A DNA stretch of 64,000 nucleotides, from the NCBI RefSeq assembly GCF_036670015.1, contig NZ_CP137636.1, positions 4,070,501 through 4,134,500 on the forward strand. Direction: 5' to 3'. A program made the translations under genes and the position numbers. Shown here one piece after another: positions 1 to 64,000 of the stretch; position 1 is the first letter of the stretch, and each line of letters starts with the position of its first letter. The notes below the pieces were generated by a model. It saw nothing but the letters and a program-made list of their open reading frames with translations, searched no databases and had not been told where the DNA came from. Origin of the DNA: Niallia sp. XMNu-256 (GTDB lineage Bacteria; Bacillota; Bacilli; Bacillales; Cytobacillaceae).

Positions 1-1773
1 ATCAAGACCTAAGAATCTTCCAGCACCGTTCATCACTGCGAAAGATGCAGGTAACGCCCAGAACTTATCCCAACCGAGCATTGCTGTTAATGTGAACATA
101 AGTAACATGCTGACACTTGCAAAGCCTGCTAACCAAGTAAATAAACCAAATAGAATTAAGAGTCCTAAAGCAAATTCAAAAATTCCCACGAATCCTTGCA
201 TAAAGATCGCAACTTCAGGAGTAGGCATCATTACTTTCATGATTGCCTCAAACCAACCTGGCATTGTATCTAAAATTGGAGGTGCAATTGCAGTAGCTTC
301 AGCTCCACCTTCAGCCCATTCACTAGCGCCGCTTGTTGCGGTTTGTAACCATTCAAATGGCATTTTAACCGATTTATCAACAATCCACGAATCTGATCCA
401 AGTCCACTAAATAAGTCTTTCTCTGCCCATTTAGTAGCTCCCCAGATCTTAGAACCGCCTTCTTCAATCCAGAACCAAGCAAGGTATAAACGAATTGGGA
501 AAGTCCAGATCACATTGCCATAACGAGTTGTCACATCACGGAAAATATTTCGCTTATCTTTTGTATGGAAAAATTCATGTTTAATATATTGCCAAATATA
601 ATAGCCACTGCTAATTGTTAGGAAGTAATAAATGTTAACGATATGCTTCATAAAGTTTGCAAACCAACCGCTCAGGCGAATTCCGCTAAGGTTTGCTACC
701 CCATAACGCCCACCAATTGAAACCATTGTCCCATGATATTTTCCTTTAAAAGCGGTTTTCTGGCCACCGCTAATCTCCGCAATGATATTTTTTGCAGCCG
801 TTGCACCTGTTTGTTCAGCTGCTTCAACAATTTGTGGAATTGGTTTACCATCTTCTTCATAGTAAGCTAAGTCCCCGACAACATATGTGTCTTTTAAGCC
901 TTCTGCCTCCATGTATTCATTAACAAGTAAACGTCCTGCACGGCCACTTGACATTCCATAATCTTTCGTGTCGGAATTCGCTTTAATACCAGCTGTCCAA
1001 ATTAATGTATGTGTAGGAATTTCCTCGCCTGATTTTAACTTAATGGAATCAGGTTTAACTTCGACAATCGCAGAGTTCTTAAGGATTTTTACACCTTGTT
1101 TTTCTAAATATTTTTCTGCTTTGCCAGCATCTGTACGATCCAATGTATTTAAAATCGTTGGAGCAGCTTCTACTACATATAATGTAAAATCTTCTGGATC
1201 TAATTTATTATCCTTTGCTAAACGAACCTTCCATTCAATAAGTTCCCCAACCATTTCAATTCCAGTGAACCCGGAACCACAGACGATAAACGTTAACATC
1301 GCTTTCCGTTTGGCTTCATCTGGTTCAGTTGCTGCCTTGCGAACCGTTTCTTCAATATGTGTACGTAGTTTTACAGCATCTTCCCAAGACCATAATGTAA
1401 AACCATGCTCTTTTACACCAGGTGTACCGAAGTCATTCGCTTCCGCACCCATTCCTAATACTAAATAATCGTATGAAAAAGTACCTATTTCAGTTGTCAC
1501 CACTTTTTTCTCATGGTCAACATGTGTAACATTGTCAGTTACTAATTTAACTTTTGTACGGTTAAATAATTTGCGAAGGTCAAATAAAATGTCATTTGGC
1601 TCAACGCGATGAGCAGCTACTTCATGAAGTTCGGTCATCATTGTATGATACGAATGACGATCAATCAAAGTAATTTCAACAGAATCGTCTCTTTTATACT
1701 TTTTGGCAAGCTTTTTAGCGGCGTGCACACCAGCATAACCCGCACCGATGATAACGATTTTTTTCTCTGCCAC
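1..1773 (-). CDS. ndh2: Type II NADH dehydrogenase with C-terminal membrane extension (EET Ndh2-like), 3' end cut by window
   Basis: FAD-dependent NADH:quinone oxidoreductase, probably moving electrons from NADH to a membrane demethylmenaquinone pool. The N terminus has the dinucleotide motif GAGYAG (about residues 10-15), and a second nucleotide-binding segment (FIVCGSGFTGIEMVGE) lies near residue 160. After about residue 370 the protein continues into hydrophobic segments resembling a DoxX-type membrane domain, absent from ordinary Ndh and described for Listeria Ndh2 of extracellular electron transfer. I chose GTG at 1773 because GAGGGG lies 10 nt upstream; an ATG at 1782 is only 1 nt from that site. 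591 codons are visible and the frame runs off the left edge. It is divergent from the FMN-binding lipoprotein gene, as expected for an EET locus. The oxidoreductase family is certain; the EET role is inferred from context. Confidence 0.9.
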   Translation of the reverse strand, partial: MAEKKIVIIGAGYAGVHAAKKLAKKYKRDDSVEITLIDRHSYHTMMTELHEVAAHRVEPNDILFDLRKLFNRTKVKLVTDNVTHVDHEKKVVTTEIGTFSYDYLVLGMGAEANDFGTPGVKEHGFTLWSWEDAVKLRTHIEETVRKAATEPDEAKRKAMLTFIVCGSGFTGIEMVGELIEWKVRLAKDNKLDPEDFTLYVVEAAPTILNTLDRTDAGKAEKYLEKQGVKILKNSAIVEVKPDSIKLKSGEEIPTHTLIWTAGIKANSDTKDYGMSSGRAGRLLVNEYMEAEGLKDTYVVGDLAYYEEDGKPIPQIVEAAEQTGATAAKNIIAEISGGQKTAFKGKYHGTMVSIGGRYGVANLSGIRLSGWFANFMKHIVNIYYFLTISSGYYIWQYIKHEFFHTKDKRNIFRDVTTRYGNVIWTFPIRLYLAWFWIEEGGSKIWGATKWAEKDLFSGLGSDSWIVDKSVKMPFEWLQTATSGASEWAEGGAEATAIAPPILDTMPGWFEAIMKVMMPTPEVAIFMQGFVGIFEFALGLLILFGLFTWLAGFASVSMLLMFTLTAMLGWDKFWALPASFAVMNGAGRFLGLD

Positions 1774-2176
1774 GCTCTTCATTCCCCTCATAAATTAATT
1801 TCAATAAAATATATATATAATGCCCTTCCACAACAATATTGTGAACTAGTGAACAACTACAACTTCATATTACATATGTTTATACATAAAGTCTATGGTT
1901 TTCATAAAAAATTAACAAATTTCGACAAGTTCACAAAAAATTCATAAAAAAGTAAACCTGTATTTAATATACCCGTAAACCACAAAAATATGTATGATTT
2001 TCCCCTATAAATATAGCTTTCTCTCTATATGAGAAGTTAAAAACATTGTCACATTTTGCCGTCAAAAGCTATAGACAGCTTAAATAAAACAAGTTAACAT
2101 GAAGTTGTTGAAAGTTTGTGAGAAGTTTATCAATGAAGAAGTTCACAAACGTTGACCAATTATAGAGGGAAAGAGG
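1774..2176. promoter_or_regulatory. Divergent regulatory region with repeated TTGTGAAC/GTTCACAA motifs
   Basis: This 403-bp gap separates ndh2 (minus) from the FMN-binding lipoprotein gene (plus) and must hold both promoters. Copies of one motif are visible: TTGTGAAC at 1839-1846, a TGAAC copy next to it, GTTCACAA at 1929-1936, and an inverted pair GTTTGTGA (2114-2121) and TCACAAAC (2143-2150). The motif resembles half-sites of the redox repressor Rex (TTGTGAA-N4-TTCACAA), but no canonical 18-bp Rex site is present. The regulator is unassigned. Confidence 0.4.
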
Positions 2177-3133
2177 ATGAAGATAATGAAAATTGGTAAA
2201 AAAACATTTGTTACATCCATGGCTGTATCCTTAGCTCTAATCTTAGGTGCATGTGGAAATAACGAAGCAGCAGACGCACCAAAAGAAGAAACACCAACAG
2301 AAACTGCTACAGAAAACACTGAAACTACTGAAAATGAACAAGCTACTGAAACTGCAGCACCTAAGAAACTTGCTGGCGCTGAATTACAAGATGGAACTTA
2401 TACATTAGAAGAAAAAGAAATTAGCGATAAAGGGTGGAAAGCAACTTTCTCAATCAAGGTTGAAGATGGAAAGATTACCGAATCTAATTACAATTACGTA
2501 AACGCTGATGGTAAATTAAAAACTGATGATGAAGAATACCAAAAATCTATGTCTGAAAAAACGGGTGTAGGTCCTCAAGATTACATTCCAACATTAAATG
2601 ATGATTTAATTGCCAAACAAGATGCACAACAAGTTGAAGTTGTGACTGGTGCCACTCACTCTGCTGAATCATTTAAAAACTATGCTCAACAATTAATCCA
2701 AGCCGCACAAGCTGGAAATACTGAAACCATCGTTATTGATGCAGCTGCACCATTGCAAGATGGTGAATATTCACTAGAAGAGAAAAACCTTGGTGCAACT
2801 GGCTGGAGAACTGTATTCAAAATGACTGTTAAAGATGGCAAAATCGTCACTTCTGATTACAACAATGTAAATGCAGAAAATCAATTAAAAACAGATGATG
2901 ATGAATACCAAAAAAATATGTCTGAAAAAGCTGGTACTGGTCCACAAGAATTTATTCCAGCTTTAAATGATGATTTAGTTGCAAAACAAGCTGCTGGTGA
3001 CATTGAAGTTGTAACTGGTGCAACTGGCACTTCTAATGGTTTCATTCTTTATGCACAACAACTAATTAATGCAGCTCAAAAAGGTGATACTAACCCTATC
3101 GTTATTGACAATATTGTTTTTGAAAAGAAATAA
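2177..3133 (+). CDS. pplA: FMN-binding lipoprotein with two flavinylation domains (PplA-like)
   Basis: Surface lipoprotein expected to carry two covalently bound FMN groups and pass electrons out of the membrane to acceptors outside the cell. The signal peptide ends in lipobox LGAC (Cys26). A Thr/Glu/Ala-rich linker (about 30-65) precedes two homologous FMN_bind domains (about 70-180 and 190-305), each starting with a GxYxLEEK-type strand. The flavin attachment motifs are TGATHS (157-162) and TGATGT (280-285), matching the consensus used by ApbE-type FMN transferases. The transferase gene follows directly. Two starts fit: ATG 2177 (AGAGGG 7 nt upstream) and ATG 2186 (AAGAGG 9 nt upstream); the mature protein is the same. 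Listeria PplA has the same two-domain layout. A strong terminator follows, so this gene can be expressed apart from the genes downstream. Confidence 0.92.
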   Translation: MKIMKIGKKTFVTSMAVSLALILGACGNNEAADAPKEETPTETATENTETTENEQATETAAPKKLAGAELQDGTYTLEEKEISDKGWKATFSIKVEDGKITESNYNYVNADGKLKTDDEEYQKSMSEKTGVGPQDYIPTLNDDLIAKQDAQQVEVVTGATHSAESFKNYAQQLIQAAQAGNTETIVIDAAAPLQDGEYSLEEKNLGATGWRTVFKMTVKDGKIVTSDYNNVNAENQLKTDDDEYQKNMSEKAGTGPQEFIPALNDDLVAKQAAGDIEVVTGATGTSNGFILYAQQLINAAQKGDTNPIVIDNIVFEKK

Positions 3134-3169
3134 TAATAGTGGGCACCTTTTAACAACATCAGTATCTTT

Positions 3170-3207
3170 AAAGGCTTTAGAGGTGACTCTAAAGCCTTTC
3201 GTTTTTT
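3170..3207 (+). terminator. Intrinsic terminator after pplA
   Basis: A perfect 13-bp stem AAAGGCTTTAGAG / CTCTAAAGCCTTT with loop GTGA is followed by CGTTTTTT. Confidence 0.9.
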
Positions 3208-3255
3208 CAGTATACGTTTAACAGGCTGTAAGACCCTTGTCTTAAAATTTTAAGT

Positions 3256-3261
3256 TATAAT
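3256..3261 (+). promoter_or_regulatory. Candidate -10 element for the fmnB-dmkA-ecf transcript
   Basis: A perfect TATAAT lies between the pplA terminator and fmnB. No convincing -35 sits at the right distance, so activation by a regulator is possible. Confidence 0.4.
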
Positions 3262-3400
3262 AAACGTGATTGGTGAAGGCAACTTTCCGTAAAGCTCCGA
3301 TCTATGAAATAAGATTTAGTTTTGGGCTTTAGCCCTTGGATCAATCAATCTCTGCATGACTTAACCATCAGCGGGAAATAAAGCCCCCCCCATTTATAGA
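3262..3400 (+). ncRNA. Candidate structured 5' leader of fmnB, class unknown
   Basis: The leader after the -10 element can fold. TGATTGGT (about 3269-3276) pairs with ACCATCA (about 3364-3370) as a closing stem. CTTT-CCGT-AAAG forms a small hairpin, and GGGC-TTTA-GCCC forms another near 3325-3336. GGGCTTTA could pair instead with TAAAGCCC next to a run of eight C (3384-3391), giving two mutually exclusive states. I could not match it to the FMN, c-di-GMP or other riboswitch consensus sequences that I know. Confidence 0.3.
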
Positions 3401-3474
3401 AGTTTCACTTTGTTAAATGGTAGAATGATAGAACAATGCCGAGTTTTAGAGAATTTGAAAGGTTTGGGATAATT

Positions 3475-4551
3475 ATGAAGAAAACCATTCTATTTTCCAT
3501 ATTAGCTGTATTATTGACAGTAATGGTTGGCTGTAATGGTTCAAAAGAAGAAGCAAACGATAAAAATGATAAGAAGATGGCTTCATCCCCCTACGAAAGA
3601 ACTGAGTTTCTAATGGGTACGGTTGTAAACATCAAAATTTATGATGAAGGCAAACAAGATGTATTAGATCCTGTTTTTGAGCGGATTAATTGGTTAGCTG
3701 ATCATACCACTATTAATGAAACAGAGGATGAGAACTCAGAAATTGCCTTAATTAACGAAAAAGCAGGGGTAGAGCCTGTAACAGTATCTGATGATATTTA
3801 CGAACTGATAAAGGCCGGTCTTGACTATAGCATGAAAGCTGAAGGCTCCTACGATATTACGATTGGTCCTTTAACAAACATGTGGAAAATCGGTTATCCG
3901 GATGCCCGTAAACCTGAACAGTCAGAAATCGATGCAGTACTTCCGTTAATAAATTATAAAGAGATTGAACTAGACGAGGCAAATAAAACGGTCTTTCTCA
4001 AAAAGTCTGGTATGCAACTAGATTTAGGATCAATTGCAAAAGGGTTTATTGCAGATGAAACAGTTGAAGTATTAAAAGAACATGGTGTAACATCAGCTAT
4101 TGTCGATTTAGGTGGCAATATTATTGTCGTTGGTAATAGCCCTTCTGGGAATAAGTGGAATGTTGGCATCCAGGAACCCGATGCAGACGCTGCCCGTGGA
4201 GCTGTTGTTGGGAAAATACAAGAATCTGACCGATCGATTGTAACATCCGGAATTTATGAACGGGTTCTTAATATTGATGGAGAAAGCTATCATCACTTAT
4301 TGGATCCGAAAACAGGTTATCCATTTAATAACGACATCGCTGGCGTCACGATTGTTTCCGATCAATCAATTGATGGAGATGGTCTGTCTACTTCCGTATT
4401 TTCAAAAGGAATAGAAGGAGGACTCCAGTTTATTGAACAATTTGAAGGAGCCGAAGCTATTTTTATCAGCCATGATAAAAAGGTTTATCTCACTTCAGGA
4501 ATAAAAGACAATTTTGAACTCACAAATGAGGAATATGAAATAGTAAACTAA
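3475..4551 (+). CDS. fmnB: Lipoprotein FAD:protein FMN transferase (ApbE family, FmnB-like)
   Basis: Transfers FMN from FAD onto the Thr of the TGA-type motifs of the neighbouring lipoprotein, outside the membrane. The start at 3475 gives a clean lipoprotein signal (MKKTILFSIL...VMVGC, lipid Cys20); the longer reading from 3436 adds 13 residues before the signal and is unlikely. ApbE hallmarks are FLMGTVVNIKIYD near the N terminus, a Gly-rich flavin segment DLGGNIIVVG, SIVTSGIYER, and HHLLDPKTGYP toward the C terminus. The length (358 aa) is normal for the family. It is followed by the UbiA-type gene and probably cotranscribed with it. Confidence 0.93.
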   Translation: MKKTILFSILAVLLTVMVGCNGSKEEANDKNDKKMASSPYERTEFLMGTVVNIKIYDEGKQDVLDPVFERINWLADHTTINETEDENSEIALINEKAGVEPVTVSDDIYELIKAGLDYSMKAEGSYDITIGPLTNMWKIGYPDARKPEQSEIDAVLPLINYKEIELDEANKTVFLKKSGMQLDLGSIAKGFIADETVEVLKEHGVTSAIVDLGGNIIVVGNSPSGNKWNVGIQEPDADAARGAVVGKIQESDRSIVTSGIYERVLNIDGESYHHLLDPKTGYPFNNDIAGVTIVSDQSIDGDGLSTSVFSKGIEGGLQFIEQFEGAEAIFISHDKKVYLTSGIKDNFELTNEEYEIVN

Positions 4552-4575
4552 ATGACATCAAAAGGGGGAATCATG

Positions 4576-5514
4576 ATGTCTATACGAACATTTTTAGAAT
4601 TTGTTGAAATAAGAACAAAGTTAGCCAGTTTATTTCCATTTTTAGTAGGCTTACTTTTCGTCATATATCGCTTTGATGCTTTTAAACCGATCAACACGGT
4701 GATTTTCTTTTTCGCGATGTTGATATTCGATTTAACTACTACCGCGATTAATAACTACATGGACTATAAAAAAGCAACAACAGATGAATATCGTAAGCGT
4801 GAAAATATTATTGGACAGGATAATATTCCAATCGGATTAGCAAAGTTTACCATTTTTGCTATGTTATTTACCGCCATGGGATTGGGAATCTGGCTAGTTT
4901 TTCTTACTGATCTATTAGTTCTTTTTATCGGGATCCTTTGCTTTATCATTGGAGTTTTTTATACGTATGGACCTGTACCCATCTCACGAATTCCACTTGG
5001 CGAAGTTTTCTCAGGAGTCACAATGGGTTTCGGGATTTTATTCCTAGTTGTTTATGTTAATGCGTATGATCATGGAATTGCAAATCTAATTGTGAACGGA
5101 AGCTTCATCAGTTTGCAAGCCGATTTAGTCTTATTGGGTGAAATCTTATTAGTATCGCTGCCATGTATTTTTACAATTGCTAATATCATGTTAGCCAACA
5201 ATATCTGTGATTTAGAGGATGATATCAAAAATCGCCGTTTCACATTGCCTTATTATATTGGCAAAAAACGAGCTGTAACTCTGTACAACATTCTTTATGC
5301 CGCCACCTTTATCTCTATATTAACTGCTGTTATATTAAACATTTTACCGATTGTATTATTATTATCATTACTTATCATTGTACCTGTATCGAAACATATT
5401 AGTTTATTTAATAAAAAGCAGGTTAAGTCAGAAACTTTCTCTCTTGCAATTAAAAACTTAGTATTTATCAATGGATCAATTATTGCAATGATGGTCGTAT
5501 CATTCATTGTATAA
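4576..5514 (+). CDS. dmkA: UbiA-family prenyltransferase, probable EET demethylmenaquinone synthase (DmkA/MenA-like)
   Basis: Integral membrane enzyme of the UbiA/MenA family, which attaches a polyprenyl chain to 1,4-dihydroxy-2-naphthoate. The first Asp-rich motif is in NNYMDYKKATTDEYRKR (about residues 68-84) and the second in NNICDLEDDIKNRR; 8-9 hydrophobic segments are visible. ATG 4576 was chosen because AAAGGGGG lies 7 nt upstream; ATG 4573 is the alternative, and the open frame itself reaches back to 4552. In Listeria a second MenA paralogue (DmkA) in the EET locus makes a dedicated quinone pool. The same role is inferred here from position between the FMN transferase and ECF genes. 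A role as the only MenA of the cell cannot be excluded from this window. Confidence 0.88.
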   Translation: MSIRTFLEFVEIRTKLASLFPFLVGLLFVIYRFDAFKPINTVIFFFAMLIFDLTTTAINNYMDYKKATTDEYRKRENIIGQDNIPIGLAKFTIFAMLFTAMGLGIWLVFLTDLLVLFIGILCFIIGVFYTYGPVPISRIPLGEVFSGVTMGFGILFLVVYVNAYDHGIANLIVNGSFISLQADLVLLGEILLVSLPCIFTIANIMLANNICDLEDDIKNRRFTLPYYIGKKRAVTLYNILYAATFISILTAVILNILPIVLLLSLLIIVPVSKHISLFNKKQVKSETFSLAIKNLVFINGSIIAMMVVSFIV

Positions 5515-5526
5515 GGAGGAACATTC

Positions 5527-6339
5527 ATGGGGGAACCAATAATTGAAGTAAAACACCTATCCTTTCGATATGATCAACGAGTGAAATCGAGAACTCTATC
5601 TGACGTTTCTTTGACGATTAATAAAGGTGAGTGGGTGGCAATTGTTGGGCAGAATGGTTCTGGAAAATCGACATTAGCCAGAATGTTAGTCGGTTTATTT
5701 ACCCCGGAAAGCGGCAAAATTATCATCGGCGGACAAGAATTAAATGATGACTCTAAATGGGATGTAAGACGTCGAATTGGGATGGTCTTTCAAAATCCCG
5801 ATAATCAATTTATTGGTACAAGCGTTCAAGATGATGTTGCCTTTAGCTTAGAAAACTTAAACTTGCCATATGAGGAAATGAAAACAAGAGTAAACCAAGC
5901 CATTGATATGGTTGGTTTATCATCTTATAAATTACACGATCCCTCCCATTTATCAGGTGGCCAAAAACAGCGGGTTGCCATTGCAGGTGTATTAGCGCTA
6001 AACCCGGATGTACTCGTATTAGATGAGGCGTTCGTCATGTTAGACCCTAGAAGTCGACGTGAATTGCTGCAAATATTGCAGGATTTAAATCAAAAACATA
6101 AGATAACGATTCTCTCGATCACACATGATATGAATGAGGCCGCCTCTGCTGATCGAATCTTAATCATGAAAAAAGGAAAACTAGTCAACAGTGGTACTCC
6201 TAAGGAAGTTTTTTCAGAAGTGCAGGATCTAGAACCTCCTTTTGTTGAAAAATTACGACGTACCCTTTTAGAACGAAATAGAAAGGTTCCGCAAGAATAT
6301 ATGTCGGAAGCAGAGATGGTGCGTTGGTTATGGAAGTAA
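5527..6339 (+). CDS. ecfA1: Energy-coupling factor transporter ATPase EcfA1-type
   Basis: Cytoplasmic ATPase of an ECF transporter. The Walker A is GQNGSGKST, Q-loop QNPDNQF, signature LSGGQKQR, Walker B VLVLDEAF, followed by VMLDP where family members usually read TSMLDP, and switch His in THDMNEA. An RBS (AAGGAGGA) lies just upstream and the gene follows the prenyltransferase by 12 nt. Bacilli normally carry a general ecfA1-ecfA2-ecfT set among ribosomal protein genes; a further set in an EET locus suggests a transporter dedicated to moving flavin (FAD/FMN) for the FMN transferase. No S component is encoded here. Confidence 0.93.
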   Translation: MGEPIIEVKHLSFRYDQRVKSRTLSDVSLTINKGEWVAIVGQNGSGKSTLARMLVGLFTPESGKIIIGGQELNDDSKWDVRRRIGMVFQNPDNQFIGTSVQDDVAFSLENLNLPYEEMKTRVNQAIDMVGLSSYKLHDPSHLSGGQKQRVAIAGVLALNPDVLVLDEAFVMLDPRSRRELLQILQDLNQKHKITILSITHDMNEAASADRILIMKKGKLVNSGTPKEVFSEVQDLEPPFVEKLRRTLLERNRKVPQEYMSEAEMVRWLWK

Positions 6340-7187
6340 ATTTTGAAAGAGTGTCTGCTGATTACCAAGTTGGACCACTAAGGACACCATTCGTATTACG
6401 TGACGTTGACGTCAATCTCCCATCTGGCAGTTATACAGCTGTCGTCGGCTACACAGGTTCCGGAAAATCAAGTTTATTAAAAGCAATGAATGGTTTATTG
6501 ATTCCTAAACAAGGACAAGTTCAAATTGGCTCAGATGTAATCAAACAGGATAATAATAAAGCTGCCCTGAAATCCATTCGCAAGAAGGTCGGAATGGTCT
6601 TTCAATTTCCTGAATCCCAATTATTTGCTGAAACGGTTGAAAAGGACATTTGCTTTGGCCCCTTAAATTTTGGTGTTGCAGAAGAAGAAGCAAATGAGAT
6701 TGCAAAAAAGGTCATTCATCAAGTCGGTTTATCAGAAGAGTTTTTAAAGAAGTCGCCCTTTTCCCTTTCAGGCGGCCAGAAACGACGGGTTGCGATTGCA
6801 GGAATTTTGGCGATGCAACCTGATATTCTTGTTTTAGACGAACCAGGAGCAGGACTTGATCCCTCTGGAAAAAGAGAAATTATGGATTTAATCGAGTCTT
6901 GGCATAAAGAGCGGAGAATGACAACCGTCTTAGTCACTCATGATATGGAAGATGTGATTAATTATGCAGAAAAAGTAGTTGTTATGGAAAAGGGAACGGT
7001 TGTTTTTCACGATACCGTTCTCAACTTGTTTGCTGACCTCGCACAAGTTGAAAAGTGGCATCTTGATGTTCCTGATGCCAGACGGTTCCAACTGGAGATC
7101 GAAGCCAAAACAGGTGTGCGTTTGAATCAGGTGTGCTTAACTGTTGAGGATTTAGCGGATGCACTTATCGAGGTGGGACTTGTATGA
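6330..7187 (+). CDS. ecfA2: Energy-coupling factor transporter ATPase EcfA2-type
   Basis: Second ATPase of the ECF heterodimer. The Walker A is GYTGSGKSS, signature LSGGQKRR, Walker B ILVLDEPGAGLDP and switch THDMEDV. ATG 6330 (MEVNFERVS) overlaps the end of the previous gene by 10 bp, so translation is probably coupled; a TTG at 6324 is an alternative. The 285 aa length is normal. The C-terminal part (about 230-285) matches the regulatory tail usual for EcfA2. Confidence 0.93.
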   Translation: MEVNFERVSADYQVGPLRTPFVLRDVDVNLPSGSYTAVVGYTGSGKSSLLKAMNGLLIPKQGQVQIGSDVIKQDNNKAALKSIRKKVGMVFQFPESQLFAETVEKDICFGPLNFGVAEEEANEIAKKVIHQVGLSEEFLKKSPFSLSGGQKRRVAIAGILAMQPDILVLDEPGAGLDPSGKREIMDLIESWHKERRMTTVLVTHDMEDVINYAEKVVVMEKGTVVFHDTVLNLFADLAQVEKWHLDVPDARRFQLEIEAKTGVRLNQVCLTVEDLADALIEVGLV

Positions 7188-7996
7188 ATAAATTGATATT
7201 AGGCCGATACTTCCCAGGTGATTCTTGGATTCATCGCCTTGATCCAAGGTCAAAGTTAGTTGCCTGTATTTATTTTATCTTTGTTTTATTTTTGGCTAAT
7301 AACTGGCAAACCTATGCCCTCCTTTGGTTATTTACGTTTACAGTTATGTACCTCTCAGGTGTCAGTTTTACTACTTACATTCGTGGCGTCAAACCGTTAA
7401 TATGGTTAATTTTATTCACAGTATTTTTACAAGTATTATTTACTTCAGGTGGAGAGGTTTACTTTGAATGGGGACCGATTACGATTACCTACTTTGGGTT
7501 AACAAATGGCTTTTTTATTTTCTGCCGATTTGTTATGATCGTGTTTATTTCGACGGTCGTGACGCTGACGACAAAGCCGATTGATTTAACAGATGGCATT
7601 AATTCACTGCTCCGTCCTTTACGTGCTTTGAAAATCCCTGTAGATGAATTTTCCTTAATGCTCTCAATTTCGTTGCGCTTTATTCCAAACCTGCTTGATG
7701 AAACGCAAAAAATCATGGATGCGCAACGTGCCCGTGGCACGGAATTCGGTGAAGGGAACCTATTTCAACAAATGAAAAAGCTCGTACCGATCTTTTTACC
7801 CCTGTTTGTTAGTTCGTTAAACCGTTCAGAGGAGTTAGCGAATGCAATGGAGGTTAGAGGCTATCAATCAGGAGAAAAACGCTCTACATTCCGACAGCTA
7901 AACTGGCAACCCCGTGACACTTTTTGTTTATTATTGATGCTGGTCTTAACCATTGGATTAGTCTTTCTTCGCAATGGCGGGGGAATTTTACATTAA
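7184..7996 (+). CDS. ecfT: Energy-coupling factor transporter transmembrane component (EcfT/CbiQ family, FmnA candidate)
   Basis: Membrane scaffold of the ECF transporter, 270 aa with about five or six transmembrane segments. It carries the conserved coupling-helix motifs of T components: AQRARGTEFGEG (first A-R-G) and AMEVRGYQSGEKR (second). Its ATGA start overlaps the stop of ecfA2 by 4 bp. In Listeria an EET-linked T-like component (FmnA) working with EcfA-type ATPases is needed to deliver flavin to the extracytosolic FMN transferase. That role is plausible here but rests on gene order. A strong terminator ends the operon. Confidence 0.9.
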   Translation: MNKLILGRYFPGDSWIHRLDPRSKLVACIYFIFVLFLANNWQTYALLWLFTFTVMYLSGVSFTTYIRGVKPLIWLILFTVFLQVLFTSGGEVYFEWGPITITYFGLTNGFFIFCRFVMIVFISTVVTLTTKPIDLTDGINSLLRPLRALKIPVDEFSLMLSISLRFIPNLLDETQKIMDAQRARGTEFGEGNLFQQMKKLVPIFLPLFVSSLNRSEELANAMEVRGYQSGEKRSTFRQLNWQPRDTFCLLLMLVLTIGLVFLRNGGGILH

Positions 7997-8012
7997 TGAC
8001 AGACGAACAGAA

Positions 8013-8060
8013 AAGGGTCCATCACGATTATTTATACAATAATCATGATGGACCCTTTTT
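8013..8060 (+). terminator. Intrinsic terminator ending the EET/ECF operon
   Basis: AAGGGTCCATCA pairs with TGATGGACCCTT, with further pairing GATTATT/AATAATC inside, followed by TTTTT. It may also work for the opposite strand. Confidence 0.85.
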
Positions 8061-8197
8061 CATTTTTATCGCGAGAAATTGTATGGTTTGAACAAAATGC
8101 CTCAACCTTAACCTTTCCTATCCAGATCGTTCATCATTCCGATTCCGTACTCCAATCATTACCCAGCCATGTCCGAAATCGACTCGGAACTGACTCC

Positions 8198-8902
8198 TTA
8201 AACCAACAGCAACCCATCTAAATCTAAAATCTCAATTCGCTTCTTTGGCTTTTGTTTAATCAATCTTTGTTCCTCTAAATCAGTTAAGCGCCGACTAATG
8301 GTTTCTGGTGTCGTTCCTAAATAAGATGCCAAATCTTTTTTACTCATTGGCAGCACAAATTCATGTGCTCCGTCATTTCTTTCTGAGCATTCCACTAAAA
8401 ACAAGGCAAGTCGGGTTTCCACTTTTTCAGTTGCATTTACAGTCGTTTGCTTTTCAGCTTGCTGAAGTCGATTGGAAAACTCTGTGAGAATTTTTAATGA
8501 AATCGACGGATACTTCAAGAGAAACTCCTGTAAGTCCCCACGTTTAATCAAACATACATCTGTATCAATAATGGCCTCTGCATATGCCTCATGTACACCA
8601 TTTTGAAATAACGCAAGTTCACCTGTAAAGTCCCCCGGTTGTAACATCCTAACAAGCTGTTCCTTACCAGACTCAGATAATCGATAAATTCTTATTTTTC
8701 CTTTATTCACAATGTATAAGGAGTCTGATTCATCCCCTGCGTGATAGATAATTTCCCCCTTTTTAAATGATGCCGAATGGACCGTCTTCATGATTTCATC
8801 CATTTGAACAGGCTCCAAATGATTAAAAATGGGCACCAATGATACACAAGCTTTATGAGAACGATTACAATTATGGTGAATACACCCATCAACCTTAGTC
8901 AT
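8198..8902 (-). CDS. Crp/Fnr-family regulator with N-terminal cysteine cluster
   Basis: Transcription factor of 234 aa. An N-terminal segment with Cys7, Cys12 and Cys19 plus His residues (CIHHNCNRSHKAC) precedes a cyclic-nucleotide-type beta-roll (about 25-140) and an HTH whose recognition helix contains PETISRRL. The ExxSR pattern is the one that reads TTGAT-type half-sites in FNR. The Cys cluster suggests an oxygen- or redox-responsive Fe-S cluster, but a fourth ligand is not assigned. The RBS AAAGGTGG is well placed before ATG 8902. A near-perfect FNR box lies about 190 bp upstream, so autoregulation is possible. The neighbouring EET genes are natural targets for such a sensor; this link is inference. 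Confidence 0.85.
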   Translation of the reverse strand: MTKVDGCIHHNCNRSHKACVSLVPIFNHLEPVQMDEIMKTVHSASFKKGEIIYHAGDESDSLYIVNKGKIRIYRLSESGKEQLVRMLQPGDFTGELALFQNGVHEAYAEAIIDTDVCLIKRGDLQEFLLKYPSISLKILTEFSNRLQQAEKQTTVNATEKVETRLALFLVECSERNDGAHEFVLPMSKKDLASYLGTTPETISRRLTDLEEQRLIKQKPKKRIEILDLDGLLLV

Positions 8903-9087
8903 AACAATCCACCTTTCATTGCATAAAAAGACTTATAACTATTATATAAGATCATTATAAGCTCCTTTATTTGTTTAAAATACTTTTGAAATTCATACAG
9001 CATATCCCCAGGTTTATGGTTCTAATTGAAGCACTATCTATGCTATTTTTATCACTCTCACTGTAACGTTAACGGTGATAATAAAAC

Positions 9088-9101
9088 TTGATGAAGGTCA
9101 A
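9088..9101. promoter_or_regulatory. FNR-type box TTGAT-N4-GTCAA
   Basis: TTGATGAAGGTCAA matches the FNR/ANR consensus TTGAT-N4-ATCAA in 9 of 10 defined positions and extends to the palindrome ACTTGA/TCAAGT. It lies between gltC and the Crp/Fnr gene, upstream of the latter. Confidence 0.5.
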
Positions 9102-9122
9102 GTTTGGGAAAGTTTAAACGAT

Positions 9123-10028
9123 TTAATCTTGGAATTTATCCAATCTTGTAAAAAAGTCGATGAGAAAATGATAAAATAAATTTTGTGTTGGCAATAAGTG
9201 ACGGTCCTTTGGAATTATAATTCCAACCGTTCGGGTTACGCTTGGCTCAACGATTGGGACTTTGACTGTGGAACGGGGAACCCCATCTATCAGGGTAATC
9301 TCTGGAATGATGGCAACACCAAGACCAGCTGAGACCAAGCCTCTAATCGCATCAATGTCCTCCCCTTCAAAAGTAACCGTCGGCTGAAATCCCTGTTGTT
9401 CACAAGCCTCAAAAAGAATTTCACGCAAAATATATCCTTTCGGGAATAAAATAAATCCATCTTCCCGTAACTGACTTAACTTTAATGTAGGCGATTTTGC
9501 CAATGGATGATCAATTGGAAGTAACGCGACAAGGTTTTCTGAAAATAAGATACTCCCCCTTACCTTTTTTTCCCTCATTGGAACAGGGCCAAGAAGGGCC
9601 ATATCAATCTCGCCTTTGGCAACACGGTCAATTAAGTCATAATATGCACCTTGTTTTAACTGAAACTTAACGTCCGGATATCTTTCTCTAAAAGCAGATA
9701 TAGCTGTCGGCATTGTGTAGGTAGCCAAACTAGTAGGGAAGCCAATCCGAATGGTTCCATGACCAGGATCGAGATATTCTTCAATCTCTCGCTGCGCATT
9801 TTCTAAAATGGCTATGGCTTCTTCCATATGTTTAAGAAATACTTTTCCGATTGGGGTTAGTTTGACATTGCGTCCTTCCCGAACAAATAAATCAACCCCT
9901 AATTCTGATTCTAAATTAAAGATTTGTCGGCTAACTGCTGATTGAGCCACATGTAGATAATTTGCTGCCTCTGTCACATGTTCTCTTTTAGCCACTTCAA
10001 TAAAATATTGAATTTGTCTTAATTCCAT
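9123..10028 (-). CDS. gltC: LysR-family regulator GltC-like
   Basis: Closely resembles Bacillus subtilis GltC in the N terminus (MELRQIQYFIEVAKREHV), HTH (LHVAQSAVSRQI), the EYLDPGHGT hinge, and C-terminal segments such as EGEDIDAI and GLVSAGLGV. GltC activates glutamate synthase and senses 2-oxoglutarate/glutamate. ATG 10028 was chosen as the family start; GGAG lies upstream, and the longer frame to 10049 adds seven residues. Here the divergent neighbour is NADP-glutamate dehydrogenase rather than gltAB, so this paralogue may control gdhA. Confidence 0.88.
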   Translation of the reverse strand: MELRQIQYFIEVAKREHVTEAANYLHVAQSAVSRQIFNLESELGVDLFVREGRNVKLTPIGKVFLKHMEEAIAILENAQREIEEYLDPGHGTIRIGFPTSLATYTMPTAISAFRERYPDVKFQLKQGAYYDLIDRVAKGEIDMALLGPVPMREKKVRGSILFSENLVALLPIDHPLAKSPTLKLSQLREDGFILFPKGYILREILFEACEQQGFQPTVTFEGEDIDAIRGLVSAGLGVAIIPEITLIDGVPRSTVKVPIVEPSVTRTVGIIIPKDRHLLPTQNLFYHFLIDFFTRLDKFQD

Positions 10029-10165
10029 TCCATGCACCACTCCAAGCATTTAACTTGCTTTTTCGATCAATCTCATTTTAGCATGATTTCAATCTAAATT
10101 ATATATTGTTTGTATTACTTAAAAAGCAATATAATAGTTTTATGAAATAAATAAACCCTCAAAGT

Positions 10166-10183
10166 TTGTTAAATGTTTAACAA
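10166..10183. promoter_or_regulatory. Palindrome between gltC and gdhA, candidate operator
   Basis: TTGTTAAA-TG-TTTAACAA is a perfect 8-bp inverted repeat with a 2-bp spacer, about 110 bp upstream of gdhA. It could bind GltC or another regulator. Confidence 0.35.
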
Positions 10184-10196
10184 TCTCCGAAAGTAA

Positions 10197-11663
<1,467 letters not shown>

Positions 11664-11681
11664 TTACTAACGAATAGATGA

Positions 11682-11730
11682 AAAAAGGTCTCCAGATTGA
11701 CGTATGTCGTCTAGAGACCTTTTTGTTTTT
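11682..11730. terminator. Intrinsic terminator between gdhA and the parR-like gene
   Basis: AGGTCTC (11686-11692) pairs with GAGACCT (11714-11720), flanked by A and T runs on both sides, so it can end both convergent transcripts. Confidence 0.8.
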
Positions 11731-11740
11731 ATTTAGTACA

Positions 11741-12355
11741 TTATTTATTCATGGCAGCTAAAAAGTCACCTAGCAAATCGTCATCATCCATTTCCTCTGC
11801 TGAATCTTCCACATTTTCCTCTGCCTGTTGTTGTTTGATCGCTTCCCAATCAAACCCGTCTAAATCGTCTTCCATGTCGCCTGCGTCAAATGGATCGTTT
11901 TGAGAATCACTTTCTAAAGGATCCATTGTCGCCGCCACCTCATGACTTCCACTATTCAATAATTCCGGCACTTCTTCTTCTTGAAGATAAAGAGCCTCAT
12001 CAATATTTAACGAGTTGCTTGTAAGCGACGCCAGCAAGGATGTCGCCCGAATCGGATCAGAAATTAGATGATGGAGAATCGTTCCTAATAATGCTTCCGA
12101 ATGCTCGTGTTTCAGCCAATCTCTTTGCGCCTTTGTTAATCCCTTAGGGAGAGGTATTGTAATCAATTCTCTCTCGCTAGAATGGGCATTATTCACACCC
12201 TCTAGGGCAAACTCTGCTATTTTACTCGAGAAGTTCCTACGTTCAGTTTCTTTAAGCCTTTGTAATTGTTTTAAAGTGTGGTCTGGAGTATCAGAGGGGA
12301 TTCGGAAAGAAATCGTTTGTCCCCTCTTCACCTCGCTTGCAGAAGGCTTACTCAT
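11741..12355 (-). CDS. ParR-like partition adaptor (ribbon-helix-helix N terminus, acidic C-terminal tail)
   Basis: A 204-aa protein, 12 nt downstream of a ParM-like actin gene. Its N terminus can be read as a ribbon-helix-helix fold: strand TISFRIP (about 14-20), then helices around LKQLQRLKETE and NFSSKIAEFAL. After a second helical region (about 70-110) it becomes highly acidic and ends in DDDDLLGDFLAAMNK. In type II plasmid partition, ParR binds the centromere through its RHH domain and the ParM filament tip through a C-terminal peptide; the layout here is the same. I do not recognise a specific named homologue. The gene order actin-adaptor with upstream iterons supports the call. Confidence 0.65.
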   Translation of the reverse strand: MSKPSASEVKRGQTISFRIPSDTPDHTLKQLQRLKETERRNFSSKIAEFALEGVNNAHSSERELITIPLPKGLTKAQRDWLKHEHSEALLGTILHHLISDPIRATSLLASLTSNSLNIDEALYLQEEEVPELLNSGSHEVAATMDPLESDSQNDPFDAGDMEDDLDGFDWEAIKQQQAEENVEDSAEEMDDDDLLGDFLAAMNK

Positions 12356-12367
12356 TTAGCATCACCA

Positions 12368-13582
12368 TTATTTTGTATTTACAGGCTTTTTACCTTCATC
12401 CGTTTTTGGCTTTTGTTGTTGATGTTGATGTTTTTGTTGTTGTTTTTCTTGCTTTCTCACAAAGTCCATAATCAGCTTATAATAAGCATTTGCCATCATC
12501 CAAATGCTTTCCCTTTCATCCTCAAAGAAATCAATATTGTAGCCATCAAGACTATTATTTAATGTTTTTAGATAGTCTTTTAGTACATTTGAGCCACCGC
12601 CAATAAAATAGCAGATTTCCGTTTGTGAATTATTTTTCCATGTATTTCGTAATAAACGATATTGTTTCTTCGCTAAGTCTAATAGAATGCGATCGGTAAT
12701 ATCATGAACGCTTGTCCGACTTCCTTTTACCATGATATGGTTACGATCATGTTTTTTCGTTAAAATTTCTACCACATCTCTACGACTATCTAACTCAACA
12801 CCGTGTTTTCTTCTAATTTCATCTCTTATTTCTTCTAATGCTTCAGAAACTCCTAAATTAAACCCTTGAGCTTTATCATCATCCACTTTACGGTTCTTAA
12901 TTACTGCAATATCAGTAGATAAGCCTCCGATATCTTGAATAATCATTCTCTTATCGATTAGATCCTTATTAATAATATTCAAGTTATTATCCATTACAAG
13001 GTTAATGTAAGCAGCAAAGCCCTCTGGATAAACTTTTACCTCATCAAACTTAATATTTACCTTAATTCCTTGGTATTTTGGCGTGATTAAAAATTCCACT
13101 TGGTGAACGTTACCAAGTAGTCTTGAACGATAACCAGCATCTCTTCCTTCCTTTACTTCACGAAGAGGCAGACCTGTTCCAAGGGTATAGTTTGCATCAA
13201 TAATATTTCCATTTCGGCGGAAGATACTAGCATTTTGTTCTCTAACTGCATCTAAAGCAATAGTTGTAAAAAGCATAACTAATGTTTGATCTTCTTCAGA
13301 TTTATTGCTTCCTGGATCTAATTCAGTAGCATTATGGCTTTTTGTTGCTAAAGTACCTACACGATAAATAGCATTATTATCGTTTAGGGCAGGGGAGTGT
13401 ACTTTAACATGAATGCCTTCAAGTGGATCCTGTTCGTCTAGCTCTTCAATTCCAATGACTGGGCGGTTCTCCACATCAATAGCCATAATATTAGGGATAT
13501 TAAGTTCAAAATCAAATTTTCCAAATAAAGCTTTAACCGAATCATTTCCTACATCAACTGCTGCAATTCTAGAATTACTCAT
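12368..13582 (-). CDS. ParM/Alp-type actin-like ATPase
   Basis: A bacterial actin of the ParM/StbA class, 404 aa. Phosphate-1 motif AVDVGNDSVKALFG lies near residue 8, phosphate-2 motif IIQDIGGLSTDIAVI near 215-230, and adenosine motif FIGGGSNVLKDYL near 340. The C terminus (about 380-404) is an unusual Gln/Lys/His-rich tail (KQEKQQQKHQHQQQKPK). The RBS AAAGGATG precedes ATG 13582. Such filaments push DNA copies apart in plasmid partition. Here the gene lies between housekeeping genes (gdhA and mtnE), with iterons upstream, so a full ParMRC-type cassette seems to sit on the chromosome. Confidence 0.85.
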   Translation of the reverse strand: MSNSRIAAVDVGNDSVKALFGKFDFELNIPNIMAIDVENRPVIGIEELDEQDPLEGIHVKVHSPALNDNNAIYRVGTLATKSHNATELDPGSNKSEEDQTLVMLFTTIALDAVREQNASIFRRNGNIIDANYTLGTGLPLREVKEGRDAGYRSRLLGNVHQVEFLITPKYQGIKVNIKFDEVKVYPEGFAAYINLVMDNNLNIINKDLIDKRMIIQDIGGLSTDIAVIKNRKVDDDKAQGFNLGVSEALEEIRDEIRRKHGVELDSRRDVVEILTKKHDRNHIMVKGSRTSVHDITDRILLDLAKKQYRLLRNTWKNNSQTEICYFIGGGSNVLKDYLKTLNNSLDGYNIDFFEDERESIWMMANAYYKLIMDFVRKQEKQQQKHQHQQQKPKTDEGKKPVNTK

Positions 13583-13731
13583 ACATTACATCCTTTCTTT
13601 ACTTTCATATCATTTTCATAGAGTTATAACTCTTGTTAGAGATGGATTATGTGATTTTAAGATTACACAAGATTGGTAGTTTTTTCAATACAGATGAACG
13701 AAAGAAAAATAAATGTAATAATGTAGACAAT

Positions 13732-13917
13732 TTTGTAAACTTGTAAACATGTTTACGTTTTTTGTATACATGTTTACGTAATACGTATACATGTTGATAT
13801 GCCGGGATGTGTACGTTTTTGTAAACATGTTTACATTTTTGTTTGCAATTGTATGCATATTTGTGTACATGTTTACACTTTTCGTATACTTGTAAACACT
13901 TTTGTAAACATGCGAAA
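13732..13917. repeat. Iteron array upstream of parM-like gene, candidate centromere (parC)
   Basis: About nine copies of the palindromic 14-mer GTAAACATGTTTAC and variants. Clear copies are at 13743-13756 (perfect), 13764-13777, 13785-13798, 13821-13834 (perfect), 13863-13876, 13884-13897 and 13904 onward; degenerate ones lie near 13801 and 13841, and a partial copy at 13735. Most steps are 20-22 bp (two helical turns), with one 16-bp step, so sites lie on one face of the helix. Position upstream of the actin-adaptor operon matches parC of type II partition systems. The array also creates short chance open frames on the minus strand. Confidence 0.75.
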
Positions 13918-14005
13918 AACACAAAAAGTAGCTCCGGAAAATATTAAAAAGATCCAGAACCACCCTCTGCTTAAATAATTAAAATAGTCAAAATTAGGCT
14001 TAACA

Positions 14006-15178
14006 TTAGGCTTTATTAAATAAATTAAGTTTATCAATTCGCTCTACAGCCTCAATTAAGCGGTCCTCATCTAATAACAGACCCACACGAATATAACCTT
14101 CGCCAAACTGCCCAAAGCCATTTCCAGCTGCAACTGCTACATCTGCCTTATCTAATAAATAATCTGCAAATTCCTCACTCGTAAATCCAGAAGGAACAGG
14201 AAGCCAGACAAAAAAGGAGCCTGTTGATGGTTGAACATCCCACCCAATTCGACGGCATGCGTTTATAAAAGTATTGCGGCGGCTTTCATAGCGCTCTACT
14301 AACTCATCAACACATTTCTGATCACCAGTTAATGCAGCAACAGCGGCTTTTTGCACAGCAGGGAACAAGCTGCAATATAAATGGTCTTGAATTAGATTAA
14401 TCGCCTCAATAATATCAGCATTTCCAACGGCAAAACCGACACGCCACCCTGCCATATTATACGTTTTCGATAAGGTGTACATTTCAATTCCGACATCTTT
14501 TGCCCCCTCAACCTCAAGAAAGCTAGTAGGCCTTTTTCCATCAAAACCAATGGCGCCATAAGCAAAGTCATGTAATACAGCAATATGATTTTCCTTTGCA
14601 AAAGCAACCGTTTCTTCAAAGAAGGCTTTATTTGCAGTTGCCCCAGTTGGATTGTTAGGGTAATTAAGATACATAAGCTTCGCTAAAGCTTTTTGGTCTT
14701 CAGTAAAATCAGCATAATTAGGTAAGTATTGATTCTCTGCTACTAACGGAAATGTCTCATAGCGAACATTGGCCAGAGCAATCGCTGACAAATAATCAGG
14801 GTAACCAGGATCTGGCAGCAACATTAGATCACCTTCATTTAGTAAACACATCGGCAATTCGACAAGTCCTGTTTTTGTCCCGAACAGAACCGCTACTTCC
14901 TTCTCAGGGTCAAGATCAACCGAATATTGTTTTTTGTAAAAATCAGCTGCTGCCTCTTTCACCTCTGGGATGCCACGAAACAAAGAGTATTTATGAGTTT
15001 GAGGATCTTCAGCTGCCACCTGTAAGGCCTTGACGATATGAGGTGGTGTCGGCTGGTCGGGATTGCCTTGTCCTAAGTTGATAATATCCCTTCCCTCTGC
15101 GACTGCCTTATTAACCTTATTCACAAGTGTAGAGAAAAATTGTACTGGGAGTTTCTTTAATCGATCTGAAATTTCCAT
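14006..15178 (-). CDS. mtnE: Methionine-salvage aminotransferase MtnE-like
   Basis: Class I PLP aminotransferase resembling B. subtilis MtnE (YkrV), which transaminates 4-methylthio-2-oxobutyrate to methionine, preferring glutamine as donor. Visible motifs are NLGQGNPDQPTPPHIV, NYPNNPTGA, HDFAYGAIGFDG and the PLP-Lys segment TLSKTYNMAGWRVGF. ATG 15178 (MEISDRLKKLP) follows AAAGGTGG by 5 nt; the frame extends to 15199 without a better site. It is divergent from the omega-amidase gene, as expected for the glutamine transaminase/omega-amidase pair. Confidence 0.88.
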   Translation of the reverse strand: MEISDRLKKLPVQFFSTLVNKVNKAVAEGRDIINLGQGNPDQPTPPHIVKALQVAAEDPQTHKYSLFRGIPEVKEAAADFYKKQYSVDLDPEKEVAVLFGTKTGLVELPMCLLNEGDLMLLPDPGYPDYLSAIALANVRYETFPLVAENQYLPNYADFTEDQKALAKLMYLNYPNNPTGATANKAFFEETVAFAKENHIAVLHDFAYGAIGFDGKRPTSFLEVEGAKDVGIEMYTLSKTYNMAGWRVGFAVGNADIIEAINLIQDHLYCSLFPAVQKAAVAALTGDQKCVDELVERYESRRNTFINACRRIGWDVQPSTGSFFVWLPVPSGFTSEEFADYLLDKADVAVAAGNGFGQFGEGYIRVGLLLDEDRLIEAVERIDKLNLFNKA

Positions 15179-15268
15179 GGTAGCCACCTTTATTCGCATA
15201 ATGTTATAGTTGTAAATGTAATAAAATTTTATCAGGCTTTAATTAAACTTGTCTAGGGCGGTGTAATA

Positions 15269-16045
15269 ATGAAAATTGCATGTGTTCAGATGGACATTGC
15301 GTTTGGTCAACCGGATATTAACTTTTCTAAAGTTGAAAATTACATTATAGAAGCAGCCAATCATCACTCAGATGTAATTGTATTTCCTGAAATGTGGAAT
15401 ACAGGCTATGCCTTGAATGAATTAGCTACACTGGCAGATGAAAATGGAACGATGACGAAGCAATTGTTATCAAAACTATCAAAAAAATTCGCTATTAATA
15501 TTGTAGCTGGTTCGGTTGCAACAAACAGGGATGGAAAGTTTTACAACACAATGTATGTCTCAGATCGAAATGGAAATATTATTTCTCAATATGATAAGGC
15601 TCACCTCTTTAAGTTGATGGATGAGCATTTATTTTTGGAGTCTGGACAAGGCGACAATGTTTTCCAATTGGATGGTGTCACTTGCGGAGGCATTATATGT
15701 TATGATCTCCGTTTTCCAGAATGGACGCGCAAACATATATTAAACGATGCTAAAATCATGTTTGTTCCTGCTCAATGGCCAACAAAACGGATTGATCATT
15801 GGCAATTACTTTTACAAGCGCGGGCCATTGAAAATCAGTGTTTTATTGTTGGCGTCAACCGTGTTGGTCATGACCCTAACAACGATTTTAGCGGTCACTC
15901 AATGGTCATTGCTCCGTGGGGCGAACTCCTCGTTAGTGAACAAACAAATGAAGGAATTTACTATACTAATATAGATTTTGATGAAGTAGATAAAGTCCGT
16001 CATACCATTCCTGTATTCAAAGACCGGAGAACTGATTTATATTAA
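15269..16045 (+). CDS. mtnU: Nitrilase-family omega-amidase MtnU-like
   Basis: Carbon-nitrogen hydrolase of 258 aa with the Glu-Lys-Cys triad: FPEMWNTGY (Glu42), YDKAHLFK (Lys near 111), and GGIICYDLRFPEW (Cys near 145). It probably hydrolyses 2-oxoglutaramate formed by the divergent MtnE-type glutamine transaminase, pulling that reaction forward. The RBS GGGCGG is moderate. A general amidase role cannot be excluded. Confidence 0.88.
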   Translation: MKIACVQMDIAFGQPDINFSKVENYIIEAANHHSDVIVFPEMWNTGYALNELATLADENGTMTKQLLSKLSKKFAINIVAGSVATNRDGKFYNTMYVSDRNGNIISQYDKAHLFKLMDEHLFLESGQGDNVFQLDGVTCGGIICYDLRFPEWTRKHILNDAKIMFVPAQWPTKRIDHWQLLLQARAIENQCFIVGVNRVGHDPNNDFSGHSMVIAPWGELLVSEQTNEGIYYTNIDFDEVDKVRHTIPVFKDRRTDLY

Positions 16046-16084
16046 CAATTGACTTTATATTATAATAATAACGGTCATTTATTA

Positions 16085-16113
16085 TTGACAAAAGAATGAT
16101 AGATTAGTACTAT
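16085..16113 (+). promoter_or_regulatory. Sigma-A promoter of the metNIQ operon
   Basis: TTGACA (16085-16090), 17-bp spacer, TACTAT (16108-16113), about 40 bp before the SAM riboswitch. Confidence 0.8.
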
Positions 16114-16152
16114 TCATATATCATTTAATTTCTACTTTTAAAGCTATAACCC

Positions 16153-16253
16153 ACTTATCCAGAGTGACTGAGGGAAAGGCCCTGTGACGTCCAGCAACCC
16201 CCATTAGGGAAGGTGCTAAATCCTGCAGAATATATTTATTCTGAAAGATAAGT
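16153..16253 (+). ncRNA. SAM-I (S-box) riboswitch
   Basis: The aptamer core is visible: closing stem ACTTATC/GATAAGT, then CAGAGTGACTGAGGGA, GGCCCTGTGACGTCCAGCAA and GGTGCTAAATCCTGCAG. It binds S-adenosylmethionine and switches off the downstream methionine importer by favouring the terminator at 16277. Confidence 0.97.
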
Positions 16254-16276
16254 CGAAATTTAACTTGTATTTCGAT

Positions 16277-16304
16277 GCTTCTTTCAAAGGAAAGAAGCTT
16301 TTTT
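16277..16304 (+). terminator. S-box regulatory terminator
   Basis: GCTTCTTTC-AAAG-GAAAGAAGC followed by TTTTTT, just downstream of the SAM aptamer. Confidence 0.93.
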
Positions 16305-16363
16305 AAAATAGGAAAACTTTTTATTCCTATCGAAATACACAGTTTTAAGAAAGAAGGTACCTT

Positions 16364-17377
16364 ATGATTGAAATTAAGAACCTCACAAAAATATATAAAA
16401 CAAAAAGCGGCTCAGTTAAAGGTGTTGATAACGTATCATTAACCATTAAAAAAGGCCAAATATATGGAATCGTCGGCTATTCAGGTGCCGGGAAAAGTTC
16501 CCTTTTACGATGTATTAACCTACTAGAACGACCTTCTTCTGGTGACATTTTAGTAGATGGTGTCAACTTAATGAAACTGGGCAGTGATGGGTTGCGAAAA
16601 GCACGCCTAAAAATCGGCATGATTTTTCAACATTTCTATTTAATTAGTCAAAAAACAGTTGCTGAGAATATCGCTTTTTCCCTAAAAGCGGCAAAAGTTC
16701 CCGCTAATAAGATTGATACCCGGGTTGATGAATTATTAGAAATGGTTGGCCTTTCTGATAAAAAGAATGTATATCCCGCACAACTGAGCGGTGGTCAAAA
16801 ACAACGAGTTGGAATTGCCCGAGCGCTTGCTAATAACCCTAATGTTTTATTATGTGACGAGGCAACATCAGCACTTGACCCAACAACAACAAGGTCAATA
16901 TTAAAATTACTGAAAAAAATTAATGAAGAGTTAAATATCACCATTGTGTTAATCACGCATGAAATGGATGTTGTAAAAGAAATCTGTCATCATATGGCGA
17001 TTATGCAGGATGGAAAGGTTATTGAAGAAGGACCCGTGTATGATATTTTTGCCAATCCAAATGCAGAGCTAACAAGAGAATTTATCAGCTCTGTCGTTTC
17101 TTATGAAATTCCAAACGCGATTTTAGAAAAATGTAAAGGCACCCTTGTAAAGGTCACTTTTAAAGGTGATATTGCGGGTGAAGGAGTTATCTCCGAAACA
17201 CTTAAACAATTTAATGTTCACGGAAACTTCCTACATGGTTCAATTGAATATATTCAGGAATCCCCTTTAGGTGTCTTTATCATGGAAGTCATTGGTTTAG
17301 AGGAAGATATTGAGCAAGCCATCCAATATATTCGCAAGCGGGAAGCCGAAGTGGAGGTGTTACGTCATGGGGTTTGA
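16364..17377 (+). CDS. metN: Methionine ABC transporter ATPase MetN
   Basis: Cytoplasmic ATPase of the D/L-methionine importer. Walker A GYSGAGKSS, signature LSGGQKQR, Walker B VLLCDEATSALDP, switch THEMDV. The C-terminal NIL/ACT-like domain (about 265-337), which senses methionine, is present. The RBS AAGAAGG precedes ATG 16364. It is the first gene after the SAM riboswitch. Confidence 0.96.
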   Translation: MIEIKNLTKIYKTKSGSVKGVDNVSLTIKKGQIYGIVGYSGAGKSSLLRCINLLERPSSGDILVDGVNLMKLGSDGLRKARLKIGMIFQHFYLISQKTVAENIAFSLKAAKVPANKIDTRVDELLEMVGLSDKKNVYPAQLSGGQKQRVGIARALANNPNVLLCDEATSALDPTTTRSILKLLKKINEELNITIVLITHEMDVVKEICHHMAIMQDGKVIEEGPVYDIFANPNAELTREFISSVVSYEIPNAILEKCKGTLVKVTFKGDIAGEGVISETLKQFNVHGNFLHGSIEYIQESPLGVFIMEVIGLEEDIEQAIQYIRKREAEVEVLRHGV

Positions 17378-18038
17378 TTTTCAGCATTTTATTGAACTAT
17401 TGCCTGAGATTAATACCGCCTTTTTTCAAACCCTTTATATGATTGCCATCTCATTGGTAGTTGCACTTGTCATTGGTTTGCCAATCGGAATTCTATTATT
17501 TATTACTGATAAAGGGTTATTTTGGGAAAACCGTCTCGTTCAGACTGTATTAGGCTTTATCGTCAATTTGATTCGTTCAATTCCCTTTATCATCTTGCTA
17601 GTAGCTTTAATTCCTTTAACGAAAGCAATTGTAGGAACCCAAATTGGGCCAACAGCAGCAAGTGTTTCTCTATCTGTCGCGGCAATCCCCTTTTTCGCGA
17701 GGATTGTTGAGACTGCTTTAAGAGAAATTGATAAAGGCGTCATTGAAGCGGCAATCGCTGCAGGCGCCACACCATGGATGATTATTAAAGATGTGCTATT
17801 GTTAGAAGCAAAGTCGGGGATCATTTCAGGAATTACCCTTACATTAATTAGTTTAATCGGATTTTCAGCGATGGCTGGAACCGTCGGTGGTGGCGGTATT
17901 GGAGACTTAGCCATTCGATTTGGATATTACCGCTATGATAATACGATCATGATCACCACCGTCATCATCCTCGTTGTACTCGTTCAAGTGATTCAAATCC
18001 TTGGCGACTTTATTGCAAAGGCTGTTGATAAACGATAA
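17367..18038 (+). CDS. metI: Methionine ABC transporter permease MetI
   Basis: Inner permease with about five membrane segments. The EAA-type coupling loop is EAAIAAGATPWMIIKDVLL, followed by GFSAMAGTVGGGGIGDLAI typical of MetI. ATG 17367 overlaps the end of metN by 11 bp and has GGAGGTG upstream; the frame reaches back to 17310 without support. Length 223 aa is normal. Confidence 0.95.
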   Translation: MGFDFQHFIELLPEINTAFFQTLYMIAISLVVALVIGLPIGILLFITDKGLFWENRLVQTVLGFIVNLIRSIPFIILLVALIPLTKAIVGTQIGPTAASVSLSVAAIPFFARIVETALREIDKGVIEAAIAAGATPWMIIKDVLLLEAKSGIISGITLTLISLIGFSAMAGTVGGGGIGDLAIRFGYYRYDNTIMITTVIILVVLVQVIQILGDFIAKAVDKR

Positions 18039-18110
18039 AGAGCACTCTTATTGATAGTTAAAGCAACTCTATTTTTTAAAATTTATTAATAAAAGAAAGA
18101 AGGTTTACTT

Positions 18111-18941
18111 ATGAAAAAATGGTTAATAGGATTAGTAGTATTATTAGCAGTATCACTATTAGCAGCGTGTGGCGCCGGCGACACCGAAGAAGGTACTGAT
18201 ACAGCAGAATCAAAGGATATTGAATTAGGTGCGACAGCAGGTCCATACAGTGATATGCTTAAAAACGCGATTATCCCTGGCCTTGAAGAAAAAGGTTACA
18301 CAGTAAAATTAACAGAGTTCAGTGACTACATCCAACCGAATAACGCACTTGATACTGGTGACATTGATGCAAACCTTTTCCAACATACAATTTACCTTGA
18401 GGACTTCGCAGAACAAAACAATATGGATTTAACTCCTTTAATTATTGTACCTACAGCACCAATGGGCATTTACTCAGAAGTGTATAAGTCTCTTGATGAA
18501 ATTAAAGATGGCGCTACAGTTGCCGTTCCAAATGATCCAACGAATGCAGCTCGTGCATTTAATACATTACAAGACGCTGGTTTGTTAACAGTAAGTCAAG
18601 ATGCAGATCCTCTAACTGTTTCTGAAAGAGATGTCGTTGAAAACCCTAAAAATCTAAAATTCCAACCAATTGAAGCTGGTCAGCTGCCACGTGCAGTTGA
18701 GAGTGCAGACCTTTCTGCCGTACCAGGTAACTTTGCAATTGCAGCAAAAATGAATCTACTTGACGCATTACAACTTGAAAATATGGATGATCGTTACCGT
18801 AATGTTGTTGCAGTGAAAACTGAAAACAAAGATTCACAATTAGCAAAGGATATTAAAGAAGTCGTTGAATCTGATAAATTTGAAAAAGTAATTGATGATG
18901 AATTCCAAGGTTTTGGAAAGCCAGAATGGATGATTAAATAA
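18111..18941 (+). CDS. metQ: Methionine-binding lipoprotein MetQ
   Basis: NlpA-family substrate-binding lipoprotein, 276 aa. The signal peptide ends with LLAAC (Cys20). Family segments are GATAGPYSDMLK, DIDANLFQHTIYL, PNDPTNAARA and the C-terminal GFGKPEWMIK. It delivers methionine to MetNI. Confidence 0.96.
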   Translation: MKKWLIGLVVLLAVSLLAACGAGDTEEGTDTAESKDIELGATAGPYSDMLKNAIIPGLEEKGYTVKLTEFSDYIQPNNALDTGDIDANLFQHTIYLEDFAEQNNMDLTPLIIVPTAPMGIYSEVYKSLDEIKDGATVAVPNDPTNAARAFNTLQDAGLLTVSQDADPLTVSERDVVENPKNLKFQPIEAGQLPRAVESADLSAVPGNFAIAAKMNLLDALQLENMDDRYRNVVAVKTENKDSQLAKDIKEVVESDKFEKVIDDEFQGFGKPEWMIK

Positions 18942-18956
18942 AGTTCATGTATTTAA

Positions 18957-18987
18957 CCCCCTTATCGATTTTGATAAGGGTTTTTTT
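18957..18987 (+). terminator. Intrinsic terminator after metQ
   Basis: CCCTTATC-GATTTT-GATAAGGG followed by TTTTTTT. Confidence 0.92.
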
Positions 18988-19030
18988 ATCAAAAAATCGG
19001 TATGATTAAATTAAAAAAGGAGATTTCTAT

Positions 19031-20129
19031 ATGGAAACTATTTTTGTACATGGAGCCCCTAGTGAGTATGTACTAGAAACCGGAATTTTAAATAGATTAG
19101 AAGCTAAATTGTTAGAACGGGGATTTAAAAAGGTTCTCATTGTTCACGGAGAAAAATCTTGGGCAGCAGCAAAGCCGTATTGGCCGGCTTTAACAGAGAT
19201 TGAAGCAACCCAATATCAATATCATGGAGAAAACTCGTTATCGGAAATTGGTGCGGTTTCAAAACTTGTAATTAAAGGTTCTTATGATGCGATCATTGGC
19301 GTTGGAGGCGGTAAAATCCTTGATTTAGTAAAATCAGCTGGAAATGTCACACATAAACCGTCTGTCCTCATCCCTACTCTGGCATCGAATTGTTCTCCTT
19401 GGACACCTGTAAGCGTCATTTATGATGACGCAGGTACGTTTACCCGCTTCGATGTCTATCCTGTTGGAGCATCACTCGTATTAATCGAACCAGAAATTTT
19501 GTTAAACGGCCCTCTTGATATGTTCATTGCAGGGATTGCCGATACCCTAGCCAAATGGTATGAAGCCGATGTTCAACTCGCTCCTATTGAAACTAAATCC
19601 GTACCGTTGGAAATCTGTTACTTCACAGCAAAACAATGTAAGGATCTCTTATTACAATACTCCGAAGGTGCTGTGAATGCTGTTAAAGCCGGTATATTGA
19701 ACGATGACTTCATAAAGGTAACTGAAACGATCATCATGCTTGGCGGAATGGTTGGCGGCTTTGGGGACCATTATGGCCGTGTCGCAGGCGCCCATGCCGT
19801 ACACAACGGGTTAACGGTTTTAGAAGAGACTCATCATGCTTTACATGGTGAAAAGGTCGCCTATGGAATCCTTGTCCAATTAGTCTTGGAAAATAAATGG
19901 GATGAAATTGATCAGATTCTCCCATTCTATCAACAATTAAATTTACCTCTATCCATTGAAAATCTTGGCATTACACATGTTACCGATGAAATGATTAAAC
20001 AAGTGGCAGAAAAAAACCGTGATTCCGGAAGAATCCATTCATGTTCTGCCTGCTGAAATGACCGCTGAAGTTGTCAGCAAAGCGATAAAGGATTTAGAAG
20101 CATATAGTCGTTCCACTCTCTTATTGTAA
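19031..20129 (+). pseudogene. Iron-containing alcohol dehydrogenase (GldA/HcxA-like), frameshifted near the 3' end
   Basis: NAD(P)-dependent dehydrogenase of the GldA-like family. The cofactor motif is GVGGGKILD, followed by PTLASNCSPWTPVSV; metal-ligand regions AGIADTLAKW, HAVHNGL and HALHGEKVAYG are present. The main frame stops at 20056 after a tail unlike the family (ending RIHSCSAC). The other frame continues from the same point with ESIHVLPAEMTAEVVSKAI and a normal end at 20129. The switch lies at a run of seven A (20010-20016); removing one A restores one 365-codon gene. This may be a sequencing or assembly error, slippage at the A run, or a real mutation. An RBS (AAAGGAGA) precedes ATG 19031. 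Substrate unknown. Confidence 0.8.
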
Positions 20130-20134
20130 AAATA

Positions 20135-20174
20135 AAAAGCTTATCAATCGACTCTCCCGTTTGATAAGCTTTTA
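20135..20174. terminator. Terminator hairpin, left copy of a pair flanking the accessory cluster
   Basis: AAAAGCTTATCAA pairs with TTTGATAAGCTTTT around loop CGACTCTCCCG. A near-identical hairpin (36 of 40 positions, loop included) is at 26046-26086. It serves the dehydrogenase gene. Confidence 0.85.
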
Positions 20175-20239
20175 CTTCATAAATATCAAATAGTCCCTAT
20201 TGCCCGACCAGGTTAGTGACCATCAATAGAGTCGTTCCA

Positions 20240-20437
20240 TTACTTGATATCTCTTGAAAAAATAATTTCATAGTATGAAGCACTACCATACAAAGATCCA
20301 CTTGGTGAAAAAATCTGTACTAATTCCCATCCATCTTTAGCGTATTTATTAATAATTTCTTTATAATCCTCTGCAGGTTTTGTTGAAACTCCCTTTATTC
20401 CCTTTAAATTAATCTTGATAAATTGATATTCCTTCAA
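20240..20437 (-). CDS. Small DUF4177-like protein
   Basis: A 65-aa protein starting at TTG 20437 (GAGGCG 7 nt upstream). The pattern IINKYAKDGWELVQIF followed by a short C-terminal strand is typical of DUF4177 proteins, small alpha/beta proteins of unknown function. It is the last gene of the peptide cluster, 24 nt after the thioredoxin-like gene. Confidence 0.7.
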   Translation of the reverse strand: MKEYQFIKINLKGIKGVSTKPAEDYKEIINKYAKDGWELVQIFSPSGSLYGSASYYEIIFSRDIK

Positions 20438-20461
20438 TAGAATCGCCTCTTCTAAAATAAA

Positions 20462-20935
20462 TTAAAGAATTTGCTTTACCATTTTAATATCGGAAATTAC
20501 ACTTTTGTCCATTACAGTTCCATTTTTGTTAATAACAAATAGGAATGGTTTAGATTTAAGAAATAGCTCTTCCATTGTAATAAAAGAAAATTCATATAAA
20601 TTTTTATCATAATTATATTTATTTAAATAATCTATAGTTTCCTTTTCATTACTTATAAAGAGAATTTTAATTAAATTACCTTTTTTTTCTGATGTATAAA
20701 GTTCTTTTAACAATTTTTGACAGGCTATGCAATCAATATCTAAGCAGAGCAGTCCACTATATTCTTCTGTAAAGTAAAACTGATTTAAATTAATGGGGAT
20801 CTTTCCCCCAAGTGGAATACTTCCTTGAGAAAGGACCATATTAATAATCTTTGGTACACTTCGAATCAAGGAAAGGGTCATAATTAAATTTACAACTAAG
20901 ACTACACATAGAGTAATAATTAACCAATTGTTCAT
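20462..20935 (-). CDS. Membrane-anchored thioredoxin-like (TlpA/MauD-type) protein with CXXC
   Basis: 157 aa. One N-terminal transmembrane anchor (about 4-25) is followed by an extracytosolic thioredoxin-like domain. The candidate redox motif is CIAC (about 69-72, in LDIDCIACQK). FLFVINKNGTVMDKS matches the strand-turn after the cis-Pro region (SKPF). It pairs with the MauE-like protein upstream; such MauE/thioredoxin pairs act as extracytosolic thiol oxidoreductases. I infer a role in forming or rearranging a disulfide in the cluster peptide. The RBS is AGGAGAG. Confidence 0.72.
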   Translation of the reverse strand: MNNWLIITLCVVLVVNLIMTLSLIRSVPKIINMVLSQGSIPLGGKIPINLNQFYFTEEYSGLLCLDIDCIACQKLLKELYTSEKKGNLIKILFISNEKETIDYLNKYNYDKNLYEFSFITMEELFLKSKPFLFVINKNGTVMDKSVISDIKMVKQIL

Positions 20936-20950
20936 ACTGCTCTCCTACTT

Positions 20951-21466
20951 TTACCTTAATAAAATCGTGTATTTATTAACATAAGAAAGAATAAACTTTG
21001 ATCCAATAAGAATCCCCGCAAAGATAATGCCCATTATTTCCATTTGGGTTTCTATAAAAATACTGATTATAAAAACAATAAGAGTAAAAAGGTTTTTTAA
21101 AATTTTTGATACAGAAACTTTTTCAATGATAATGTCACCAAAACAACCACATTCTTGTTGCTCCTTATTCGTAATTAAGGAGTAGTTAATGACTAGTGTT
21201 GCTAGAATATATAGAGTTATAGCTATATATATACCAACGAATTGGGTAGTAGGAATTAATAAAAGTAACCCACCAATTATTTCAATTATTGAGAAAAGGA
21301 CAGTTATGGATTTATACATGATTTCACTATGATGACTTTTAAGTTGCAAATTTATTAACCTCTTAAAGTTTTGATAGAAGTTTTCATGACTATACAATTT
21401 AAAAAGGCCAGAAATTAACAGCAAAAAGGACTGATAATATAGGAAGATACTGATTAAATTATCCAA
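20951..21466 (-). CDS. MauE/DoxX-type membrane protein with CGCFG motif
   Basis: 171 aa, four or five transmembrane segments. ECGCFGD (about 112-118) is the conserved Cys motif of MauE-type proteins, which reduce or oxidise a partner thioredoxin across the membrane. It overlaps the previous gene by 8 bp and starts with TTG. The thioredoxin-like gene follows directly, so the two probably form one redox unit. Confidence 0.72.
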   Translation of the reverse strand: MDNLISIFLYYQSFLLLISGLFKLYSHENFYQNFKRLINLQLKSHHSEIMYKSITVLFSIIEIIGGLLLLIPTTQFVGIYIAITLYILATLVINYSLITNKEQQECGCFGDIIIEKVSVSKILKNLFTLIVFIISIFIETQMEIMGIIFAGILIGSKFILSYVNKYTILLR

Positions 21467-21914
21467 TTTTTCTTAACTTTCTTTTTCTAATGACATTTAC
21501 TAATACACCGGTGATTGTCCCTGCTACAATCCAGTAGATAATTTGACTAGCAAATCCAGATATGGACAAATTTAAATCTACACTTACAATCGTATTGTTA
21601 GAGCCCGTATTCCAGGTAGAAATGCTTTCAATAAAATTACCCATTGTATTTGATTTCGAAAAGAAATAAAAAGGAATTAAAGTGATTAAACTTGCTAAAA
21701 AGGCACTTAAAGCTCCTGCTAAGATTAAATTGTATTTATTTTGACCAATGGTTGCTATTAAAGCCGTTATGATTGGTGTAAGAAGTACAACCAACATCAT
21801 TATTAAAAGAAAAGCAAGGTTTGACGAGCTTTCTTGATAAATCCATATATTTAGCATTAAAACGATAGAGACTAATATGAAACCAGTTAGTATACTCAAC
21901 ATTATTTTTTTCAT
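21459..21914 (-). CDS. Unknown four-TM membrane protein
   Basis: 151 aa with hydrophobic segments around 5-27, 33-57, 63-86 and 120-142, and a basic C terminus (VIRKRKLRKIG). I do not recognise a family. The RBS AGGAGG is 6 nt before the ATG. In this cluster, between a CPBP protease and a MauE-like protein, it might act in immunity or maturation; this is inference only. Confidence 0.6.
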   Translation of the reverse strand: MKKIMLSILTGFILVSIVLMLNIWIYQESSSNLAFLLIMMLVVLLTPIITALIATIGQNKYNLILAGALSAFLASLITLIPFYFFSKSNTMGNFIESISTWNTGSNNTIVSVDLNLSISGFASQIIYWIVAGTITGVLVNVIRKRKLRKIG

Positions 21915-21925
21915 TTTAAAACCTC

Positions 21926-22564
21926 CTAAAAAGAAACCAACATATTATAGGCCAAGTGAATCATAAAACAAGGCAAAAGGTTTTTTGTTTTATAATATAT
22001 AATTCCAAAAATTAAACCTAAAGGAAAACGAATAAGCAAATTATCTATTAAAGATGTATCTTGGTGAAACCCAATTGCAAATATTAGTGAGCATAAAACG
22101 ATTGCAAGAATGGCATTCATGCTCTCTGTCATCCTTCTCTGTAAGATTCCTCTAAATAACAGTTCCTCTCCAAAACATGATACAGAGAAGTGTATCAAAA
22201 CAGGCATTGCCATAGTAAAGTTACTAAAAATTACAAATGTAAGAATCGCTATACTAATTACATAAGTCCCTACTTCTACTAATCTATTCTCTCCTATTAA
22301 CCTGAATCCAATCGTCCTTAATTGAGTATTTCCAATCTTCACTTCAAATATTGTTGGGACAATCACTAAAGCTATTAGCATTGGAAGTGTACCAATTAAT
22401 AAAAACGGGGCTGGATCGTATGTTAAGCTATCTTTTTTAATGGAAAATATATTATGATCAAAAAAAAACGCAAAAGAAAATAAGAGAGCAATCATGAGAA
22501 TATAAGAGATGTAAACAATACTAACACCAACAGTTGTTTTGATAAATGCATTTTGCACACTCAT
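21926..22564 (-). CDS. CPBP-family intramembrane metalloprotease
   Basis: 212 aa membrane protein with the CPBP (CAAX protease and bacteriocin-processing) motifs: EELLFRG (about 136-142), FAIGFH (about 164-169) and HLAYN (about 200-204). Members mature or confer immunity to peptide bacteriocins in many Gram-positives (for example SkfC). It overlaps the upstream permease gene by 4 bp (ATGA), so the two are translationally coupled. Confidence 0.85.
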   Translation of the reverse strand: MSVQNAFIKTTVGVSIVYISYILMIALLFSFAFFFDHNIFSIKKDSLTYDPAPFLLIGTLPMLIALVIVPTIFEVKIGNTQLRTIGFRLIGENRLVEVGTYVISIAILTFVIFSNFTMAMPVLIHFSVSCFGEELLFRGILQRRMTESMNAILAIVLCSLIFAIGFHQDTSLIDNLLIRFPLGLIFGIIYYKTKNLLPCFMIHLAYNMLVSF

Positions 22565-23307
22565 GATTTAACCTCTTTAAATCTAACCAACGGAATACAG
22601 ATTAGTAGCAAGCCAATGATATAAATAAATAAAATCATTAGATCTTGATATTGAAAATTACGGTTAAAATCCGTAATTGTTAACGGCAACCACTCATCTA
22701 TAACACCGTACGCATTTAACAATGAGGATAATAGGGATAATCCTATTGTGCCGAAGATAACACCTATATTCCCAAATAGCAGGGCCAAATTAAAGGATAA
22801 CAAAATAAATATGAGGGCTAACGAAATGAATGAGGCACAAGCAATCAATATATTTAAAACCTCACTTGTTTTGCCCACTATTGTAATATTTTCCGGGGTA
22901 AATATCATACAGCTAATAATCATAAATAGAGCAAATGTTACGATGATCATAACCATGTTTGCAAATGAAACGATTAACTTAGAAAAAATTACTTTTACTC
23001 GACTTGGACTATTTAAGAAATAAGTAGATAATATTCTCTGGTCCAATTCCGCCCCCAATATGTTCCATACGGATATACAAGCGATAATTGCTGTTATTCC
23101 TAACATATTAAAGATCCCGACCACTCCGATAATTAGTTCACTTATGGGAATTAAATTATTACCTTCTTGTTGGATATTGACCAATCCACCCCCAGTGGCT
23201 AATTGGTATACAATAAAAACACCTATTAATGCAAGTGTGACAAGCGAAACATAAAATTCCTTTCTCCTAAACAGCTTTCTAAATTCAACACTTATTAATC
23301 TAGCCAT
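22561..23307 (-). CDS. ABC-2-type transporter permease (pair 2)
   Basis: 248 aa with six predicted membrane segments. It starts MARLISVEFRKLFRRKEF, a common opening of ABC-2 permeases. The RBS is AAGGAG. It probably pairs with the ATPase gene just upstream (10-nt gap) to export the peptide or protect the cell from it. Confidence 0.8.
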   Translation of the reverse strand: MARLISVEFRKLFRRKEFYVSLVTLALIGVFIVYQLATGGGLVNIQQEGNNLIPISELIIGVVGIFNMLGITAIIACISVWNILGAELDQRILSTYFLNSPSRVKVIFSKLIVSFANMVMIIVTFALFMIISCMIFTPENITIVGKTSEVLNILIACASFISLALIFILLSFNLALLFGNIGVIFGTIGLSLLSSLLNAYGVIDEWLPLTITDFNRNFQYQDLMILFIYIIGLLLICIPLVRFKEVKS

Positions 23308-23316
23308 TCTTTCTCC

Positions 23317-24171
23317 TTATCCAAATAATTGTTCTAATTTATTTTCGATTGATTCAATATGCTTTAAAGATACTCCTAAAGAACTCACGATAGAAACGAT
23401 CTTATCTACTTCAATACCTTCAATTTCTATATATTCATCTATAACTCTGGCATCGTACCCTTTAGCCGTTAAGACCTTTACTACTTTGGCATTATCTGAA
23501 GTTATGATTCTACACCCTTTACCAATAGGTATTTCATCCATATGACAATCTAACTTTAAATGTCCTCTCTCTAGAAACAGAACACGATCTACTAATCCCT
23601 GCAATTCTGAAAGTTGATGACTTGAAATAAATATAAGTACCCCTTTTTGGGATAATTCTTTTAAACTATGCTGAAGATCCTTAATTCCGTTTGGGTCAAG
23701 ACCCACAAAAGGTTCGTCTAAAATTAGAATACTGGGTTCGACAATTAACGCGCCAGCAAGTCCTAATCTTTGACACATACCAAAAGAGTAATCCTTTATT
23801 TTCCGTTTTGATTTATCTAACCCCACTAAATTTAAGGTGCCTTCAATTTTCCTTTCATCCATATTTCTAAGAATACATATTTCCTTTAGATACTCATAAT
23901 TAGTTAAATATTTAGGAATTCTAGGTTCAAATAAGACGCCCAAATGACTATATACTTTTTTCCAATCTCTCCAAGGGTCTACACCCAAAACATGTACTAT
24001 CCCACTACTTTTTTTAGATAGCCCCGTTAATATTTTCATTAATGTACTTTTTCCAGCACCATTCTTACCTAATAATCCGATAACACATGGAGTTTCTACT
24101 TTAAAACTAATATCTTTCAGAATACAAAAATCACCACTATATTTGGATAAATTCTGGACTTCAACGATCAA
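23317..24171 (-). CDS. ABC transporter ATP-binding protein (pair 2)
   Basis: Walker A GKNGAGKSTLMK, signature YSFGMCQRLGLA (a variant of LSGGQ), Walker B ILILDEPFVGLDP, switch SSHQLSE. The C-terminal extension (about 205-284) is usual for CcmA/NatA-type exporters. I chose TTG 24171 (MIVEVQNLSKYSG) because GAGGTG lies 7 nt upstream; the frame runs to another TTG at 24186. About 284 aa. Confidence 0.82.
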   Translation of the reverse strand: MIVEVQNLSKYSGDFCILKDISFKVETPCVIGLLGKNGAGKSTLMKILTGLSKKSSGIVHVLGVDPWRDWKKVYSHLGVLFEPRIPKYLTNYEYLKEICILRNMDERKIEGTLNLVGLDKSKRKIKDYSFGMCQRLGLAGALIVEPSILILDEPFVGLDPNGIKDLQHSLKELSQKGVLIFISSHQLSELQGLVDRVLFLERGHLKLDCHMDEIPIGKGCRIITSDNAKVVKVLTAKGYDARVIDEYIEIEGIEVDKIVSIVSSLGVSLKHIESIENKLEQLFG

Positions 24172-24187
24172 TTTACTACACCTCAAA

Positions 24188-24925
24188 TTAATATCTTACG
24201 AATCCCTTTTCTCTTTTTGTTAAATCAAAATAATATTTAAACAACTTATTTCCTATCAAATAAACTAATATTGAATTTATTATAGAAATAATTAAAAACA
24301 TGTATTCATTGCTCTGAATAAATATATTTAATGATAGGAACGGAATTACTAATGCCCCTATATATTTCAAATTGTATAACCATTGTTCCCACGGTAGTAT
24401 TGTACATAGCATGATGACAATCATCATAATATTTACAGTACTTCCTGTATCCTTATAATAGAGAGTTAACCCTGATACGAATAATCCAATCCCTAAACTA
24501 CCAATAAATAAGGGAAAGAACGCTATTGAAATTTGCAAAAACACCTTGAGTCCATCTACAGATAGGAAGGAAAAAATACCTCCAATTAATAATACAATTG
24601 GGAGAGTCCAAACCCCATCAGCTAGGATCCTTGCAATGAGTAGTTGTTTAAACTCTGTATTTCTAGAAACAATTCTCTCTAATATTCCTAATTGCATATC
24701 TCCTCTAATATTATCTCCTCCAGCCCCAATCAAAGCTAACATGACTGGCCAAAGGATCATCATAAATCCCTGAGACAAATCAAAAATGGCAGTAATAACC
24801 GATAAGAAGATACCAATAAATATTAAATTACTAATAATATTAGTGAAAAAAGCAAATTTATAATTTTTCAATATGTAATAATTTCTTTTGATTTCATTAC
24901 TAATAAGTTCTAAGAATCTTTTCAT
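24188..24925 (-). CDS. ABC-2-type transporter permease (pair 1)
   Basis: About 245 aa, six hydrophobic segments, N terminus MKRFLELISNEIKRNYYILK. It resembles ABC-2 permeases of antibiotic/peptide exporters (GDNIRGDMQLGILERI loop). ATG 24925 lies 1 nt after the stop of the preceding ATPase gene, a tight operon junction; an upstream ATG at 24952 would overlap it. Confidence 0.78.
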   Translation of the reverse strand: MKRFLELISNEIKRNYYILKNYKFAFFTNIISNLIFIGIFLSVITAIFDLSQGFMMILWPVMLALIGAGGDNIRGDMQLGILERIVSRNTEFKQLLIARILADGVWTLPIVLLIGGIFSFLSVDGLKVFLQISIAFFPLFIGSLGIGLFVSGLTLYYKDTGSTVNIMMIVIMLCTILPWEQWLYNLKYIGALVIPFLSLNIFIQSNEYMFLIISIINSILVYLIGNKLFKYYFDLTKREKGFVRY

Positions 24926-24926
24926 T

Positions 24927-25580
24927 TTATCTAATACTCCCAATTGTGGCAACAGACTTATGTATAGGGCTTAATATCCTATTTTCTAATAGAACCTCTC
25001 TATGAATGGTGTTGTGCAAAAAGTTTCTATCATGACTAACTATAATAATTGTAATATTCCATTCCTTATTTAATTTGTGTAAAACCGAGGTTAAATGCTT
25101 TACTGAATCTTCATCAAGCCCATTTGTTGGCTCGTCCATCAAGAGTAAATCAGGGTTATTTAATAACGAAATTCCTAATGAAAGCTTTTGCTGCATCCCT
25201 CTAGAATATGAACCTGATAATTCATTTATAAAATCTTCAAGATTTAAGAGTTTTATTATCCTTTTACTTATTTCTCTCTTATTTTTAATTCCAAATATGG
25301 TTGAAAAGTATATTAAGTTTTCATATCCCGTTAGGTTCCAATAAAAATTTCGAGACCCTTCTAATAGCATTTCTGTTTGAATTTTTTTGGAGTAGATAAT
25401 TTCTCCCGCATCCTGGGTTAGTAAATTGCCCATTATTTTTAATAAAGTCGTTTTACCGGCACCATTACTACCAGACAAACCTAAAATTTCCCCTTCAAAA
25501 ATATCAAGGCATATGTTGTCTAGTATTATTTTGTTCTCATACCTCTTTGAGATATTCTTCATATGTACTAAACATTCCAA
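24927..25580 (-). CDS. ABC transporter ATP-binding protein (pair 1)
   Basis: About 217 aa. Walker A GSNGAGKTTLLK, signature YSRGMQQKLSLG, Walker B LLLMDEPTNGLDED, switch VSHDRNF. The TTG start at 25580 is 10 nt after GAGGAG; TTG 25589 is only 1 nt away and ATG 25562 is further in. It follows the small peptide gene after an attenuating hairpin, and its permease follows it. Confidence 0.8.
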   Translation of the reverse strand: MECLVHMKNISKRYENKIILDNICLDIFEGEILGLSGSNGAGKTTLLKIMGNLLTQDAGEIIYSKKIQTEMLLEGSRNFYWNLTGYENLIYFSTIFGIKNKREISKRIIKLLNLEDFINELSGSYSRGMQQKLSLGISLLNNPDLLLMDEPTNGLDEDSVKHLTSVLHKLNKEWNITIIIVSHDRNFLHNTIHREVLLENRILSPIHKSVATIGSIR

Positions 25581-25606
25581 GTTAAACAAACTCCTCTTAA
25601 TTAATC

Positions 25607-25645
25607 AAAACAGGATCCCTAAAAAGGAAGGGAATCCTGTTTTTT
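25607..25645 (-). terminator. Hairpin between the small peptide gene and the ABC genes, candidate attenuating terminator
   Basis: On the minus strand AACAGGATTCCC pairs with GGGATCCTGTT (one bulge or mismatch), followed by TTTTGATT. The short T run suggests partial termination, giving more peptide mRNA than transporter mRNA, as in many bacteriocin operons. Confidence 0.6.
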
Positions 25646-25651
25646 GCTAGA

Positions 25652-25753
25652 TTAAACAGACCATTTTTTTGTTACTTGATAACAAACTTCAATGTTAATA
25701 AAAAAAGTTATTCCAACACAACCTGGTTTTGAAGCAAATAGATTCTTTAACAT
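25652..25753 (-). CDS. 33-aa two-cysteine peptide, candidate bacteriocin/RiPP precursor
   Basis: ATG 25753 has a very strong RBS (AAAGAGGTGG, 5-6 nt spacing), so I take this start rather than the unsupported longer frame to 25852. The peptide begins MLKNLFASKPGC and ends in CYQVTKKWSV. It has two cysteines, Cys12 and Cys24, flanking a hydrophobic stretch (VGITFFINIEV), and a basic tail. It is the first gene of an operon with two ABC exporter pairs, a CPBP protease and a thiol-oxidoreductase pair, which points to a secreted disulfide-bonded peptide. No radical SAM, lanthipeptide, YcaO or cyclase gene is nearby. I do not recognise a known bacteriocin family. Confidence 0.65.
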   Translation of the reverse strand: MLKNLFASKPGCVGITFFINIEVCYQVTKKWSV

Positions 25754-25853
25754 GATTTCCACCTCTTTCTTCCTATTTTTTCTAATTATTTTGAAATAAT
25801 ATATTATTTCTATATAAAATATTATCAGACAATTTAAGACATGGCAAGACAAG

Positions 25854-25890
25854 TTTACAGAATTTACTTTTTCTTTACAATTTCTTTACA
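25854..25890. repeat. TTTACA direct repeats upstream of the peptide operon, candidate regulator site
   Basis: TTTACA at 25854, 25874 and 25885, and TTTACT at 25863. The last three are exactly 11 bp apart, giving the tandem TTTCTTTACA(A/T). The pattern resembles PhoP boxes (TTHACA repeated about every 11 bp), but the motifs read on the strand opposite to the operon, so the regulator is uncertain. Confidence 0.35.
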
Positions 25891-26045
25891 TATAATCAAT
25901 CTCTTATCCTATTGTCTTTGTTCAAACACACTTTCCAAGTTCCTAGGCAATCAAGATTATTTATACCCTTCATCATATAATTAAGACATTACTTATAGGC
26001 ATGTTTACTTATACTAAGTTATAATCGACAAAATGTTTACACAAC

Positions 26046-26086
26046 AAAAAGCTTATCAACCGATTCTCTCGTCTGATAAGCTTTTT
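26046..26086. terminator. Terminator hairpin, right copy of the flanking pair; ends doxX
   Basis: AAAAGCTTATCA pairs with TGATAAGCTTTT, loop ACCGATTCTCTCGTC. It lies 5 bp after the doxX stop and matches the hairpin at 20135-20174 in 36 of 40 positions. Confidence 0.85.
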
Positions 26087-26090
26087 CAAA

Positions 26091-26513
26091 TTATATATTC
26101 TCACTGACTGTATCTTGGTTTTTAGAAAAAAGTGAATCAACGGATAGTAACTTGCTGCCGTTAATCACGATCACTACTGCCATTGCCAACAAGGCCAAGT
26201 CCAGTTCCCATCCAGCCCCTGCACCATTTCCTAGGAAACCACCGGATAATTTTGCCGTTAAAGTTGCACCAATCATAATAATTCCTAGTAATGCAGAAAC
26301 GATTTTACTACCTAAACCAATAATTAAAGCAAATCCACCAACTAGTTCAATAATTGCTACTACATAAGCTAATGGTCCTGGTAATCCAATACTAGAAAAC
26401 CAAGCTACTGTGTTTTCAATTCCACCTGCAAATTTCACATAACCATGAACAAAAAATGTAATTCCTAATATCACTCGTAAAATAAGTGTGCTAACTTCTA
26501 ATTTATTTTCCAT
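26091..26513 (-). CDS. DoxX-family membrane protein (MhqP/CatD-like)
   Basis: 140 aa, four transmembrane segments. ILRVILGITFFVHGYVKF and the Gly-rich GAGAGWELDLALL loop are DoxX-family features. B. subtilis relatives (MhqP, CatD) are induced by quinones and catechol together with ring-cleavage dioxygenases. Here a DODA-type dioxygenase and an MhqD-like hydrolase lie just upstream, supporting a role in aromatic/quinone detoxification. Confidence 0.85.
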   Translation of the reverse strand: MENKLEVSTLILRVILGITFFVHGYVKFAGGIENTVAWFSSIGLPGPLAYVVAIIELVGGFALIIGLGSKIVSALLGIIMIGATLTAKLSGGFLGNGAGAGWELDLALLAMAVVIVINGSKLLSVDSLFSKNQDTVSENI

Positions 26514-26718
26514 TCTATTTCCTTCTCCCCTGTATTAAATCTTGTTGTATTGTTTTAAATGAAATGCGCCTTGGCGGATTTGCCCCAGATAATCTTATAG
26601 CTCGCTCAACAAGCTTCCCCATATAAATCTGCGACATCCGCGGAGGCTTTTATTTTAGTCAGCTAAAGCTTGTACATACTGAATGGTTACTAAGCTTGGT
26701 GACTCATTCTAAATGAAG

Positions 26719-27504
26719 TTACCCGAACTGCCAAACACTATGGCTTAAGTTGCCATAACGATAACTACGGTGCAATAATTTAGCTTGTTTCGAATCATCT
26801 GCTGCTCCCATAGCGTAAAAGATTGGCACGAAATGCTCTTTCCCATATGCCGGCACAGCATGCTGGGCATTTGGTGCTAATGAATAATAATCAAATAGGG
26901 ATGCTGTATCCCATGTTGCTAAATGCTTTTCCAGCCATTGATCAAAGTCAATCGCCCATTGATCATTTTCCTTGCCGTCCTTTTCCCATGCGACAATTCG
27001 TAAGTTATGAACGGTACCACCGCTGCCAATGATCAATACATCCTTTTCCCTTAAGGAGGATAATGCCTTTCCAATTTGGTACTGTTCCTCTGGAGTTAAA
27101 TGCTGATTAACTGACATGGAGATCACTGGTATGTCTGCATTTGGGTAAAGCATCTTTAACACGACCCATGCCCCATGGTCCAACCCGCGCTTGGTATCAA
27201 CTTCATAAGGAATCCCTTGTTGGGTAAATATGCTCTTAATTTCCTCTGTTATCGACTTTTCACCTTTTGCTGGATATTGAATTTGATATAAGGCCTCAGG
27301 AAATCCTCCAAAATCATAGATTGTTTCATATTCACCTTCAATATCACTTACATTTTGAACTTGAGCCTCGTAGTGAGCTGAAAACAGGACGATTGCTTTC
27401 GGCTTTGGCAGTGTTTTGCCTAACTCACTTAAGAACTGTGTGTATTCGTTATTTTCAATTGCTAATAATGGCGCTCCATGTGCGATAAATAATGATGGTA
27501 ACAT
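26719..27504 (-). CDS. DODA-type class III extradiol dioxygenase
   Basis: 261 aa. It starts MLPSLFIAHGAP, with His9 as a likely metal ligand. Other conserved pieces are LFSAHYE, GLDHGAWVVL and GSGGTVHNL, matching the YgiD/DODA family of Fe- or Zn-dependent ring-opening dioxygenases for catecholic substrates. The gene is 14 nt downstream of the MhqD-like esterase gene. Substrate not identifiable. Confidence 0.88.
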   Translation of the reverse strand: MLPSLFIAHGAPLLAIENNEYTQFLSELGKTLPKPKAIVLFSAHYEAQVQNVSDIEGEYETIYDFGGFPEALYQIQYPAKGEKSITEEIKSIFTQQGIPYEVDTKRGLDHGAWVVLKMLYPNADIPVISMSVNQHLTPEEQYQIGKALSSLREKDVLIIGSGGTVHNLRIVAWEKDGKENDQWAIDFDQWLEKHLATWDTASLFDYYSLAPNAQHAVPAYGKEHFVPIFYAMGAADDSKQAKLLHRSYRYGNLSHSVWQFG

Positions 27505-27518
27505 CTATTTTCCTCCTC

Positions 27519-28172
27519 TTATTGTTGGATTTGTTCTTGAATCCATTTCAATAAATCTTGCCTATTCTGTAATGAAACGGTATGGCCCTCTGGATACGAA
27601 TGAAAGCTTACCTTCGCATTTAATTCTTTTAAATAGTTTTGTGCATCCACACCCCATTGATAAGGCAATACCCCATCCATTTCACCGTGTGAAATAAATA
27701 CGGATAGATGATCAACTGGTTGAATTTTATAATCCTCTGAAAGGATTTTAGGTATATATCCACTTAAAGCCACAATCCCCTTAATTTTGTCACCAAGGGT
27801 TAATGCAAGAGACATCGATAAAATGGAACCTTGGCTAAATCCTAGACAGAATAACTGACTTTTGTCGATTGGATATTGTTCAGTGGCATCATCAATAAAT
27901 TGAGTTAACTGACTTAATGATTGCCTAAATACATCACGATGCGGTTTTCCATACTCCTCTATTGTAAAAAAGGCAAAACCAGAACCTTGAGAAATCGGCC
28001 CGCGAATACTAAAGATGAACATTTGTTCCTCTAACCCTTGGACTAATGGAAACATGTTCTGTTCATTGCTCCCCATTCCATGCATTAAGAATAGAGCAGG
28101 GTATGTTTTTTGAGGATCTATTTTAATAGGTTTACGGAGTTCATAAAACAAAGGTGATTCCATACTCTTCAT
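27519..28172 (-). CDS. mhqD: Alpha/beta hydrolase, MhqD-like carboxylesterase/phospholipase
   Basis: 217 aa. The nucleophile elbow is GFSQGS (Ser near 121), the Asp in HGEMDGVLP and His in PEGHTVS complete the triad. The sequence resembles B. subtilis MhqD (YodD), part of the quinone-resistance regulon. ATG 28172 and ATG 28163 both have purine-rich stretches upstream. It is first of a three-gene run (hydrolase, dioxygenase, DoxX) and divergent from an XRE-cupin regulator. Confidence 0.82.
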   Translation of the reverse strand: MKSMESPLFYELRKPIKIDPQKTYPALFLMHGMGSNEQNMFPLVQGLEEQMFIFSIRGPISQGSGFAFFTIEEYGKPHRDVFRQSLSQLTQFIDDATEQYPIDKSQLFCLGFSQGSILSMSLALTLGDKIKGIVALSGYIPKILSEDYKIQPVDHLSVFISHGEMDGVLPYQWGVDAQNYLKELNAKVSFHSYPEGHTVSLQNRQDLLKWIQEQIQQ

Positions 28173-28220
28173 CTCTTTTCATCTTTTAATTTGTTTTGTA
28201 ATAAGAATAAAAGTTTTTAA

Positions 28221-28261
28221 ATATGAATATTTGTTGTTTATAAGGTAACAAATATTCATAT
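28221..28261. promoter_or_regulatory. Perfect 15-bp inverted repeat between mhqD-like gene and XRE-cupin regulator
   Basis: ATATGAATATTTGTT (28221-28235) and AACAAATATTCATAT (28247-28261) are perfect inverted repeats around an 11-bp spacer. It sits mid-way in the divergent intergenic region, so it is probably the operator of the adjacent regulator. Confidence 0.6.
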
Positions 28262-28330
28262 GGATTGTCAACTCCTTTTTTGGTAATATAAATATTAGTT
28301 TCTTATTAGAAAACTTTTGAGGTGATTACA

Positions 28331-28870
28331 TTGGATATCGGCTCCAAAATTCGGATGATCCGAAAAAGAAAACAAATCACTATTGCTCAGATGTGTGAGA
28401 CTACTGGTTTATCAAAAGGATTTATTAGCAATGTTGAAAATAACCATACCTCCCCGTCTATTAATACGTTACAAGCGATCGCTAATTTTCTTGAAACTCC
28501 ATTGCCTTATTTATTGCTTGAAAAGGAAGAACATATGCGTGTTGTGAAAAAAAGTGAAAGAGCCTATTCAAGCCATCATTCATTAAAAGTAGAACACATC
28601 GCTTCATTTGGAGGATTACGAATGATGATGGTAGAGTTTGCCCCAGGACAATCAATGGGTGAGGCAAATGCGCATGAAGGGAAAGAAAGCCATTTAGTCC
28701 TTAGCGGAAAGGTTCTTGCTGAGCAAGGGGAGGATTCTTTTATATTAGAAGAAGGAGATTCCTTTAGCTGGAATGCGTGCGTTCCACATTTTGTAAAAAA
28801 TATTGGTGATGAAAAGGCGGTCATTTTGATTGCCGTTCATTCAGAAGAGGAATTAGAGGATCTTTTTTAG
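28331..28870 (+). CDS. XRE-family regulator with C-terminal cupin domain
   Basis: About 179 aa. The HTH (about 5-60) has TIAQMCETTGLSKGFISNVE, and a cupin domain (about 95-175) has AHEGKESHLVLSGK and EEGDSFSWNACVPHFVKN. This class binds a small ligand in the cupin barrel and usually controls neighbouring metabolic or stress genes. TTG 28331 is 6 nt after GAGGTG; GTG 28322 overlaps the RBS. Divergent from the quinone-stress genes. Confidence 0.85.
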   Translation: MDIGSKIRMIRKRKQITIAQMCETTGLSKGFISNVENNHTSPSINTLQAIANFLETPLPYLLLEKEEHMRVVKKSERAYSSHHSLKVEHIASFGGLRMMMVEFAPGQSMGEANAHEGKESHLVLSGKVLAEQGEDSFILEEGDSFSWNACVPHFVKNIGDEKAVILIAVHSEEELEDLF

Positions 28871-28894
28871 AAGCATGGATTATATTGATATTGC

Positions 28895-28934
28895 CAAGGT
28901 CTTCGTTGATTGGTGAGACGAAGGCTTTTTTCTT
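28895..28934 (+). terminator. Intrinsic terminator after XRE-cupin gene
   Basis: CTTCGT pairs with ACGAAG, with flanking AAGG/CTT, followed by TTTTTTC. Confidence 0.7.
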
Positions 28935-28996
28935 GGATTTTTTCTGATTATAGTTCATCTTGCTACTCTACTGTGAGATGGTAGTATTCACTTTAT

Positions 28997-29305
28997 TTTT
29001 TGCGCATATCTCAAAGGGATAAGTGCCATTTTCCTTCGACCACACTCTGGTTTGCACCTATTACATAAACGATAGCAGCCATTTCCCACGACCATCCTCT
29101 GTTTTGCGCCTATCACTTGAACGATAGAAGCAAACTCCCGCGACCTCCCTATGTTTTGCGCCTATCACAACATGGACAATAAAAGCAATTTCCTCCACCA
29201 CCCTGTGTTTTGCGCCTGTCACATAGACAATAGAAGCATCTCCCGCGACCACCCTTTTTTTATCCCTCCCACATAGACAATAATGTAATTTCTAGCATCG
29301 TTCCC
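28997..29305. repeat. Degenerate tandem array, about 52-bp unit
   Basis: Units begin at about 28997, 29049, 29101, 29153 and 29207 (steps 52, 52, 52, 54), then a degenerate unit. Each starts TTTTGCGCCTATCAC and holds a CTATC-N8-GATAG stem-loop, then a pyrimidine-rich stretch (CCGCGACCACCCT). The 549-bp region between the regulator and the hydrolase holds nothing else but a terminator and a 5' leader. An open frame on the minus strand here is a product of the repeats. Confidence 0.75.
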
Positions 29306-29419
29306 TTATTTTTACCACGATCACAACAAGGATAATTAATTTTTCTACGATACGTTGTTTAAGTTACAGAATGTTTGTACAAAATGGTAAAAACATATCA
29401 AAAGGGGCAGGCATTTAAA

Positions 29420-30151
29420 ATGATCGTTTATCAAGATATTGGAAAAGGAATACCCATTGTCTTCATTCATGGGCTAGGCAGTAAAAAAGAGGCCTGGGAG
29501 CCTCAGCACGAGCTTGCCAACCACTTTCGTCTAATTATTCCGGACTTAAGAGGACATGGGGATACCGCATTGGATCAAGACATTACACTTAAAAACTTTG
29601 CCCTTGATATTATTTATTTACTAGACTATCTAAAAATCCCCAAGGCATTTATTTGTGGATTATCATTAGGAGGAATTATTGCCCAGGAGATATATTGGCA
29701 ACGCCCTGAAAAGGTGAGCGGATTAGTCCTTGCGAATACAACATCCTATATTCCTGCACTGTTCTCATACAATACGATCCAACGTTCGAAGCAACTACTT
29801 CATAATGATAGAGAACGCTTACGAACTCAAATTGTAGAAACCTCACTTCACAATCAGGAATATAAAGAAGAGGCAACAAAGGTCTTTAAGATTAGAGATT
29901 CCTATCTTGATTGCGCCAGAGCTCCAATTGGTATTAATTATTTTATGATCCTTCCAATGATCAATAAGCCTGTTCTATTAATAGGTAGTAGTCACGATCG
30001 AGTAACCCCATTTTTAAACGTGATGATGATGCGTAACTTTATTAAAGACTCGAAAATCATCCTTTTTAAAAACACTGGACATTTAAGCAATATTGAACGA
30101 AAAGAGGCCTTTAATGATGCCATCTCACAATTTCTATGTTCAGTAGGATAA
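29420..30151 (+). CDS. Alpha/beta-fold hydrolase
   Basis: About 243 aa. FIHGLGSKKEAW is the oxyanion-hole segment, PDLRGHGDT follows, GLSLGG is the nucleophile elbow (Ser near 82), with Asp in SSHDRVTP and His in NTGHLSN. ATG 29420 (MIVYQDIGKGIPIVF) matches the usual start of the fold; ATG 29384 and TTG 29375 are alternatives without better RBS. Substrate unknown. It is convergent with phaC, so a PHB depolymerase/oligomer hydrolase role is possible but not shown. Confidence 0.8.
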   Translation: MIVYQDIGKGIPIVFIHGLGSKKEAWEPQHELANHFRLIIPDLRGHGDTALDQDITLKNFALDIIYLLDYLKIPKAFICGLSLGGIIAQEIYWQRPEKVSGLVLANTTSYIPALFSYNTIQRSKQLLHNDRERLRTQIVETSLHNQEYKEEATKVFKIRDSYLDCARAPIGINYFMILPMINKPVLLIGSSHDRVTPFLNVMMMRNFIKDSKIILFKNTGHLSNIERKEAFNDAISQFLCSVG

Positions 30152-30186
30152 AAAAAGAGCGCCCTATAATAGGACACTCTAAAAAT
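30150..30186. terminator. Bidirectional terminator between the hydrolase and phaC
   Basis: AGAG-CCTAT/ATAGG-CTCT stem with AAAAAA to the left and AAAAA to the right of the plus-strand sequence; best for the minus-strand phaRBC transcript. Confidence 0.55.
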
Positions 30187-30226
30187 TAGAAATGAGTTTA
30201 TCTTAAATGTATTACAAAAATTTAAA

Positions 30227-31324
30227 TTAGTTTGAGCGACTTTCTAACCAATCTGCAACGGTCGGATACGTAATTTTGGTCGCTTTGCTACCAAATGTAA
30301 TAGACGTATGTCCAACAGGTAAATCAATGTATTGTTTGTCTTTACTTGAGATTACATCCATTAGAGCTTCTACTTGATGTGGCTGAGCAATAATGTCATT
30401 TTGGCCTGAAAGATTTAAAACATTGGCTTTAATGTTACTTAAATCTACCCTTTGGCCACGAACAACAAGTTCGCCTTTAATTAGTTTATTTTGCTGATAG
30501 AAGTCTCTAATCCACTGGCGGTATGCTTCACCTGGGAAAGGAATTCCGTCGTTTAACCATTTTTGTAGTAGCTTCCAACTCTTAACAAAGCTTGAGTTTT
30601 CAGCACGGTCAACAAGACTTACATACGGACCATAGAAATTGGAAATTGGCTTAATCAGCTTGTTTCCAAAGTCGATCATTTCCGGTGGAATAAGACCTAA
30701 TGTGTCAACTACCTTATCGACATCAAAGTTGCTTTCATCTAACATCTTTCCATAAGAACCTGTATCTGCAAAGTCAAATGGGCTTGTCATAAATACAAGA
30801 TTACGGATTGGCAATTCTGGGTGTAGCGAAGCAAAAATACTTGTCATCGTACCACCCATGCAATAACCAAATAATGAAACTTCATCTGCACCAGATGTAC
30901 GTAGAACTTTCTTAACTGCACGTGGAATATAATCTAGGATGTAATCATCCAATTTCATATTCTTATCTTCATAGCCTGGTGTACCCCAGTCAATCAAGTA
31001 CACATCATAGCCACGATTCACTAAATATTCAACAAAGCTGCCGCCTTTTGTTAAGTCTAAGATATACGGTTTATTGATAAGTGCATAAATCATTAAGATT
31101 GGCACTCTGTGTTCAACCGGCTTATCAGATATATAGCGGTATAGCTTTGTTTTATTTTTTGTCCAAATTACTTCTTTCGGTGTAGGAGCCACTTCAGGTT
31201 CAGCTTCAACCGTTAATACATCTGTTGCTTTTTTTACCCGATTATATACCTTTTGATACTCCTCAGGCATAAAGTCAGCCATCTCTTTCCACTCTTCAGT
31301 TACAAAAATACTAATGGTACTCAC
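30227..31324 (-). CDS. phaC: Class IV poly(3-hydroxyalkanoate) synthase subunit PhaC
   Basis: Polymerises (R)-3-hydroxybutyryl-CoA into PHB on granules, with PhaR as partner. The lipase-like box is GYCMGG (Cys nucleophile near 152), the Asp is in SGQNDIIAQPHQV and the His in PVGHTSITFG. Family landmarks are YALINKPYILDL and DVYLIDWGTPG. About 365 aa is typical of class III/IV. The start is unusual: the only canonical codon, GTG 31324, overlaps the AAGGAG ribosome site, while an ATT at 31315 sits 8 nt after it and lines up with the N terminus I recall for B. megaterium PhaC. The RBC order is conserved in Bacillus. Confidence 0.95.
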   Translation of the reverse strand: MSTISIFVTEEWKEMADFMPEEYQKVYNRVKKATDVLTVEAEPEVAPTPKEVIWTKNKTKLYRYISDKPVEHRVPILMIYALINKPYILDLTKGGSFVEYLVNRGYDVYLIDWGTPGYEDKNMKLDDYILDYIPRAVKKVLRTSGADEVSLFGYCMGGTMTSIFASLHPELPIRNLVFMTSPFDFADTGSYGKMLDESNFDVDKVVDTLGLIPPEMIDFGNKLIKPISNFYGPYVSLVDRAENSSFVKSWKLLQKWLNDGIPFPGEAYRQWIRDFYQQNKLIKGELVVRGQRVDLSNIKANVLNLSGQNDIIAQPHQVEALMDVISSKDKQYIDLPVGHTSITFGSKATKITYPTVADWLESRSN

Positions 31325-31384
31325 TCCTTAACAAAATAGAATTTCTCATTAAAACATATACAGTAGATGAGTGGACTATTACAA

Positions 31385-32128
31385 TTACATGTAAATTCCG
31401 CCGTTAATGTTTAACTGTTGCCCTGTGATATAGTCGCCGTCTTTACATAGGAATACAACACCTTTTGCAATTTCTTCAGGCTTACCAAGACGTTTTTGTG
31501 GAATCTTAGCTTTAAGACCATCTAGAACTTTCTCAGGAATTGCAGCTACCATTTCTGTACCAATATATCCTGGGCAGATTGCATTAACAGTTAAGTTTGT
31601 TTTCGCAGTTTCAAGCGCAAGTGATTTTGTAAAACCAATTAAACCAGCTTTTGCAGCTGCGTAGTTTGTTTGACCAAAGCCACCGAATTGACCAATAATT
31701 GAAGAGATGTTAATGATACGTCCCGCTTCAGCTTCAGTTAAGAATGGTAAAGCAGCTGATGTTGTATTGTAAACACTGTTTAAGTTTACATCAATTACTT
31801 GTCTCCAATCTTCTTCAGAAAGCTTTTTGAATGTGCTGTCTCTTGTAATTCCAGCGTTGTTTACTAAAATATCTACTTGACCAAAGCGCTCAACAGCTGC
31901 TTCGATTAATTTTTTAGCATCTTCACTTTTTGAAACGTCCGCTTGCACTGCGTATGCTTCAACGCCAAGTTCGTTGATTTCTGCTACCATTTTGTCTGCA
32001 GCTTCACTATTGCTATTGTAGTTAAGAACAACTTTAACACCGTTCTTTGCTAATTCTCTTGAGATTGCTGCTCCAATTCCTCTACTTCCACCTGTTACGA
32101 TTGCTACTTTGTCTTGAATGATTGCCAT
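31385..32128 (-). CDS. phaB: Acetoacetyl-CoA reductase PhaB
   Basis: SDR enzyme, 247 aa, reducing acetoacetyl-CoA to (R)-3-hydroxybutyryl-CoA with NADPH. The cofactor motif is TGGSRGIG, NNAG at about 87-90, and the catalytic Ser/Tyr/Lys lie in ISSIIGQFGGFGQTNYAAAKAG. It lies between phaR and phaC in the conserved phaRBC operon. Confidence 0.95.
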   Translation of the reverse strand: MAIIQDKVAIVTGGSRGIGAAISRELAKNGVKVVLNYNSNSEAADKMVAEINELGVEAYAVQADVSKSEDAKKLIEAAVERFGQVDILVNNAGITRDSTFKKLSEEDWRQVIDVNLNSVYNTTSAALPFLTEAEAGRIINISSIIGQFGGFGQTNYAAAKAGLIGFTKSLALETAKTNLTVNAICPGYIGTEMVAAIPEKVLDGLKAKIPQKRLGKPEEIAKGVVFLCKDGDYITGQQLNINGGIYM

Positions 32129-32185
32129 GATAGTTATCCCCCATTTTAGTATATTTAAATATTTAGATGTTTTTTGCGTATTAGA

Positions 32186-32617
32186 TTAGTTTTTTGCTTG
32201 AGTTGTTGCTGTTTTTGGCTTTTCACTTTTTTGTGAATTTAAAATAGTAAGAATATCATTAAGCTTTTGATCCAAAGTCTTTACATCCTTTTTAACGCTG
32301 GCTAATTCGCGTTGTAGAGATTGATTTGACTCTATTGACTTTAGATCTTCAACTAATTCTTCTAATTCATCAACCTTTGTATCAACATTGACAATTAGAG
32401 ATGATATACTTGCCAAATCATTTCTTGTTGGAATATTAACAGACTCTAAATAACGTTCTGTCATTTCATCTAACATCTTTTTAAAAAGAAGGTTCATTTC
32501 CAACACTTGGCCTACACCTTGTGAAGGAAAATCCTCTGTTACTTTCTCATCAATGGAACTGCTTGTTTTGAAATAAAAGTCTTTCCACATGTCATACAAG
32601 TTATAATCTCTAGTCAT
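32186..32617 (-). CDS. phaR: PHA synthase subunit PhaR (class IV)
   Basis: 143-aa partner needed for activity of class IV PhaC. It begins DYNLYDMWKDFYFKTSSS, like other PhaR, and has a heptad-like coiled coil around 55-115 (VDTKVDELEELVEDLKSIE). The RBS is GGAGGAG. First gene of phaRBC; divergent from phaQ. Confidence 0.92.
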   Translation of the reverse strand: MTRDYNLYDMWKDFYFKTSSSIDEKVTEDFPSQGVGQVLEMNLLFKKMLDEMTERYLESVNIPTRNDLASISSLIVNVDTKVDELEELVEDLKSIESNQSLQRELASVKKDVKTLDQKLNDILTILNSQKSEKPKTATTQAKN

Positions 32618-32771
32618 GTTTTCTCCTCCAATACTTTATTGACATATCTATAATACTAAGTTTCTCTCAAGATTAAAAGGCTAAATTTTTAAAAAATTGT
32701 AAAAAGATTGTCGAAATAACAAGTATTTGCCCGAATTAACAAAAAATTAACAAAAATATTTAAAAATAGTT

Positions 32772-32800
32772 TTGACATTTCGTACACTTAGGTGTAAATT
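32772..32800 (+). promoter_or_regulatory. phaQ(P) promoter with an internal palindrome
   Basis: TTGACA (32772-32777), 17-bp spacer, TAAATT (32795-32800). The palindrome TACAC-TTAG-GTGTA (32783-32796) fills the spacer and overlaps the -10, well placed for repression, probably by PhaQ itself. Confidence 0.65.
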
Positions 32801-32834
32801 ACATATATGGACTTGAACGATGGAGGGATACAAG

Positions 32835-33263
32835 ATGACTACCGACAAAAATGAATCTCAGAAGAAACAACCTTCTAAAGAGGACAAAGTAATGACACCC
32901 ATGCCAAAAAATTTAATGGTACCTGTTATCCTATTAAGTCTCCGAGATTGGAGTTTACATGGGTACAAAATTATTCAAGAATTAACACGTTTTGGCTTTA
33001 CTACTATAGATCAAGGAAACCTTTATCGAACATTAAGGCAACTAGAAAAGGATAACTTAGTAAAGTCTGAATGGGATACCTCAAAAGGAGGACCAGCGAA
33101 GCGAATTTATTCCATTACTGATGCTGGTGAAGCTTATTTAAAAACATGTACCGATGCACTTGAACAATACCAATCCATTATTAACCGCTTTTTTACTATA
33201 TACATGGATATGTTTTTACCACCTAAGACGACCAAACAGCAGGATGATGAGGAAAAGAAGTAG
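32835..33263 (+). CDS. phaQ: PadR-family PHA-responsive regulator PhaQ
   Basis: About 142 aa winged-helix protein (PadR fold about 25-110: LSLRDWSLHGYKIIQEL, then GNLYRTLRQLEKDNLV and AKRIYSITDAGEAYL). PhaQ of Bacillus represses phaQP and is released by PHB. ATG 32835 follows GGAGGG by 7 nt; the frame reaches back to 32820. The N-terminal 25 residues are charged and probably disordered. Confidence 0.92.
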   Translation: MTTDKNESQKKQPSKEDKVMTPMPKNLMVPVILLSLRDWSLHGYKIIQELTRFGFTTIDQGNLYRTLRQLEKDNLVKSEWDTSKGGPAKRIYSITDAGEAYLKTCTDALEQYQSIINRFFTIYMDMFLPPKTTKQQDDEEKK

Positions 33264-33341
33264 CATGACTGAATCACATGATTAGTGACTCTGCAGTTTA
33301 CCTGCAATGATCATATAAAAAATATTAGGAGGTCATTCAAA

Positions 33342-33857
33342 ATGGCAACAGCTACAAAAAATGCATCCGTAAATTTAAGTGAGACTTTATTAAATTCTTG
33401 GTCAGAAGGACTTGAAAGAGTATGTATCGCTCAAAATGAATTAGAGGCTTTAATCCTACAAGCAATTGAAAACCAAAAGGAATCTTGGGGCAAACTTGAT
33501 GGTGACATCGTTAAAATTCAAGAAGAGCAAAGAAAACTAATTGAAGATATTCGTGAACAAGCAAAATTAAATCTTCAAAAGGCATTTGGCCAATCAGCAA
33601 GCAAGGCCTTTGAACAATTAAATGCTCAATTTGATGAAGTAAGCAATCGTGTACAAGAATTATCTGTAAAGCCTTATAAAGAAGGCGTATCTTTAATCAA
33701 TCAATCTCAAGATCAATTCAAACAATCTTTACAAAGCGGCTTTGATCAACAACAAAAAGTCCGTGAAGAGTTCAAAAATCAACTTAAATCAGCTCAGCAA
33801 ATATACTTCGATTTTTATGAAGCCAACTCTAAATTAACTTTAAATTTGTTTAAATAA
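33342..33857 (+). CDS. phaP: Phasin PhaP
   Basis: 171 aa granule-coating protein. It is rich in amphipathic helices (QEEQRKLIEDIREQAKLNLQ region) and lacks cysteines apart from Cys near 27. ATG 33342 follows GGAGG by about 8 nt; the frame to 33285 is unsupported. The position downstream of phaQ is the same as in B. megaterium. Confidence 0.9.
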   Translation: MATATKNASVNLSETLLNSWSEGLERVCIAQNELEALILQAIENQKESWGKLDGDIVKIQEEQRKLIEDIREQAKLNLQKAFGQSASKAFEQLNAQFDEVSNRVQELSVKPYKEGVSLINQSQDQFKQSLQSGFDQQQKVREEFKNQLKSAQQIYFDFYEANSKLTLNLFK

Positions 33858-33858
33858 G

Positions 33859-33888
33859 GGACAGCGATTTTTTCGCTGTTCTTTTTTT
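33859..33888 (+). terminator. Intrinsic terminator after phaP
   Basis: ACAGCGA-TTTTT-TCGCTGT followed by TCTTTTTTT. Confidence 0.88.
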
Positions 33889-34003
33889 GGGGAAGTCCGA
33901 ATAAATTATATTACAGTCACTCTTAACATCCGTGATTGTAGGCAGAATCGTAAGTCTGTGTAACAATTCGAATTAAATACTAGCACAAAAATGAGGTGAT
34001 TTT

Positions 34004-34738
34004 TTGAGATTTACTGATAAAGTGGTAATGGTGACAGGTGGAGCCCAAGGTATTGGTAAAGAAACAGCAAAAAGATTTCTTCAGGAAGGTGCAAGTGTTG
34101 TTATCTGTGATTATGACAAAGCAGCCGGTGTAGCTGCTCTCGAGGAATTCAACAGTGACAAAGTAGACTTTTACAAAGTGGATGTGACTGATTCTGCGCA
34201 AATTGGACAAATGGTCGAATCTACCATCAATAAGCACGGAAGGATCGACGTGTTAATTAATAATGCCGGTATAACACTAGATGGCTTTTTAACAAAAATG
34301 GATGAATCAGCATGGGAAAAAGTCATTGCTGTTAATTTATCAGGCGTCTTTAAATGTACAAAGGCCGTTGCCCCACATATGCTTAAGCAAGGTTCAGGTG
34401 TGATACTTAACGCTTCCTCTGTTATTGGGTTATATGGAAATATTGGGCAAACGAATTATGCTGCAACAAAGGCTGGCGTCATTGGGTTAACGAAAAGTTG
34501 GGCGAAAGAATTTGGTCCGAAGGGAATTCGTGTGAATGCCGTTGCCCCTGGTTTTATTGAAACAGGCATGACAGCCGCTGTTCCACAAAAGGTGCTTGAT
34601 TTGATGAAGGATAAGACCCCTCTAAGGAGACTTGGCAGACCAGAAGACATTGCTTCAGCTTATTTATACTTAGCGTCAGATGAGGCCAATTATATCAATG
34701 GCACGATTCTGAGTGTTGATGGTGGGTTAGTCGTTTAG
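34004..34738 (+). CDS. SDR-family reductase, FabG/acetoacetyl-CoA reductase-like
   Basis: 244 aa. TGGAQGIG cofactor motif, NNAG, and ASSVIGLYGNIGQTNYAATKAG with Ser/Tyr/Lys. The sequence falls in the FabG/PhaB group; the location in the PHB region suggests a 3-ketoacyl-CoA or -ACP reductase feeding or draining the PHB pool. TTG 34004 follows GAGGTG by 5 nt. Confidence 0.85.
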   Translation: MRFTDKVVMVTGGAQGIGKETAKRFLQEGASVVICDYDKAAGVAALEEFNSDKVDFYKVDVTDSAQIGQMVESTINKHGRIDVLINNAGITLDGFLTKMDESAWEKVIAVNLSGVFKCTKAVAPHMLKQGSGVILNASSVIGLYGNIGQTNYAATKAGVIGLTKSWAKEFGPKGIRVNAVAPGFIETGMTAAVPQKVLDLMKDKTPLRRLGRPEDIASAYLYLASDEANYINGTILSVDGGLVV

Positions 34739-34750
34739 TTTAAAATGATT

Positions 34751-34796
34751 AAAAGAACAGGAGACTTCTATTCTAGAAGTCTCCTGTTCTTTTTAA
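34751..34796. terminator. Bidirectional terminator between the SDR gene and thiolase
   Basis: A perfect 20-bp stem: AAAAGAACAGGAGACTTCTA, loop TTC, then its complement ending TTTT. It ends both convergent genes. Confidence 0.93.
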
Positions 34797-34802
34797 TATA
34801 AA

Positions 34803-35990
34803 TTATGCCTTTTCAACGATCGTTGCTACGCCTTGTCCGCCACCAACACATAGAGTAGCTAAACCGTATTGGTTGTCTCTCTTTTGCATTTCATGAATCA
34901 AGCTAACTAGGATTCTAGCACCACTTGCTCCAATTGGGTGTCCAAGTGCAATCGCACCACCGTTAACATTTAATTTATCTTTATTAAATTGAAGTTCACG
35001 GTCAACAGCAATTGATTGTGCTGCGAAAGCTTCATTTGCTTCAATTAAATCGATGTCTTCTAGTGATAAAGCTGCTCTTTCTAGAGCCTTTTTCACAGCT
35101 GGAACCGGTCCAATCCCCATAATGCTTGGATCTACTCCTGCACTTGCATTAGCTTTGATTGAAACTAGTGGTTTTACCCCTAGTTCATCTGCCTTTTTAC
35201 GGCTCATTACAACAAATGCTGCTGCTCCGTCATTAATACCAGAAGCATTACCAGCTGTTACAGAACCATCCTTTTTAAATGCAGCACGAAGCTTGCCTAA
35301 GCTTTCAGCTGTTGTTCCCGCACGAGGGAATTCGTCCTTATCAAATACAGTTACTTGTCCTTTACGTCCTGGAATTTCAACTGGGATGATTTCATCTGCA
35401 AAGCGGTTAGACTCTAGTGCTGCTTGAGCTTTTTGTTGGCTCCATGCAGCAAATTCGTCTTGCTCGTCGCGTGAAATTTCGTATTTTTCAGCTAAGTTTT
35501 CAGCTGTTACTCCCATGTGATAATCGTTCATTGCACACCATAATCCATCTTGAATCATGCTGTCGACAACTTTTTGATTGCCCATTTTAAATCCGCTACG
35601 TGCTCCTTCTAAAACATAAGAAGCCGCACTCATGTTTTCCATTCCACCCGCTACGATCACTTCAGCATCTCCAGCAAGAATTGCTTGTGTTGCTAAGTGA
35701 ACAGCATTTAATCCAGATCCACAAACTTTGTTTATTGTAAGAGCAGATGCTTCCTGTGGAACTCCCGCAGCTAGAGCCGCTTGTCTTGCCGGGTTTTGTC
35801 CAAGGCCTGCTGATAATACATTCCCCATAATGACTTCATCTACATCACTAGCTTTTACTCCAGCCTTTTCTAGTGCACCTTTAATAACGATGCCTCCAAG
35901 TTTTGTAGCCGCTACATTTTGTAAACTTCCTAGAAAGTTACCGATCGGTGTTCTAACCGCACTTACAATTACTACTTCATTTACTGACAT
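34803..35990 (-). CDS. Acetyl-CoA C-acetyltransferase (thiolase, PhaA-like)
   Basis: 395 aa. The nucleophile Cys is in [14 protein letters not shown] (about 89), the His in [14 protein letters not shown] and the second Cys in CVGGGQGVA. It condenses two acetyl-CoA to acetoacetyl-CoA, the first step of PHB synthesis, or the reverse. A second, closely similar thiolase is encoded at 38906. This copy is not in the sigma-54 operon and is next to the PHB biosynthesis genes, so a biosynthetic role is inferred. Confidence 0.93.
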
Positions 35991-36402
35991 TTGATCTCCT
36001 CCAGATGATTTTTATGTAGAGTCATTTTCAACCAATATAATACTATAGATTGCGACAATTTTAATCACAAATTATTCGACAAATTTTGAAAAATTGATTT
36101 TGTTTAATAGTATTTAAATATCTATATGTTTATAATTTTAATAGTTATAAAGAAAAAATCCAGTTGGTAATGTAACAATCATTGGTCTAAATATAGAAAA
36201 AACCTGACCTCTCAAGGGCCTGATTTCAGTTTTGTTTTTAAAATCACTTTTAAAGAATAGTAATAAGACATAAAAGAAATTAGTAGAATTTACTCGAATT
36301 ATGTAGAAATGTTTTTTCTCATTTTAGGCTCACTAGGTTGAAAAAGCCCCTTATTCGTAAAATAGGCAGCGCAATAAAAGTAAATAAGTTAATTATGTCG
36401 CA
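35991..36402. other. AT-rich gap without a recognised gene
   Basis: About 410 bp upstream of the thiolase gene (minus strand). It must hold that gene's promoter, but I see no clear -35/-10 pair, repeat or ORF with an RBS. Confidence 0.5.
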
Positions 36403-36403
36403 C

Positions 36404-36441
36404 AAAAGAATCCTACTCTGTCCAATGAATAGGATTCTTTT
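36404..36441 (-). terminator. Intrinsic terminator after bdhA, end of the ketone-body operon
   Basis: AAAAGAATCCTA pairs with TAGGATTCTTTT around a 14-nt loop; it lies directly after the bdhA stop. Confidence 0.88.
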
Positions 36442-36447
36442 ACTCTA

Positions 36448-37233
36448 TTATTGAGCTGTATACCCACCATCTAGCACAACTGCTTGACCTGTAACTGCTG
36501 CACCTTTTTCACTTGCAAGGAAGATCGCATAATCAGCAATTTCCGATACCGATAATAATCGTTTTTGTGGAACCATTGCGAGAATAACATCTTCAAGCGC
36601 ACTGTCAAGACTAACGTTTCTTGTTTTGGCTAAGTCAGCAATTTGCCCGCGTACAAGTGGGGTATCGACATATCCAGGGCACAAGGCATTTACAGTAATA
36701 CCATCTCTTGCACATTCCAATGCGGCCACCTTTGTTAAGCCGATTACACCATGCTTGGCACTGTTATAGCCGGCCTTACCAGCAAAACCAATCAGTCCAT
36801 TGATTGAAGCCATATTAATGATTCTCCCCGACTTTTGCGCTTTCATAATTGGAAATACGTTTTTAATGCCGATGAACGAACCTGTTAACATGACACTTAT
36901 TAGCTTTTCATATACAGCTGTTGGAAACTCCTCGATTGGAGCGACATATTGGAAACCGGCATTATTGATTAAAATATCGATCGTCCCAAAATGATTTTTA
37001 GCTGCTTCAATTGCACTTTTGTAAGCCTCTTCATTTGTTACATCACATGGAGCTGAAAAAGCGGTAAGCCCTGCTGCATTTAATTCTGCCGTTTTTTCCT
37101 CACATTTTTCAACGTTTATATCTGAAATGACTACTTTTGCCCCCTCTTCAGCAAACTTCCTCGCAATTTCTAAGCCAATTCCGCTAGCTGAACCTGTAAT
37201 AAAGGCAACCTTTCCTTCTAATGTTTTTGTCAA
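36448..37233 (-). CDS. bdhA: 3-hydroxybutyrate dehydrogenase
   Basis: 261 aa SDR oxidising (R)-3-hydroxybutyrate to acetoacetate with NAD. TGSASGIG cofactor motif, NNAGFQYVAP, NMASINGLIGFAGKAGYNSAKHG (Ser, Tyr, Lys), CPGYVDTPLVRGQ. These match BdhA of Bacillus (YxjF-like). It is the last gene of the sco-thiolase-permease operon and delivers acetoacetate to ScoAB. Confidence 0.93.
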   Translation of the reverse strand: MTKTLEGKVAFITGSASGIGLEIARKFAEEGAKVVISDINVEKCEEKTAELNAAGLTAFSAPCDVTNEEAYKSAIEAAKNHFGTIDILINNAGFQYVAPIEEFPTAVYEKLISVMLTGSFIGIKNVFPIMKAQKSGRIINMASINGLIGFAGKAGYNSAKHGVIGLTKVAALECARDGITVNALCPGYVDTPLVRGQIADLAKTRNVSLDSALEDVILAMVPQKRLLSVSEIADYAIFLASEKGAAVTGQAVVLDGGYTAQ

Positions 37234-37303
37234 TAATAACCTCTCCCTTATTAAAATCTCTCGTAATCAAATTCGCCTCGCTGAATTTGAGCGCTAAATG
37301 AAA

Positions 37304-38749
37304 TTAAACAATGCCAAACCAAGTATAAAGGGCAATAATTACGAAAACGGCCAATGTTTTGATAATTGTAATTGCAAAGATATCCTTATAGGATTGTTTA
37401 TGGGTTAACCCTGTTACTGCTAATAATGTAATAACCGCCCCATTATGTGGAAGCGTATCCATACCACCTGATGCCATTGCAACAACCCGGTGCATGACTT
37501 CCGGTGGAATATTGGCAGCTGCAATCATGGCATTATATTGATCAGCCATTGCGCTTAACGCGATTCCCATGCCACCAGATGCAGAACCAGTCATACCTGC
37601 TAATGCGGTTGTTGTAACAGCCCCATTGACAAGAGGGTTAGAGAAAGTTCCACCTAAACCACTACTAATCGCTGCAAACCCTGGTAAAGCTGCAATGACT
37701 CCACCAAAGCCATATTCAGATCCTGTATTCATGACTGCAAGTAAAGAACCCCCAATACTAGTATTTAGGCCCTCTTTTAACTTTTTCTTGACCCTTTTGT
37801 AATCATAGGCAATGGATGTAAGGATCCCAACGATTAGCGCAAGTCCTACCGCCCAGATCGCTGATGTTTTTGCCACATCAACTGTATATTCAGGCAAGCC
37901 AAGGGCAGCAAAGTCAAAGCCATTTGGATACCAAGAAGGAATAGCCGTTGATAAATAATTATTCATAACTGCAACAGATAGAAGTGGAATGAAGGCCAAA
38001 ATTTGTCTTAATACAGTTCCATTAGAATGTAAATCTGGAGCTGACTTATCTTCTTCTTCCTTTTCCGCAATTGCCTCAAGGGCTGCTGCAGTTTCATCAG
38101 CAAATCCATAATATCCTTCACCCGCTTTAGCAGCTGTTCGCTTTCTCCATTCTAAATAGGTTAAACCCGCAGATAATACAATGACACCACCAATAATACC
38201 TAGAGTGGGTGCTGCATAAATATCAGTCCCAAAGAATGAGATCGGAATGACGTTTTGAATTTGCGGTGTACCTGGAATTGCATCCATTGTGAAAGTAAAC
38301 GCACCCAGTGCAATCGTACCTGGAATCAGTCTCTTTGGAATATTGGCTTGTCTAAATAATTGATTAGCAAATGGATAAATAGCAAATACGGCAACAAATA
38401 AACTTACGCCGCTATAAGTCAAAATCGCCCCTAATAAAATAACGGTTAACATCGCTTGCTTTGCACCAATTAAACGAACAATTGTCTTTGCAATTGACTC
38501 TGCAATTCCTGACATTTCAACGACTTTACCAAAAATTGCACCAAGCAAGAATACGAGAAAATAATCTTTAATAAAGCCCACCATTTTTGGCATAAATACG
38601 CCTGAATAGAACGGTAATACATTGGCTGGGTCAATCAAGAATACGGCTAACAACGCACAGAGGGGTGCCATTAAAATAACGGAAAAACCCTTGTATGCTG
38701 TAAACATTAATAAACCAAGTGAAAGTAGTATAATTAATAAATCCCACAT
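37304..38749 (-). CDS. GntP-family permease, probable 3-hydroxybutyrate/acetoacetate uptake
   Basis: 481 aa with about 12-13 transmembrane segments. TMDAIPGTPQIQNVIP and GGMDTLPHNGAVITLL are hallmark motifs of the GntP/YxjC subgroup. Placement between thiolase and 3-hydroxybutyrate dehydrogenase parallels B. subtilis yxjC-scoA-scoB-yxjF and suggests uptake of short hydroxy or keto acids. Confidence 0.88.
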   Translation of the reverse strand: MWDLLIILLSLGLLMFTAYKGFSVILMAPLCALLAVFLIDPANVLPFYSGVFMPKMVGFIKDYFLVFLLGAIFGKVVEMSGIAESIAKTIVRLIGAKQAMLTVILLGAILTYSGVSLFVAVFAIYPFANQLFRQANIPKRLIPGTIALGAFTFTMDAIPGTPQIQNVIPISFFGTDIYAAPTLGIIGGVIVLSAGLTYLEWRKRTAAKAGEGYYGFADETAAALEAIAEKEEEDKSAPDLHSNGTVLRQILAFIPLLSVAVMNNYLSTAIPSWYPNGFDFAALGLPEYTVDVAKTSAIWAVGLALIVGILTSIAYDYKRVKKKLKEGLNTSIGGSLLAVMNTGSEYGFGGVIAALPGFAAISSGLGGTFSNPLVNGAVTTTALAGMTGSASGGMGIALSAMADQYNAMIAAANIPPEVMHRVVAMASGGMDTLPHNGAVITLLAVTGLTHKQSYKDIFAITIIKTLAVFVIIALYTWFGIV

Positions 38750-38905
38750 AGTAACTCCCCCAGAAAAAATGTTTAGTTTCCTCTTCTCATCGGATTAAAC
38801 CAATACATCTTTTTCTTTCTCTCTATTTTTGTAATAATTCCAATTTTCCGATGATACTGCCATATATCCTCGATGTGACAGTATGATCACTGTTAATTCA
38901 ATCGT

Positions 38906-40096
38906 TTAATCTTTTTCCATTTCAAGAACAGTTGCAATTCCCATTCCACCGCCAATACAAAGCGTGGCTAAACCGTATCTTGAGTTACGACGCTGCATTT
39001 CATGTAATAAAGTAACCATAATTCGTGCGCCGCTTGCCCCAATCGGGTGTCCTAGAGCAATCGCACCACCATTAACATTTAATTTTTCTCTTGGAAATTC
39101 AAGATCCTTTCCAACCCCAAGTGCTTGAGCAGCAAATGCTTCGTTGGCCTCTACCAAATCAATTTCTGCAAGGGTTAACCCTGCTTTATCTAGGGCTTTT
39201 CTTGTTGCAGGAACGGGTCCAATTCCCATAATACTTGGGTCTACACCAGCTGCTCCTGTACCACGAAGAACAGCCAATGGTTTAATGCCTAATTCTTCCG
39301 CTTTTTCACGACTCATCAAAACTAACGCAGCCGCTCCATCATTAATCCCCGACGCATTTCCAGCTGTTACCGTCCCATCTTTCTTGAAGGCAGGTTTTAA
39401 TTTTGCTAATGCTTCTGCTGTTACCCCTTTACGTGGGAATTCATCGGTATCAAAAACCATTGGATCACCTTTACGTTTGGGAATGATAACAGGAACGATT
39501 TCATCCTTAAATTTGCCTTCTTGAATTGCAGCCTCTGCTTTTTGCTGACTCCATGCAGCAAATTCATCTTGCTGCTCACGGGTTAAACTCCATCTTTCAG
39601 CGATATTTTCAGCTGTAATTCCCATGTGATACTCATTAATGGCACATTGTAATCCATCGTTAATCAGGCTATCGAGGATTTTTCCGTCTCCCATCTTATA
39701 ACCGGTTCGAGCTTTTGGCAAAAGATATGGGGCCATGCTCATATTTTCCATTCCGCCAGCTACAACGATATCTGCCTCTCCTAGTTGGATGGACTGTGCT
39801 GCTAAATGCACAGCCTTCATACCTGATCCACATAGTTTATTGATTGCCGTTGCACACACTTCGATGGGCAACCCAGCTTTTAAAGCAGCTGTACGGGCAG
39901 GTCCTTGGCCCAGTCCTGCCTGCAACACATTCCCCATGATAACTTCATCGACCTGCTCGCCTTTCACGCCGGCACGTTCTAATGCTTCTTTTATGACAAT
40001 GGCACCTAACTCTGTTGCCGGGGTGTTACTTAATGTTCCTCCAAAATTTCCTATTGCTGTTCGAACAGCACTAACAATGACTACTTCACGCATCAT
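38906..40096 (-). CDS. Acetyl-CoA C-acetyltransferase (catabolic thiolase)
   Basis: 396 aa thiolase with [28 protein letters not shown] and CIGGGMGIA. It probably splits acetoacetyl-CoA made by ScoAB into two acetyl-CoA. The RBS AGGAGGG precedes ATG 40096, and it follows scoB by 44 nt in the sigma-54 operon. Confidence 0.93.
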
Positions 40097-40140
40097 ATAA
40101 CCCTCCTATAGGATTCCTCCTAAAAATATTGAATCTACTT

Positions 40141-40797
40141 TTATATCAGATTTGGGCTAACCATAAAGGTAGCCTCAGTTTTTTCCTTTACCTCTTCTAA
40201 AGTCACCCCATCTTGAATCTCCTCAAGAACTAGACCTCCTTCTTTTACGGAGAAAACAGCTAACTCTGTAACAATTAAATCCACAACCCCTTTCCCTGTT
40301 AAAGGTAATGTGCAGTGTTCTAAAATTTTCGATCCCCCTTTTTTCGTACAATGTTCCATCGCTACAATTACCTTTTTGGCACCTGTTACTAAGTCCATGG
40401 CACCGCCCATTCCAGGAACCATCTTGCCTGGAACCATCCAGTTGGCAATGTTTCCATGCCTATCAACCTCAAGTCCACCTAGTACAGTTACATCCACATG
40501 ACCACCGCGAATTAATTCAAAGGAAAAGGCACTGTCAAAGAACGCACCACCAGGTAAGATCCCTGCAGGTTGACCACCGGCATTAACTAAATCCAGATCG
40601 ATCTCGGTAACAGGCCCCAAACCGACATAACCATTTTCAGATTGAAGAATGACACTCACATCTCCTGGCAAATAATTAGGAACCATGGTTGGCAATCCAA
40701 TTCCCAGATTCACAACATCTCCATCTTTCATTTCTTTAGCCACTCGAGCAGCAATGAGTTGCTTTGCTGTCAGTTGTGGAGTATTCATCGTTGCCAT
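40141..40797 (-). CDS. scoB: Succinyl-CoA:3-oxoacid CoA-transferase subunit B
   Basis: 218 aa. The catalytic Glu lies in [10 protein letters not shown] (about 55), with [20 protein letters not shown] and [11 protein letters not shown]. It moves CoA from succinyl-CoA to acetoacetate. The ATG overlaps the scoA stop by 1 nt (TAATG). Confidence 0.95.
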
Positions 40798-41456
40798 TAT
40801 TGATTCCCTCCTTGAATAATGATTTTGTCTATTAATATTCCTGGAGTCATTACTTCATCAGGGTCAATTTCTCCTACCTCAACTAGGCTTTCGACCTCAA
40901 CAATGACCGTATCAGCAGCCATTGCCATGAGCGGATTAAAGTTACGAGCTGATTTATGATAGACTAGGTTTCCAGCTTTATCTGCCTTATAAGCTTTTAA
41001 AAGGGCAACATCTGCACGAAGAGGCTTTTCTAGTAAAAATTCACGGCCATCAATAGTAAGTTTTTGTTTACCTTCTTCAACAACCGTACCAACCCCCGTT
41101 GGAGTTAAGATTCCACCGAGCCCGGAACCACCAGCACGAACTCGTTCGGCTAGTGTCCCTTGAGGAACTAACTCAACATCCAATTCACCCTCAATCATTT
41201 GTCTACCCGTTTCCGGATTTGTTCCAATATGTGAAGTAATCACTTTTTTACACTTTTTATTCACGATTAATGGGCCAACCCCCCTTTCTACGAAAGCGGT
41301 ATCATTTGCGATCAAGGTAATGTCCTTAATGGCTGCTTGATCGATTGCATGAACGAGCGATTCGGGAGTGCCAATTCCCATAAATCCCCCGGTCATTATT
41401 GTCATACCATCTTTAAACAATGATGAAACTTCCTCCATTGAAATGACTTTACTCAT
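40797..41456 (-). CDS. scoA: Succinyl-CoA:3-oxoacid CoA-transferase subunit A
   Basis: 219 aa. [38 protein letters not shown] and [10 protein letters not shown] are subunit A motifs. It is the first gene of the ketone-body operon, with a -24/-12 promoter about 60 bp upstream. The RBS is AGGAGGTG. Confidence 0.95.
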
Positions 41457-41518
41457 TTCGGAGCACCTCCTATATGATGACAGAAAAGATTAGTGATTTT
41501 TATTACACCTATTTTTAA

Positions 41519-41534
41519 TGCAATATCCATGCCA
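41519..41534 (-). promoter_or_regulatory. Sigma-54 (-24/-12) promoter of scoA operon
   Basis: The minus strand reads TGGCATGGATATTGCA: GG and GC are separated by exactly 10 bp, matching TGGCAC-N5-TTGCW with one change. The predicted start is about 50 nt before scoA. Confidence 0.82.
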
Positions 41535-41691
41535 ACATCATAAATTACTATAAAAATCTCTTTTATTCTTTTCTTTCCTTTATAAAAATTCTCTTATTCA
41601 TAAGTATTTTATATAGTTTAATAGAGTGGTAATGGTAATATCTCTTTTAATAAAAGAAACTTGGTTAATTCTCAGTCTGTCACAAATATAG

Positions 41692-41705
41692 TGAAAGCGC
41701 GTCCA
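41692..41705. promoter_or_regulatory. Candidate CcpA cre site
   Basis: TGAAAGCGCGTCCA resembles the cre consensus TGAAAGCGTTNCA-type, with two mismatches, between the enhancer sites and the sigma-54 promoter. Carbon repression of ketone-body use would make sense. Confidence 0.35.
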
Positions 41706-41709
41706 ACAA

Positions 41710-41811
41710 TGTACGGATCTTCTTACAATTTTGTGTTTCAGTTTATTTTTTTGTAAGGATATCTTTACAGTTGATGACTTACAGCTTAATTATTGTAAGG
41801 ATTTTCGCACA
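41710..41811. promoter_or_regulatory. Three 18-bp enhancer-like sites spaced exactly 42 bp apart
   Basis: TGTACGGATCTTCTTACA (41710-41727), TGTAAGGATATCTTTACA (41752-41769, near-perfect palindrome) and TGTAAGGATTTTCGCACA (41794-41811). They lie 175-290 bp upstream of the -24/-12 promoter, as enhancer sites for a sigma-54 activator do, and all start 42 bp apart (four helical turns). Confidence 0.7.
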
Positions 41812-41821
41812 ATTGAGATTA

Positions 41822-41990
41822 TGCTGTTATCCTTTGGCGGGTTAATGGTAATTTTTGTTTTCCTGGGACCTTGCTGCTATCTCATGGGTGATAGCCACAA
41901 ATTTTACTAGTTTTCTAGACTCTTGCCGGGATCCCTTGGATGATAGAAAATATAGGGTTTCTCAGGATTGTTGCTGTTATCTAAGTAGAC
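41822..41990. repeat. Degenerate tandem repeats, about 50 bp
   Basis: TGCTGTTATC (41822), TGCTGCTATC (41872), a degenerate CTTGCCGGGATC (about 41923) and TTGCTGTTATC (41971) recur at 48-52 bp steps. Two units carry a TATC/GATAG stem-loop (CTATC-TCATGGGT-GATAG). This resembles the array at 28997. Confidence 0.5.
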
Positions 41991-41994
41991 TAAT

Positions 41995-42040
41995 AAAAAA
42001 AAGGCTGTCCAGAAAGCGCCTTGCACTTTTTGAACAGCCT
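41995..42040 (-). terminator. Intrinsic terminator after the sigma-54 activator gene
   Basis: On the minus strand AGGCTGTTCA pairs with TGGACAGCCT, followed by TTTTTTTT. Confidence 0.85.
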
Positions 42041-42055
42041 AAATCAATCAACTAA

Positions 42056-43714
42056 TTAAAGACCATACTTATTCATTTTTTCATAAAGGGTGGTGCGGCT
42101 GATTCCTAGTACTTTTGCCGTTTCGGTTTTATTGCCATTCACCATTTCTAGATAATGAATGATCGTATTCCGCTCAGTCTCTTCCATTATCTCAGCAAGG
42201 GTTAACTTGGTAGTAGGTCTTTTATAGCCACTAATTTCTTCCGGCAAATGGTCAGACGTGATGACCTCACCTTCATCTACCATATTTAATGCGCGCTCAA
42301 TGGTATTCTCTAACTCACGAATATTTCCAGGCCATGAATAGGAGGATAACGATCGTAATGTATGGTCACTAATGTCCTCTACACTTTTGCTCATTAACCT
42401 CTGAAACTTCCTGAGAAAATGATGAACTAGAAGTTTAATATCTTCAGGCCGCTCGCTTAAATTTGGAACATGAATGGTCATGACTTTTAAACGATAATAT
42501 ATATCAAGTCGAAATTCTCCCTTTTCGACCATCTCTTCAAGGTTACGATTCGTTGCGGCCATAATTCTTACATCAATAGGGACGCTCCTTGTAGAACCAA
42601 CCCGCTCAATTTCCTTTTCCTGTAAAACTCGTAGAAGTTTCACCTGCATATGCAGTGGCAATTCACCGATTTCGTCAAGAAAGATGGTACCGCCATCAGC
42701 CGCTTCAAATTTTCCTATTTTTCCACCTTTTTTGGCTCCGGTAAATGATCCCTCTTCATAGCCGAATAGCTCCGATTCTAATAACTCTGCAGGGATCGCA
42801 GCGCAATTTACCTTGATAAATACGCCCATTGAACGCTTGCTATCATTATGAATGGAGTGGGCAAATAATTCCTTTCCTGTGCCACTCTCTCCTAGAATCA
42901 ATACGTTTGAATCACTTTTTGCCGCTTTTCTAGCCTGTTCTTTTGCTTCTATAAAGGCAGGACTTTTTCCAATTAAACTTTCGAATGTATAGGTAGCCTT
43001 GTTTCTCTCCTTAAATTCACCTTTGTACCTGCCTAGGTCTTTTTCAAGGGATTGAAACCGTTTCGTAAGGGAATTTAACTGGTCGAGATTTTTAAATAAC
43101 ACTTTTCCTACTGCACCGATTACTTTTCCATCCTTAATGATGGGTACACGTGTCGCGATCATATAATTTCCATTAATCCTTTGCAGTTGGGCAATTTCCT
43201 CTTTACCTGTTTGTGCAACAATATGCATTCGTGAATTTTCAATAATCTCTGTAACATGTTTTCCAATCGAACTTTCTTGATCAATCCCTAGAAATTCAGC
43301 ATAGGGGCGACTTAACATTTGAATTACTCCCTCTTTATCAATCACAACGATTCCATCGTAAGCATAATCAATAATATCCTTAAATGGAAGTTCCTGTTGA
43401 CGACCCAATTGCAATTGGTCTGTCTCAGAGGAAGTAATAAGATACACCTGATAAACACCATCAATTATAGAAACAGATTCTTTTCTAACAAGCACCTCTT
43501 GGTTATTAAATGAAAGCAAGGTAGGAACCGATTCTTCCAAATTCTCCATTCGATTTATAAAATATTGCCATTCCAACTCCATTTCAATCAATTGTTTGGA
43601 TAGAATTTCATTGGAAAAGATCTTATTGTGATCTTTTGTTATTAAAACACCCACAGATAATTTATTTAAAAGCGCCTCCATAACTTTAGAAAAAATGGCT
43701 CTATCTTCAATCAT
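42056..43714 (-). CDS. Sigma-54-dependent transcriptional activator (PAS, AAA+, Fis-type HTH)
   Basis: 552 aa. The N-terminal region has a PAS domain (about 115-220: IIDYAYDGIVVIDKEGVIQ). The AAA+ domain (about 235-480) has Walker A GESGTGKELFAHSIH, the sigma-54 contact motif GSFTGA, and Walker B GGTIFLDEIGELP. A Fis-type HTH ends the protein (NKTETAKVLGISRTTLYEK). Located between the sco operon and the hydroxyacyl-CoA dehydrogenase, both with -24/-12 elements, it is the likely activator of both, perhaps sensing a ketone-body-related ligand. Confidence 0.92.
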   Translation of the reverse strand: MIEDRAIFSKVMEALLNKLSVGVLITKDHNKIFSNEILSKQLIEMELEWQYFINRMENLEESVPTLLSFNNQEVLVRKESVSIIDGVYQVYLITSSETDQLQLGRQQELPFKDIIDYAYDGIVVIDKEGVIQMLSRPYAEFLGIDQESSIGKHVTEIIENSRMHIVAQTGKEEIAQLQRINGNYMIATRVPIIKDGKVIGAVGKVLFKNLDQLNSLTKRFQSLEKDLGRYKGEFKERNKATYTFESLIGKSPAFIEAKEQARKAAKSDSNVLILGESGTGKELFAHSIHNDSKRSMGVFIKVNCAAIPAELLESELFGYEEGSFTGAKKGGKIGKFEAADGGTIFLDEIGELPLHMQVKLLRVLQEKEIERVGSTRSVPIDVRIMAATNRNLEEMVEKGEFRLDIYYRLKVMTIHVPNLSERPEDIKLLVHHFLRKFQRLMSKSVEDISDHTLRSLSSYSWPGNIRELENTIERALNMVDEGEVITSDHLPEEISGYKRPTTKLTLAEIMEETERNTIIHYLEMVNGNKTETAKVLGISRTTLYEKMNKYGL

Positions 43715-43796
43715 CGTCCCAATCCCCCTTACTTATCGAGGCTAGTTAACATTATACCATAGGGAAAATAAGGGATATCAAATCGATTGTGTTGCT

Positions 43797-44735
43797 CTAT
43801 TCCTTATGGTTTTTTATTTTTCCAAGTTGAATAAAGTGTCGGTCACGCGTGTCTAACCTTTCTGTAACTTCATTTCCCTCATATGTAAAAATACCTTTTC
43901 CCGTTTTTGTCCCAAGTTTATTTTGTGAAACCAACTCATTAATCACATCGGGAGCCCCTTTACTTTCGTCTAAATCTGGTGCAACATTGTCAAACACCCG
44001 TTGCCAAGTATCAAGCCCACCAAATTCAGCAATTTCAATTGGCCCTGTAAAAGCCCAGCGGAAACCAGGTCCGTCAATTACAGCTGTATCAATATCCCGT
44101 GCATCAGCAACCCCCTCCCTTAATAAGTAGAAAGCTTCACGCATTAAGGCTGTTTGTAACCGATTAGCGATAAACCCTGAGATCTCTTTTTTTAGAAGGA
44201 CAGGTGACTTTCCAATGTTTCGGATAAGATCCATGGTAGCCTGTACGACTTCTGGTTTTGTTTTTTCATGCTTGACGAGTTCAACCAGTGGAACTAAATG
44301 GCCCGGATTAAAGAAGTGGGTGATCATCATTCGTTGAGCAAAAGATGCTTTTTCCATTAGTTTTGTAACGGGAAAAGTGGAGGTATTAGAAGCTACAATG
44401 GCATCGTCCTTCATAAATGTCTCTAATTGGTCAAAAAGATCCCATTTCAGTTCAATTACCTCTGGAATCGCTTCCAGAATGAAATCTGCCTCTTGAACGG
44501 ACTCCTGTAAATTTACCCTATAAGAAAGATTCACCAAAGCCTTTTCTTTCTGTTCTTCAGTAATGGCGGATTCCTCAACCATAATAGAGAGGTTCTCAGT
44601 GATTCTAGATGCTGCTCTTTTTAAAAATTCTTCTTTAACATCATTTAAGGTAACTGAATAGCCATTTACCGCAAAAGATTGCGCGATGGAACTCCCCATT
44701 ACACCTGATCCAATAATCGTAATGTTTTTTAACAT
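43797..44735 (-). CDS. 3-hydroxyacyl-CoA (3-hydroxybutyryl-CoA) dehydrogenase
   Basis: About 312 aa. NAD motif IGSGVMGSSIAQSFA; NTSTFPVTKL and ITHFFNPGHLVPLVE hold the active-site His; KEISGFIANRLQTALMREAF follows. It oxidises (S)-3-hydroxyacyl-CoA. ATG 44735 has AAAGGGG upstream; the frame to 44771 is unsupported. The C-terminal domain is longer than in the shortest Hbd proteins but normal for the family. Confidence 0.92.
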   Translation of the reverse strand: MLKNITIIGSGVMGSSIAQSFAVNGYSVTLNDVKEEFLKRAASRITENLSIMVEESAITEEQKEKALVNLSYRVNLQESVQEADFILEAIPEVIELKWDLFDQLETFMKDDAIVASNTSTFPVTKLMEKASFAQRMMITHFFNPGHLVPLVELVKHEKTKPEVVQATMDLIRNIGKSPVLLKKEISGFIANRLQTALMREAFYLLREGVADARDIDTAVIDGPGFRWAFTGPIEIAEFGGLDTWQRVFDNVAPDLDESKGAPDVINELVSQNKLGTKTGKGIFTYEGNEVTERLDTRDRHFIQLGKIKNHKE

Positions 44736-44779
44736 ATAAAAAATCCCCTTTCTTTTGAGAAATATATTCAAAAAATCTA

Positions 44780-44795
44780 TGCATGTTTCATGCCA
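44780..44795 (-). promoter_or_regulatory. Second sigma-54 promoter, upstream of the dehydrogenase
   Basis: The minus strand reads TGGCATGAAACATGCA: GG and GC are separated by 10 bp and the first seven bases are the same as in the scoA promoter. The -12 half is ATGCA rather than TTGCA. Confidence 0.65.
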
Positions 44796-44806
44796 AAGGT
44801 AATAAT

Positions 44807-44838
44807 AAAAAAAACAGCAGAAAACCCGCTGTTTTTTT
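44807..44838 (-). terminator. Intrinsic terminator after the TraB-family gene
   Basis: AACAGC/GCTGTT stem with a run of eight T on the minus strand. Confidence 0.8.
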
Positions 44839-44886
44839 AGATTCCATCGTTAATTGAAACCAATCGATTTTATTTTATGAACTGTA

Positions 44887-46056
44887 TTAAAAATTATTTA
44901 AAAACAAACGAATGACATCAGCCGCTCCAATAAAGGTTCCTAATGAACTCCCTAGATTTGCAAGTACAACGACTAAAAGAATTCTTGTTACTTTATTATT
45001 CCAGAATCCCTTAAGAGAGTGTACGTCCGTTGATAGCTTTTCAAAGTCTCTTACATTTGGTTTGCGGACAAGGGCTTGGACAAATCCTGTAAACCAGCCC
45101 GCAGCGGTGATCGGATCTAACGCAGTAATGGGTGCGGCTACAAAGGCGGTCAAAATGGTCAGTGGATGTCCAAACGCAATCGCTGTACCAAGAGCAGATA
45201 GAGAGCCATGCCATAAAATCCAACTTAACGTCTGCTGCATGCCAGCAGATGGATTGTTATAAAAAGTATATGCAATCATGCCGATGATTAGTAAAGGAAT
45301 CGTCCACCCAATGATTTTAGGCCACTTTGATTTCGGCGGCAGCGTTGAAATCGCATCGAGATCATGATCCTCATGAATAATCTTTTTAATCCCTGGTACG
45401 TGAGCTGCTCCTAAAACAGCAACTACCTTTTCTCCTGGGGCCTCTTTAATCTTTTGTGATAAATATTGATCCCGTTCATCAATCAGCGGGGTTTTCAGTC
45501 TTGGAAAGTGCTGAGTGAAATCACTTAATACGGAATCTAGCATATCTTGTGACTTCATTTTTTCCAATTCTTCTTCTGTAATCTTTTCATTGCTAAAAAT
45601 ACTAAAGATGATTTGTGTAATTAATTGGGCTTTTCCCCATAACCCCACATTATGCCAAATCCTTGAAAAGGTAATTCCAATATTACGGTCTGCTAACACT
45701 AAATTAGCTCCAACTTCTTCAGCCGATTGGATGCCTTGAATCATTTCCTGACCTGCATTAATCCCTAACTGGCTGGCCATTCTTTTTTGAAAAGAGGATA
45801 AAGCTAAATTAACGAGAAGGACGGCCGCCTTCTTTTCCTTAATCACCTTAAAGATGTCCATATCCTTCCACTTGTCACCATCTACAATGGATTGATATCT
45901 TTGTTGGTCCAATTCCACACAAACCGAATCTGGCTTTTCCCTTTCAATGACCTCTTTAACCTGCTCGGCACTTTGCCGCGATACATGGGCTGTCCCAATT
46001 AAAATGACTTCTTTTTCATTTATATTTAAACGGGTTATATTTTCTTCTTCAGACAT
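44887..46056 (-). CDS. TraB/PrgY-family membrane protein
   Basis: 389 aa. The N-terminal TraB (TIKI-like) domain has GTAHVSRQSAEQV, CVELDQQRY, and VLGAAHVPGIKKI. The C-terminal half (about 250-389) has four hydrophobic segments. PrgY of enterococcal plasmids lowers pheromone activity, and eukaryotic TIKI relatives are metalloproteases; the role in bacilli is unknown. It stands alone between terminators. Confidence 0.85.
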   Translation of the reverse strand: MSEEENITRLNINEKEVILIGTAHVSRQSAEQVKEVIEREKPDSVCVELDQQRYQSIVDGDKWKDMDIFKVIKEKKAAVLLVNLALSSFQKRMASQLGINAGQEMIQGIQSAEEVGANLVLADRNIGITFSRIWHNVGLWGKAQLITQIIFSIFSNEKITEEELEKMKSQDMLDSVLSDFTQHFPRLKTPLIDERDQYLSQKIKEAPGEKVVAVLGAAHVPGIKKIIHEDHDLDAISTLPPKSKWPKIIGWTIPLLIIGMIAYTFYNNPSAGMQQTLSWILWHGSLSALGTAIAFGHPLTILTAFVAAPITALDPITAAGWFTGFVQALVRKPNVRDFEKLSTDVHSLKGFWNNKVTRILLVVVLANLGSSLGTFIGAADVIRLFLNNF

Positions 46057-46717
46057 ACATGACCTTCCTTTTAATTCTGATCACTTTATTTTCGGATTAT
46101 CTCTACATAATACCGTACATTCACGCGATTATGAAATAGTTTCCTCTTGAAAGTACATCCTTTACAACGATTTCAACTCCATAGTTCTTTAAACGTTTTG
46201 TTCAGAACAGCCTCACCAAAAATACTTTTATGCCTTACTTACTCCCTTTTTGGCTATTTTATTTCGGAATAAGTCCTATAGAGTCACCTCATTTGTTTTT
46301 TTTCAGAACCAACATCTGATATACACAATCCCTTAAAAAATAAGACTTATGTTAGGTGAAATTGAGTTGATTTAGCCCAATATCCAACCTTATAATGATT
46401 GAAAAATTTGCCCCTGTATGTAATTATTTATATATTACAGAGATACAGTTTTAATTTAAAAGAGATACAGTTTAATTTCATTCAGCAAATGCTTTTTGTA
46501 CAAAAAGCTTGCGACAGGAACCAGTTGATACGGATAAGGTGTACCCCTTGCTGATTGAAGTTAAGTTTCCGGCAGATAAATAGATTGGCAAGCTCGACGA
46601 CGAACAGAAAGTCCTAGTCAAGTGAAAGCCACAAGATATAACGTTCTGAAGCATGATAAAAATCAGGGCGCAAATTCGGTAGACGAATTTGATATTAAAT
46701 TAGAGGAGATTCCAAGG
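46057..46717. other. 660-bp gap with direct repeats, a palindrome and a possible gene remnant
   Basis: AGAGATACAGTTT-AATTT occurs twice head to tail (46439 and 46461). The perfect 18-bp palindrome GCTTTTTGTACAAAAAGC is at 46491-46508. From about 46509 one frame reads protein-like (ending in LLIEVKFPADK, TAG at about 46581), and the same frame continues past the stop (IGKLDDEQKVLVK) to a TGA at about 46624. This could be a decayed gene end. No intact gene is visible. Confidence 0.4.
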
Positions 46718-47905
46718 ATGAAAAATAAGGCGGTTATTCTAGGTAATAATTACTATATAGGTTTAAGTACGATGAGATGTTTAGGAAAAGAAGGCATCCA
46801 TACGGTGGCGATGGATTATTCCGATGAACAGGCATACGGAACGAAAACAAAATACTGTTCGGAACGGGTTATATCCCCTCACTACAAAAATGAGACAAAA
46901 GCCTTTATTGAATTTTTAAAGGATTATGCAAAAAAACAAACTGCTCCGCCTGTCCTAATCCCTTGTCATGATTCATATGTGGAAGTGATTGACCAACATC
47001 TGAACGAATTAAAAGAATATTATCTTATCCCACAAACCGAACAAGGTCTATATACAAAAACAATGGACAAGCAGGCACTGCATCAATTGGCAATCGAACA
47101 TGGGGTAGCTGTACCTGAAACATTGCAAGCAGACGAAGAAAATCTTTTTGAAAAAGTGGATGAAATCATTAAATATCCTTGTTTAGTTAAACCAACCGAT
47201 TCACCAACATTCGTCTCTATTTTTAGAAGAAAACTATTTAAGGTGCACAACAGAGAAGAATTGGCTGACGCACTCGAGAAATCAAAACAAGCTGAACAAG
47301 AGGTAATTATTCAACGAATTATCCCTGGATTTGATGATCATATGTATACATTTGATGCCTATTTAAATCAGGATGCTAAAGTTACACACTGGACAACTTG
47401 TAATAAATATCGCCAGTTTCCAATCAACTTTGGCGCATCTGTCTATACAGGCCAAAAATATGTTCCAGAACTATATGAAATTGGGGCCAAGTTTTTAGAA
47501 GGCATCGGTTTTAAGGGTTTTGTAGAAATTGAGTTTAAAAAAGATGCAGAAACAGGAAAGTTTTATTTAATTGAATTGAATGTTCGGATTACGAACCTTA
47601 ATAATTTATTATACAAAATCGGCTTGAATTTCCCTTATATTACGTACCGGGAATTAACCGGAAACCCATTGGAACCGAAAGCAGTGAAAGAAAATACAGG
47701 CCTTGTCTTTATCTATACGTATGAAGATTTATTAGCTGTGCGTGATTATCTCAGAACTGGACAGCTTACCCTTGGTTCTGTTATTAAATCCTATTTTAAA
47801 CCAAAAGCCCATGCGATTTGGGAATGGAGTGATCCAAAACCGGCGTTTTCCTATTATGGAGGCATCGTTCTTGGTAAAGTGTTTAAAAAGGCTTTGAAAA
47901 GGTAA
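46718..47905 (+). CDS. ATP-grasp carboxylate-amine ligase (candidate D-aspartate ligase)
   Basis: About 395 aa. The N terminus (AVILGNNYYIGLSTMRCLG) and central ATP-grasp (YPCLVKPTDSP, IIQRIIPGFDDHMYTF, FVEIEFKK, LIELNVRITNL) match carboxylate-amine ligases, which include the D-Asp ligase of Enterococcus faecium. ATG 46718 follows GAGGAG by 9 nt; the frame reaches back to 46622 through non-family sequence. With a MurE-like ligase and an Asp racemase next to it, ligation of D-Asp to a peptidoglycan or related peptide is plausible. Confidence 0.72.
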   Translation: MKNKAVILGNNYYIGLSTMRCLGKEGIHTVAMDYSDEQAYGTKTKYCSERVISPHYKNETKAFIEFLKDYAKKQTAPPVLIPCHDSYVEVIDQHLNELKEYYLIPQTEQGLYTKTMDKQALHQLAIEHGVAVPETLQADEENLFEKVDEIIKYPCLVKPTDSPTFVSIFRRKLFKVHNREELADALEKSKQAEQEVIIQRIIPGFDDHMYTFDAYLNQDAKVTHWTTCNKYRQFPINFGASVYTGQKYVPELYEIGAKFLEGIGFKGFVEIEFKKDAETGKFYLIELNVRITNLNNLLYKIGLNFPYITYRELTGNPLEPKAVKENTGLVFIYTYEDLLAVRDYLRTGQLTLGSVIKSYFKPKAHAIWEWSDPKPAFSYYGGIVLGKVFKKALKR

Positions 47906-48045
47906 TAAAAGTAGCAATAACATGGACAAACAGAACATTCGCACGACCTTCTTGAACAGAAATTACAAAGCACCGCAAAGGTAGGTCGATCGATAGTTCC
48001 ATAGAAAAAAGGTTTAAGCAGGTATCCATTAATGGAGGCGGCATT

Positions 48046-49524
48046 ATGTTATTAACAAAGATTGTGGAAAATCTTACATTCTCTCTACTAAAAGGAGAAA
48101 TGGAGAAGGAAATCAGCTCCATTTCTTATGATTCAAGAGAAGTGAAAGAAAGTGGTTTATTTGTGGCAATATCCGGTTTTTCAGTTGACGGCCATACCTT
48201 TATTAAAAAGGCGATTGAAAATGGAGCAACTGCGATTATTGTTGAAAAGAGTATCGAAGTTGATGAGCCTGTTACGATTATAAAAGTAGACGATTCAAGA
48301 CAAGCTTTAGCGAAAGTTTCAGCAAATTTCTACGATCATCCAACAGAAAAGTTAAATTTAATCGGCATTACGGGAACAAACGGGAAAACCTCTACCACTT
48401 ATTTTGTGAAATCAATTTTTGAACAAGCTCATAAATCAGTAGGTCTAATCGGCACGATTGGAACGGTCATGAATAACAAACTACTGGAAACTAAAAATAC
48501 AACCCCAGAGTCATTAAACTTGCAACAACTTTTCTCTGAGATGGTTGACAGTGAAATTGATGATTGTATTATGGAGGTATCTTCCCATGCCCTTAGTTTA
48601 AAACGGACGGCTTATTGTCAATTTAACACGGGGATCTTTACAAATTTAACACCAGATCATTTAGAACTGCATCACACAATGGAAGATTATTTCCTAGCAA
48701 AAGCAGAATTATTTAAGATGACGACAGACTATAACATCATTAATGTCGATGACCCATATGGTCAGAGATTATATGAAATGGTGCAAACCTATCATGTTCC
48801 TGTCCTAACATATGGGATTGATAACAAGGCAGATATTTATGCCTCCAATATTGTACTAGATAGTGATTATTCAACATATACGTTACATACACCAGAAGGA
48901 TCCATTGAGATTACAGTCAATATCCCTGGCATTTTTAACGTATATAATAGTTTAGCAGCGATCGCCTGCGCTTATTGTAATAAAATTAGTCTTCACGATA
49001 TCCAACAAGGAATGCTTGCATTGGAAAATATTAAAGGCAGACTAGAAGTGATTTATCAAGATGAGAACCGAAAAATTGTCGTTGATTTTGCCCATACAGA
49101 AGATAGTTTAGAAAAAGCACTTACAACATTGCGGACCAATACGAAAGGGCGAATCCTCCTCGTTTTTGGTGTGTATGCGGCCCCGGGAGAAGCTGGTAGA
49201 GATAAAAGACGAGCCATGGGCCAAGTTGCTGCGAAATTTGCCGATTTATCGGTCGTTACATCCGATAATCCAAAGTTCCAAGACCCGAATGCGATTATAG
49301 AAGAAATTACCGAAGCGATGAAAGAAGAAAATGGGGCTTATATAGCTGTAGTCGATCGAAAAGAGGCCATTCGCCATGCCATTGAGTTATGTGAAAAAGG
49401 TGATACAATTTTATTAGCTGGAAAAGGCCACGAAACGTCACAGGTCATTGGCGATAAAGAAATTCCCTTCAATGAAAGGGAAATTGTTATGGAAATTTTA
49501 AGCGATAAGCAATACACCGTCTAA
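48046..49524 (+). CDS. MurE-like UDP-MurNAc-tripeptide ligase (second-copy type)
   Basis: 492 aa Mur ligase. ATP site GITGTNGKTSTTYF; MEVSSHALSL; AKAELFKM with the Lys usually carbamylated; DFAHTEDSLEKAL; GKGHETSQ. The amino-acid specificity motif reads DNPK (in VTSDNPKFQDP), whereas DAP-adding MurE has DNPR. This suggests a different third residue or substrate. It is not in a division/cell-wall cluster but next to an ATP-grasp ligase and an Asp racemase, so it is probably a paralogue with a special role. Confidence 0.85.
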   Translation: MLLTKIVENLTFSLLKGEMEKEISSISYDSREVKESGLFVAISGFSVDGHTFIKKAIENGATAIIVEKSIEVDEPVTIIKVDDSRQALAKVSANFYDHPTEKLNLIGITGTNGKTSTTYFVKSIFEQAHKSVGLIGTIGTVMNNKLLETKNTTPESLNLQQLFSEMVDSEIDDCIMEVSSHALSLKRTAYCQFNTGIFTNLTPDHLELHHTMEDYFLAKAELFKMTTDYNIINVDDPYGQRLYEMVQTYHVPVLTYGIDNKADIYASNIVLDSDYSTYTLHTPEGSIEITVNIPGIFNVYNSLAAIACAYCNKISLHDIQQGMLALENIKGRLEVIYQDENRKIVVDFAHTEDSLEKALTTLRTNTKGRILLVFGVYAAPGEAGRDKRRAMGQVAAKFADLSVVTSDNPKFQDPNAIIEEITEAMKEENGAYIAVVDRKEAIRHAIELCEKGDTILLAGKGHETSQVIGDKEIPFNEREIVMEILSDKQYTV

Positions 49525-49527
49525 CGC

Positions 49528-49556
49528 GTAAAACAGGGTTTGAACATCCTGTTTTG
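49528..49556 (+). terminator. Weak terminator-like hairpin after the MurE-like gene
   Basis: AAAACAGG pairs with CCTGTTTT; only four T follow, so readthrough to the racemase is likely. Confidence 0.4.
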
Positions 49557-49644
49557 CCTCATTTTTGGGACAGCCCTACTTTGCAGCACTCCTTGAAAAT
49601 GAAGGAACAGTTCGATGAATTTAAGAAGGAAACTAGGTGAACAA

Positions 49645-50601
49645 ATGTCTAAAAGTTTGGGAATAATCGGTGGGATGGGACCAAAGGCAACTTCCGTCTT
49701 TTTTGATAAAGTCATTGAATCTACAGATGCCCATAAAGATCAGGATCATATTAATATGGTGATCTTAAATCATGCTACATTGCCTGATCGTACGGAGACG
49801 ATTTTGAGTGGTGACGATGGAGCCTTTTTAGATGAGATCAGAAAGGATATTGAGATCCTTGAAAAGGCAGGAGTTTCTAATATCGCGATTCCATGTAATA
49901 CCTCTCACTATTTTTATGAAAAAATTCAAGAAATGACGGATATTCATGTCATTCATATGATAGAAGAAACCATTAAGGAAATCTCAGAAAAATATGGCCG
50001 TACCGCTAAGATTGGCATTATGGCTACGAATGGTACGATCAAAAGTGATATTTATAAAAAGGTTGCCAACTCCTTTGGGCTAGAGGTTTATTACCCTGAC
50101 CCTGATACACAAGCACAGATCATGGATATTATTTATAATAAAGTAAAAAGTGATTTAACTCTTGATGTTACGGAAATTGAAAATATTGTCTTTGACTTTA
50201 TTTTCAACCATGAATGCAGTTGTGTCATTTTAGCTTGTACAGAATTATCATGTATCCAGTTAAATAAGGATGTAGAGAAATATTGTGTAGATGCAATGGA
50301 AGTGTTGGTAAAACGTTCGATTGAATTGTCGGGAAAGTATGTGAAAGGTCAACATTTTGATGAGTTTCTAACCGAGTCATTTGCGAACGATACGTATGAA
50401 AGAGAATTACGATTATCTTCTCAAGAATGTGAGGCCGTTAAAAAGAGATTCCCTCACGCTACAATTACCTCATTAGATCAAGAAATTGATACTGATGGAA
50501 AAGCATGGTATAAGGTGAATCTTATATCGGATGACAAGCCATTTAGTGATCATTCGGGTGTACAAGAAACTCTAGAAAACAAACAACGCATAAAAGTGTA
50601 A
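49645..50601 (+). CDS. Aspartate/glutamate racemase family protein with C-terminal extension
   Basis: About 318 aa. GIIGGMGPKATSVFF and the two catalytic cysteines IPCNTSH (about 84) and LACTELS (about 195) define PLP-independent Asp racemases. About 80 residues past the usual domain end (after SGKYVKGQHFDEFL) are extra and unrecognised. ATG 49645 has AGGTG 6 nt upstream; ATG 49615 is an alternative. It would supply D-Asp to the ATP-grasp ligase of the same cluster. Confidence 0.82.
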   Translation: MSKSLGIIGGMGPKATSVFFDKVIESTDAHKDQDHINMVILNHATLPDRTETILSGDDGAFLDEIRKDIEILEKAGVSNIAIPCNTSHYFYEKIQEMTDIHVIHMIEETIKEISEKYGRTAKIGIMATNGTIKSDIYKKVANSFGLEVYYPDPDTQAQIMDIIYNKVKSDLTLDVTEIENIVFDFIFNHECSCVILACTELSCIQLNKDVEKYCVDAMEVLVKRSIELSGKYVKGQHFDEFLTESFANDTYERELRLSSQECEAVKKRFPHATITSLDQEIDTDGKAWYKVNLISDDKPFSDHSGVQETLENKQRIKV

Positions 50602-50633
50602 AAAAACTAGGCTGGCATTCGCCTAGTTTTTTA
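50602..50633 (+). terminator. Intrinsic terminator after the racemase gene
   Basis: AAACTAGGC-TGGCATTC-GCCTAGTTT followed by TTT. Confidence 0.88.
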
Positions 50634-50809
50634 TTTTTATACTGGTTCATAACGTTCTTTAGCAGAATACGAGTAAAGCCCCTCAGCATTTCAACTTTTC
50701 CTCCCCTTTTAATGAAAAAACTCCCTCATCCCCATGTAACAAATTTCTCTCACGAAACATATGCTACACGAAGAGGCCCAGTTTTAACTCTTTGATGAGA
50801 GGAGTGTAT

Positions 50810-52207
50810 ATGGTGGGAATTGAATTAACACTCATTCACTGGATATATTTAGTGTTTATTTTCCTAATTATCGGATTTATGGTTAAACGATTAGATACAA
50901 CGATTTTATGTATCGTCGGGATATTCCTGATCGCAATTATCTCAAATGGTTCAATGACAAAATCGATTGCCAGCATTTTCTCTAGTTTCCTCTTCGCGAT
51001 AACTGAACTATTACCCACTATTTTGATTATTTCCATGATCGTTGCCATGAGTAAGACGTTAACCCAAACAGGGATTAATGATGTCATGATTGCCCCGTTT
51101 GCTAAATTGATCCGGACTCCTACTCTTGCTTATTGGACGATCGGGGTTTTAATGATGGTAATGTCCTTCTTTTTCTGGCCGTCACCCGCTGTTGCTTTAC
51201 TTGGCGCCGTCTTGCTGCCGGTAGCAATCCGAGCAGGGCTTCCAGCTATTGGGGTAGCGATTGCGATGAATTTATTTGGTCATGGGATCGCTTTATCAGG
51301 GGATTTTATTATTCAAGCTGCACCTAAACTAACTGCTGATGCCGCAGGTCTGCCTGTAGAAGATGTCATTTCGGCGAGTATTCCCCTTGTAATTGTCATG
51401 GGCATTGTCACAACCATTGTTGCCTTCATTCTATTAAAGAGGGATTTAAACAAGGGAAAATTGCTTGATGTTCCGGCTTTTGAGGGGTCGATTGAAGAGG
51501 TGGAAAAGGTCGACGTCTTATCCTCCCCTCAAAAGAAGTGGTTCGCTATTTTGATTCCCGTTCTCTTCGCTCTTGACGTTGTGGCAATGTTCGTCTTTAA
51601 TCTTCAAGGTGGGGATGCAACAGCCTTAGTTGGTGGAACAGCCATCCTAATTTTTCTACTGATTAACCTAACAGGGTTTAAAGTTAAAGGATTATCAAAG
51701 ACGACAAGAAGAATCATTGATGGTTTCCAGTTTGGATTTAAGGTGTTTGGTCCTGTTATCCCTATTGCTGCCTTCTTTTACTTAGGTGATGCCGGTTTTG
51801 AGACAATCATTGGAGGAGACTTTCTTCCAGTAGCATCAAATGGGATTGTCAATGATTTAGGTGTGGCTTTGGCAAGCGTTGTACCGTTAACTGCTGAAAT
51901 TGGTGCCGTCACATTAACCATTGTAGGAGCAATTACTGGTTTAGACGGTTCTGGTTTTTCTGGCATCTCCCTTTCAGGTTCGATCGCTAACTTATTCTCA
52001 CACGCCATTGGGGATGGCGCAGCAACCTTGACGGCCCTCGGTCAAATATCCGCGATTTGGGTTGGCGGAGGTACACTAATCCCTTGGGCACTAATCCCAG
52101 CTGCTGCCATTTGTAATGTAAGTCCTTTTGAGCTTGCTAGAAGAAACCTTTTACCTGTTTGTATTGGTTTAGTTGTTACAACCATTGTTGCGATGTTTTT
52201 AATCTAA
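50810..52207 (+). CDS. Multi-TM permease, ion-transporter-superfamily type
   Basis: About 465 aa, 11-12 hydrophobic segments, Gly-rich re-entrant-like pieces (FFWPSPAVALLGAVLLP; AITGLDGSGFSGISL; IWVGGGTLIPWALIP). The pattern recalls GntP/DctM-like carriers of organic anions, but I cannot name the substrate. ATG 50810 lies 7 nt after GAGAGGAG; the frame begins at 50792. It stands alone between terminators. Confidence 0.75.
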   Translation: MVGIELTLIHWIYLVFIFLIIGFMVKRLDTTILCIVGIFLIAIISNGSMTKSIASIFSSFLFAITELLPTILIISMIVAMSKTLTQTGINDVMIAPFAKLIRTPTLAYWTIGVLMMVMSFFFWPSPAVALLGAVLLPVAIRAGLPAIGVAIAMNLFGHGIALSGDFIIQAAPKLTADAAGLPVEDVISASIPLVIVMGIVTTIVAFILLKRDLNKGKLLDVPAFEGSIEEVEKVDVLSSPQKKWFAILIPVLFALDVVAMFVFNLQGGDATALVGGTAILIFLLINLTGFKVKGLSKTTRRIIDGFQFGFKVFGPVIPIAAFFYLGDAGFETIIGGDFLPVASNGIVNDLGVALASVVPLTAEIGAVTLTIVGAITGLDGSGFSGISLSGSIANLFSHAIGDGAATLTALGQISAIWVGGGTLIPWALIPAAAICNVSPFELARRNLLPVCIGLVVTTIVAMFLI

Positions 52208-52210
52208 TAG

Positions 52211-52250
52211 AAAAAGAGCATCCCTGTTGTTGCCCAGGCGATGCTCCTTT
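52211..52250. terminator. Bidirectional terminator between the permease and thiY
   Basis: GAGCATC pairs with GATGCTC around a loop of about 17 nt, AAAAA on the left and a T-rich tail on the right. Confidence 0.75.
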
Positions 52251-52253
52251 CTA

Positions 52254-53267
52254 TTATTCTTCTATATTTTGAACGATATCACTTACGTTAGGTATTTCCT
52301 CAATTAAACCAACATTTTTTAACCAGTGAGATACTTCTACCCATAATTCCCCGTCTTGAGTTCCAAAATCATCAACCCCTCCCATTTTTGGAAGCAGGAT
52401 TTCAATACTTTCTTTCTCTACGGCCTCTTCTAATGGGAAGTTGGCTTGATCTTGGTTATTTAATAGAATAGTAAGAGCTTCCTCCGGATTTTCACTCATA
52501 AACTCGTACCCTTTTTGGGCTGCTCTCCAGAATGCTTGAATTGCATCTTTTTCCTTTTCCCATGTATCATCACTTGTAATCAATACAATCTCATTGTAGC
52601 TAGGGACACCGTAATCCACTGGATTAAAATAACGGGTTTTGAATCCACTATGTTTTAAAACTGGAACTTCATGATTAACAAAGGCCCCAATGACAGCATC
52701 TACATTTTCCGTAACTAAGGAAGAATTCAATTCAAAACCAACATCAATCATTTCCACTTGATTGATATTGCCGCCATCATGGGAAACCATTGTTTCAAGC
52801 AGTGCTTCATTTAAAGGGATTCCCGGATAACCAACCTTTTTGCCTTCTAAATCCTTTGGTGATTTCACCGGACTGTCTGCTGCAACGACAATATGGTTCG
52901 TCGGGGACTGAACGATGCCCGCAATTGATTTCACAGGTACATTTTCATTCGCACGAGCCATAATAACATCTGGCTGATAATATAAGCCTAACGTTACCTT
53001 ACCTGCTGCAGTTAACGTCAACGGATCGGTCGTATTAGCTGGAAACTGAATATCCAATTTGACTCCTTCTTCTTCAAAATAACCTTTTTCTTGAGCCACA
53101 TATAAATAACTGTGAACTGCATTTGGATACCAATCCAGCATAATACTCACTTCTTTCAGCTCTTTACCATCATCTGCTGCTTCTGTAGAGGCCGAATCGG
53201 TACTACCACAGGCTGTTAAAACCAACAGGATTAAAAATCCTAAACTAATTGAAGCCCATTTTTTCAT
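52254..53267 (-). CDS. thiY: ThiY-like pyrimidine-precursor-binding lipoprotein
   Basis: 337 aa NMT1/THI5-like periplasmic-type binding lipoprotein. The signal peptide ends LVLTAC (Cys20). MLDWYPNAVHSYLYVAQEKGYF is the family start, and FPANTTDPLTL follows. With TenA and ThiXZ it salvages base-degraded thiamine (formylaminopyrimidine). The gene is last in the TPP-riboswitch operon. Confidence 0.93.
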   Translation of the reverse strand: MKKWASISLGFLILLVLTACGSTDSASTEAADDGKELKEVSIMLDWYPNAVHSYLYVAQEKGYFEEEGVKLDIQFPANTTDPLTLTAAGKVTLGLYYQPDVIMARANENVPVKSIAGIVQSPTNHIVVAADSPVKSPKDLEGKKVGYPGIPLNEALLETMVSHDGGNINQVEMIDVGFELNSSLVTENVDAVIGAFVNHEVPVLKHSGFKTRYFNPVDYGVPSYNEIVLITSDDTWEKEKDAIQAFWRAAQKGYEFMSENPEEALTILLNNQDQANFPLEEAVEKESIEILLPKMGGVDDFGTQDGELWVEVSHWLKNVGLIEEIPNVSDIVQNIEE

Positions 53268-53268
53268 C

Positions 53269-54015
53269 TTAATTTCTCCATTTCAAACATATTTTTTCTA
53301 ACCAGATCACGAGTAAAAATAAGATCATTCCAACAAGTGCTAGAATCACAATTGGGGCAAAGACAGCCGCTCCATCAAATTGGGTCATCATCCGGCGGCT
53401 AAAGTAGCCAAGCCCTGCTTGTGCTCCTAACCACTCTCCAATTGCGGCCCCGATCACACTAGCGGTTACAGCCACCTTTAATCCCGAAAAAATCGACGGT
53501 AAGGCACTAGGAACATCTAATTTTAAAAAAATCTCCCTCTTGGAAGCGCCCATCGTAAGCAGCAATTCTCTCATATTTTTATTGGCCGATTTAAACCCAT
53601 CAAACGTACTTACGGTTAACGGAAAAAATGCAATTAAAAATGTGACGAGAACTTTGCTCCAAATCGAATAGCCAAACCACACAACGAAAATCGGTGCGAG
53701 CGCAATCGTTGGAATCGTTTGTGATGCAATAATCAGGGGATAAAATGTTTTTTCGACTGTTTTGCTGCTATACATCCATACGGCCAACCCCATCCCAATC
53801 AATATGGAAGCGGCTAATCCTAAAAATATAATCGATAGCGTAGCCGGTAAATGAACGAGAATTAAAATGTCCTTTAACTCCCAAAGTTTTACAACAATAT
53901 CAATGGGGGAAGGCAGAACAAAACTTTTATTATAAAGTCGTGCTCCGACCTCCCAGATCAATAACATAAGGAAAAGAAAAACTCCTGTTGATAGGTAGGT
54001 TTTTAACTGTTTCAT
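53269..54015 (-). CDS. thiX: ThiX-like ABC permease
   Basis: 248 aa with six membrane segments. The EAA loop is ELLLTMGASKREIFLKLDVPSALP, and GAAIGEWLGAQAGLGYF follows, typical of SsuC/ThiX permeases. Its ATGA start overlaps the thiZ stop by 4 bp. Confidence 0.93.
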   Translation of the reverse strand: MKQLKTYLSTGVFLFLMLLIWEVGARLYNKSFVLPSPIDIVVKLWELKDILILVHLPATLSIIFLGLAASILIGMGLAVWMYSSKTVEKTFYPLIIASQTIPTIALAPIFVVWFGYSIWSKVLVTFLIAFFPLTVSTFDGFKSANKNMRELLLTMGASKREIFLKLDVPSALPSIFSGLKVAVTASVIGAAIGEWLGAQAGLGYFSRRMMTQFDGAAVFAPIVILALVGMILFLLVIWLEKICLKWRN

Positions 54016-54788
54016 ATCGTCACCTTCTCGCGAAGACGATCAATCAGGACTTCTTTCAAAACAATAACCTCGGACTGAGCCAGATCACGAATCCCTCGAG
54101 GACGACTTAATGGAACCTTTATGTCCTCAATTGTTGAAACTGGCTTAGGCTGTAAGATAAAAATCCGATCAGACAAAAATAATGCTTCATCCACATCATG
54201 GGTAATAAAGAGAATCGTCTTCTTCCATTTCACCCACTGCTCTAGTAGCCATTCTTGCATGGTCAATCGGGTAATCGCGTCTAAAGCGCTAAAGGGTTCA
54301 TCCAACAAGAGAATATTTGACCCGCTTAATACCGTTCGTAAAAAAGAAACTCGCTGTCTCATTCCACCCGATAGGTCACTAGGAAAATCATGTTCAACCC
54401 CTCGTAGCCCAAATTCAACAAGCAGCTCGCTAATTTGTAATTGCGCTTCGTCTTTTGGAACTCCTTTAATTTCCAACGGCAGCATGGCATTTTCCATGAT
54501 CGTTCGCCAGGGCATGAGTAAATCCTGTTGGGGCATGTAACCAATCTGCCCTAAGCGATCATTCGTGTTTTTCCCATTCAAGTGAATTTCACCTTGTGAC
54601 GGCTGCTCAAGGCCGGTAATTAAGCGAAAAATGGTGCTCTTTCCAGATCCACTCGCCCCGATAATACTAACAAACTCACCCTCATGAATGTGAAAATTTA
54701 TTTCGTTAAGAACGGACTCTGGAGTCACTATTTTTTCAGTTTGATATTGAAAAGAAACATTCTTAAACTCTAATACTCTATTGCTCAT
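54012..54788 (-). CDS. thiZ: ThiZ-like ABC ATPase
   Basis: About 258 aa. Walker A GASGSGKST, signature LSGGMRQR, Walker B ILLLDEPFSALD, switch THDVDEA. ATG 54788 overlaps the tenA stop by 4 bp (ATGA), preferred over ATG 54800. Confidence 0.93.
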   Translation of the reverse strand: MSNRVLEFKNVSFQYQTEKIVTPESVLNEINFHIHEGEFVSIIGASGSGKSTIFRLITGLEQPSQGEIHLNGKNTNDRLGQIGYMPQQDLLMPWRTIMENAMLPLEIKGVPKDEAQLQISELLVEFGLRGVEHDFPSDLSGGMRQRVSFLRTVLSGSNILLLDEPFSALDAITRLTMQEWLLEQWVKWKKTILFITHDVDEALFLSDRIFILQPKPVSTIEDIKVPLSRPRGIRDLAQSEVIVLKEVLIDRLREKVTI

Positions 54789-55459
54789 AGAGTAGGCCAC
54801 ATCTCTTTGTTATAAGCCATATTCCAGAACATATATTCAAATCGTGTCGTATTTAAAAAGGTTTTCTCTAATTGGGCCAATTCAGCCTCCGGTTTTCCCT
54901 CTGCCAACTTGTCCAATAAGTCAATGCACCATATTGCTGATTGCCCGAACTCCTCTGAACTGTACATTTTAATCCAATCACCATATAATTCATGATCCTT
55001 CGCACCTGGAATCGCCGCAAGCTCTTTTCCAATTTCCCAATAACTCCACGCACAAGGAAGCAAGGCAGCAACCAATTCTGCTAGCGTTCCATTTTGCCCG
55101 CTATGTAACATATAGTGTGTATAAGCAAGCGTAATTGGGGATGGTTCTGCACTCTCTAGTTCTTCCTCTGAAATCCCAAAGCGAGCGGCATACTGACGAT
55201 GAAGAGACATTTCTCCATTAACCGTACTGTGCAGAAGGTCAGAAAATACCATCATATCTTCAAGTTCCGTTGCCTTGACAGCCCCTAAAGCAAACATTTT
55301 CGAATAATCAATAAGATAGAGATAATCTTGAATCATATAAAAACGGAATTTCTCTTTATCTAGCGTTCCAGCTCCTATTTCTTGAACAAATGGATGGGAA
55401 TGGTTCTGCCTCCAAATCGGTTGTAATTTTTCATGTAAACGTTCTGAAAACTTCATCAT
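54785..55459 (-). CDS. tenA: Aminopyrimidine aminohydrolase TenA
   Basis: About 224 aa all-helical enzyme that hydrolyses 4-amino-5-aminomethyl-2-methylpyrimidine to HMP for thiamine salvage. The catalytic Cys lies in LLPCAWSYWEIG (about 135); YSSEEFGQSAIWCIDLLDK and FEYMFWNMAY are family segments. ATG 55459 is 7 nt after AAAGGAAG. First gene after the TPP riboswitch. Confidence 0.95.
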   Translation of the reverse strand: MMKFSERLHEKLQPIWRQNHSHPFVQEIGAGTLDKEKFRFYMIQDYLYLIDYSKMFALGAVKATELEDMMVFSDLLHSTVNGEMSLHRQYAARFGISEEELESAEPSPITLAYTHYMLHSGQNGTLAELVAALLPCAWSYWEIGKELAAIPGAKDHELYGDWIKMYSSEEFGQSAIWCIDLLDKLAEGKPEAELAQLEKTFLNTTRFEYMFWNMAYNKEMWPTL

Positions 55460-55487
55460 TATTAATCTTCCTTTCTCTTTATAATCG

Positions 55488-55523
55488 CAAAAAAACCACT
55501 TCACAATTGGAAGTGGTTTTTTA
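55488..55523 (-). terminator. TPP riboswitch expression-platform terminator
   Basis: AACCACTTC pairs with GAAGTGGTT, followed by TTTTT on the minus strand, between the aptamer and tenA. Confidence 0.88.
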
Positions 55524-55565
55524 TCAGCATTTTTCTAAAAAACATATACGAGTCTTTACGTATCA

Positions 55566-55646
55566 CTTCCCTTCGCTAGCATTACCTAGTGCAGGTTCAA
55601 GGGTTAAGGCAAATACCTCTCTCAGCTTTTTAAGCACCCCTAGTGT
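55566..55646 (-). ncRNA. TPP (THI-box) riboswitch
   Basis: The minus strand reads ACTAGGGGTGCTTAA, GCTGAGAGAGG, then ACCCTTGAACCTG and TAATGCTAGCGAAGGGAAG, the complete THI-box core. It represses tenA-thiZXY at high thiamine pyrophosphate. Confidence 0.97.
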
Positions 55647-55855
55647 TACTTACTATTAAATTATATATCTATCGTCACATATTTAGAAATTTAAATCAAT
55701 AGCCATTCTTCAAATTATTACAATTACATTAGAGAATAATAGTCAACAAGCCATCATAAAATGTCTACAGGCCTGTATCCCATTCTATTTGAACGTTCTT
55801 TTTCAATCCGTTTTTTGCAAACGAATTCATCACATTAGTAAGGGAGGAAAAAGAT

Positions 55856-57307
55856 ATGTATACTTTTTTAACGGGAATTGCCCTTTTAATTATTGGTTAT
55901 TTTACGTACGGGAAAATTGTTGAGCGTATTTTTGGAATCAGGCCTGACAGACCTACACCCGCCTATGTAAATTGTGACGGGGTCGACTATGTTCCTATGA
56001 GTATTCCTAAAAACTCCTTGATTCAACTTTTAAACATTGCTGGAACAGGGCCTGTGTTTGGACCGATAATGGGGGCATTATATGGTCCAGTTGCTTTTAT
56101 TTGGATTGTCATTGGTTGCATTTTTGCAGGGGCTGTCCATGATTATTTAACCGGGATGATCTCGATCCGCAACCGTGGTGCTCACTTACCAGAACTCGCC
56201 AGTCGCTTTTTAGGAAAGGTTATGAGACATATTGTCAACTTCTTTGCCGTTTTACTTTTGCTATTGGTGGGAACGGTCTTTGTCATTACTCCGGCAAGTC
56301 TTCTGCATTTATTAGTGGACGGAAAATTAGCCTTAGGATTGATTGTTGCAGCTATTTTTATTTATTATATTTTTGCTACTCTGTTGCCGATCGATAAGCT
56401 CATTGGCAGACTCTATCCTTATTTTGGTGCTCTGCTATTAATTAGTGCGCTTGGAGTTGGGATCGGTCTAGTCGTTACAGGTGCACCCATTCCAGAGTTG
56501 TCTCTTACAAATTTTCACCCTGATAATGCACCTATTTTACCGTTGCTATTCTTTACCATTTCATGTGGAGCCCTTTCTGGTTTCCATGCAACCCAAACAC
56601 CGATTATTGCCCGTACAACTAAAAATGAAAGACAAGGACGCAAGATTTTTTATGGAATGATGATTGCTGAAGGTATTATAGCGATGATTTGGGCAGCCGC
56701 TGCCATGAGTTTGTTCAATGGTTATAACGGGTTAAATGAAATCCTTGCTGCAGGTGGTCCAGGATCGATTGTCAGCGAAGCATCAACCATGCTTCTTGGA
56801 GCAATCGGTGGAACATTGGCTGTTTTGGGTGTCGTTGTCTTGCCAATTACCTCTGGTGACACAGCATTTCGTAGTGCGCGGATGATTATTGCTGAATACT
56901 TAAACATTGCCCAACGGAAATTCTCCAATCGGCTCTGGATTGCTGTCCCTTTATTTGCGATATCAGTTGTTCTTACCCAAATTGATTTTAACCTTTTATG
57001 GCGTTATTTTAACTGGGCCAATCAATCAACGGCTGTTATTGCTCTATTTGTTGGTTCCATGTATTTATACATTGCCCGGAAAAATTATTGGATTTCGCTC
57101 ATCCCAGGCACTTTTATGTTAATTATGGTTATTACGTATATTTTAAACGCCCCGATTGGGTTTCGCTTACCAATGAATGTTTCATGGATTGGCGGCTTTG
57201 TCGGTGCAGCACTGATTGTTTTACTCTTCTTCTATGCCGGAAACAAAGCTAGAGCCAACCGCTTACCAATTGAAGAAGACGTCTCAAACTGGAATCGAGG
57301 CGCCTAG
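55856..57307 (+). CDS. cstA: CstA-family transporter (carbon starvation protein, short form)
   Basis: 483 aa, about 14 membrane segments. LLNIAGTGPVFGPIMGALYGP, GAVHDYLTGMISIRNRG, SGFHATQTPIIARTT and PITSGDTAFRSARMII are CstA signatures. The family transports peptides or pyruvate under carbon limitation. This is the short, about 480-aa Gram-positive type. The RBS is GGGAGG. Confidence 0.92.
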   Translation: MYTFLTGIALLIIGYFTYGKIVERIFGIRPDRPTPAYVNCDGVDYVPMSIPKNSLIQLLNIAGTGPVFGPIMGALYGPVAFIWIVIGCIFAGAVHDYLTGMISIRNRGAHLPELASRFLGKVMRHIVNFFAVLLLLLVGTVFVITPASLLHLLVDGKLALGLIVAAIFIYYIFATLLPIDKLIGRLYPYFGALLLISALGVGIGLVVTGAPIPELSLTNFHPDNAPILPLLFFTISCGALSGFHATQTPIIARTTKNERQGRKIFYGMMIAEGIIAMIWAAAAMSLFNGYNGLNEILAAGGPGSIVSEASTMLLGAIGGTLAVLGVVVLPITSGDTAFRSARMIIAEYLNIAQRKFSNRLWIAVPLFAISVVLTQIDFNLLWRYFNWANQSTAVIALFVGSMYLYIARKNYWISLIPGTFMLIMVITYILNAPIGFRLPMNVSWIGGFVGAALIVLLFFYAGNKARANRLPIEEDVSNWNRGA

Positions 57308-57311
57308 TGAA

Positions 57312-57464
57312 ATGAGTTGCTGCAATTCTAACTTAAGAAAAGCTCCGAACAAAAAGGAAGAGGAACTAAACAGAGAAGGGAAAGACTCTCTCCCTTCTCT
57401 GTTTAAACTAGTGGCCTTTGTTATCGTTTTGGGCTGTTCGGCAGCCCTTTTCCTTTTCATTTAA
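57312..57464 (+). CDS. Possible 50-aa single-TM protein
   Basis: Open frame from ATG 57312, 4 nt after the cstA stop, starting MSCCNSNLRKAPNKKEEE and ending in a hydrophobic segment (FKLVAFVIVLGCSAALFLFI). GAGG lies about 12 nt upstream. Against it: two strong hairpins lie inside the frame (57369-57406 and 57431-57450), which look like terminators of cstA. It could be a real accessory peptide of CstA or a chance frame. Confidence 0.4.
   Translation: MSCCNSNLRKAPNKKEEELNREGKDSLPSLFKLVAFVIVLGCSAALFLFI
57369..57406. terminator. Strong hairpin downstream of cstA
   Basis: AAACAGAGAAGGGA and TCCCTTCTCTGTTT form a perfect 14-bp stem with a 9-nt loop. Only three T follow. A further hairpin GGGCTG-TTCGG-CAGCCC-TTTT lies at 57431-57450. 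Confidence 0.6.
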
Positions 57465-57468
57465 TACA

Positions 57469-57505
57469 AAGGAGAAATGTTTCACGTGGAACATTTCCTT
57501 TTTTA
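57469..57505 (+). terminator. Terminator hairpin built around parS
   Basis: AAATGTT pairs with AACATTT, extended by GGAG/CCTT, and a TTTTTT tail follows; the loop and upper stem are the parS sequence. Confidence 0.6.
57478..57493. promoter_or_regulatory. parS site (ParB/Spo0J binding)
   Basis: TGTTTCACGTGGAACA; its complement TGTTCCACGTGAAACA fits the B. subtilis parS consensus TGTTNCACGTGAAACA at all positions. ParB spreads from such sites to organise and segregate the origin region; most lie near oriC. Confidence 0.85.
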
Positions 57506-57656
57506 TGTCAGGCGCCGGTTTATTATCCATAATATGGATAATAACTGGGCCTTTTTACTATGAAAATCCTATTGGCAAAACGGGGAAAGTGAATTAAAAT
57601 TAATATCGTTTTGTAAATATACAATACGAAAATAAATATTTGAGGATGAAATAGAT

Positions 57657-59024
57657 TTGGAAGAAAAAGCGAACATCAAAGCAAACAAGTCATTAAAACA
57701 TATCCTAACCTTTTTAGTTCCATCCATCCTTGGTATCTTTTTATTCATGATTCCCCTTTCTTATAATGGGAGCCTTACGATACCAATTGCGGTCTTGTCT
57801 GGATGGTTACAGGTATTGCTAGCCGATTATTTACCACTCATAATGACCGTAATTATAGGTATTACTTTATTAGGTACCATTTTAGTAAAAGCCACCCGAC
57901 CTGAGATTATTGAACGAAATCGATTCTTGAAATCATTACTAGATGTTTCTCCCCTATTGTTTATTGCACGATTGCTTGGGGCTATTTTTGCAATCTGTAC
58001 ATTTTTCCAATGGGGACCAGAATTGATTTGGTCCGAAAATACAGGCGGATTGCTGTTAAATGATTTATTGCCCGTCCTTTTCTCTGTATTTTTGTTTGCG
58101 GGACTGTTCCTGCCGCTTTTATTGGATTTCGGATTACTTGAACTCTTCGGCACTCTTTTAACAAAAATAATGCGACCTGTTTTTAAATTGCCAGGGCGAT
58201 CTTCAATCGATTGTATTGCTTCTTGGCTTGGAGATGGGACCATCGGGGTTTTACTTACTAGCAAACAATATGAAGAGGGTTTCTATACAAAGAGAGAGGC
58301 AGCGATCATCGGAACTTCCTTCTCAGTCGTATCCATTACCTTTAGCCTTGTCGTCATTTCACAAGTCGGACTTGGTCATATGTTTGTTCCATTTTATTTA
58401 ACCATTACGTTTGCTGGTCTGGTTGCCGCAATGATCGCACCGCGAATACCACCACTTTCTAGAAAGCCTGATACCTTCTATGGTGAAAAATCAAGTGATT
58501 ACTCAGAGGATAAAATACCACAAGGCTATACTCCACTCTCATGGGGATATGCCCAGGCTCTTGAAAAAGCTAGACAAAATCGTGGTTTTGGGGACTTTCT
58601 CATTTCCGGAGTTAAAAATGTGTTAGATATGTGGATGGGAGTTGCTCCTATTGTCATGTCATTAGGTACCATCACTTTAATTCTTGCAGAATACACACCG
58701 ATTTTCCAATGGTTAGGGATGCCGTTTATCCCGCTTCTAGAGCTGCTGCAAATTCCGGAAGCAAAAGCTGCTTCTGAAACAATGGTAGTTGGCTTCGCCG
58801 ATATGTTCCTCCCATCCGTTATTGGGGCAAGCATTGAGAGTGAGATGACTAGATTTATTATCGCTTCTGTATCGGTTACACAGCTCATCTATATGTCGGA
58901 AGTGGGCGGACTGTTACTCGGTTCGAAAATTCCCGTATCATTCTGGGATTTGTTTGTGATTTTTATCCAAAGGACATTAATTACATTACCGATTATTACA
59001 CTTATCGCTCATTTTCTTTTTTAA
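57657..59024 (+). CDS. YjiH-family membrane protein (nucleoside-recognition/Gate domain)
   Basis: 455 aa with about ten membrane segments. FVPSILGIFLFMIPLSYNG at the N terminus, SWLGDGTIGVLLTSKQYEEGFYTKREAAIIGTSFS in the middle and ADMFLPSVIGA are typical of YjiH/Gate proteins. Function unknown, probably transport. It starts with TTG 57657 after TGAGGATG. Confidence 0.85.
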   Translation: MEEKANIKANKSLKHILTFLVPSILGIFLFMIPLSYNGSLTIPIAVLSGWLQVLLADYLPLIMTVIIGITLLGTILVKATRPEIIERNRFLKSLLDVSPLLFIARLLGAIFAICTFFQWGPELIWSENTGGLLLNDLLPVLFSVFLFAGLFLPLLLDFGLLELFGTLLTKIMRPVFKLPGRSSIDCIASWLGDGTIGVLLTSKQYEEGFYTKREAAIIGTSFSVVSITFSLVVISQVGLGHMFVPFYLTITFAGLVAAMIAPRIPPLSRKPDTFYGEKSSDYSEDKIPQGYTPLSWGYAQALEKARQNRGFGDFLISGVKNVLDMWMGVAPIVMSLGTITLILAEYTPIFQWLGMPFIPLLELLQIPEAKAASETMVVGFADMFLPSVIGASIESEMTRFIIASVSVTQLIYMSEVGGLLLGSKIPVSFWDLFVIFIQRTLITLPIITLIAHFLF

Positions 59025-59030
59025 AAATAA

Positions 59031-59073
59031 AAAGGGAATCAATCATCCACAATTCGAATGATTGATTCCCTTT
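59031..59073. terminator. Bidirectional terminator between the YjiH gene and the small lipoprotein
   Basis: AAAGGGAATCAATCAT pairs perfectly with ATGATTGATTCCCTTT; loop CCACAATTCGA. Confidence 0.92.
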
Positions 59074-59100
59074 ATTTTTTAATGAATGGTTTCGGCTAAC

Positions 59101-59256
59101 TTATTCATCATCAATTTCACCGTCGCCAATCTCATCTTCTTCTTCAACTTCCTCAATTTGCTCGCCTTCCTCAGGTCTTTCATCATCCCCACCACATCCT
59201 GTTAAAGCAAATAACGACGAAAAACCTAAAAGAAGCGCCAAGAGTGTTTTTTTCAT
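59101..59256 (-). CDS. Small acidic lipoprotein (51 aa)
   Basis: ATG 59256 has an excellent RBS (AAAGGAGG, 9 nt spacing). The signal peptide MKKTLLALLLGFSSLFALTG ends at lipobox LTGC (Cys21), followed by a 30-residue tail made almost only of Asp, Glu, Gly, Ile and Gln. A mature, highly acidic surface lipopeptide is expected. No family recognised. The gene lies alone between a terminator and the 52-bp array. Confidence 0.8.
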   Translation of the reverse strand: MKKTLLALLLGFSSLFALTGCGGDDERPEEGEQIEEVEEEDEIGDGEIDDE

Positions 59257-59378
59257 AGTTAAAAACCTCCTTTGCATTTAATTTTTCATATAATGGGTTG
59301 GAATATGTATTCAGAATCGCCTTTTGTATATCCATGCGATTAATGAGGGTAATTATTACCCTTTATTTAAATAATTTT

Positions 59379-59594
59379 GGTCTTCATTCCTCTTATGAAG
59401 ACCGTTTTGGATCTTACCTTTGCTCACTTTGGTCTTCACTCTCCTTATGAAGACCATTCCAGACCTTACCTTCGCTCACTTTGGTCTTCATTCCCCTTAT
59501 GAAGACCATTCCAGACCTTACCTTAACCCATTTTGGTCTTCACGACCCTTATGAAGACCATTCCAGACCTTACCTTAACCCAATTTAGTCTTCA
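59379..59594. repeat. Exact 52-bp tandem array with stem-loop in each unit
   Basis: GGTCTTCA recurs at 59379, 59431, 59483 and 59535, and AGTCTTCA at 59587: every step is 52 bp. Each unit carries GGTCTTCA-N9-TGAAGACC (perfect 8-bp stem) and then ATTCCAGACCTTACCTT. The rest of the 445-bp gap holds nothing else recognised but the leader of the next gene. Confidence 0.9.
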
Positions 59595-59701
59595 TCTAAT
59601 AGTAATAAGCCAATTCATAAAAAAGTTCACTCACTATTCATACCTATATTGGTTTTACTTTTGTATAATAGATTTAAAGTACATATATAAGGGTGTGAAC
59701 A

Positions 59702-60607
59702 ATGATTTATAAAAGCCGTACTGAATCTACTGAGTTACAAATTCTTAGGTCCCTAAATTACCGTATGGAATTATCGCCCAATGATAAGCAGCACTACTTC
59801 AACCTTAAAAAGGGTTATGAAGGAGAGGTAATGTTTGATACATTAACAGAAAAACTACACTGTGATTGTCTAATCCTTAATGATCTCCTCTTTAAGGTTA
59901 ACCGTACAATATTCCAACTCGACACAGTCATTATTAATCCCGAACAGATATACCTTTTTGAGGTGAAAAATTTTGAGGGCGATTATTACTATGAAAATGA
60001 ACGTTTTTATAAGAATCCTAAATTAGAAATAACCAATCCCTTTTCTCAATTAAGTCGAGCTGAGTCTCTATTTCGTCAACTCCTTCATAGCATAGGTTAC
60101 AAAATACCAATTGAAGCTTTGATCGTGTTTATAAACCCCGAATTTTCCTTGTACCAGGTTCCTCAAAATAAACCGTTCATTCATCCAACACAAGTTAATC
60201 GTTATTTACGAAAACTCAATTCTATCCCATCAAGGTTAAATAGCAAACATCTTACATTAGCAGACAAATTGATATCAATGCATATTCCCGACTCACCTTA
60301 TAAACAAATACCAACCTATAGTTTTGAATTATTACTTAAGGGGATAACATGTAAAAAATGCACCTCCCTATCAACCATTATGGAGAAGAAAACTTGTATT
60401 TGTCAGGAGTGTGGACATGAAGAAAGGAATTCATCAGCTATTATGCGTAGTGTAAGAGAGTATCAACTCCTTTTTCCAAACCGAAAAGTCACTACAAATT
60501 CAATCTTTGATTGGTGTTCTGTCGTGGATTCAAAAAGGAAAATCAGAACTACTTTAAAGGAAAACCTCCAAATTGTGGGTGTGCACCAATGGTCCTATTA
60601 CAAATAA
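59702..60607 (+). CDS. NERD-domain protein with C-terminal zinc-ribbon-like motif
   Basis: 301 aa. The NERD (nuclease-related) domain spans about 38-150: KGYEGEVMFDTL, QLDTVIINPEQIYLFEVKNFEGDYYYE (catalytic-type D...ExK). Four cysteines in CKKC (about 218-221) and CICQECG (about 233-239) form a probable Zn ribbon. NERD proteins are common in Bacillus, of unknown role, possibly DNA processing. AAGGGTGTG is a weak RBS before ATG 59702. Confidence 0.85.
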   Translation: MIYKSRTESTELQILRSLNYRMELSPNDKQHYFNLKKGYEGEVMFDTLTEKLHCDCLILNDLLFKVNRTIFQLDTVIINPEQIYLFEVKNFEGDYYYENERFYKNPKLEITNPFSQLSRAESLFRQLLHSIGYKIPIEALIVFINPEFSLYQVPQNKPFIHPTQVNRYLRKLNSIPSRLNSKHLTLADKLISMHIPDSPYKQIPTYSFELLLKGITCKKCTSLSTIMEKKTCICQECGHEERNSSAIMRSVREYQLLFPNRKVTTNSIFDWCSVVDSKRKIRTTLKENLQIVGVHQWSYYK

Positions 60608-60689
60608 CCACGCTCCCCTGTCTCAAAAACCTCAATAAAAAAATTAAAATTTCCTGTTGATAATTTGTAAAGTTGCTGATAATATAAAA

Positions 60690-61133
60690 AAGCATGAAAT
60701 GGAAGGCTGATATTCAATATATATCACTGTAGTCTTTCAGCAGATAATTTTGACCACTTCTTTTTCAAAGAAAGGGAAAGAAGTAAAGGCCATACGGACA
60801 GCCGGGTCAAATGCCGACTGGCAACCATCGTTGCCCCTATTGATTGAGTTAAAAGCTCAAATTTTATAAGTTGGTTACTTTACAACCGGTGCAGGTGCAC
60901 ATCAACTTGTGAAACGGTCAATAAGAGTGGTAAAAGTAATTATTTGCTATATAGACTCTGATCAAAAAAGATATATTGAGTATTAAAAAGCATTTCCATC
61001 GACAATTATGCCTAATTCGGTAGTAGTGTGTCATGACTTATTTGCCATGGGCACTTACGCTTTTTAATAATTATGATTATATCTAAAGCAAGTGTTGTGC
61101 GCGGCTATGCGTGTTGAACACTTGCTTTTTTAT
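60690..61133 (+). ncRNA. Long structured leader RNA upstream of the polyamine operon, class unknown
   Basis: About 440 nt with many self-complementary pieces: ACTTCTTT/AAAGAAGT (about 60756-60784), GGCAAC-CATC-GTTGCC (60820-60835), TTGAG/CTCAA (about 60844-60860), GGTT/AACC, AGAGT/ACTCT, and a long-range stem GATATA...ATTAAAAAGC with GCTTTTTAAT...TATATC (about 60970-61082). It ends in a terminator, then about 135 nt lead to the carboxyspermidine dehydrogenase gene. I could not match it to SAM, TPP, lysine, cobalamin, T-box, c-di-AMP or similar classes by eye. It may be a leader controlling the operon or a separate small RNA. Confidence 0.5.
61087..61133 (+). terminator. Terminator at the end of the structured leader
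   Basis: AAGCAAGTGTT pairs with AACACTTGCTT around GTGCGCGGCTATGCGTGTTG, followed by TTTTTATT. Confidence 0.9.
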
Positions 61134-61268
61134 TGTTAAAACATGGAGATTCGCGATTTATCGAATCATCCAACTCCAAGCAGGAATCCTAATAAATGAA
61201 TGAATCTATTTATATTAGGGAAAACACTCTTTGCATAGTCAAAATCTATAAGGTAAGGAGATAGAAAA

Positions 61269-62501
61269 ATGGGAAAAGCACTGATTATTGGAGCTGGCGG
61301 TGTAGCCCAAGTGGCTGCTCACAAATGCGTACAAAATAGCGAGGTATTTGAAGAAATTTGTATTGCTAGTCGTACTAAGTCTAAATGTGATGCGATAAAG
61401 GAAAAACTTGACGGTGGGAAAACAAAAATTACAACTGCTCAAGTTGATGCAGATAATGTTGATGAACTAATCGCTTTAATCGAAGAAGTGAAACCAGATA
61501 TTGTTATGAACCTAGCTTTACCTTATCAAGATTTAACGATCATGGAAGCGTGTCTTGCAACGAAAACCCATTATATGGACACGGCAAACTATGAGCCTGA
61601 AGATACAGCAAAGTTTGAATACAAATGGCAATGGGCATACCGCGAGCGTTTTGAAGAAGCAGGAATCACTGCCCTTCTAGGCTCTGGTTTTGACCCAGGC
61701 GTAACAAGTGTATTTTCTGCCTATGCATTAAAACACCATTTTGATGAAATTGAATACATCGATATTCTAGACTGTAATGCGGGTGACCACGGCTATCCGT
61801 TCGCAACTAACTTTAACCCTGAAATCAATATTCGTGAAGTTTCTGCTAACGGCCGATATTGGGAAAACGGCGAATGGATTGAAACAAAGCCAATGGAAAT
61901 TAAACGCGTGTACGATTTCCCTGAAATCGGCGAGAAAGACATGTATCTTCTATACCATGAAGAGCTTGAATCCCTTGCAAAAAACATCCCTGGAATTAAG
62001 CGAATTCGCTTCTTTATGACGTTTGGAGAAAGCTATCTAACGCACCTAAAATGTCTTGAAAATGTCGGCATGACATCAATCGAGCCCATTGAATTTGAAG
62101 GCAAACAAATCGTTCCTCTTCAATTCCTGAAAGCTCTGTTACCAGACCCAGCTTCTCTTGGACCACGCACTAAAGGAAAAACAAATATCGGCTGTATTTT
62201 TAAAGGGAAAAAAGACGGAAAAGATAAAACATATTATTTATATAATATTTGTGACCATCAAGAATGCTATCGTGAAGTTGGCTCTCAAGCGGTTTCCTAT
62301 ACAACGGGTGTACCAGCTATGATTGGGGCTGCGATGATCTTAACAGGAAAATGGAATATACCAGGCGTATACAATATTGAGGAATTTGATCCAGATCCAT
62401 TCATGGAAGAGCTCAACAAATTTGGTCTGCCATGGCAAGAAAGCTTCAATCCAGAATTAGTTGATAACGAGCCAATTAAAGATACGGAGAACGATCGCTA
62501 A
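61269..62501 (+). CDS. Carboxynorspermidine/carboxyspermidine synthase (saccharopine dehydrogenase family)
   Basis: 410 aa. The N-terminal Rossmann motif is IIGAGGVAQVAAHKC; DIVMNLALPYQDLTIMEACL, GFDPGVTSVFSAYA and TTGVPAMIGAAMILTGKW are family segments. It condenses putrescine (or diaminopropane) with aspartate semialdehyde, using NADPH. The RBS is AAGGAGA. The decarboxylase gene begins 1 nt after its stop, so the two form the alternative spermidine/norspermidine pathway. Confidence 0.92.
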   Translation: MGKALIIGAGGVAQVAAHKCVQNSEVFEEICIASRTKSKCDAIKEKLDGGKTKITTAQVDADNVDELIALIEEVKPDIVMNLALPYQDLTIMEACLATKTHYMDTANYEPEDTAKFEYKWQWAYRERFEEAGITALLGSGFDPGVTSVFSAYALKHHFDEIEYIDILDCNAGDHGYPFATNFNPEINIREVSANGRYWENGEWIETKPMEIKRVYDFPEIGEKDMYLLYHEELESLAKNIPGIKRIRFFMTFGESYLTHLKCLENVGMTSIEPIEFEGKQIVPLQFLKALLPDPASLGPRTKGKTNIGCIFKGKKDGKDKTYYLYNICDHQECYREVGSQAVSYTTGVPAMIGAAMILTGKWNIPGVYNIEEFDPDPFMEELNKFGLPWQESFNPELVDNEPIKDTENDR

Positions 62502-62502
62502 C

Positions 62503-63630
62503 ATGCGTTTCGAGGACTTACCAACACCTAGTTATGTAGTGGATGAAGCACTTCTGGAGAAAAATCTACAAATCCTAAATGGGGTTATGGAACGCACAGG
62601 CTGCAAGATCATTTTGGCACAAAAAGCATTCTCAATGACCACCTTGTACCCCTTAATCGGAAAGTATTTAAGTGGCACAACTGCAAGTGGTTTATACGAA
62701 GCAAAACTTGGCTATGAGCATATGGGCAAAGAAAATCATGTCTTTGCCCCTGCTTATCGTGAAGATGAGATCGACGAGGTCATTTCTCTTTGTGATCACA
62801 TCATCTTTAACTCTTTTTCTCAATTGGAAAAGTTTAAAGACAAGGCTTTGAAAGCTGGTAGAAAAGTGGGCTTACGCATTAATCCTGAATGTTCTACACA
62901 AGTTGGACATGAAATTTATGACCCATGTGCAGTCGGTTCTCGTTTTGGTGTTACAATTGAGAATTTCCGTCCTGAGGAACTTGATGGAGTATCAGGTTTA
63001 CATTTTCACACGCTTTGTCAACAGAACTCCGACGATTTAGAAACAACCCTTCATGCTGTTGAGGAAAAATTCGGTCCATGGCTTTCACAAATGGAATGGA
63101 TTAACTTCGGCGGTGGGCATCATATTACAAGAGAAGACTATGATATCCCTAGACTTGAAGCTTGTATTAAAACAATGCAAGATAAATATGGATTAGAGGT
63201 ATATCTTGAGCCTGGTGAGGCCATTGCGCTAAATGCCGGATATCTGATTACAACTGTATTAGATCTCCATCAAAACGGCATGGAAATCGCCATTCTTGAT
63301 ACTTCGGCAACTTGCCATATGCCAGATGTACTTGAAATGCCTTATCGTCCGCCACTACTTGGTTCAGGTGAAGCTGGTGAAAAGCCATACACCTACCGAC
63401 TTGGCGGCCAAACTTGCTTAACTGGTGATATTATTGGAGATTATTCCTTTGATCAACCTTTAAAAAGCGGTGACCGTTTAGTGTTTGGAGATATGGCCAT
63501 TTATACGATGGTGAAAAACACGACTTTTAATGGAATGCCCCTGCCTGCCATCGCGGTTCAAGACAAAGATGGGGATTGTAGGATTGTTCAACAATTTAGC
63601 TATGAAGATTTTAGAATGAGACTTGCGTAA
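62503..63630 (+). CDS. nspC: Carboxynorspermidine/carboxyspermidine decarboxylase
   Basis: About 375 aa PLP enzyme of the alanine-racemase-fold decarboxylases. The PLP Lys is in IILAQKAFSM (about 41); GLHFHTLCQQN, NFGGGHHITR, EPGEAIAL and TCHMPDVLEMPYRPPL follow. It removes the carboxyl group from carboxyspermidine or carboxynorspermidine to give the triamine. ATG 62503 lies 1 nt after the upstream stop; the longer frame overlaps that gene. Confidence 0.93.
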   Translation: MRFEDLPTPSYVVDEALLEKNLQILNGVMERTGCKIILAQKAFSMTTLYPLIGKYLSGTTASGLYEAKLGYEHMGKENHVFAPAYREDEIDEVISLCDHIIFNSFSQLEKFKDKALKAGRKVGLRINPECSTQVGHEIYDPCAVGSRFGVTIENFRPEELDGVSGLHFHTLCQQNSDDLETTLHAVEEKFGPWLSQMEWINFGGGHHITREDYDIPRLEACIKTMQDKYGLEVYLEPGEAIALNAGYLITTVLDLHQNGMEIAILDTSATCHMPDVLEMPYRPPLLGSGEAGEKPYTYRLGGQTCLTGDIIGDYSFDQPLKSGDRLVFGDMAIYTMVKNTTFNGMPLPAIAVQDKDGDCRIVQQFSYEDFRMRLA

Positions 63631-63638
63631 TAATAATG

Positions 63639-63677
63639 AAAAAACCAGATTCCAAATGGAGTCTGGTTTTTTTATTA
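63639..63677 (+). terminator. Intrinsic terminator after nspC
   Basis: AAAACCAGA pairs with TCTGGTTTT with inner TCCA/TGGA, followed by TTT. Confidence 0.9.
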
Positions 63678-63937
63678 GATAATAATCCTCAACCTCCTTC
63701 CCCTCTTAAACCTTTTTAGTCTATTTCGACCAATTTATTTTCAATTACCTCAAAATTGTAATAAAATAGAGTTAGGCTTAAATAATTGATTTAAATATGA
63801 AAACATAGCACATACTAAATCCGTAGGCCTATAATAAGTTATACATACCGGTACCGGAAGCATATAGCCCATTTAGTTACAAGTTTTAACTATTATAATG
63901 ATAATAATTATTTATTTAAAACAACTATTCATTTCTG

Positions 63938-63991
63938 TTGACAAAGTGCGAGAAATATATAATAATTATTATTGAATTAGAATTATTATAG
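63938..63991 (+). promoter_or_regulatory. Promoter with PerR/Fur-like box for a gene beyond the right edge
   Basis: TTGACA (63938-63943) is followed at 17 bp by AATAAT (TATAAT overlaps at 63958). TTAGAATTATTATAG (63977-63991) matches the PerR box TTATAAT-N-ATTATAA with two changes. The rest of 63678-63937 shows no gene. Confidence 0.5.
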
Positions 63992-64000
63992 AAAAGTCTT

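What the first reader, a model, noticed from the sequence alone, without database searches (positions are those of the whole stretch)
20240..25753. Candidate new disulfide-peptide (bacteriocin-like) system
Seen: a 33-codon peptide gene with a very strong RBS and two cysteines (12 and 24) opens a tight minus-strand operon encoding two ABC exporter pairs, a CPBP protease, an unknown four-TM protein, a MauE-like protein (CGCFG), a membrane-anchored CXXC thioredoxin-like protein and a DUF4177-like protein. Known: CPBP proteases and ABC pairs mature, export or give immunity to bacteriocins (as in Skf), and MauE/thioredoxin pairs handle extracytosolic disulfides. Inference: the peptide is secreted with a Cys12-Cys24 disulfide made by the redox pair. 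No radical SAM, lanthipeptide, YcaO or cyclase gene is present, so no standard RiPP class fits.
Basis: partly seen in the sequence, partly recalled or inferred. Interest (0 to 1): 0.85.

Follow-up and report, generated by a model that had tools for sequence, protein, structure and literature searches.

The report
Disulfide hairpin peptide export operon
A low-GC operon, apparently acquired from elsewhere, encodes a tiny two-cysteine peptide with its export, immunity-like and thiol-redox genes; related operons keep the export genes but carry a different cysteine-modifying enzyme, or none when the peptide has no cysteine, which points to a bacteriocin-like peptide closed by a disulfide.

Summary
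Window 20240-25753 (-) encodes a 33-aa two-Cys peptide, two ABC ATPase/permease pairs, CPBP protease, 4-TM protein, MauE, CxxC thioredoxin-like protein and DUF4177. Of 17 related clusters, 4 have MauE/Trx (two-Cys peptides), 4 a radical SAM enzyme instead (one- or two-Cys peptides), 9 neither (Cys-free peptides); none has both. Unrelated MauE-Trx-ABC clusters carry other small peptides with 2 or 6 cysteines. AlphaFold draws a hairpin with Cys12 opposite Cys24 (modest confidence). Best reading: a bacteriocin-like peptide with a hairpin-closing disulfide made by MauE/Trx, exported and self-protected by ABC, CPBP and 4-TM proteins. Activity, disulfide, secretion and redox direction are inferred. 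Novel variant, not a wholly new kind.

The parts
25652..25753 (-). 33-aa peptide gene (with stop), Cys12 and Cys24
   Evidence: ORF with strong RBS; homologous small ORFs in related operons; predicted strands 11-17 and 19-25
25819..25847 (-). sigma-A-like promoter TTGCCA-17-TAATAT with TG before the -10
   Evidence: consensus match only
25855..25892 (-). (T/A)GTAA(A/T) direct repeats, three at 11-bp spacing and a fourth nearby; possible regulator site
   Evidence: only such triple in the window, 0 of 5000 base shuffles of the local region, but the pattern was chosen after seeing it
25607..25643 (-). inverted repeat just after the peptide gene; likely partial terminator or RNA-processing hairpin
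   Evidence: z -2.3; a stable hairpin in the same place, z -2.3 or lower, in 4 of 4 MauE-type and 11 of 17 clusters examined
24927..25580 (-). ABC transporter ATPase 1 (likely TTG start; nearest NCBIfam model PmtC, far below cut-off)
   Evidence: 42% identical to a Gracilibacillus ATPase
24188..24925 (-). ABC permease 1 (no Pfam family)
   Evidence: 28% identical to the Gracilibacillus permease; profile
23317..24171 (-). ABC transporter ATPase 2 (likely TTG start; lantibiotic-protection-like, below cut-off)
   Evidence: profile shared across the three cluster types
22561..23307 (-). ABC permease 2
   Evidence: PF12730 below cut-off; profile shared across the three cluster types, not in L007, L042, L074, L075
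21926..22564 (-). CPBP (Rce1-like) intramembrane protease
   Evidence: PF02517 68.9 bits; E133, E134, R138, H167, H203 invariant in alignments A9 and A12
21459..21914 (-). four-TM protein, distant relative of MsaC-type membrane proteins
   Evidence: no hit to the MsaC model itself; a profile of four MsaC-like proteins reaches it at 2e-5 in a small ORF set
20951..21466 (-). MauE-family membrane protein with CGCFG (TTG start)
   Evidence: PF07291 64.2 bits; aligned relatives
20462..20935 (-). membrane-anchored thioredoxin-like protein, CIAC motif
   Evidence: PF13905 21.0 bits, below cut-off; family profile matches a possible thiol-disulfide isomerase, 3hcz, at 2.9e-4; CxxC invariant in 5 of 5
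20240..20437 (-). DUF4177 protein; role unknown; no relative in 16 related loci
   Evidence: PF13783 62.8 bits; phmmer of small ORFs, E up to 0.1

Best explanation
The operon makes a short secreted peptide of bacteriocin type. Translation gives a 33-aa precursor with a short basic N-terminal part and a two-stranded core whose Cys12 and Cys24 face each other; the MauE-Trx pair joins them in a disulfide. The ABC pairs export the peptide and/or protect the producer; the CPBP protease and the 4-TM (MsaC-like) protein act in processing or immunity. The hairpin after the peptide gene keeps peptide mRNA in excess over operon mRNA. Shown: gene content, homologous peptides with the Cys pair in related operons, no overlap of MauE/Trx and radical SAM among the clusters examined, Cys-free peptides where both are absent. 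Inferred: disulfide, oxidising direction, secretion, killing activity, role of the hairpin and of each membrane protein.
For: Peptide ORFs with a GCV...CY Cys pair in CPBP/4-TM/MauE/Trx operons of the S. epidermidis plasmid NZ_CP009047, Gracilibacillus lacisalsi and another genome of its genus; the last two peptides differ by 2 synonymous codons only. MauE+Trx in 4 of 17 clusters, rSAM in 4, neither in 9, both in 0. Cys numbers: two in 4 of 4 MauE clusters, one or two in 4 of 4 rSAM clusters, none in 9 of 9 others. With near-identical pairs collapsed, 6 of 6 against 0 of 9, p 2e-4 if independent, which related clusters are not. Other clusters with MauE, Trx and an ABC exporter carry unrelated small strong-RBS peptides with 2 Cys (L005) or 6 Cys (L032, L034, L035 twice). 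Predicted strands put residues 12 and 24 opposite. Context: lowest-GC 5.6-kb stretch of the window, 29.8% at 20401-26000 against a mean of 37.3%; site without insert in two relatives; quorum-sensing-type regulators near some relatives (ComR-type by Pfam; LytTR by deposited annotation).
Against: No activity, expression or mass data. The peptide of each cluster was picked by me among RBS-bearing small ORFs, so the Cys table is not blind. The Gracilibacillus peptide is best of 129 small ORFs in its locus, but 41 of 300 shuffles do as well (2 of 300 in the pairwise test). Charge counts put the MauE CxC loop in the cytosol (15 of 15, the narrowest 7:6, 8:5, 8:5; N-terminal tails left out) and Trx leans the same way in two members and is neutral in the others, so extracytosolic oxidation is doubtful. 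The S. epidermidis cluster lacks ABC pair 1 and Gracilibacillus lacks permease 2; DUF4177 is in no relative. The hairpin model rests on two sequences: best model mean pLDDT 66.5, the other four 50.5-55.5. One MauE-Trx-ABC cluster, L031, showed no convincing Cys peptide. L034 has transposase-like ORFs between peptide and ABC gene. Thioredoxin_8 is below its cut-off.
Confidence: 0.6

Rival explanations
1. Same biosynthesis, but the peptide is a cell-cell signal or other non-killing secreted factor, and the ABC/CPBP/4-TM genes only process and export it.
For: CPBP proteases also mature signalling peptides (recalled: MroQ in staphylococci); some related clusters sit beside LytTR/histidine kinase or ComR-type regulators; no activity data.
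Against: Two ABC pairs and the similarity of ATPase 2 to lantibiotic-protection ATPases (178 bits, below the 310 cut-off) fit immunity better; up to six tandem copies of a Cys-free relative suit a bulk product; no sensor was seen in the ORF list beside the window operon.
Confidence: 0.17
2. MauE/Trx do not make the peptide disulfide: they keep the thiols reduced for export, shuffle wrong disulfides, or serve the transporter; the disulfide forms by itself or not at all.
For: Charge counts put the MauE CxC loop, and more weakly the Trx CxxC, on the cytosolic side; the best solved-structure match of the Trx profile is named possible thiol-disulfide isomerase.
Against: In the clusters examined the pair goes with Cys-paired peptides, is replaced by a radical SAM enzyme in sister clusters and is missing where peptides have no Cys; even Cys numbers in unrelated MauE-Trx-ABC clusters.
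Confidence: 0.15
3. The small ORF is only a regulatory leader whose hairpin attenuates an antimicrobial-resistance ABC operon; no peptide product.
For: A hairpin follows the ORF and the operon contains immunity-like ABC transporters.
Against: Amino-acid sequence is conserved between genera; the ORF lies at other places in related operons: after Trx in Gracilibacillus, before CPBP in S. epidermidis; tandem copies in relatives.
Confidence: 0.05

Closest known systems
Radical-SAM sister clusters (L043, L048/L037, L049; sacti/ranthipeptide-like)
   Same: CPBP, a small membrane protein beside it, ABC ATPase 2/permease 2 and a short K-x-(G/N)-C-V peptide
   Different: radical SAM/SPASM enzyme instead of MauE/Trx; Cys-x8-Cys or one Cys; 4-TM proteins not significantly alike
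Msa-type clusters (4-TM proteins hitting NCBIfam NF038270, 'Msa family membrane protein')
   Same: CPBP, 4-TM, ABC ATPase/permease, short peptide ORFs, often a hairpin after them
   Different: Cys-free, often tandem peptides; no redox or radical SAM gene found; most of those in G719's genus add a second permease and an ABC exporter of about 570 aa
MauE-containing candidate RiPP families of decRiPPter (PMC7794033; passages seen)
   Same: MauE, once with MauD, proposed to act on precursors; MauE's disulfide role is called speculated there
   Different: Streptomyces clusters; their precursors were not compared here
Sporulation killing factor (Skf; recalled)
   Same: CPBP protease, ABC pair and thioredoxin-like protein around a short Cys peptide (recalled)
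   Different: Skf has a radical SAM enzyme (recalled); none here, and MauE is added
Phenol-soluble modulin exporter Pmt (recalled; NCBIfam PmtA/PmtC models)
   Same: two ABC pairs for short leader-poor peptides (recalled); ATPase 1 is nearest to PmtC
   Different: 135.9 bits against a cut-off of 375; CPBP, MauE and Trx are extra
Leaderless bacteriocins such as aureocin A53 (recalled; class described in the abstract of PMC11580447, listing)
   Same: very short precursor without a recognised leader
   Different: no curated bacteriocin model hit; Cys pair and redox genes

Membership tests
Msa-type (MsaC) cluster | 4-TM protein scoring above the NF038270 cut-off | tested here: not met
   window 4-TM protein: model not among its hits up to E 10; a profile of four MsaC-like relatives reaches it at 2e-5, so a distant relative at most
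Msa-type (MsaC) cluster | same CPBP and ABC ATPase 2/permease 2 genes | tested here: met
   shared profiles, window CPBP 2e-63, ATPase 4e-112, permease 8e-76; the window is itself one row of each profile, the hits of clusters that are not rows (L069, L070, L072, L073, L076) are the test
Sactipeptide/ranthipeptide (radical SAM RiPP) | radical SAM/SPASM maturase beside the precursor | tested here: not met
   no hit at E 1e-3 in ORFs of 90 codons or more of window 17000-29000 with a three-row rSAM profile; none among the Pfam/NCBIfam hits listed
Lanthipeptide, lasso, thiopeptide, YcaO RiPP | class-defining enzyme in the operon | tested here: not met
   none among the Pfam/NCBIfam hits listed for the ten operon proteins (for the ABC proteins NCBIfam shows only the best 25)
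Known bacteriocin or RiPP precursor family | precursor matches a curated model | tested here: not met
   0 families for the window peptide; 0 NCBIfam families for the 11 relatives' and plasmid peptides scanned
MauE/MauD-type redox pair | MauE domain and membrane-anchored CxxC thioredoxin-like protein | tested here: met
   PF07291 64.2 bits; CxxC invariant; Trx domain weak
Leaderless bacteriocin | secreted without N-terminal cleavage and antimicrobial | not testable with these tools
   needs mass spectrometry and activity assay

The most novel reading that the evidence does not exclude
MauE plus a membrane-anchored Trx is an interchangeable maturation module for small exported Cys peptides in Bacillota: a membrane oxidase, facing the cytosol, that closes disulfides before export and can stand in for a thioether-forming radical SAM enzyme on one CPBP/MsaC-like/ABC scaffold. 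Ancestral peptides of the family may have been Cys-free hairpins, with the covalent lock added by either module. The window peptide would be a member of the disulfide branch.
Probability: 0.3. Interest if true: 0.82.

Novelty: new variant of a known kind. Interest (0 to 1): 0.68.

Why it matters
It gives a small-peptide family in which a shared export and immunity scaffold occurs with three states of the peptide: Cys-free without a modifying gene, with a radical SAM enzyme, or with MauE/Trx. That makes the function of MauE-Trx pairs outside methylamine metabolism testable, and lets one compare a presumed disulfide with a presumed thioether in related peptides. The peptides are 28-36 aa, had no annotated feature in the two plasmid records seen (PLSDB gene tables, which are incomplete) and the 11 relatives' and plasmid peptides scanned match no NCBIfam model, so genome mining is likely to miss them.

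Tried and rejected
Single-sequence MauE searches found no relative: only the window's own copy in 193 family genomes and 397 order genomes, none in plasmids or genome contigs. This was lack of sensitivity: the plasmid collection holds the S. epidermidis member, and G454 was in the order sample (same group and size), where CPBP found it. Permease 1 on genome contigs gave one locus, G. lacisalsi again. The Trx profile hit 15 of 398 class genomes including the window's own. Of the 14 other regions fetched none showed this scaffold in the ORF list: three looked like lone Trx genes, seven like MauE/Trx neighbourhoods of other kinds without an ABC exporter, and four (L031, L032, L034, L035) had an ABC exporter. 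In L031 the stretches scanned gave no convincing Cys peptide, only a 77-codon four-Cys ORF overlapping a longer ORF.

CPBP hits L051, L077, L078 and L079 were dropped: no 4-TM or permease-2 profile hit; L078 and L079 have an ABC ATPase gene within the 12 kb. Their small ORFs were not scanned for a peptide, apart from L051 for GC(V/I/A) ORFs. The A12 search of G688's family hit 3 of 73 genomes: G688 itself and the two that became L078/L079. L074 and L075 are looser relatives (MacB-like transporter, no 4-TM, ATPase-2-type pair or permease-2 hit of the scaffold kind) but were kept in the 'neither' group; without them it has 7.

A degenerate peptide pattern in viral contigs gave one match inside an unrelated 153-codon ORF, taken as chance. 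Profile comparison of the 4-TM proteins between MauE- and rSAM-type clusters was not significant (4.5% probability), nor was alignment A10 against the protein of L071; homology of the 4-TM proteins rests on gene order and the 2e-5 hit. The window peptide does not by itself match the Cys-free peptides (best small ORF of L050 and of L071 equalled by 255 and 42 of 300 shuffles, and neither was the peptide); the link goes through rSAM-type peptides (0 and 1 of 300; one or two such pairs expected by chance among the 105 tested). The AlphaFold model of MauE (pLDDT 48.5) is too poor to use. PADLOC: 0 families for 8 proteins. Paper searches gave nothing in the listings on this operon type; six peptide strings gave 0 papers. 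Most subscription papers are not held; many hits for 'MauE' or 'msaC' are other words. No source explaining the name Msa was found.


Full report
What is there. The minus-strand operon 20240-25753 is as described. The 33-aa peptide gene has a strong RBS, a sigma-A-like promoter with TG before the -10 and, 8 nt after its stop codon, an inverted repeat (25607-25643) before the first ABC gene. Pfam confirms two ABC ATPases, CPBP, MauE and DUF4177; the Trx domain and permease 2 score below cut-off. The family profile of the Trx-like protein matches a possible thiol-disulfide isomerase in the PDB at 2.9e-4; MauE matched no solved chain. The peptide matches no Pfam or NCBIfam model. The lowest-GC 5.6-kb stretch of the window lies on the operon (29.8% at 20401-26000; mean 37.3%). 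In two same-genus genomes the flanking genes, gld and doxX, are 59 and 70 bp apart with, read by eye, only a terminator-like repeat between them; in a third (L082) no doxX ORF of 130 codons or more was listed beside gld. The operon is therefore an insertion in this species, or a loss in the others.

Relatives with MauE/Trx. Single-protein searches for MauE failed. CPBP found one other genome of 397 in the order, and Trx found five staphylococcal plasmids. One of these, the S. epidermidis plasmid NZ_CP009047, has ABC ATPase and permease, then a 36-aa ORF without annotation, MFKSLFSSSKPGCVSIKPFGVGVSYCYKSKNKRHRT, then CPBP, 4-TM, MauE, Trx. Gracilibacillus lacisalsi (named) has MauE, Trx, a 28-aa ORF MKKRLGCVSLVVFGKRIEKCYGPSWLRV behind AAAGGAGGTGA, ABC pair, CPBP, 4-TM; a second genome of its genus has the same peptide with two synonymous changes. 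The shared pattern is G-C-V, F at Cys+6, and C-Y after 11 or 12 residues. The S. epidermidis match stands alone (score 65; 0 of 300 shuffles, best 51). The Gracilibacillus match to the window peptide is best of its 129 small ORFs but 41 of 300 shuffles do as well in that locus-wide test; in pairwise tests it has 2 of 300 to the window and 0 of 300 to the S. epidermidis peptide, and its place in the operon carries the rest. A hairpin follows the peptide gene in all four (z -2.3 to -4.3).

Relatives without MauE/Trx. Wider CPBP profiles and the S. salivarius plasmid gave sister clusters. Nine have neither module: L050 and eight from G719's genus, taken to be Streptococcus because L048 is nearly identical to the S. 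salivarius plasmid. Their peptides have no Cys and are often tandem, such as six copies of MAKKVKAKASKRNTVNLGIVSYTYTRGRHSI-like peptides. Of 73 genomes searched in that genus 10 had a CPBP hit, one of them (L077) without the scaffold. Profiles of each component give 4 MauE/Trx, 4 radical SAM, 9 neither, 0 both among these 17 clusters. ATPase 2 and permease 2 are shared across the three types, although L007/L042 lack permease 2 and L074/L075 lack permease 2 and a strong ATPase-2 hit. Collapsing near-identical pairs, Cys peptides occur in 6 of 6 clusters with a modifying module and 0 of 9 without (p 2e-4 if independent, which they are not). I chose the peptides from RBS-bearing small ORFs, so this is not a blind count. 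Cys-free and Cys peptides are linked through radical-SAM-type ones (0 and 1 of 300 shuffles), not directly to the window peptide.

A second line. Other clusters with MauE, Trx and an ABC exporter, unrelated in their peptides, carry strong-RBS small ORFs with even numbers of cysteines: 2 in L005 (and in L004, which has Trx and exporter but no MauE in the stretch seen), 6 in L032, 6 in L034 (where transposase-like ORFs lie before the ABC gene), 6 in two identical tandem copies in L035. In a scan of 40 loci all four six-Cys strong-RBS ORFs of 25-60 aa lay in these clusters. L031 has MauE, Trx and an ABC exporter but no convincing ORF of this sort in the stretches scanned. The 40 loci were all fetched as relatives or neighbours, so this is not a random background.

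Mechanism. AlphaFold2 with two sequences gives strands at 11-17 and 19-25 (block pLDDT 82 and 74; mean 66.5 in the best model, 50.5-55.5 in the other four), which puts residue 12 opposite residue 24. In the S. epidermidis and Gracilibacillus peptides an F-G pair stands midway between the cysteines, as a turn would. I take the disulfide as likely and the MauE/Trx pair as its maker, by the swap with radical SAM. Oxidation on the cytosolic face before export would match the cytosolic radical SAM enzyme it replaces; archaeal VKOR proteins with inverted orientation are a recalled precedent. The charge rule was not calibrated here on proteins of known topology.

The scaffold. The window 4-TM protein has no model hit, but proteins at its place in Cys-free clusters are NCBIfam NF038270 'Msa family membrane protein' (L071 4.5e-37, L072 7e-38, L050 2.7e-18), and a profile of four such proteins reaches the window protein at 2e-5 in a small ORF set. 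Direct comparisons failed, so this is a distant relation backed by gene order. DUF4177 has no relative in 16 related loci.

Literature. PMC7794033 (passages seen) reports MauE in candidate RiPP clusters of Streptomyces and calls its disulfide role speculated. PMC6703854 (abstract, passages and discussion read) ties ComR-type regulators to bacteriocins in S. salivarius; a ComR-type regulator stands before one Cys-free cluster (L071). PMC13361665 and PMC6120550 (passages seen) cover streptococcal radical-SAM peptides and pneumococcal bacteriocin clusters; the passages seen do not describe this scaffold. Ten searches showed no description of it in their listings.

Verdict. A new variant of small exported, bacteriocin-like peptide systems.

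Noticed in passing
20136-20172 and 26048-26084: Two nearly identical hairpins (AAAGCTTATCA...TGATAAGCTTT) flank the operon; the insert-free site of two relatives has, read by eye, one terminator-like repeat there. They may mark the insertion.
   Followed up: partly
19031-20129: The gld-like dehydrogenase gene beside the operon aligns with three relatives only over residues 1-329 of 341, and their open frames are longer; what looks like the rest of the C-terminus lies in another frame (ORF 20019-20129): apparently frameshifted near its 3' end.
   Followed up: partly
L032 4916-5071; L034 4224-4358; L035 3961-4131 and 4173-4343: Small strong-RBS ORFs with six cysteines in clusters with MauE, Trx and an ABC exporter; no NCBIfam family.
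   Followed up: partly
L004 4336-4485 and L005 11250-11405: Staphylococcal plasmid peptides of 49-51 aa with a conserved Cys pair after Trx and a 574-576-aa ABC exporter; MauE present in L005, not seen in L004.
   Followed up: partly
L071 4402-5062: Six tandem copies of a 31-aa Cys-free basic peptide downstream of a ComR-type regulator.
   Followed up: partly
L037 8869-11842: A radical SAM gene of a sister cluster on a S. salivarius plasmid is interrupted by an ISSag10-type element with lnu(C). Described only.
   Followed up: no
MauE-like proteins in 15 loci: All 15 have the CxC loop on the Lys/Arg-rich, presumably cytosolic side, although the family is usually discussed with extracytosolic disulfides (recalled).
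   Followed up: partly
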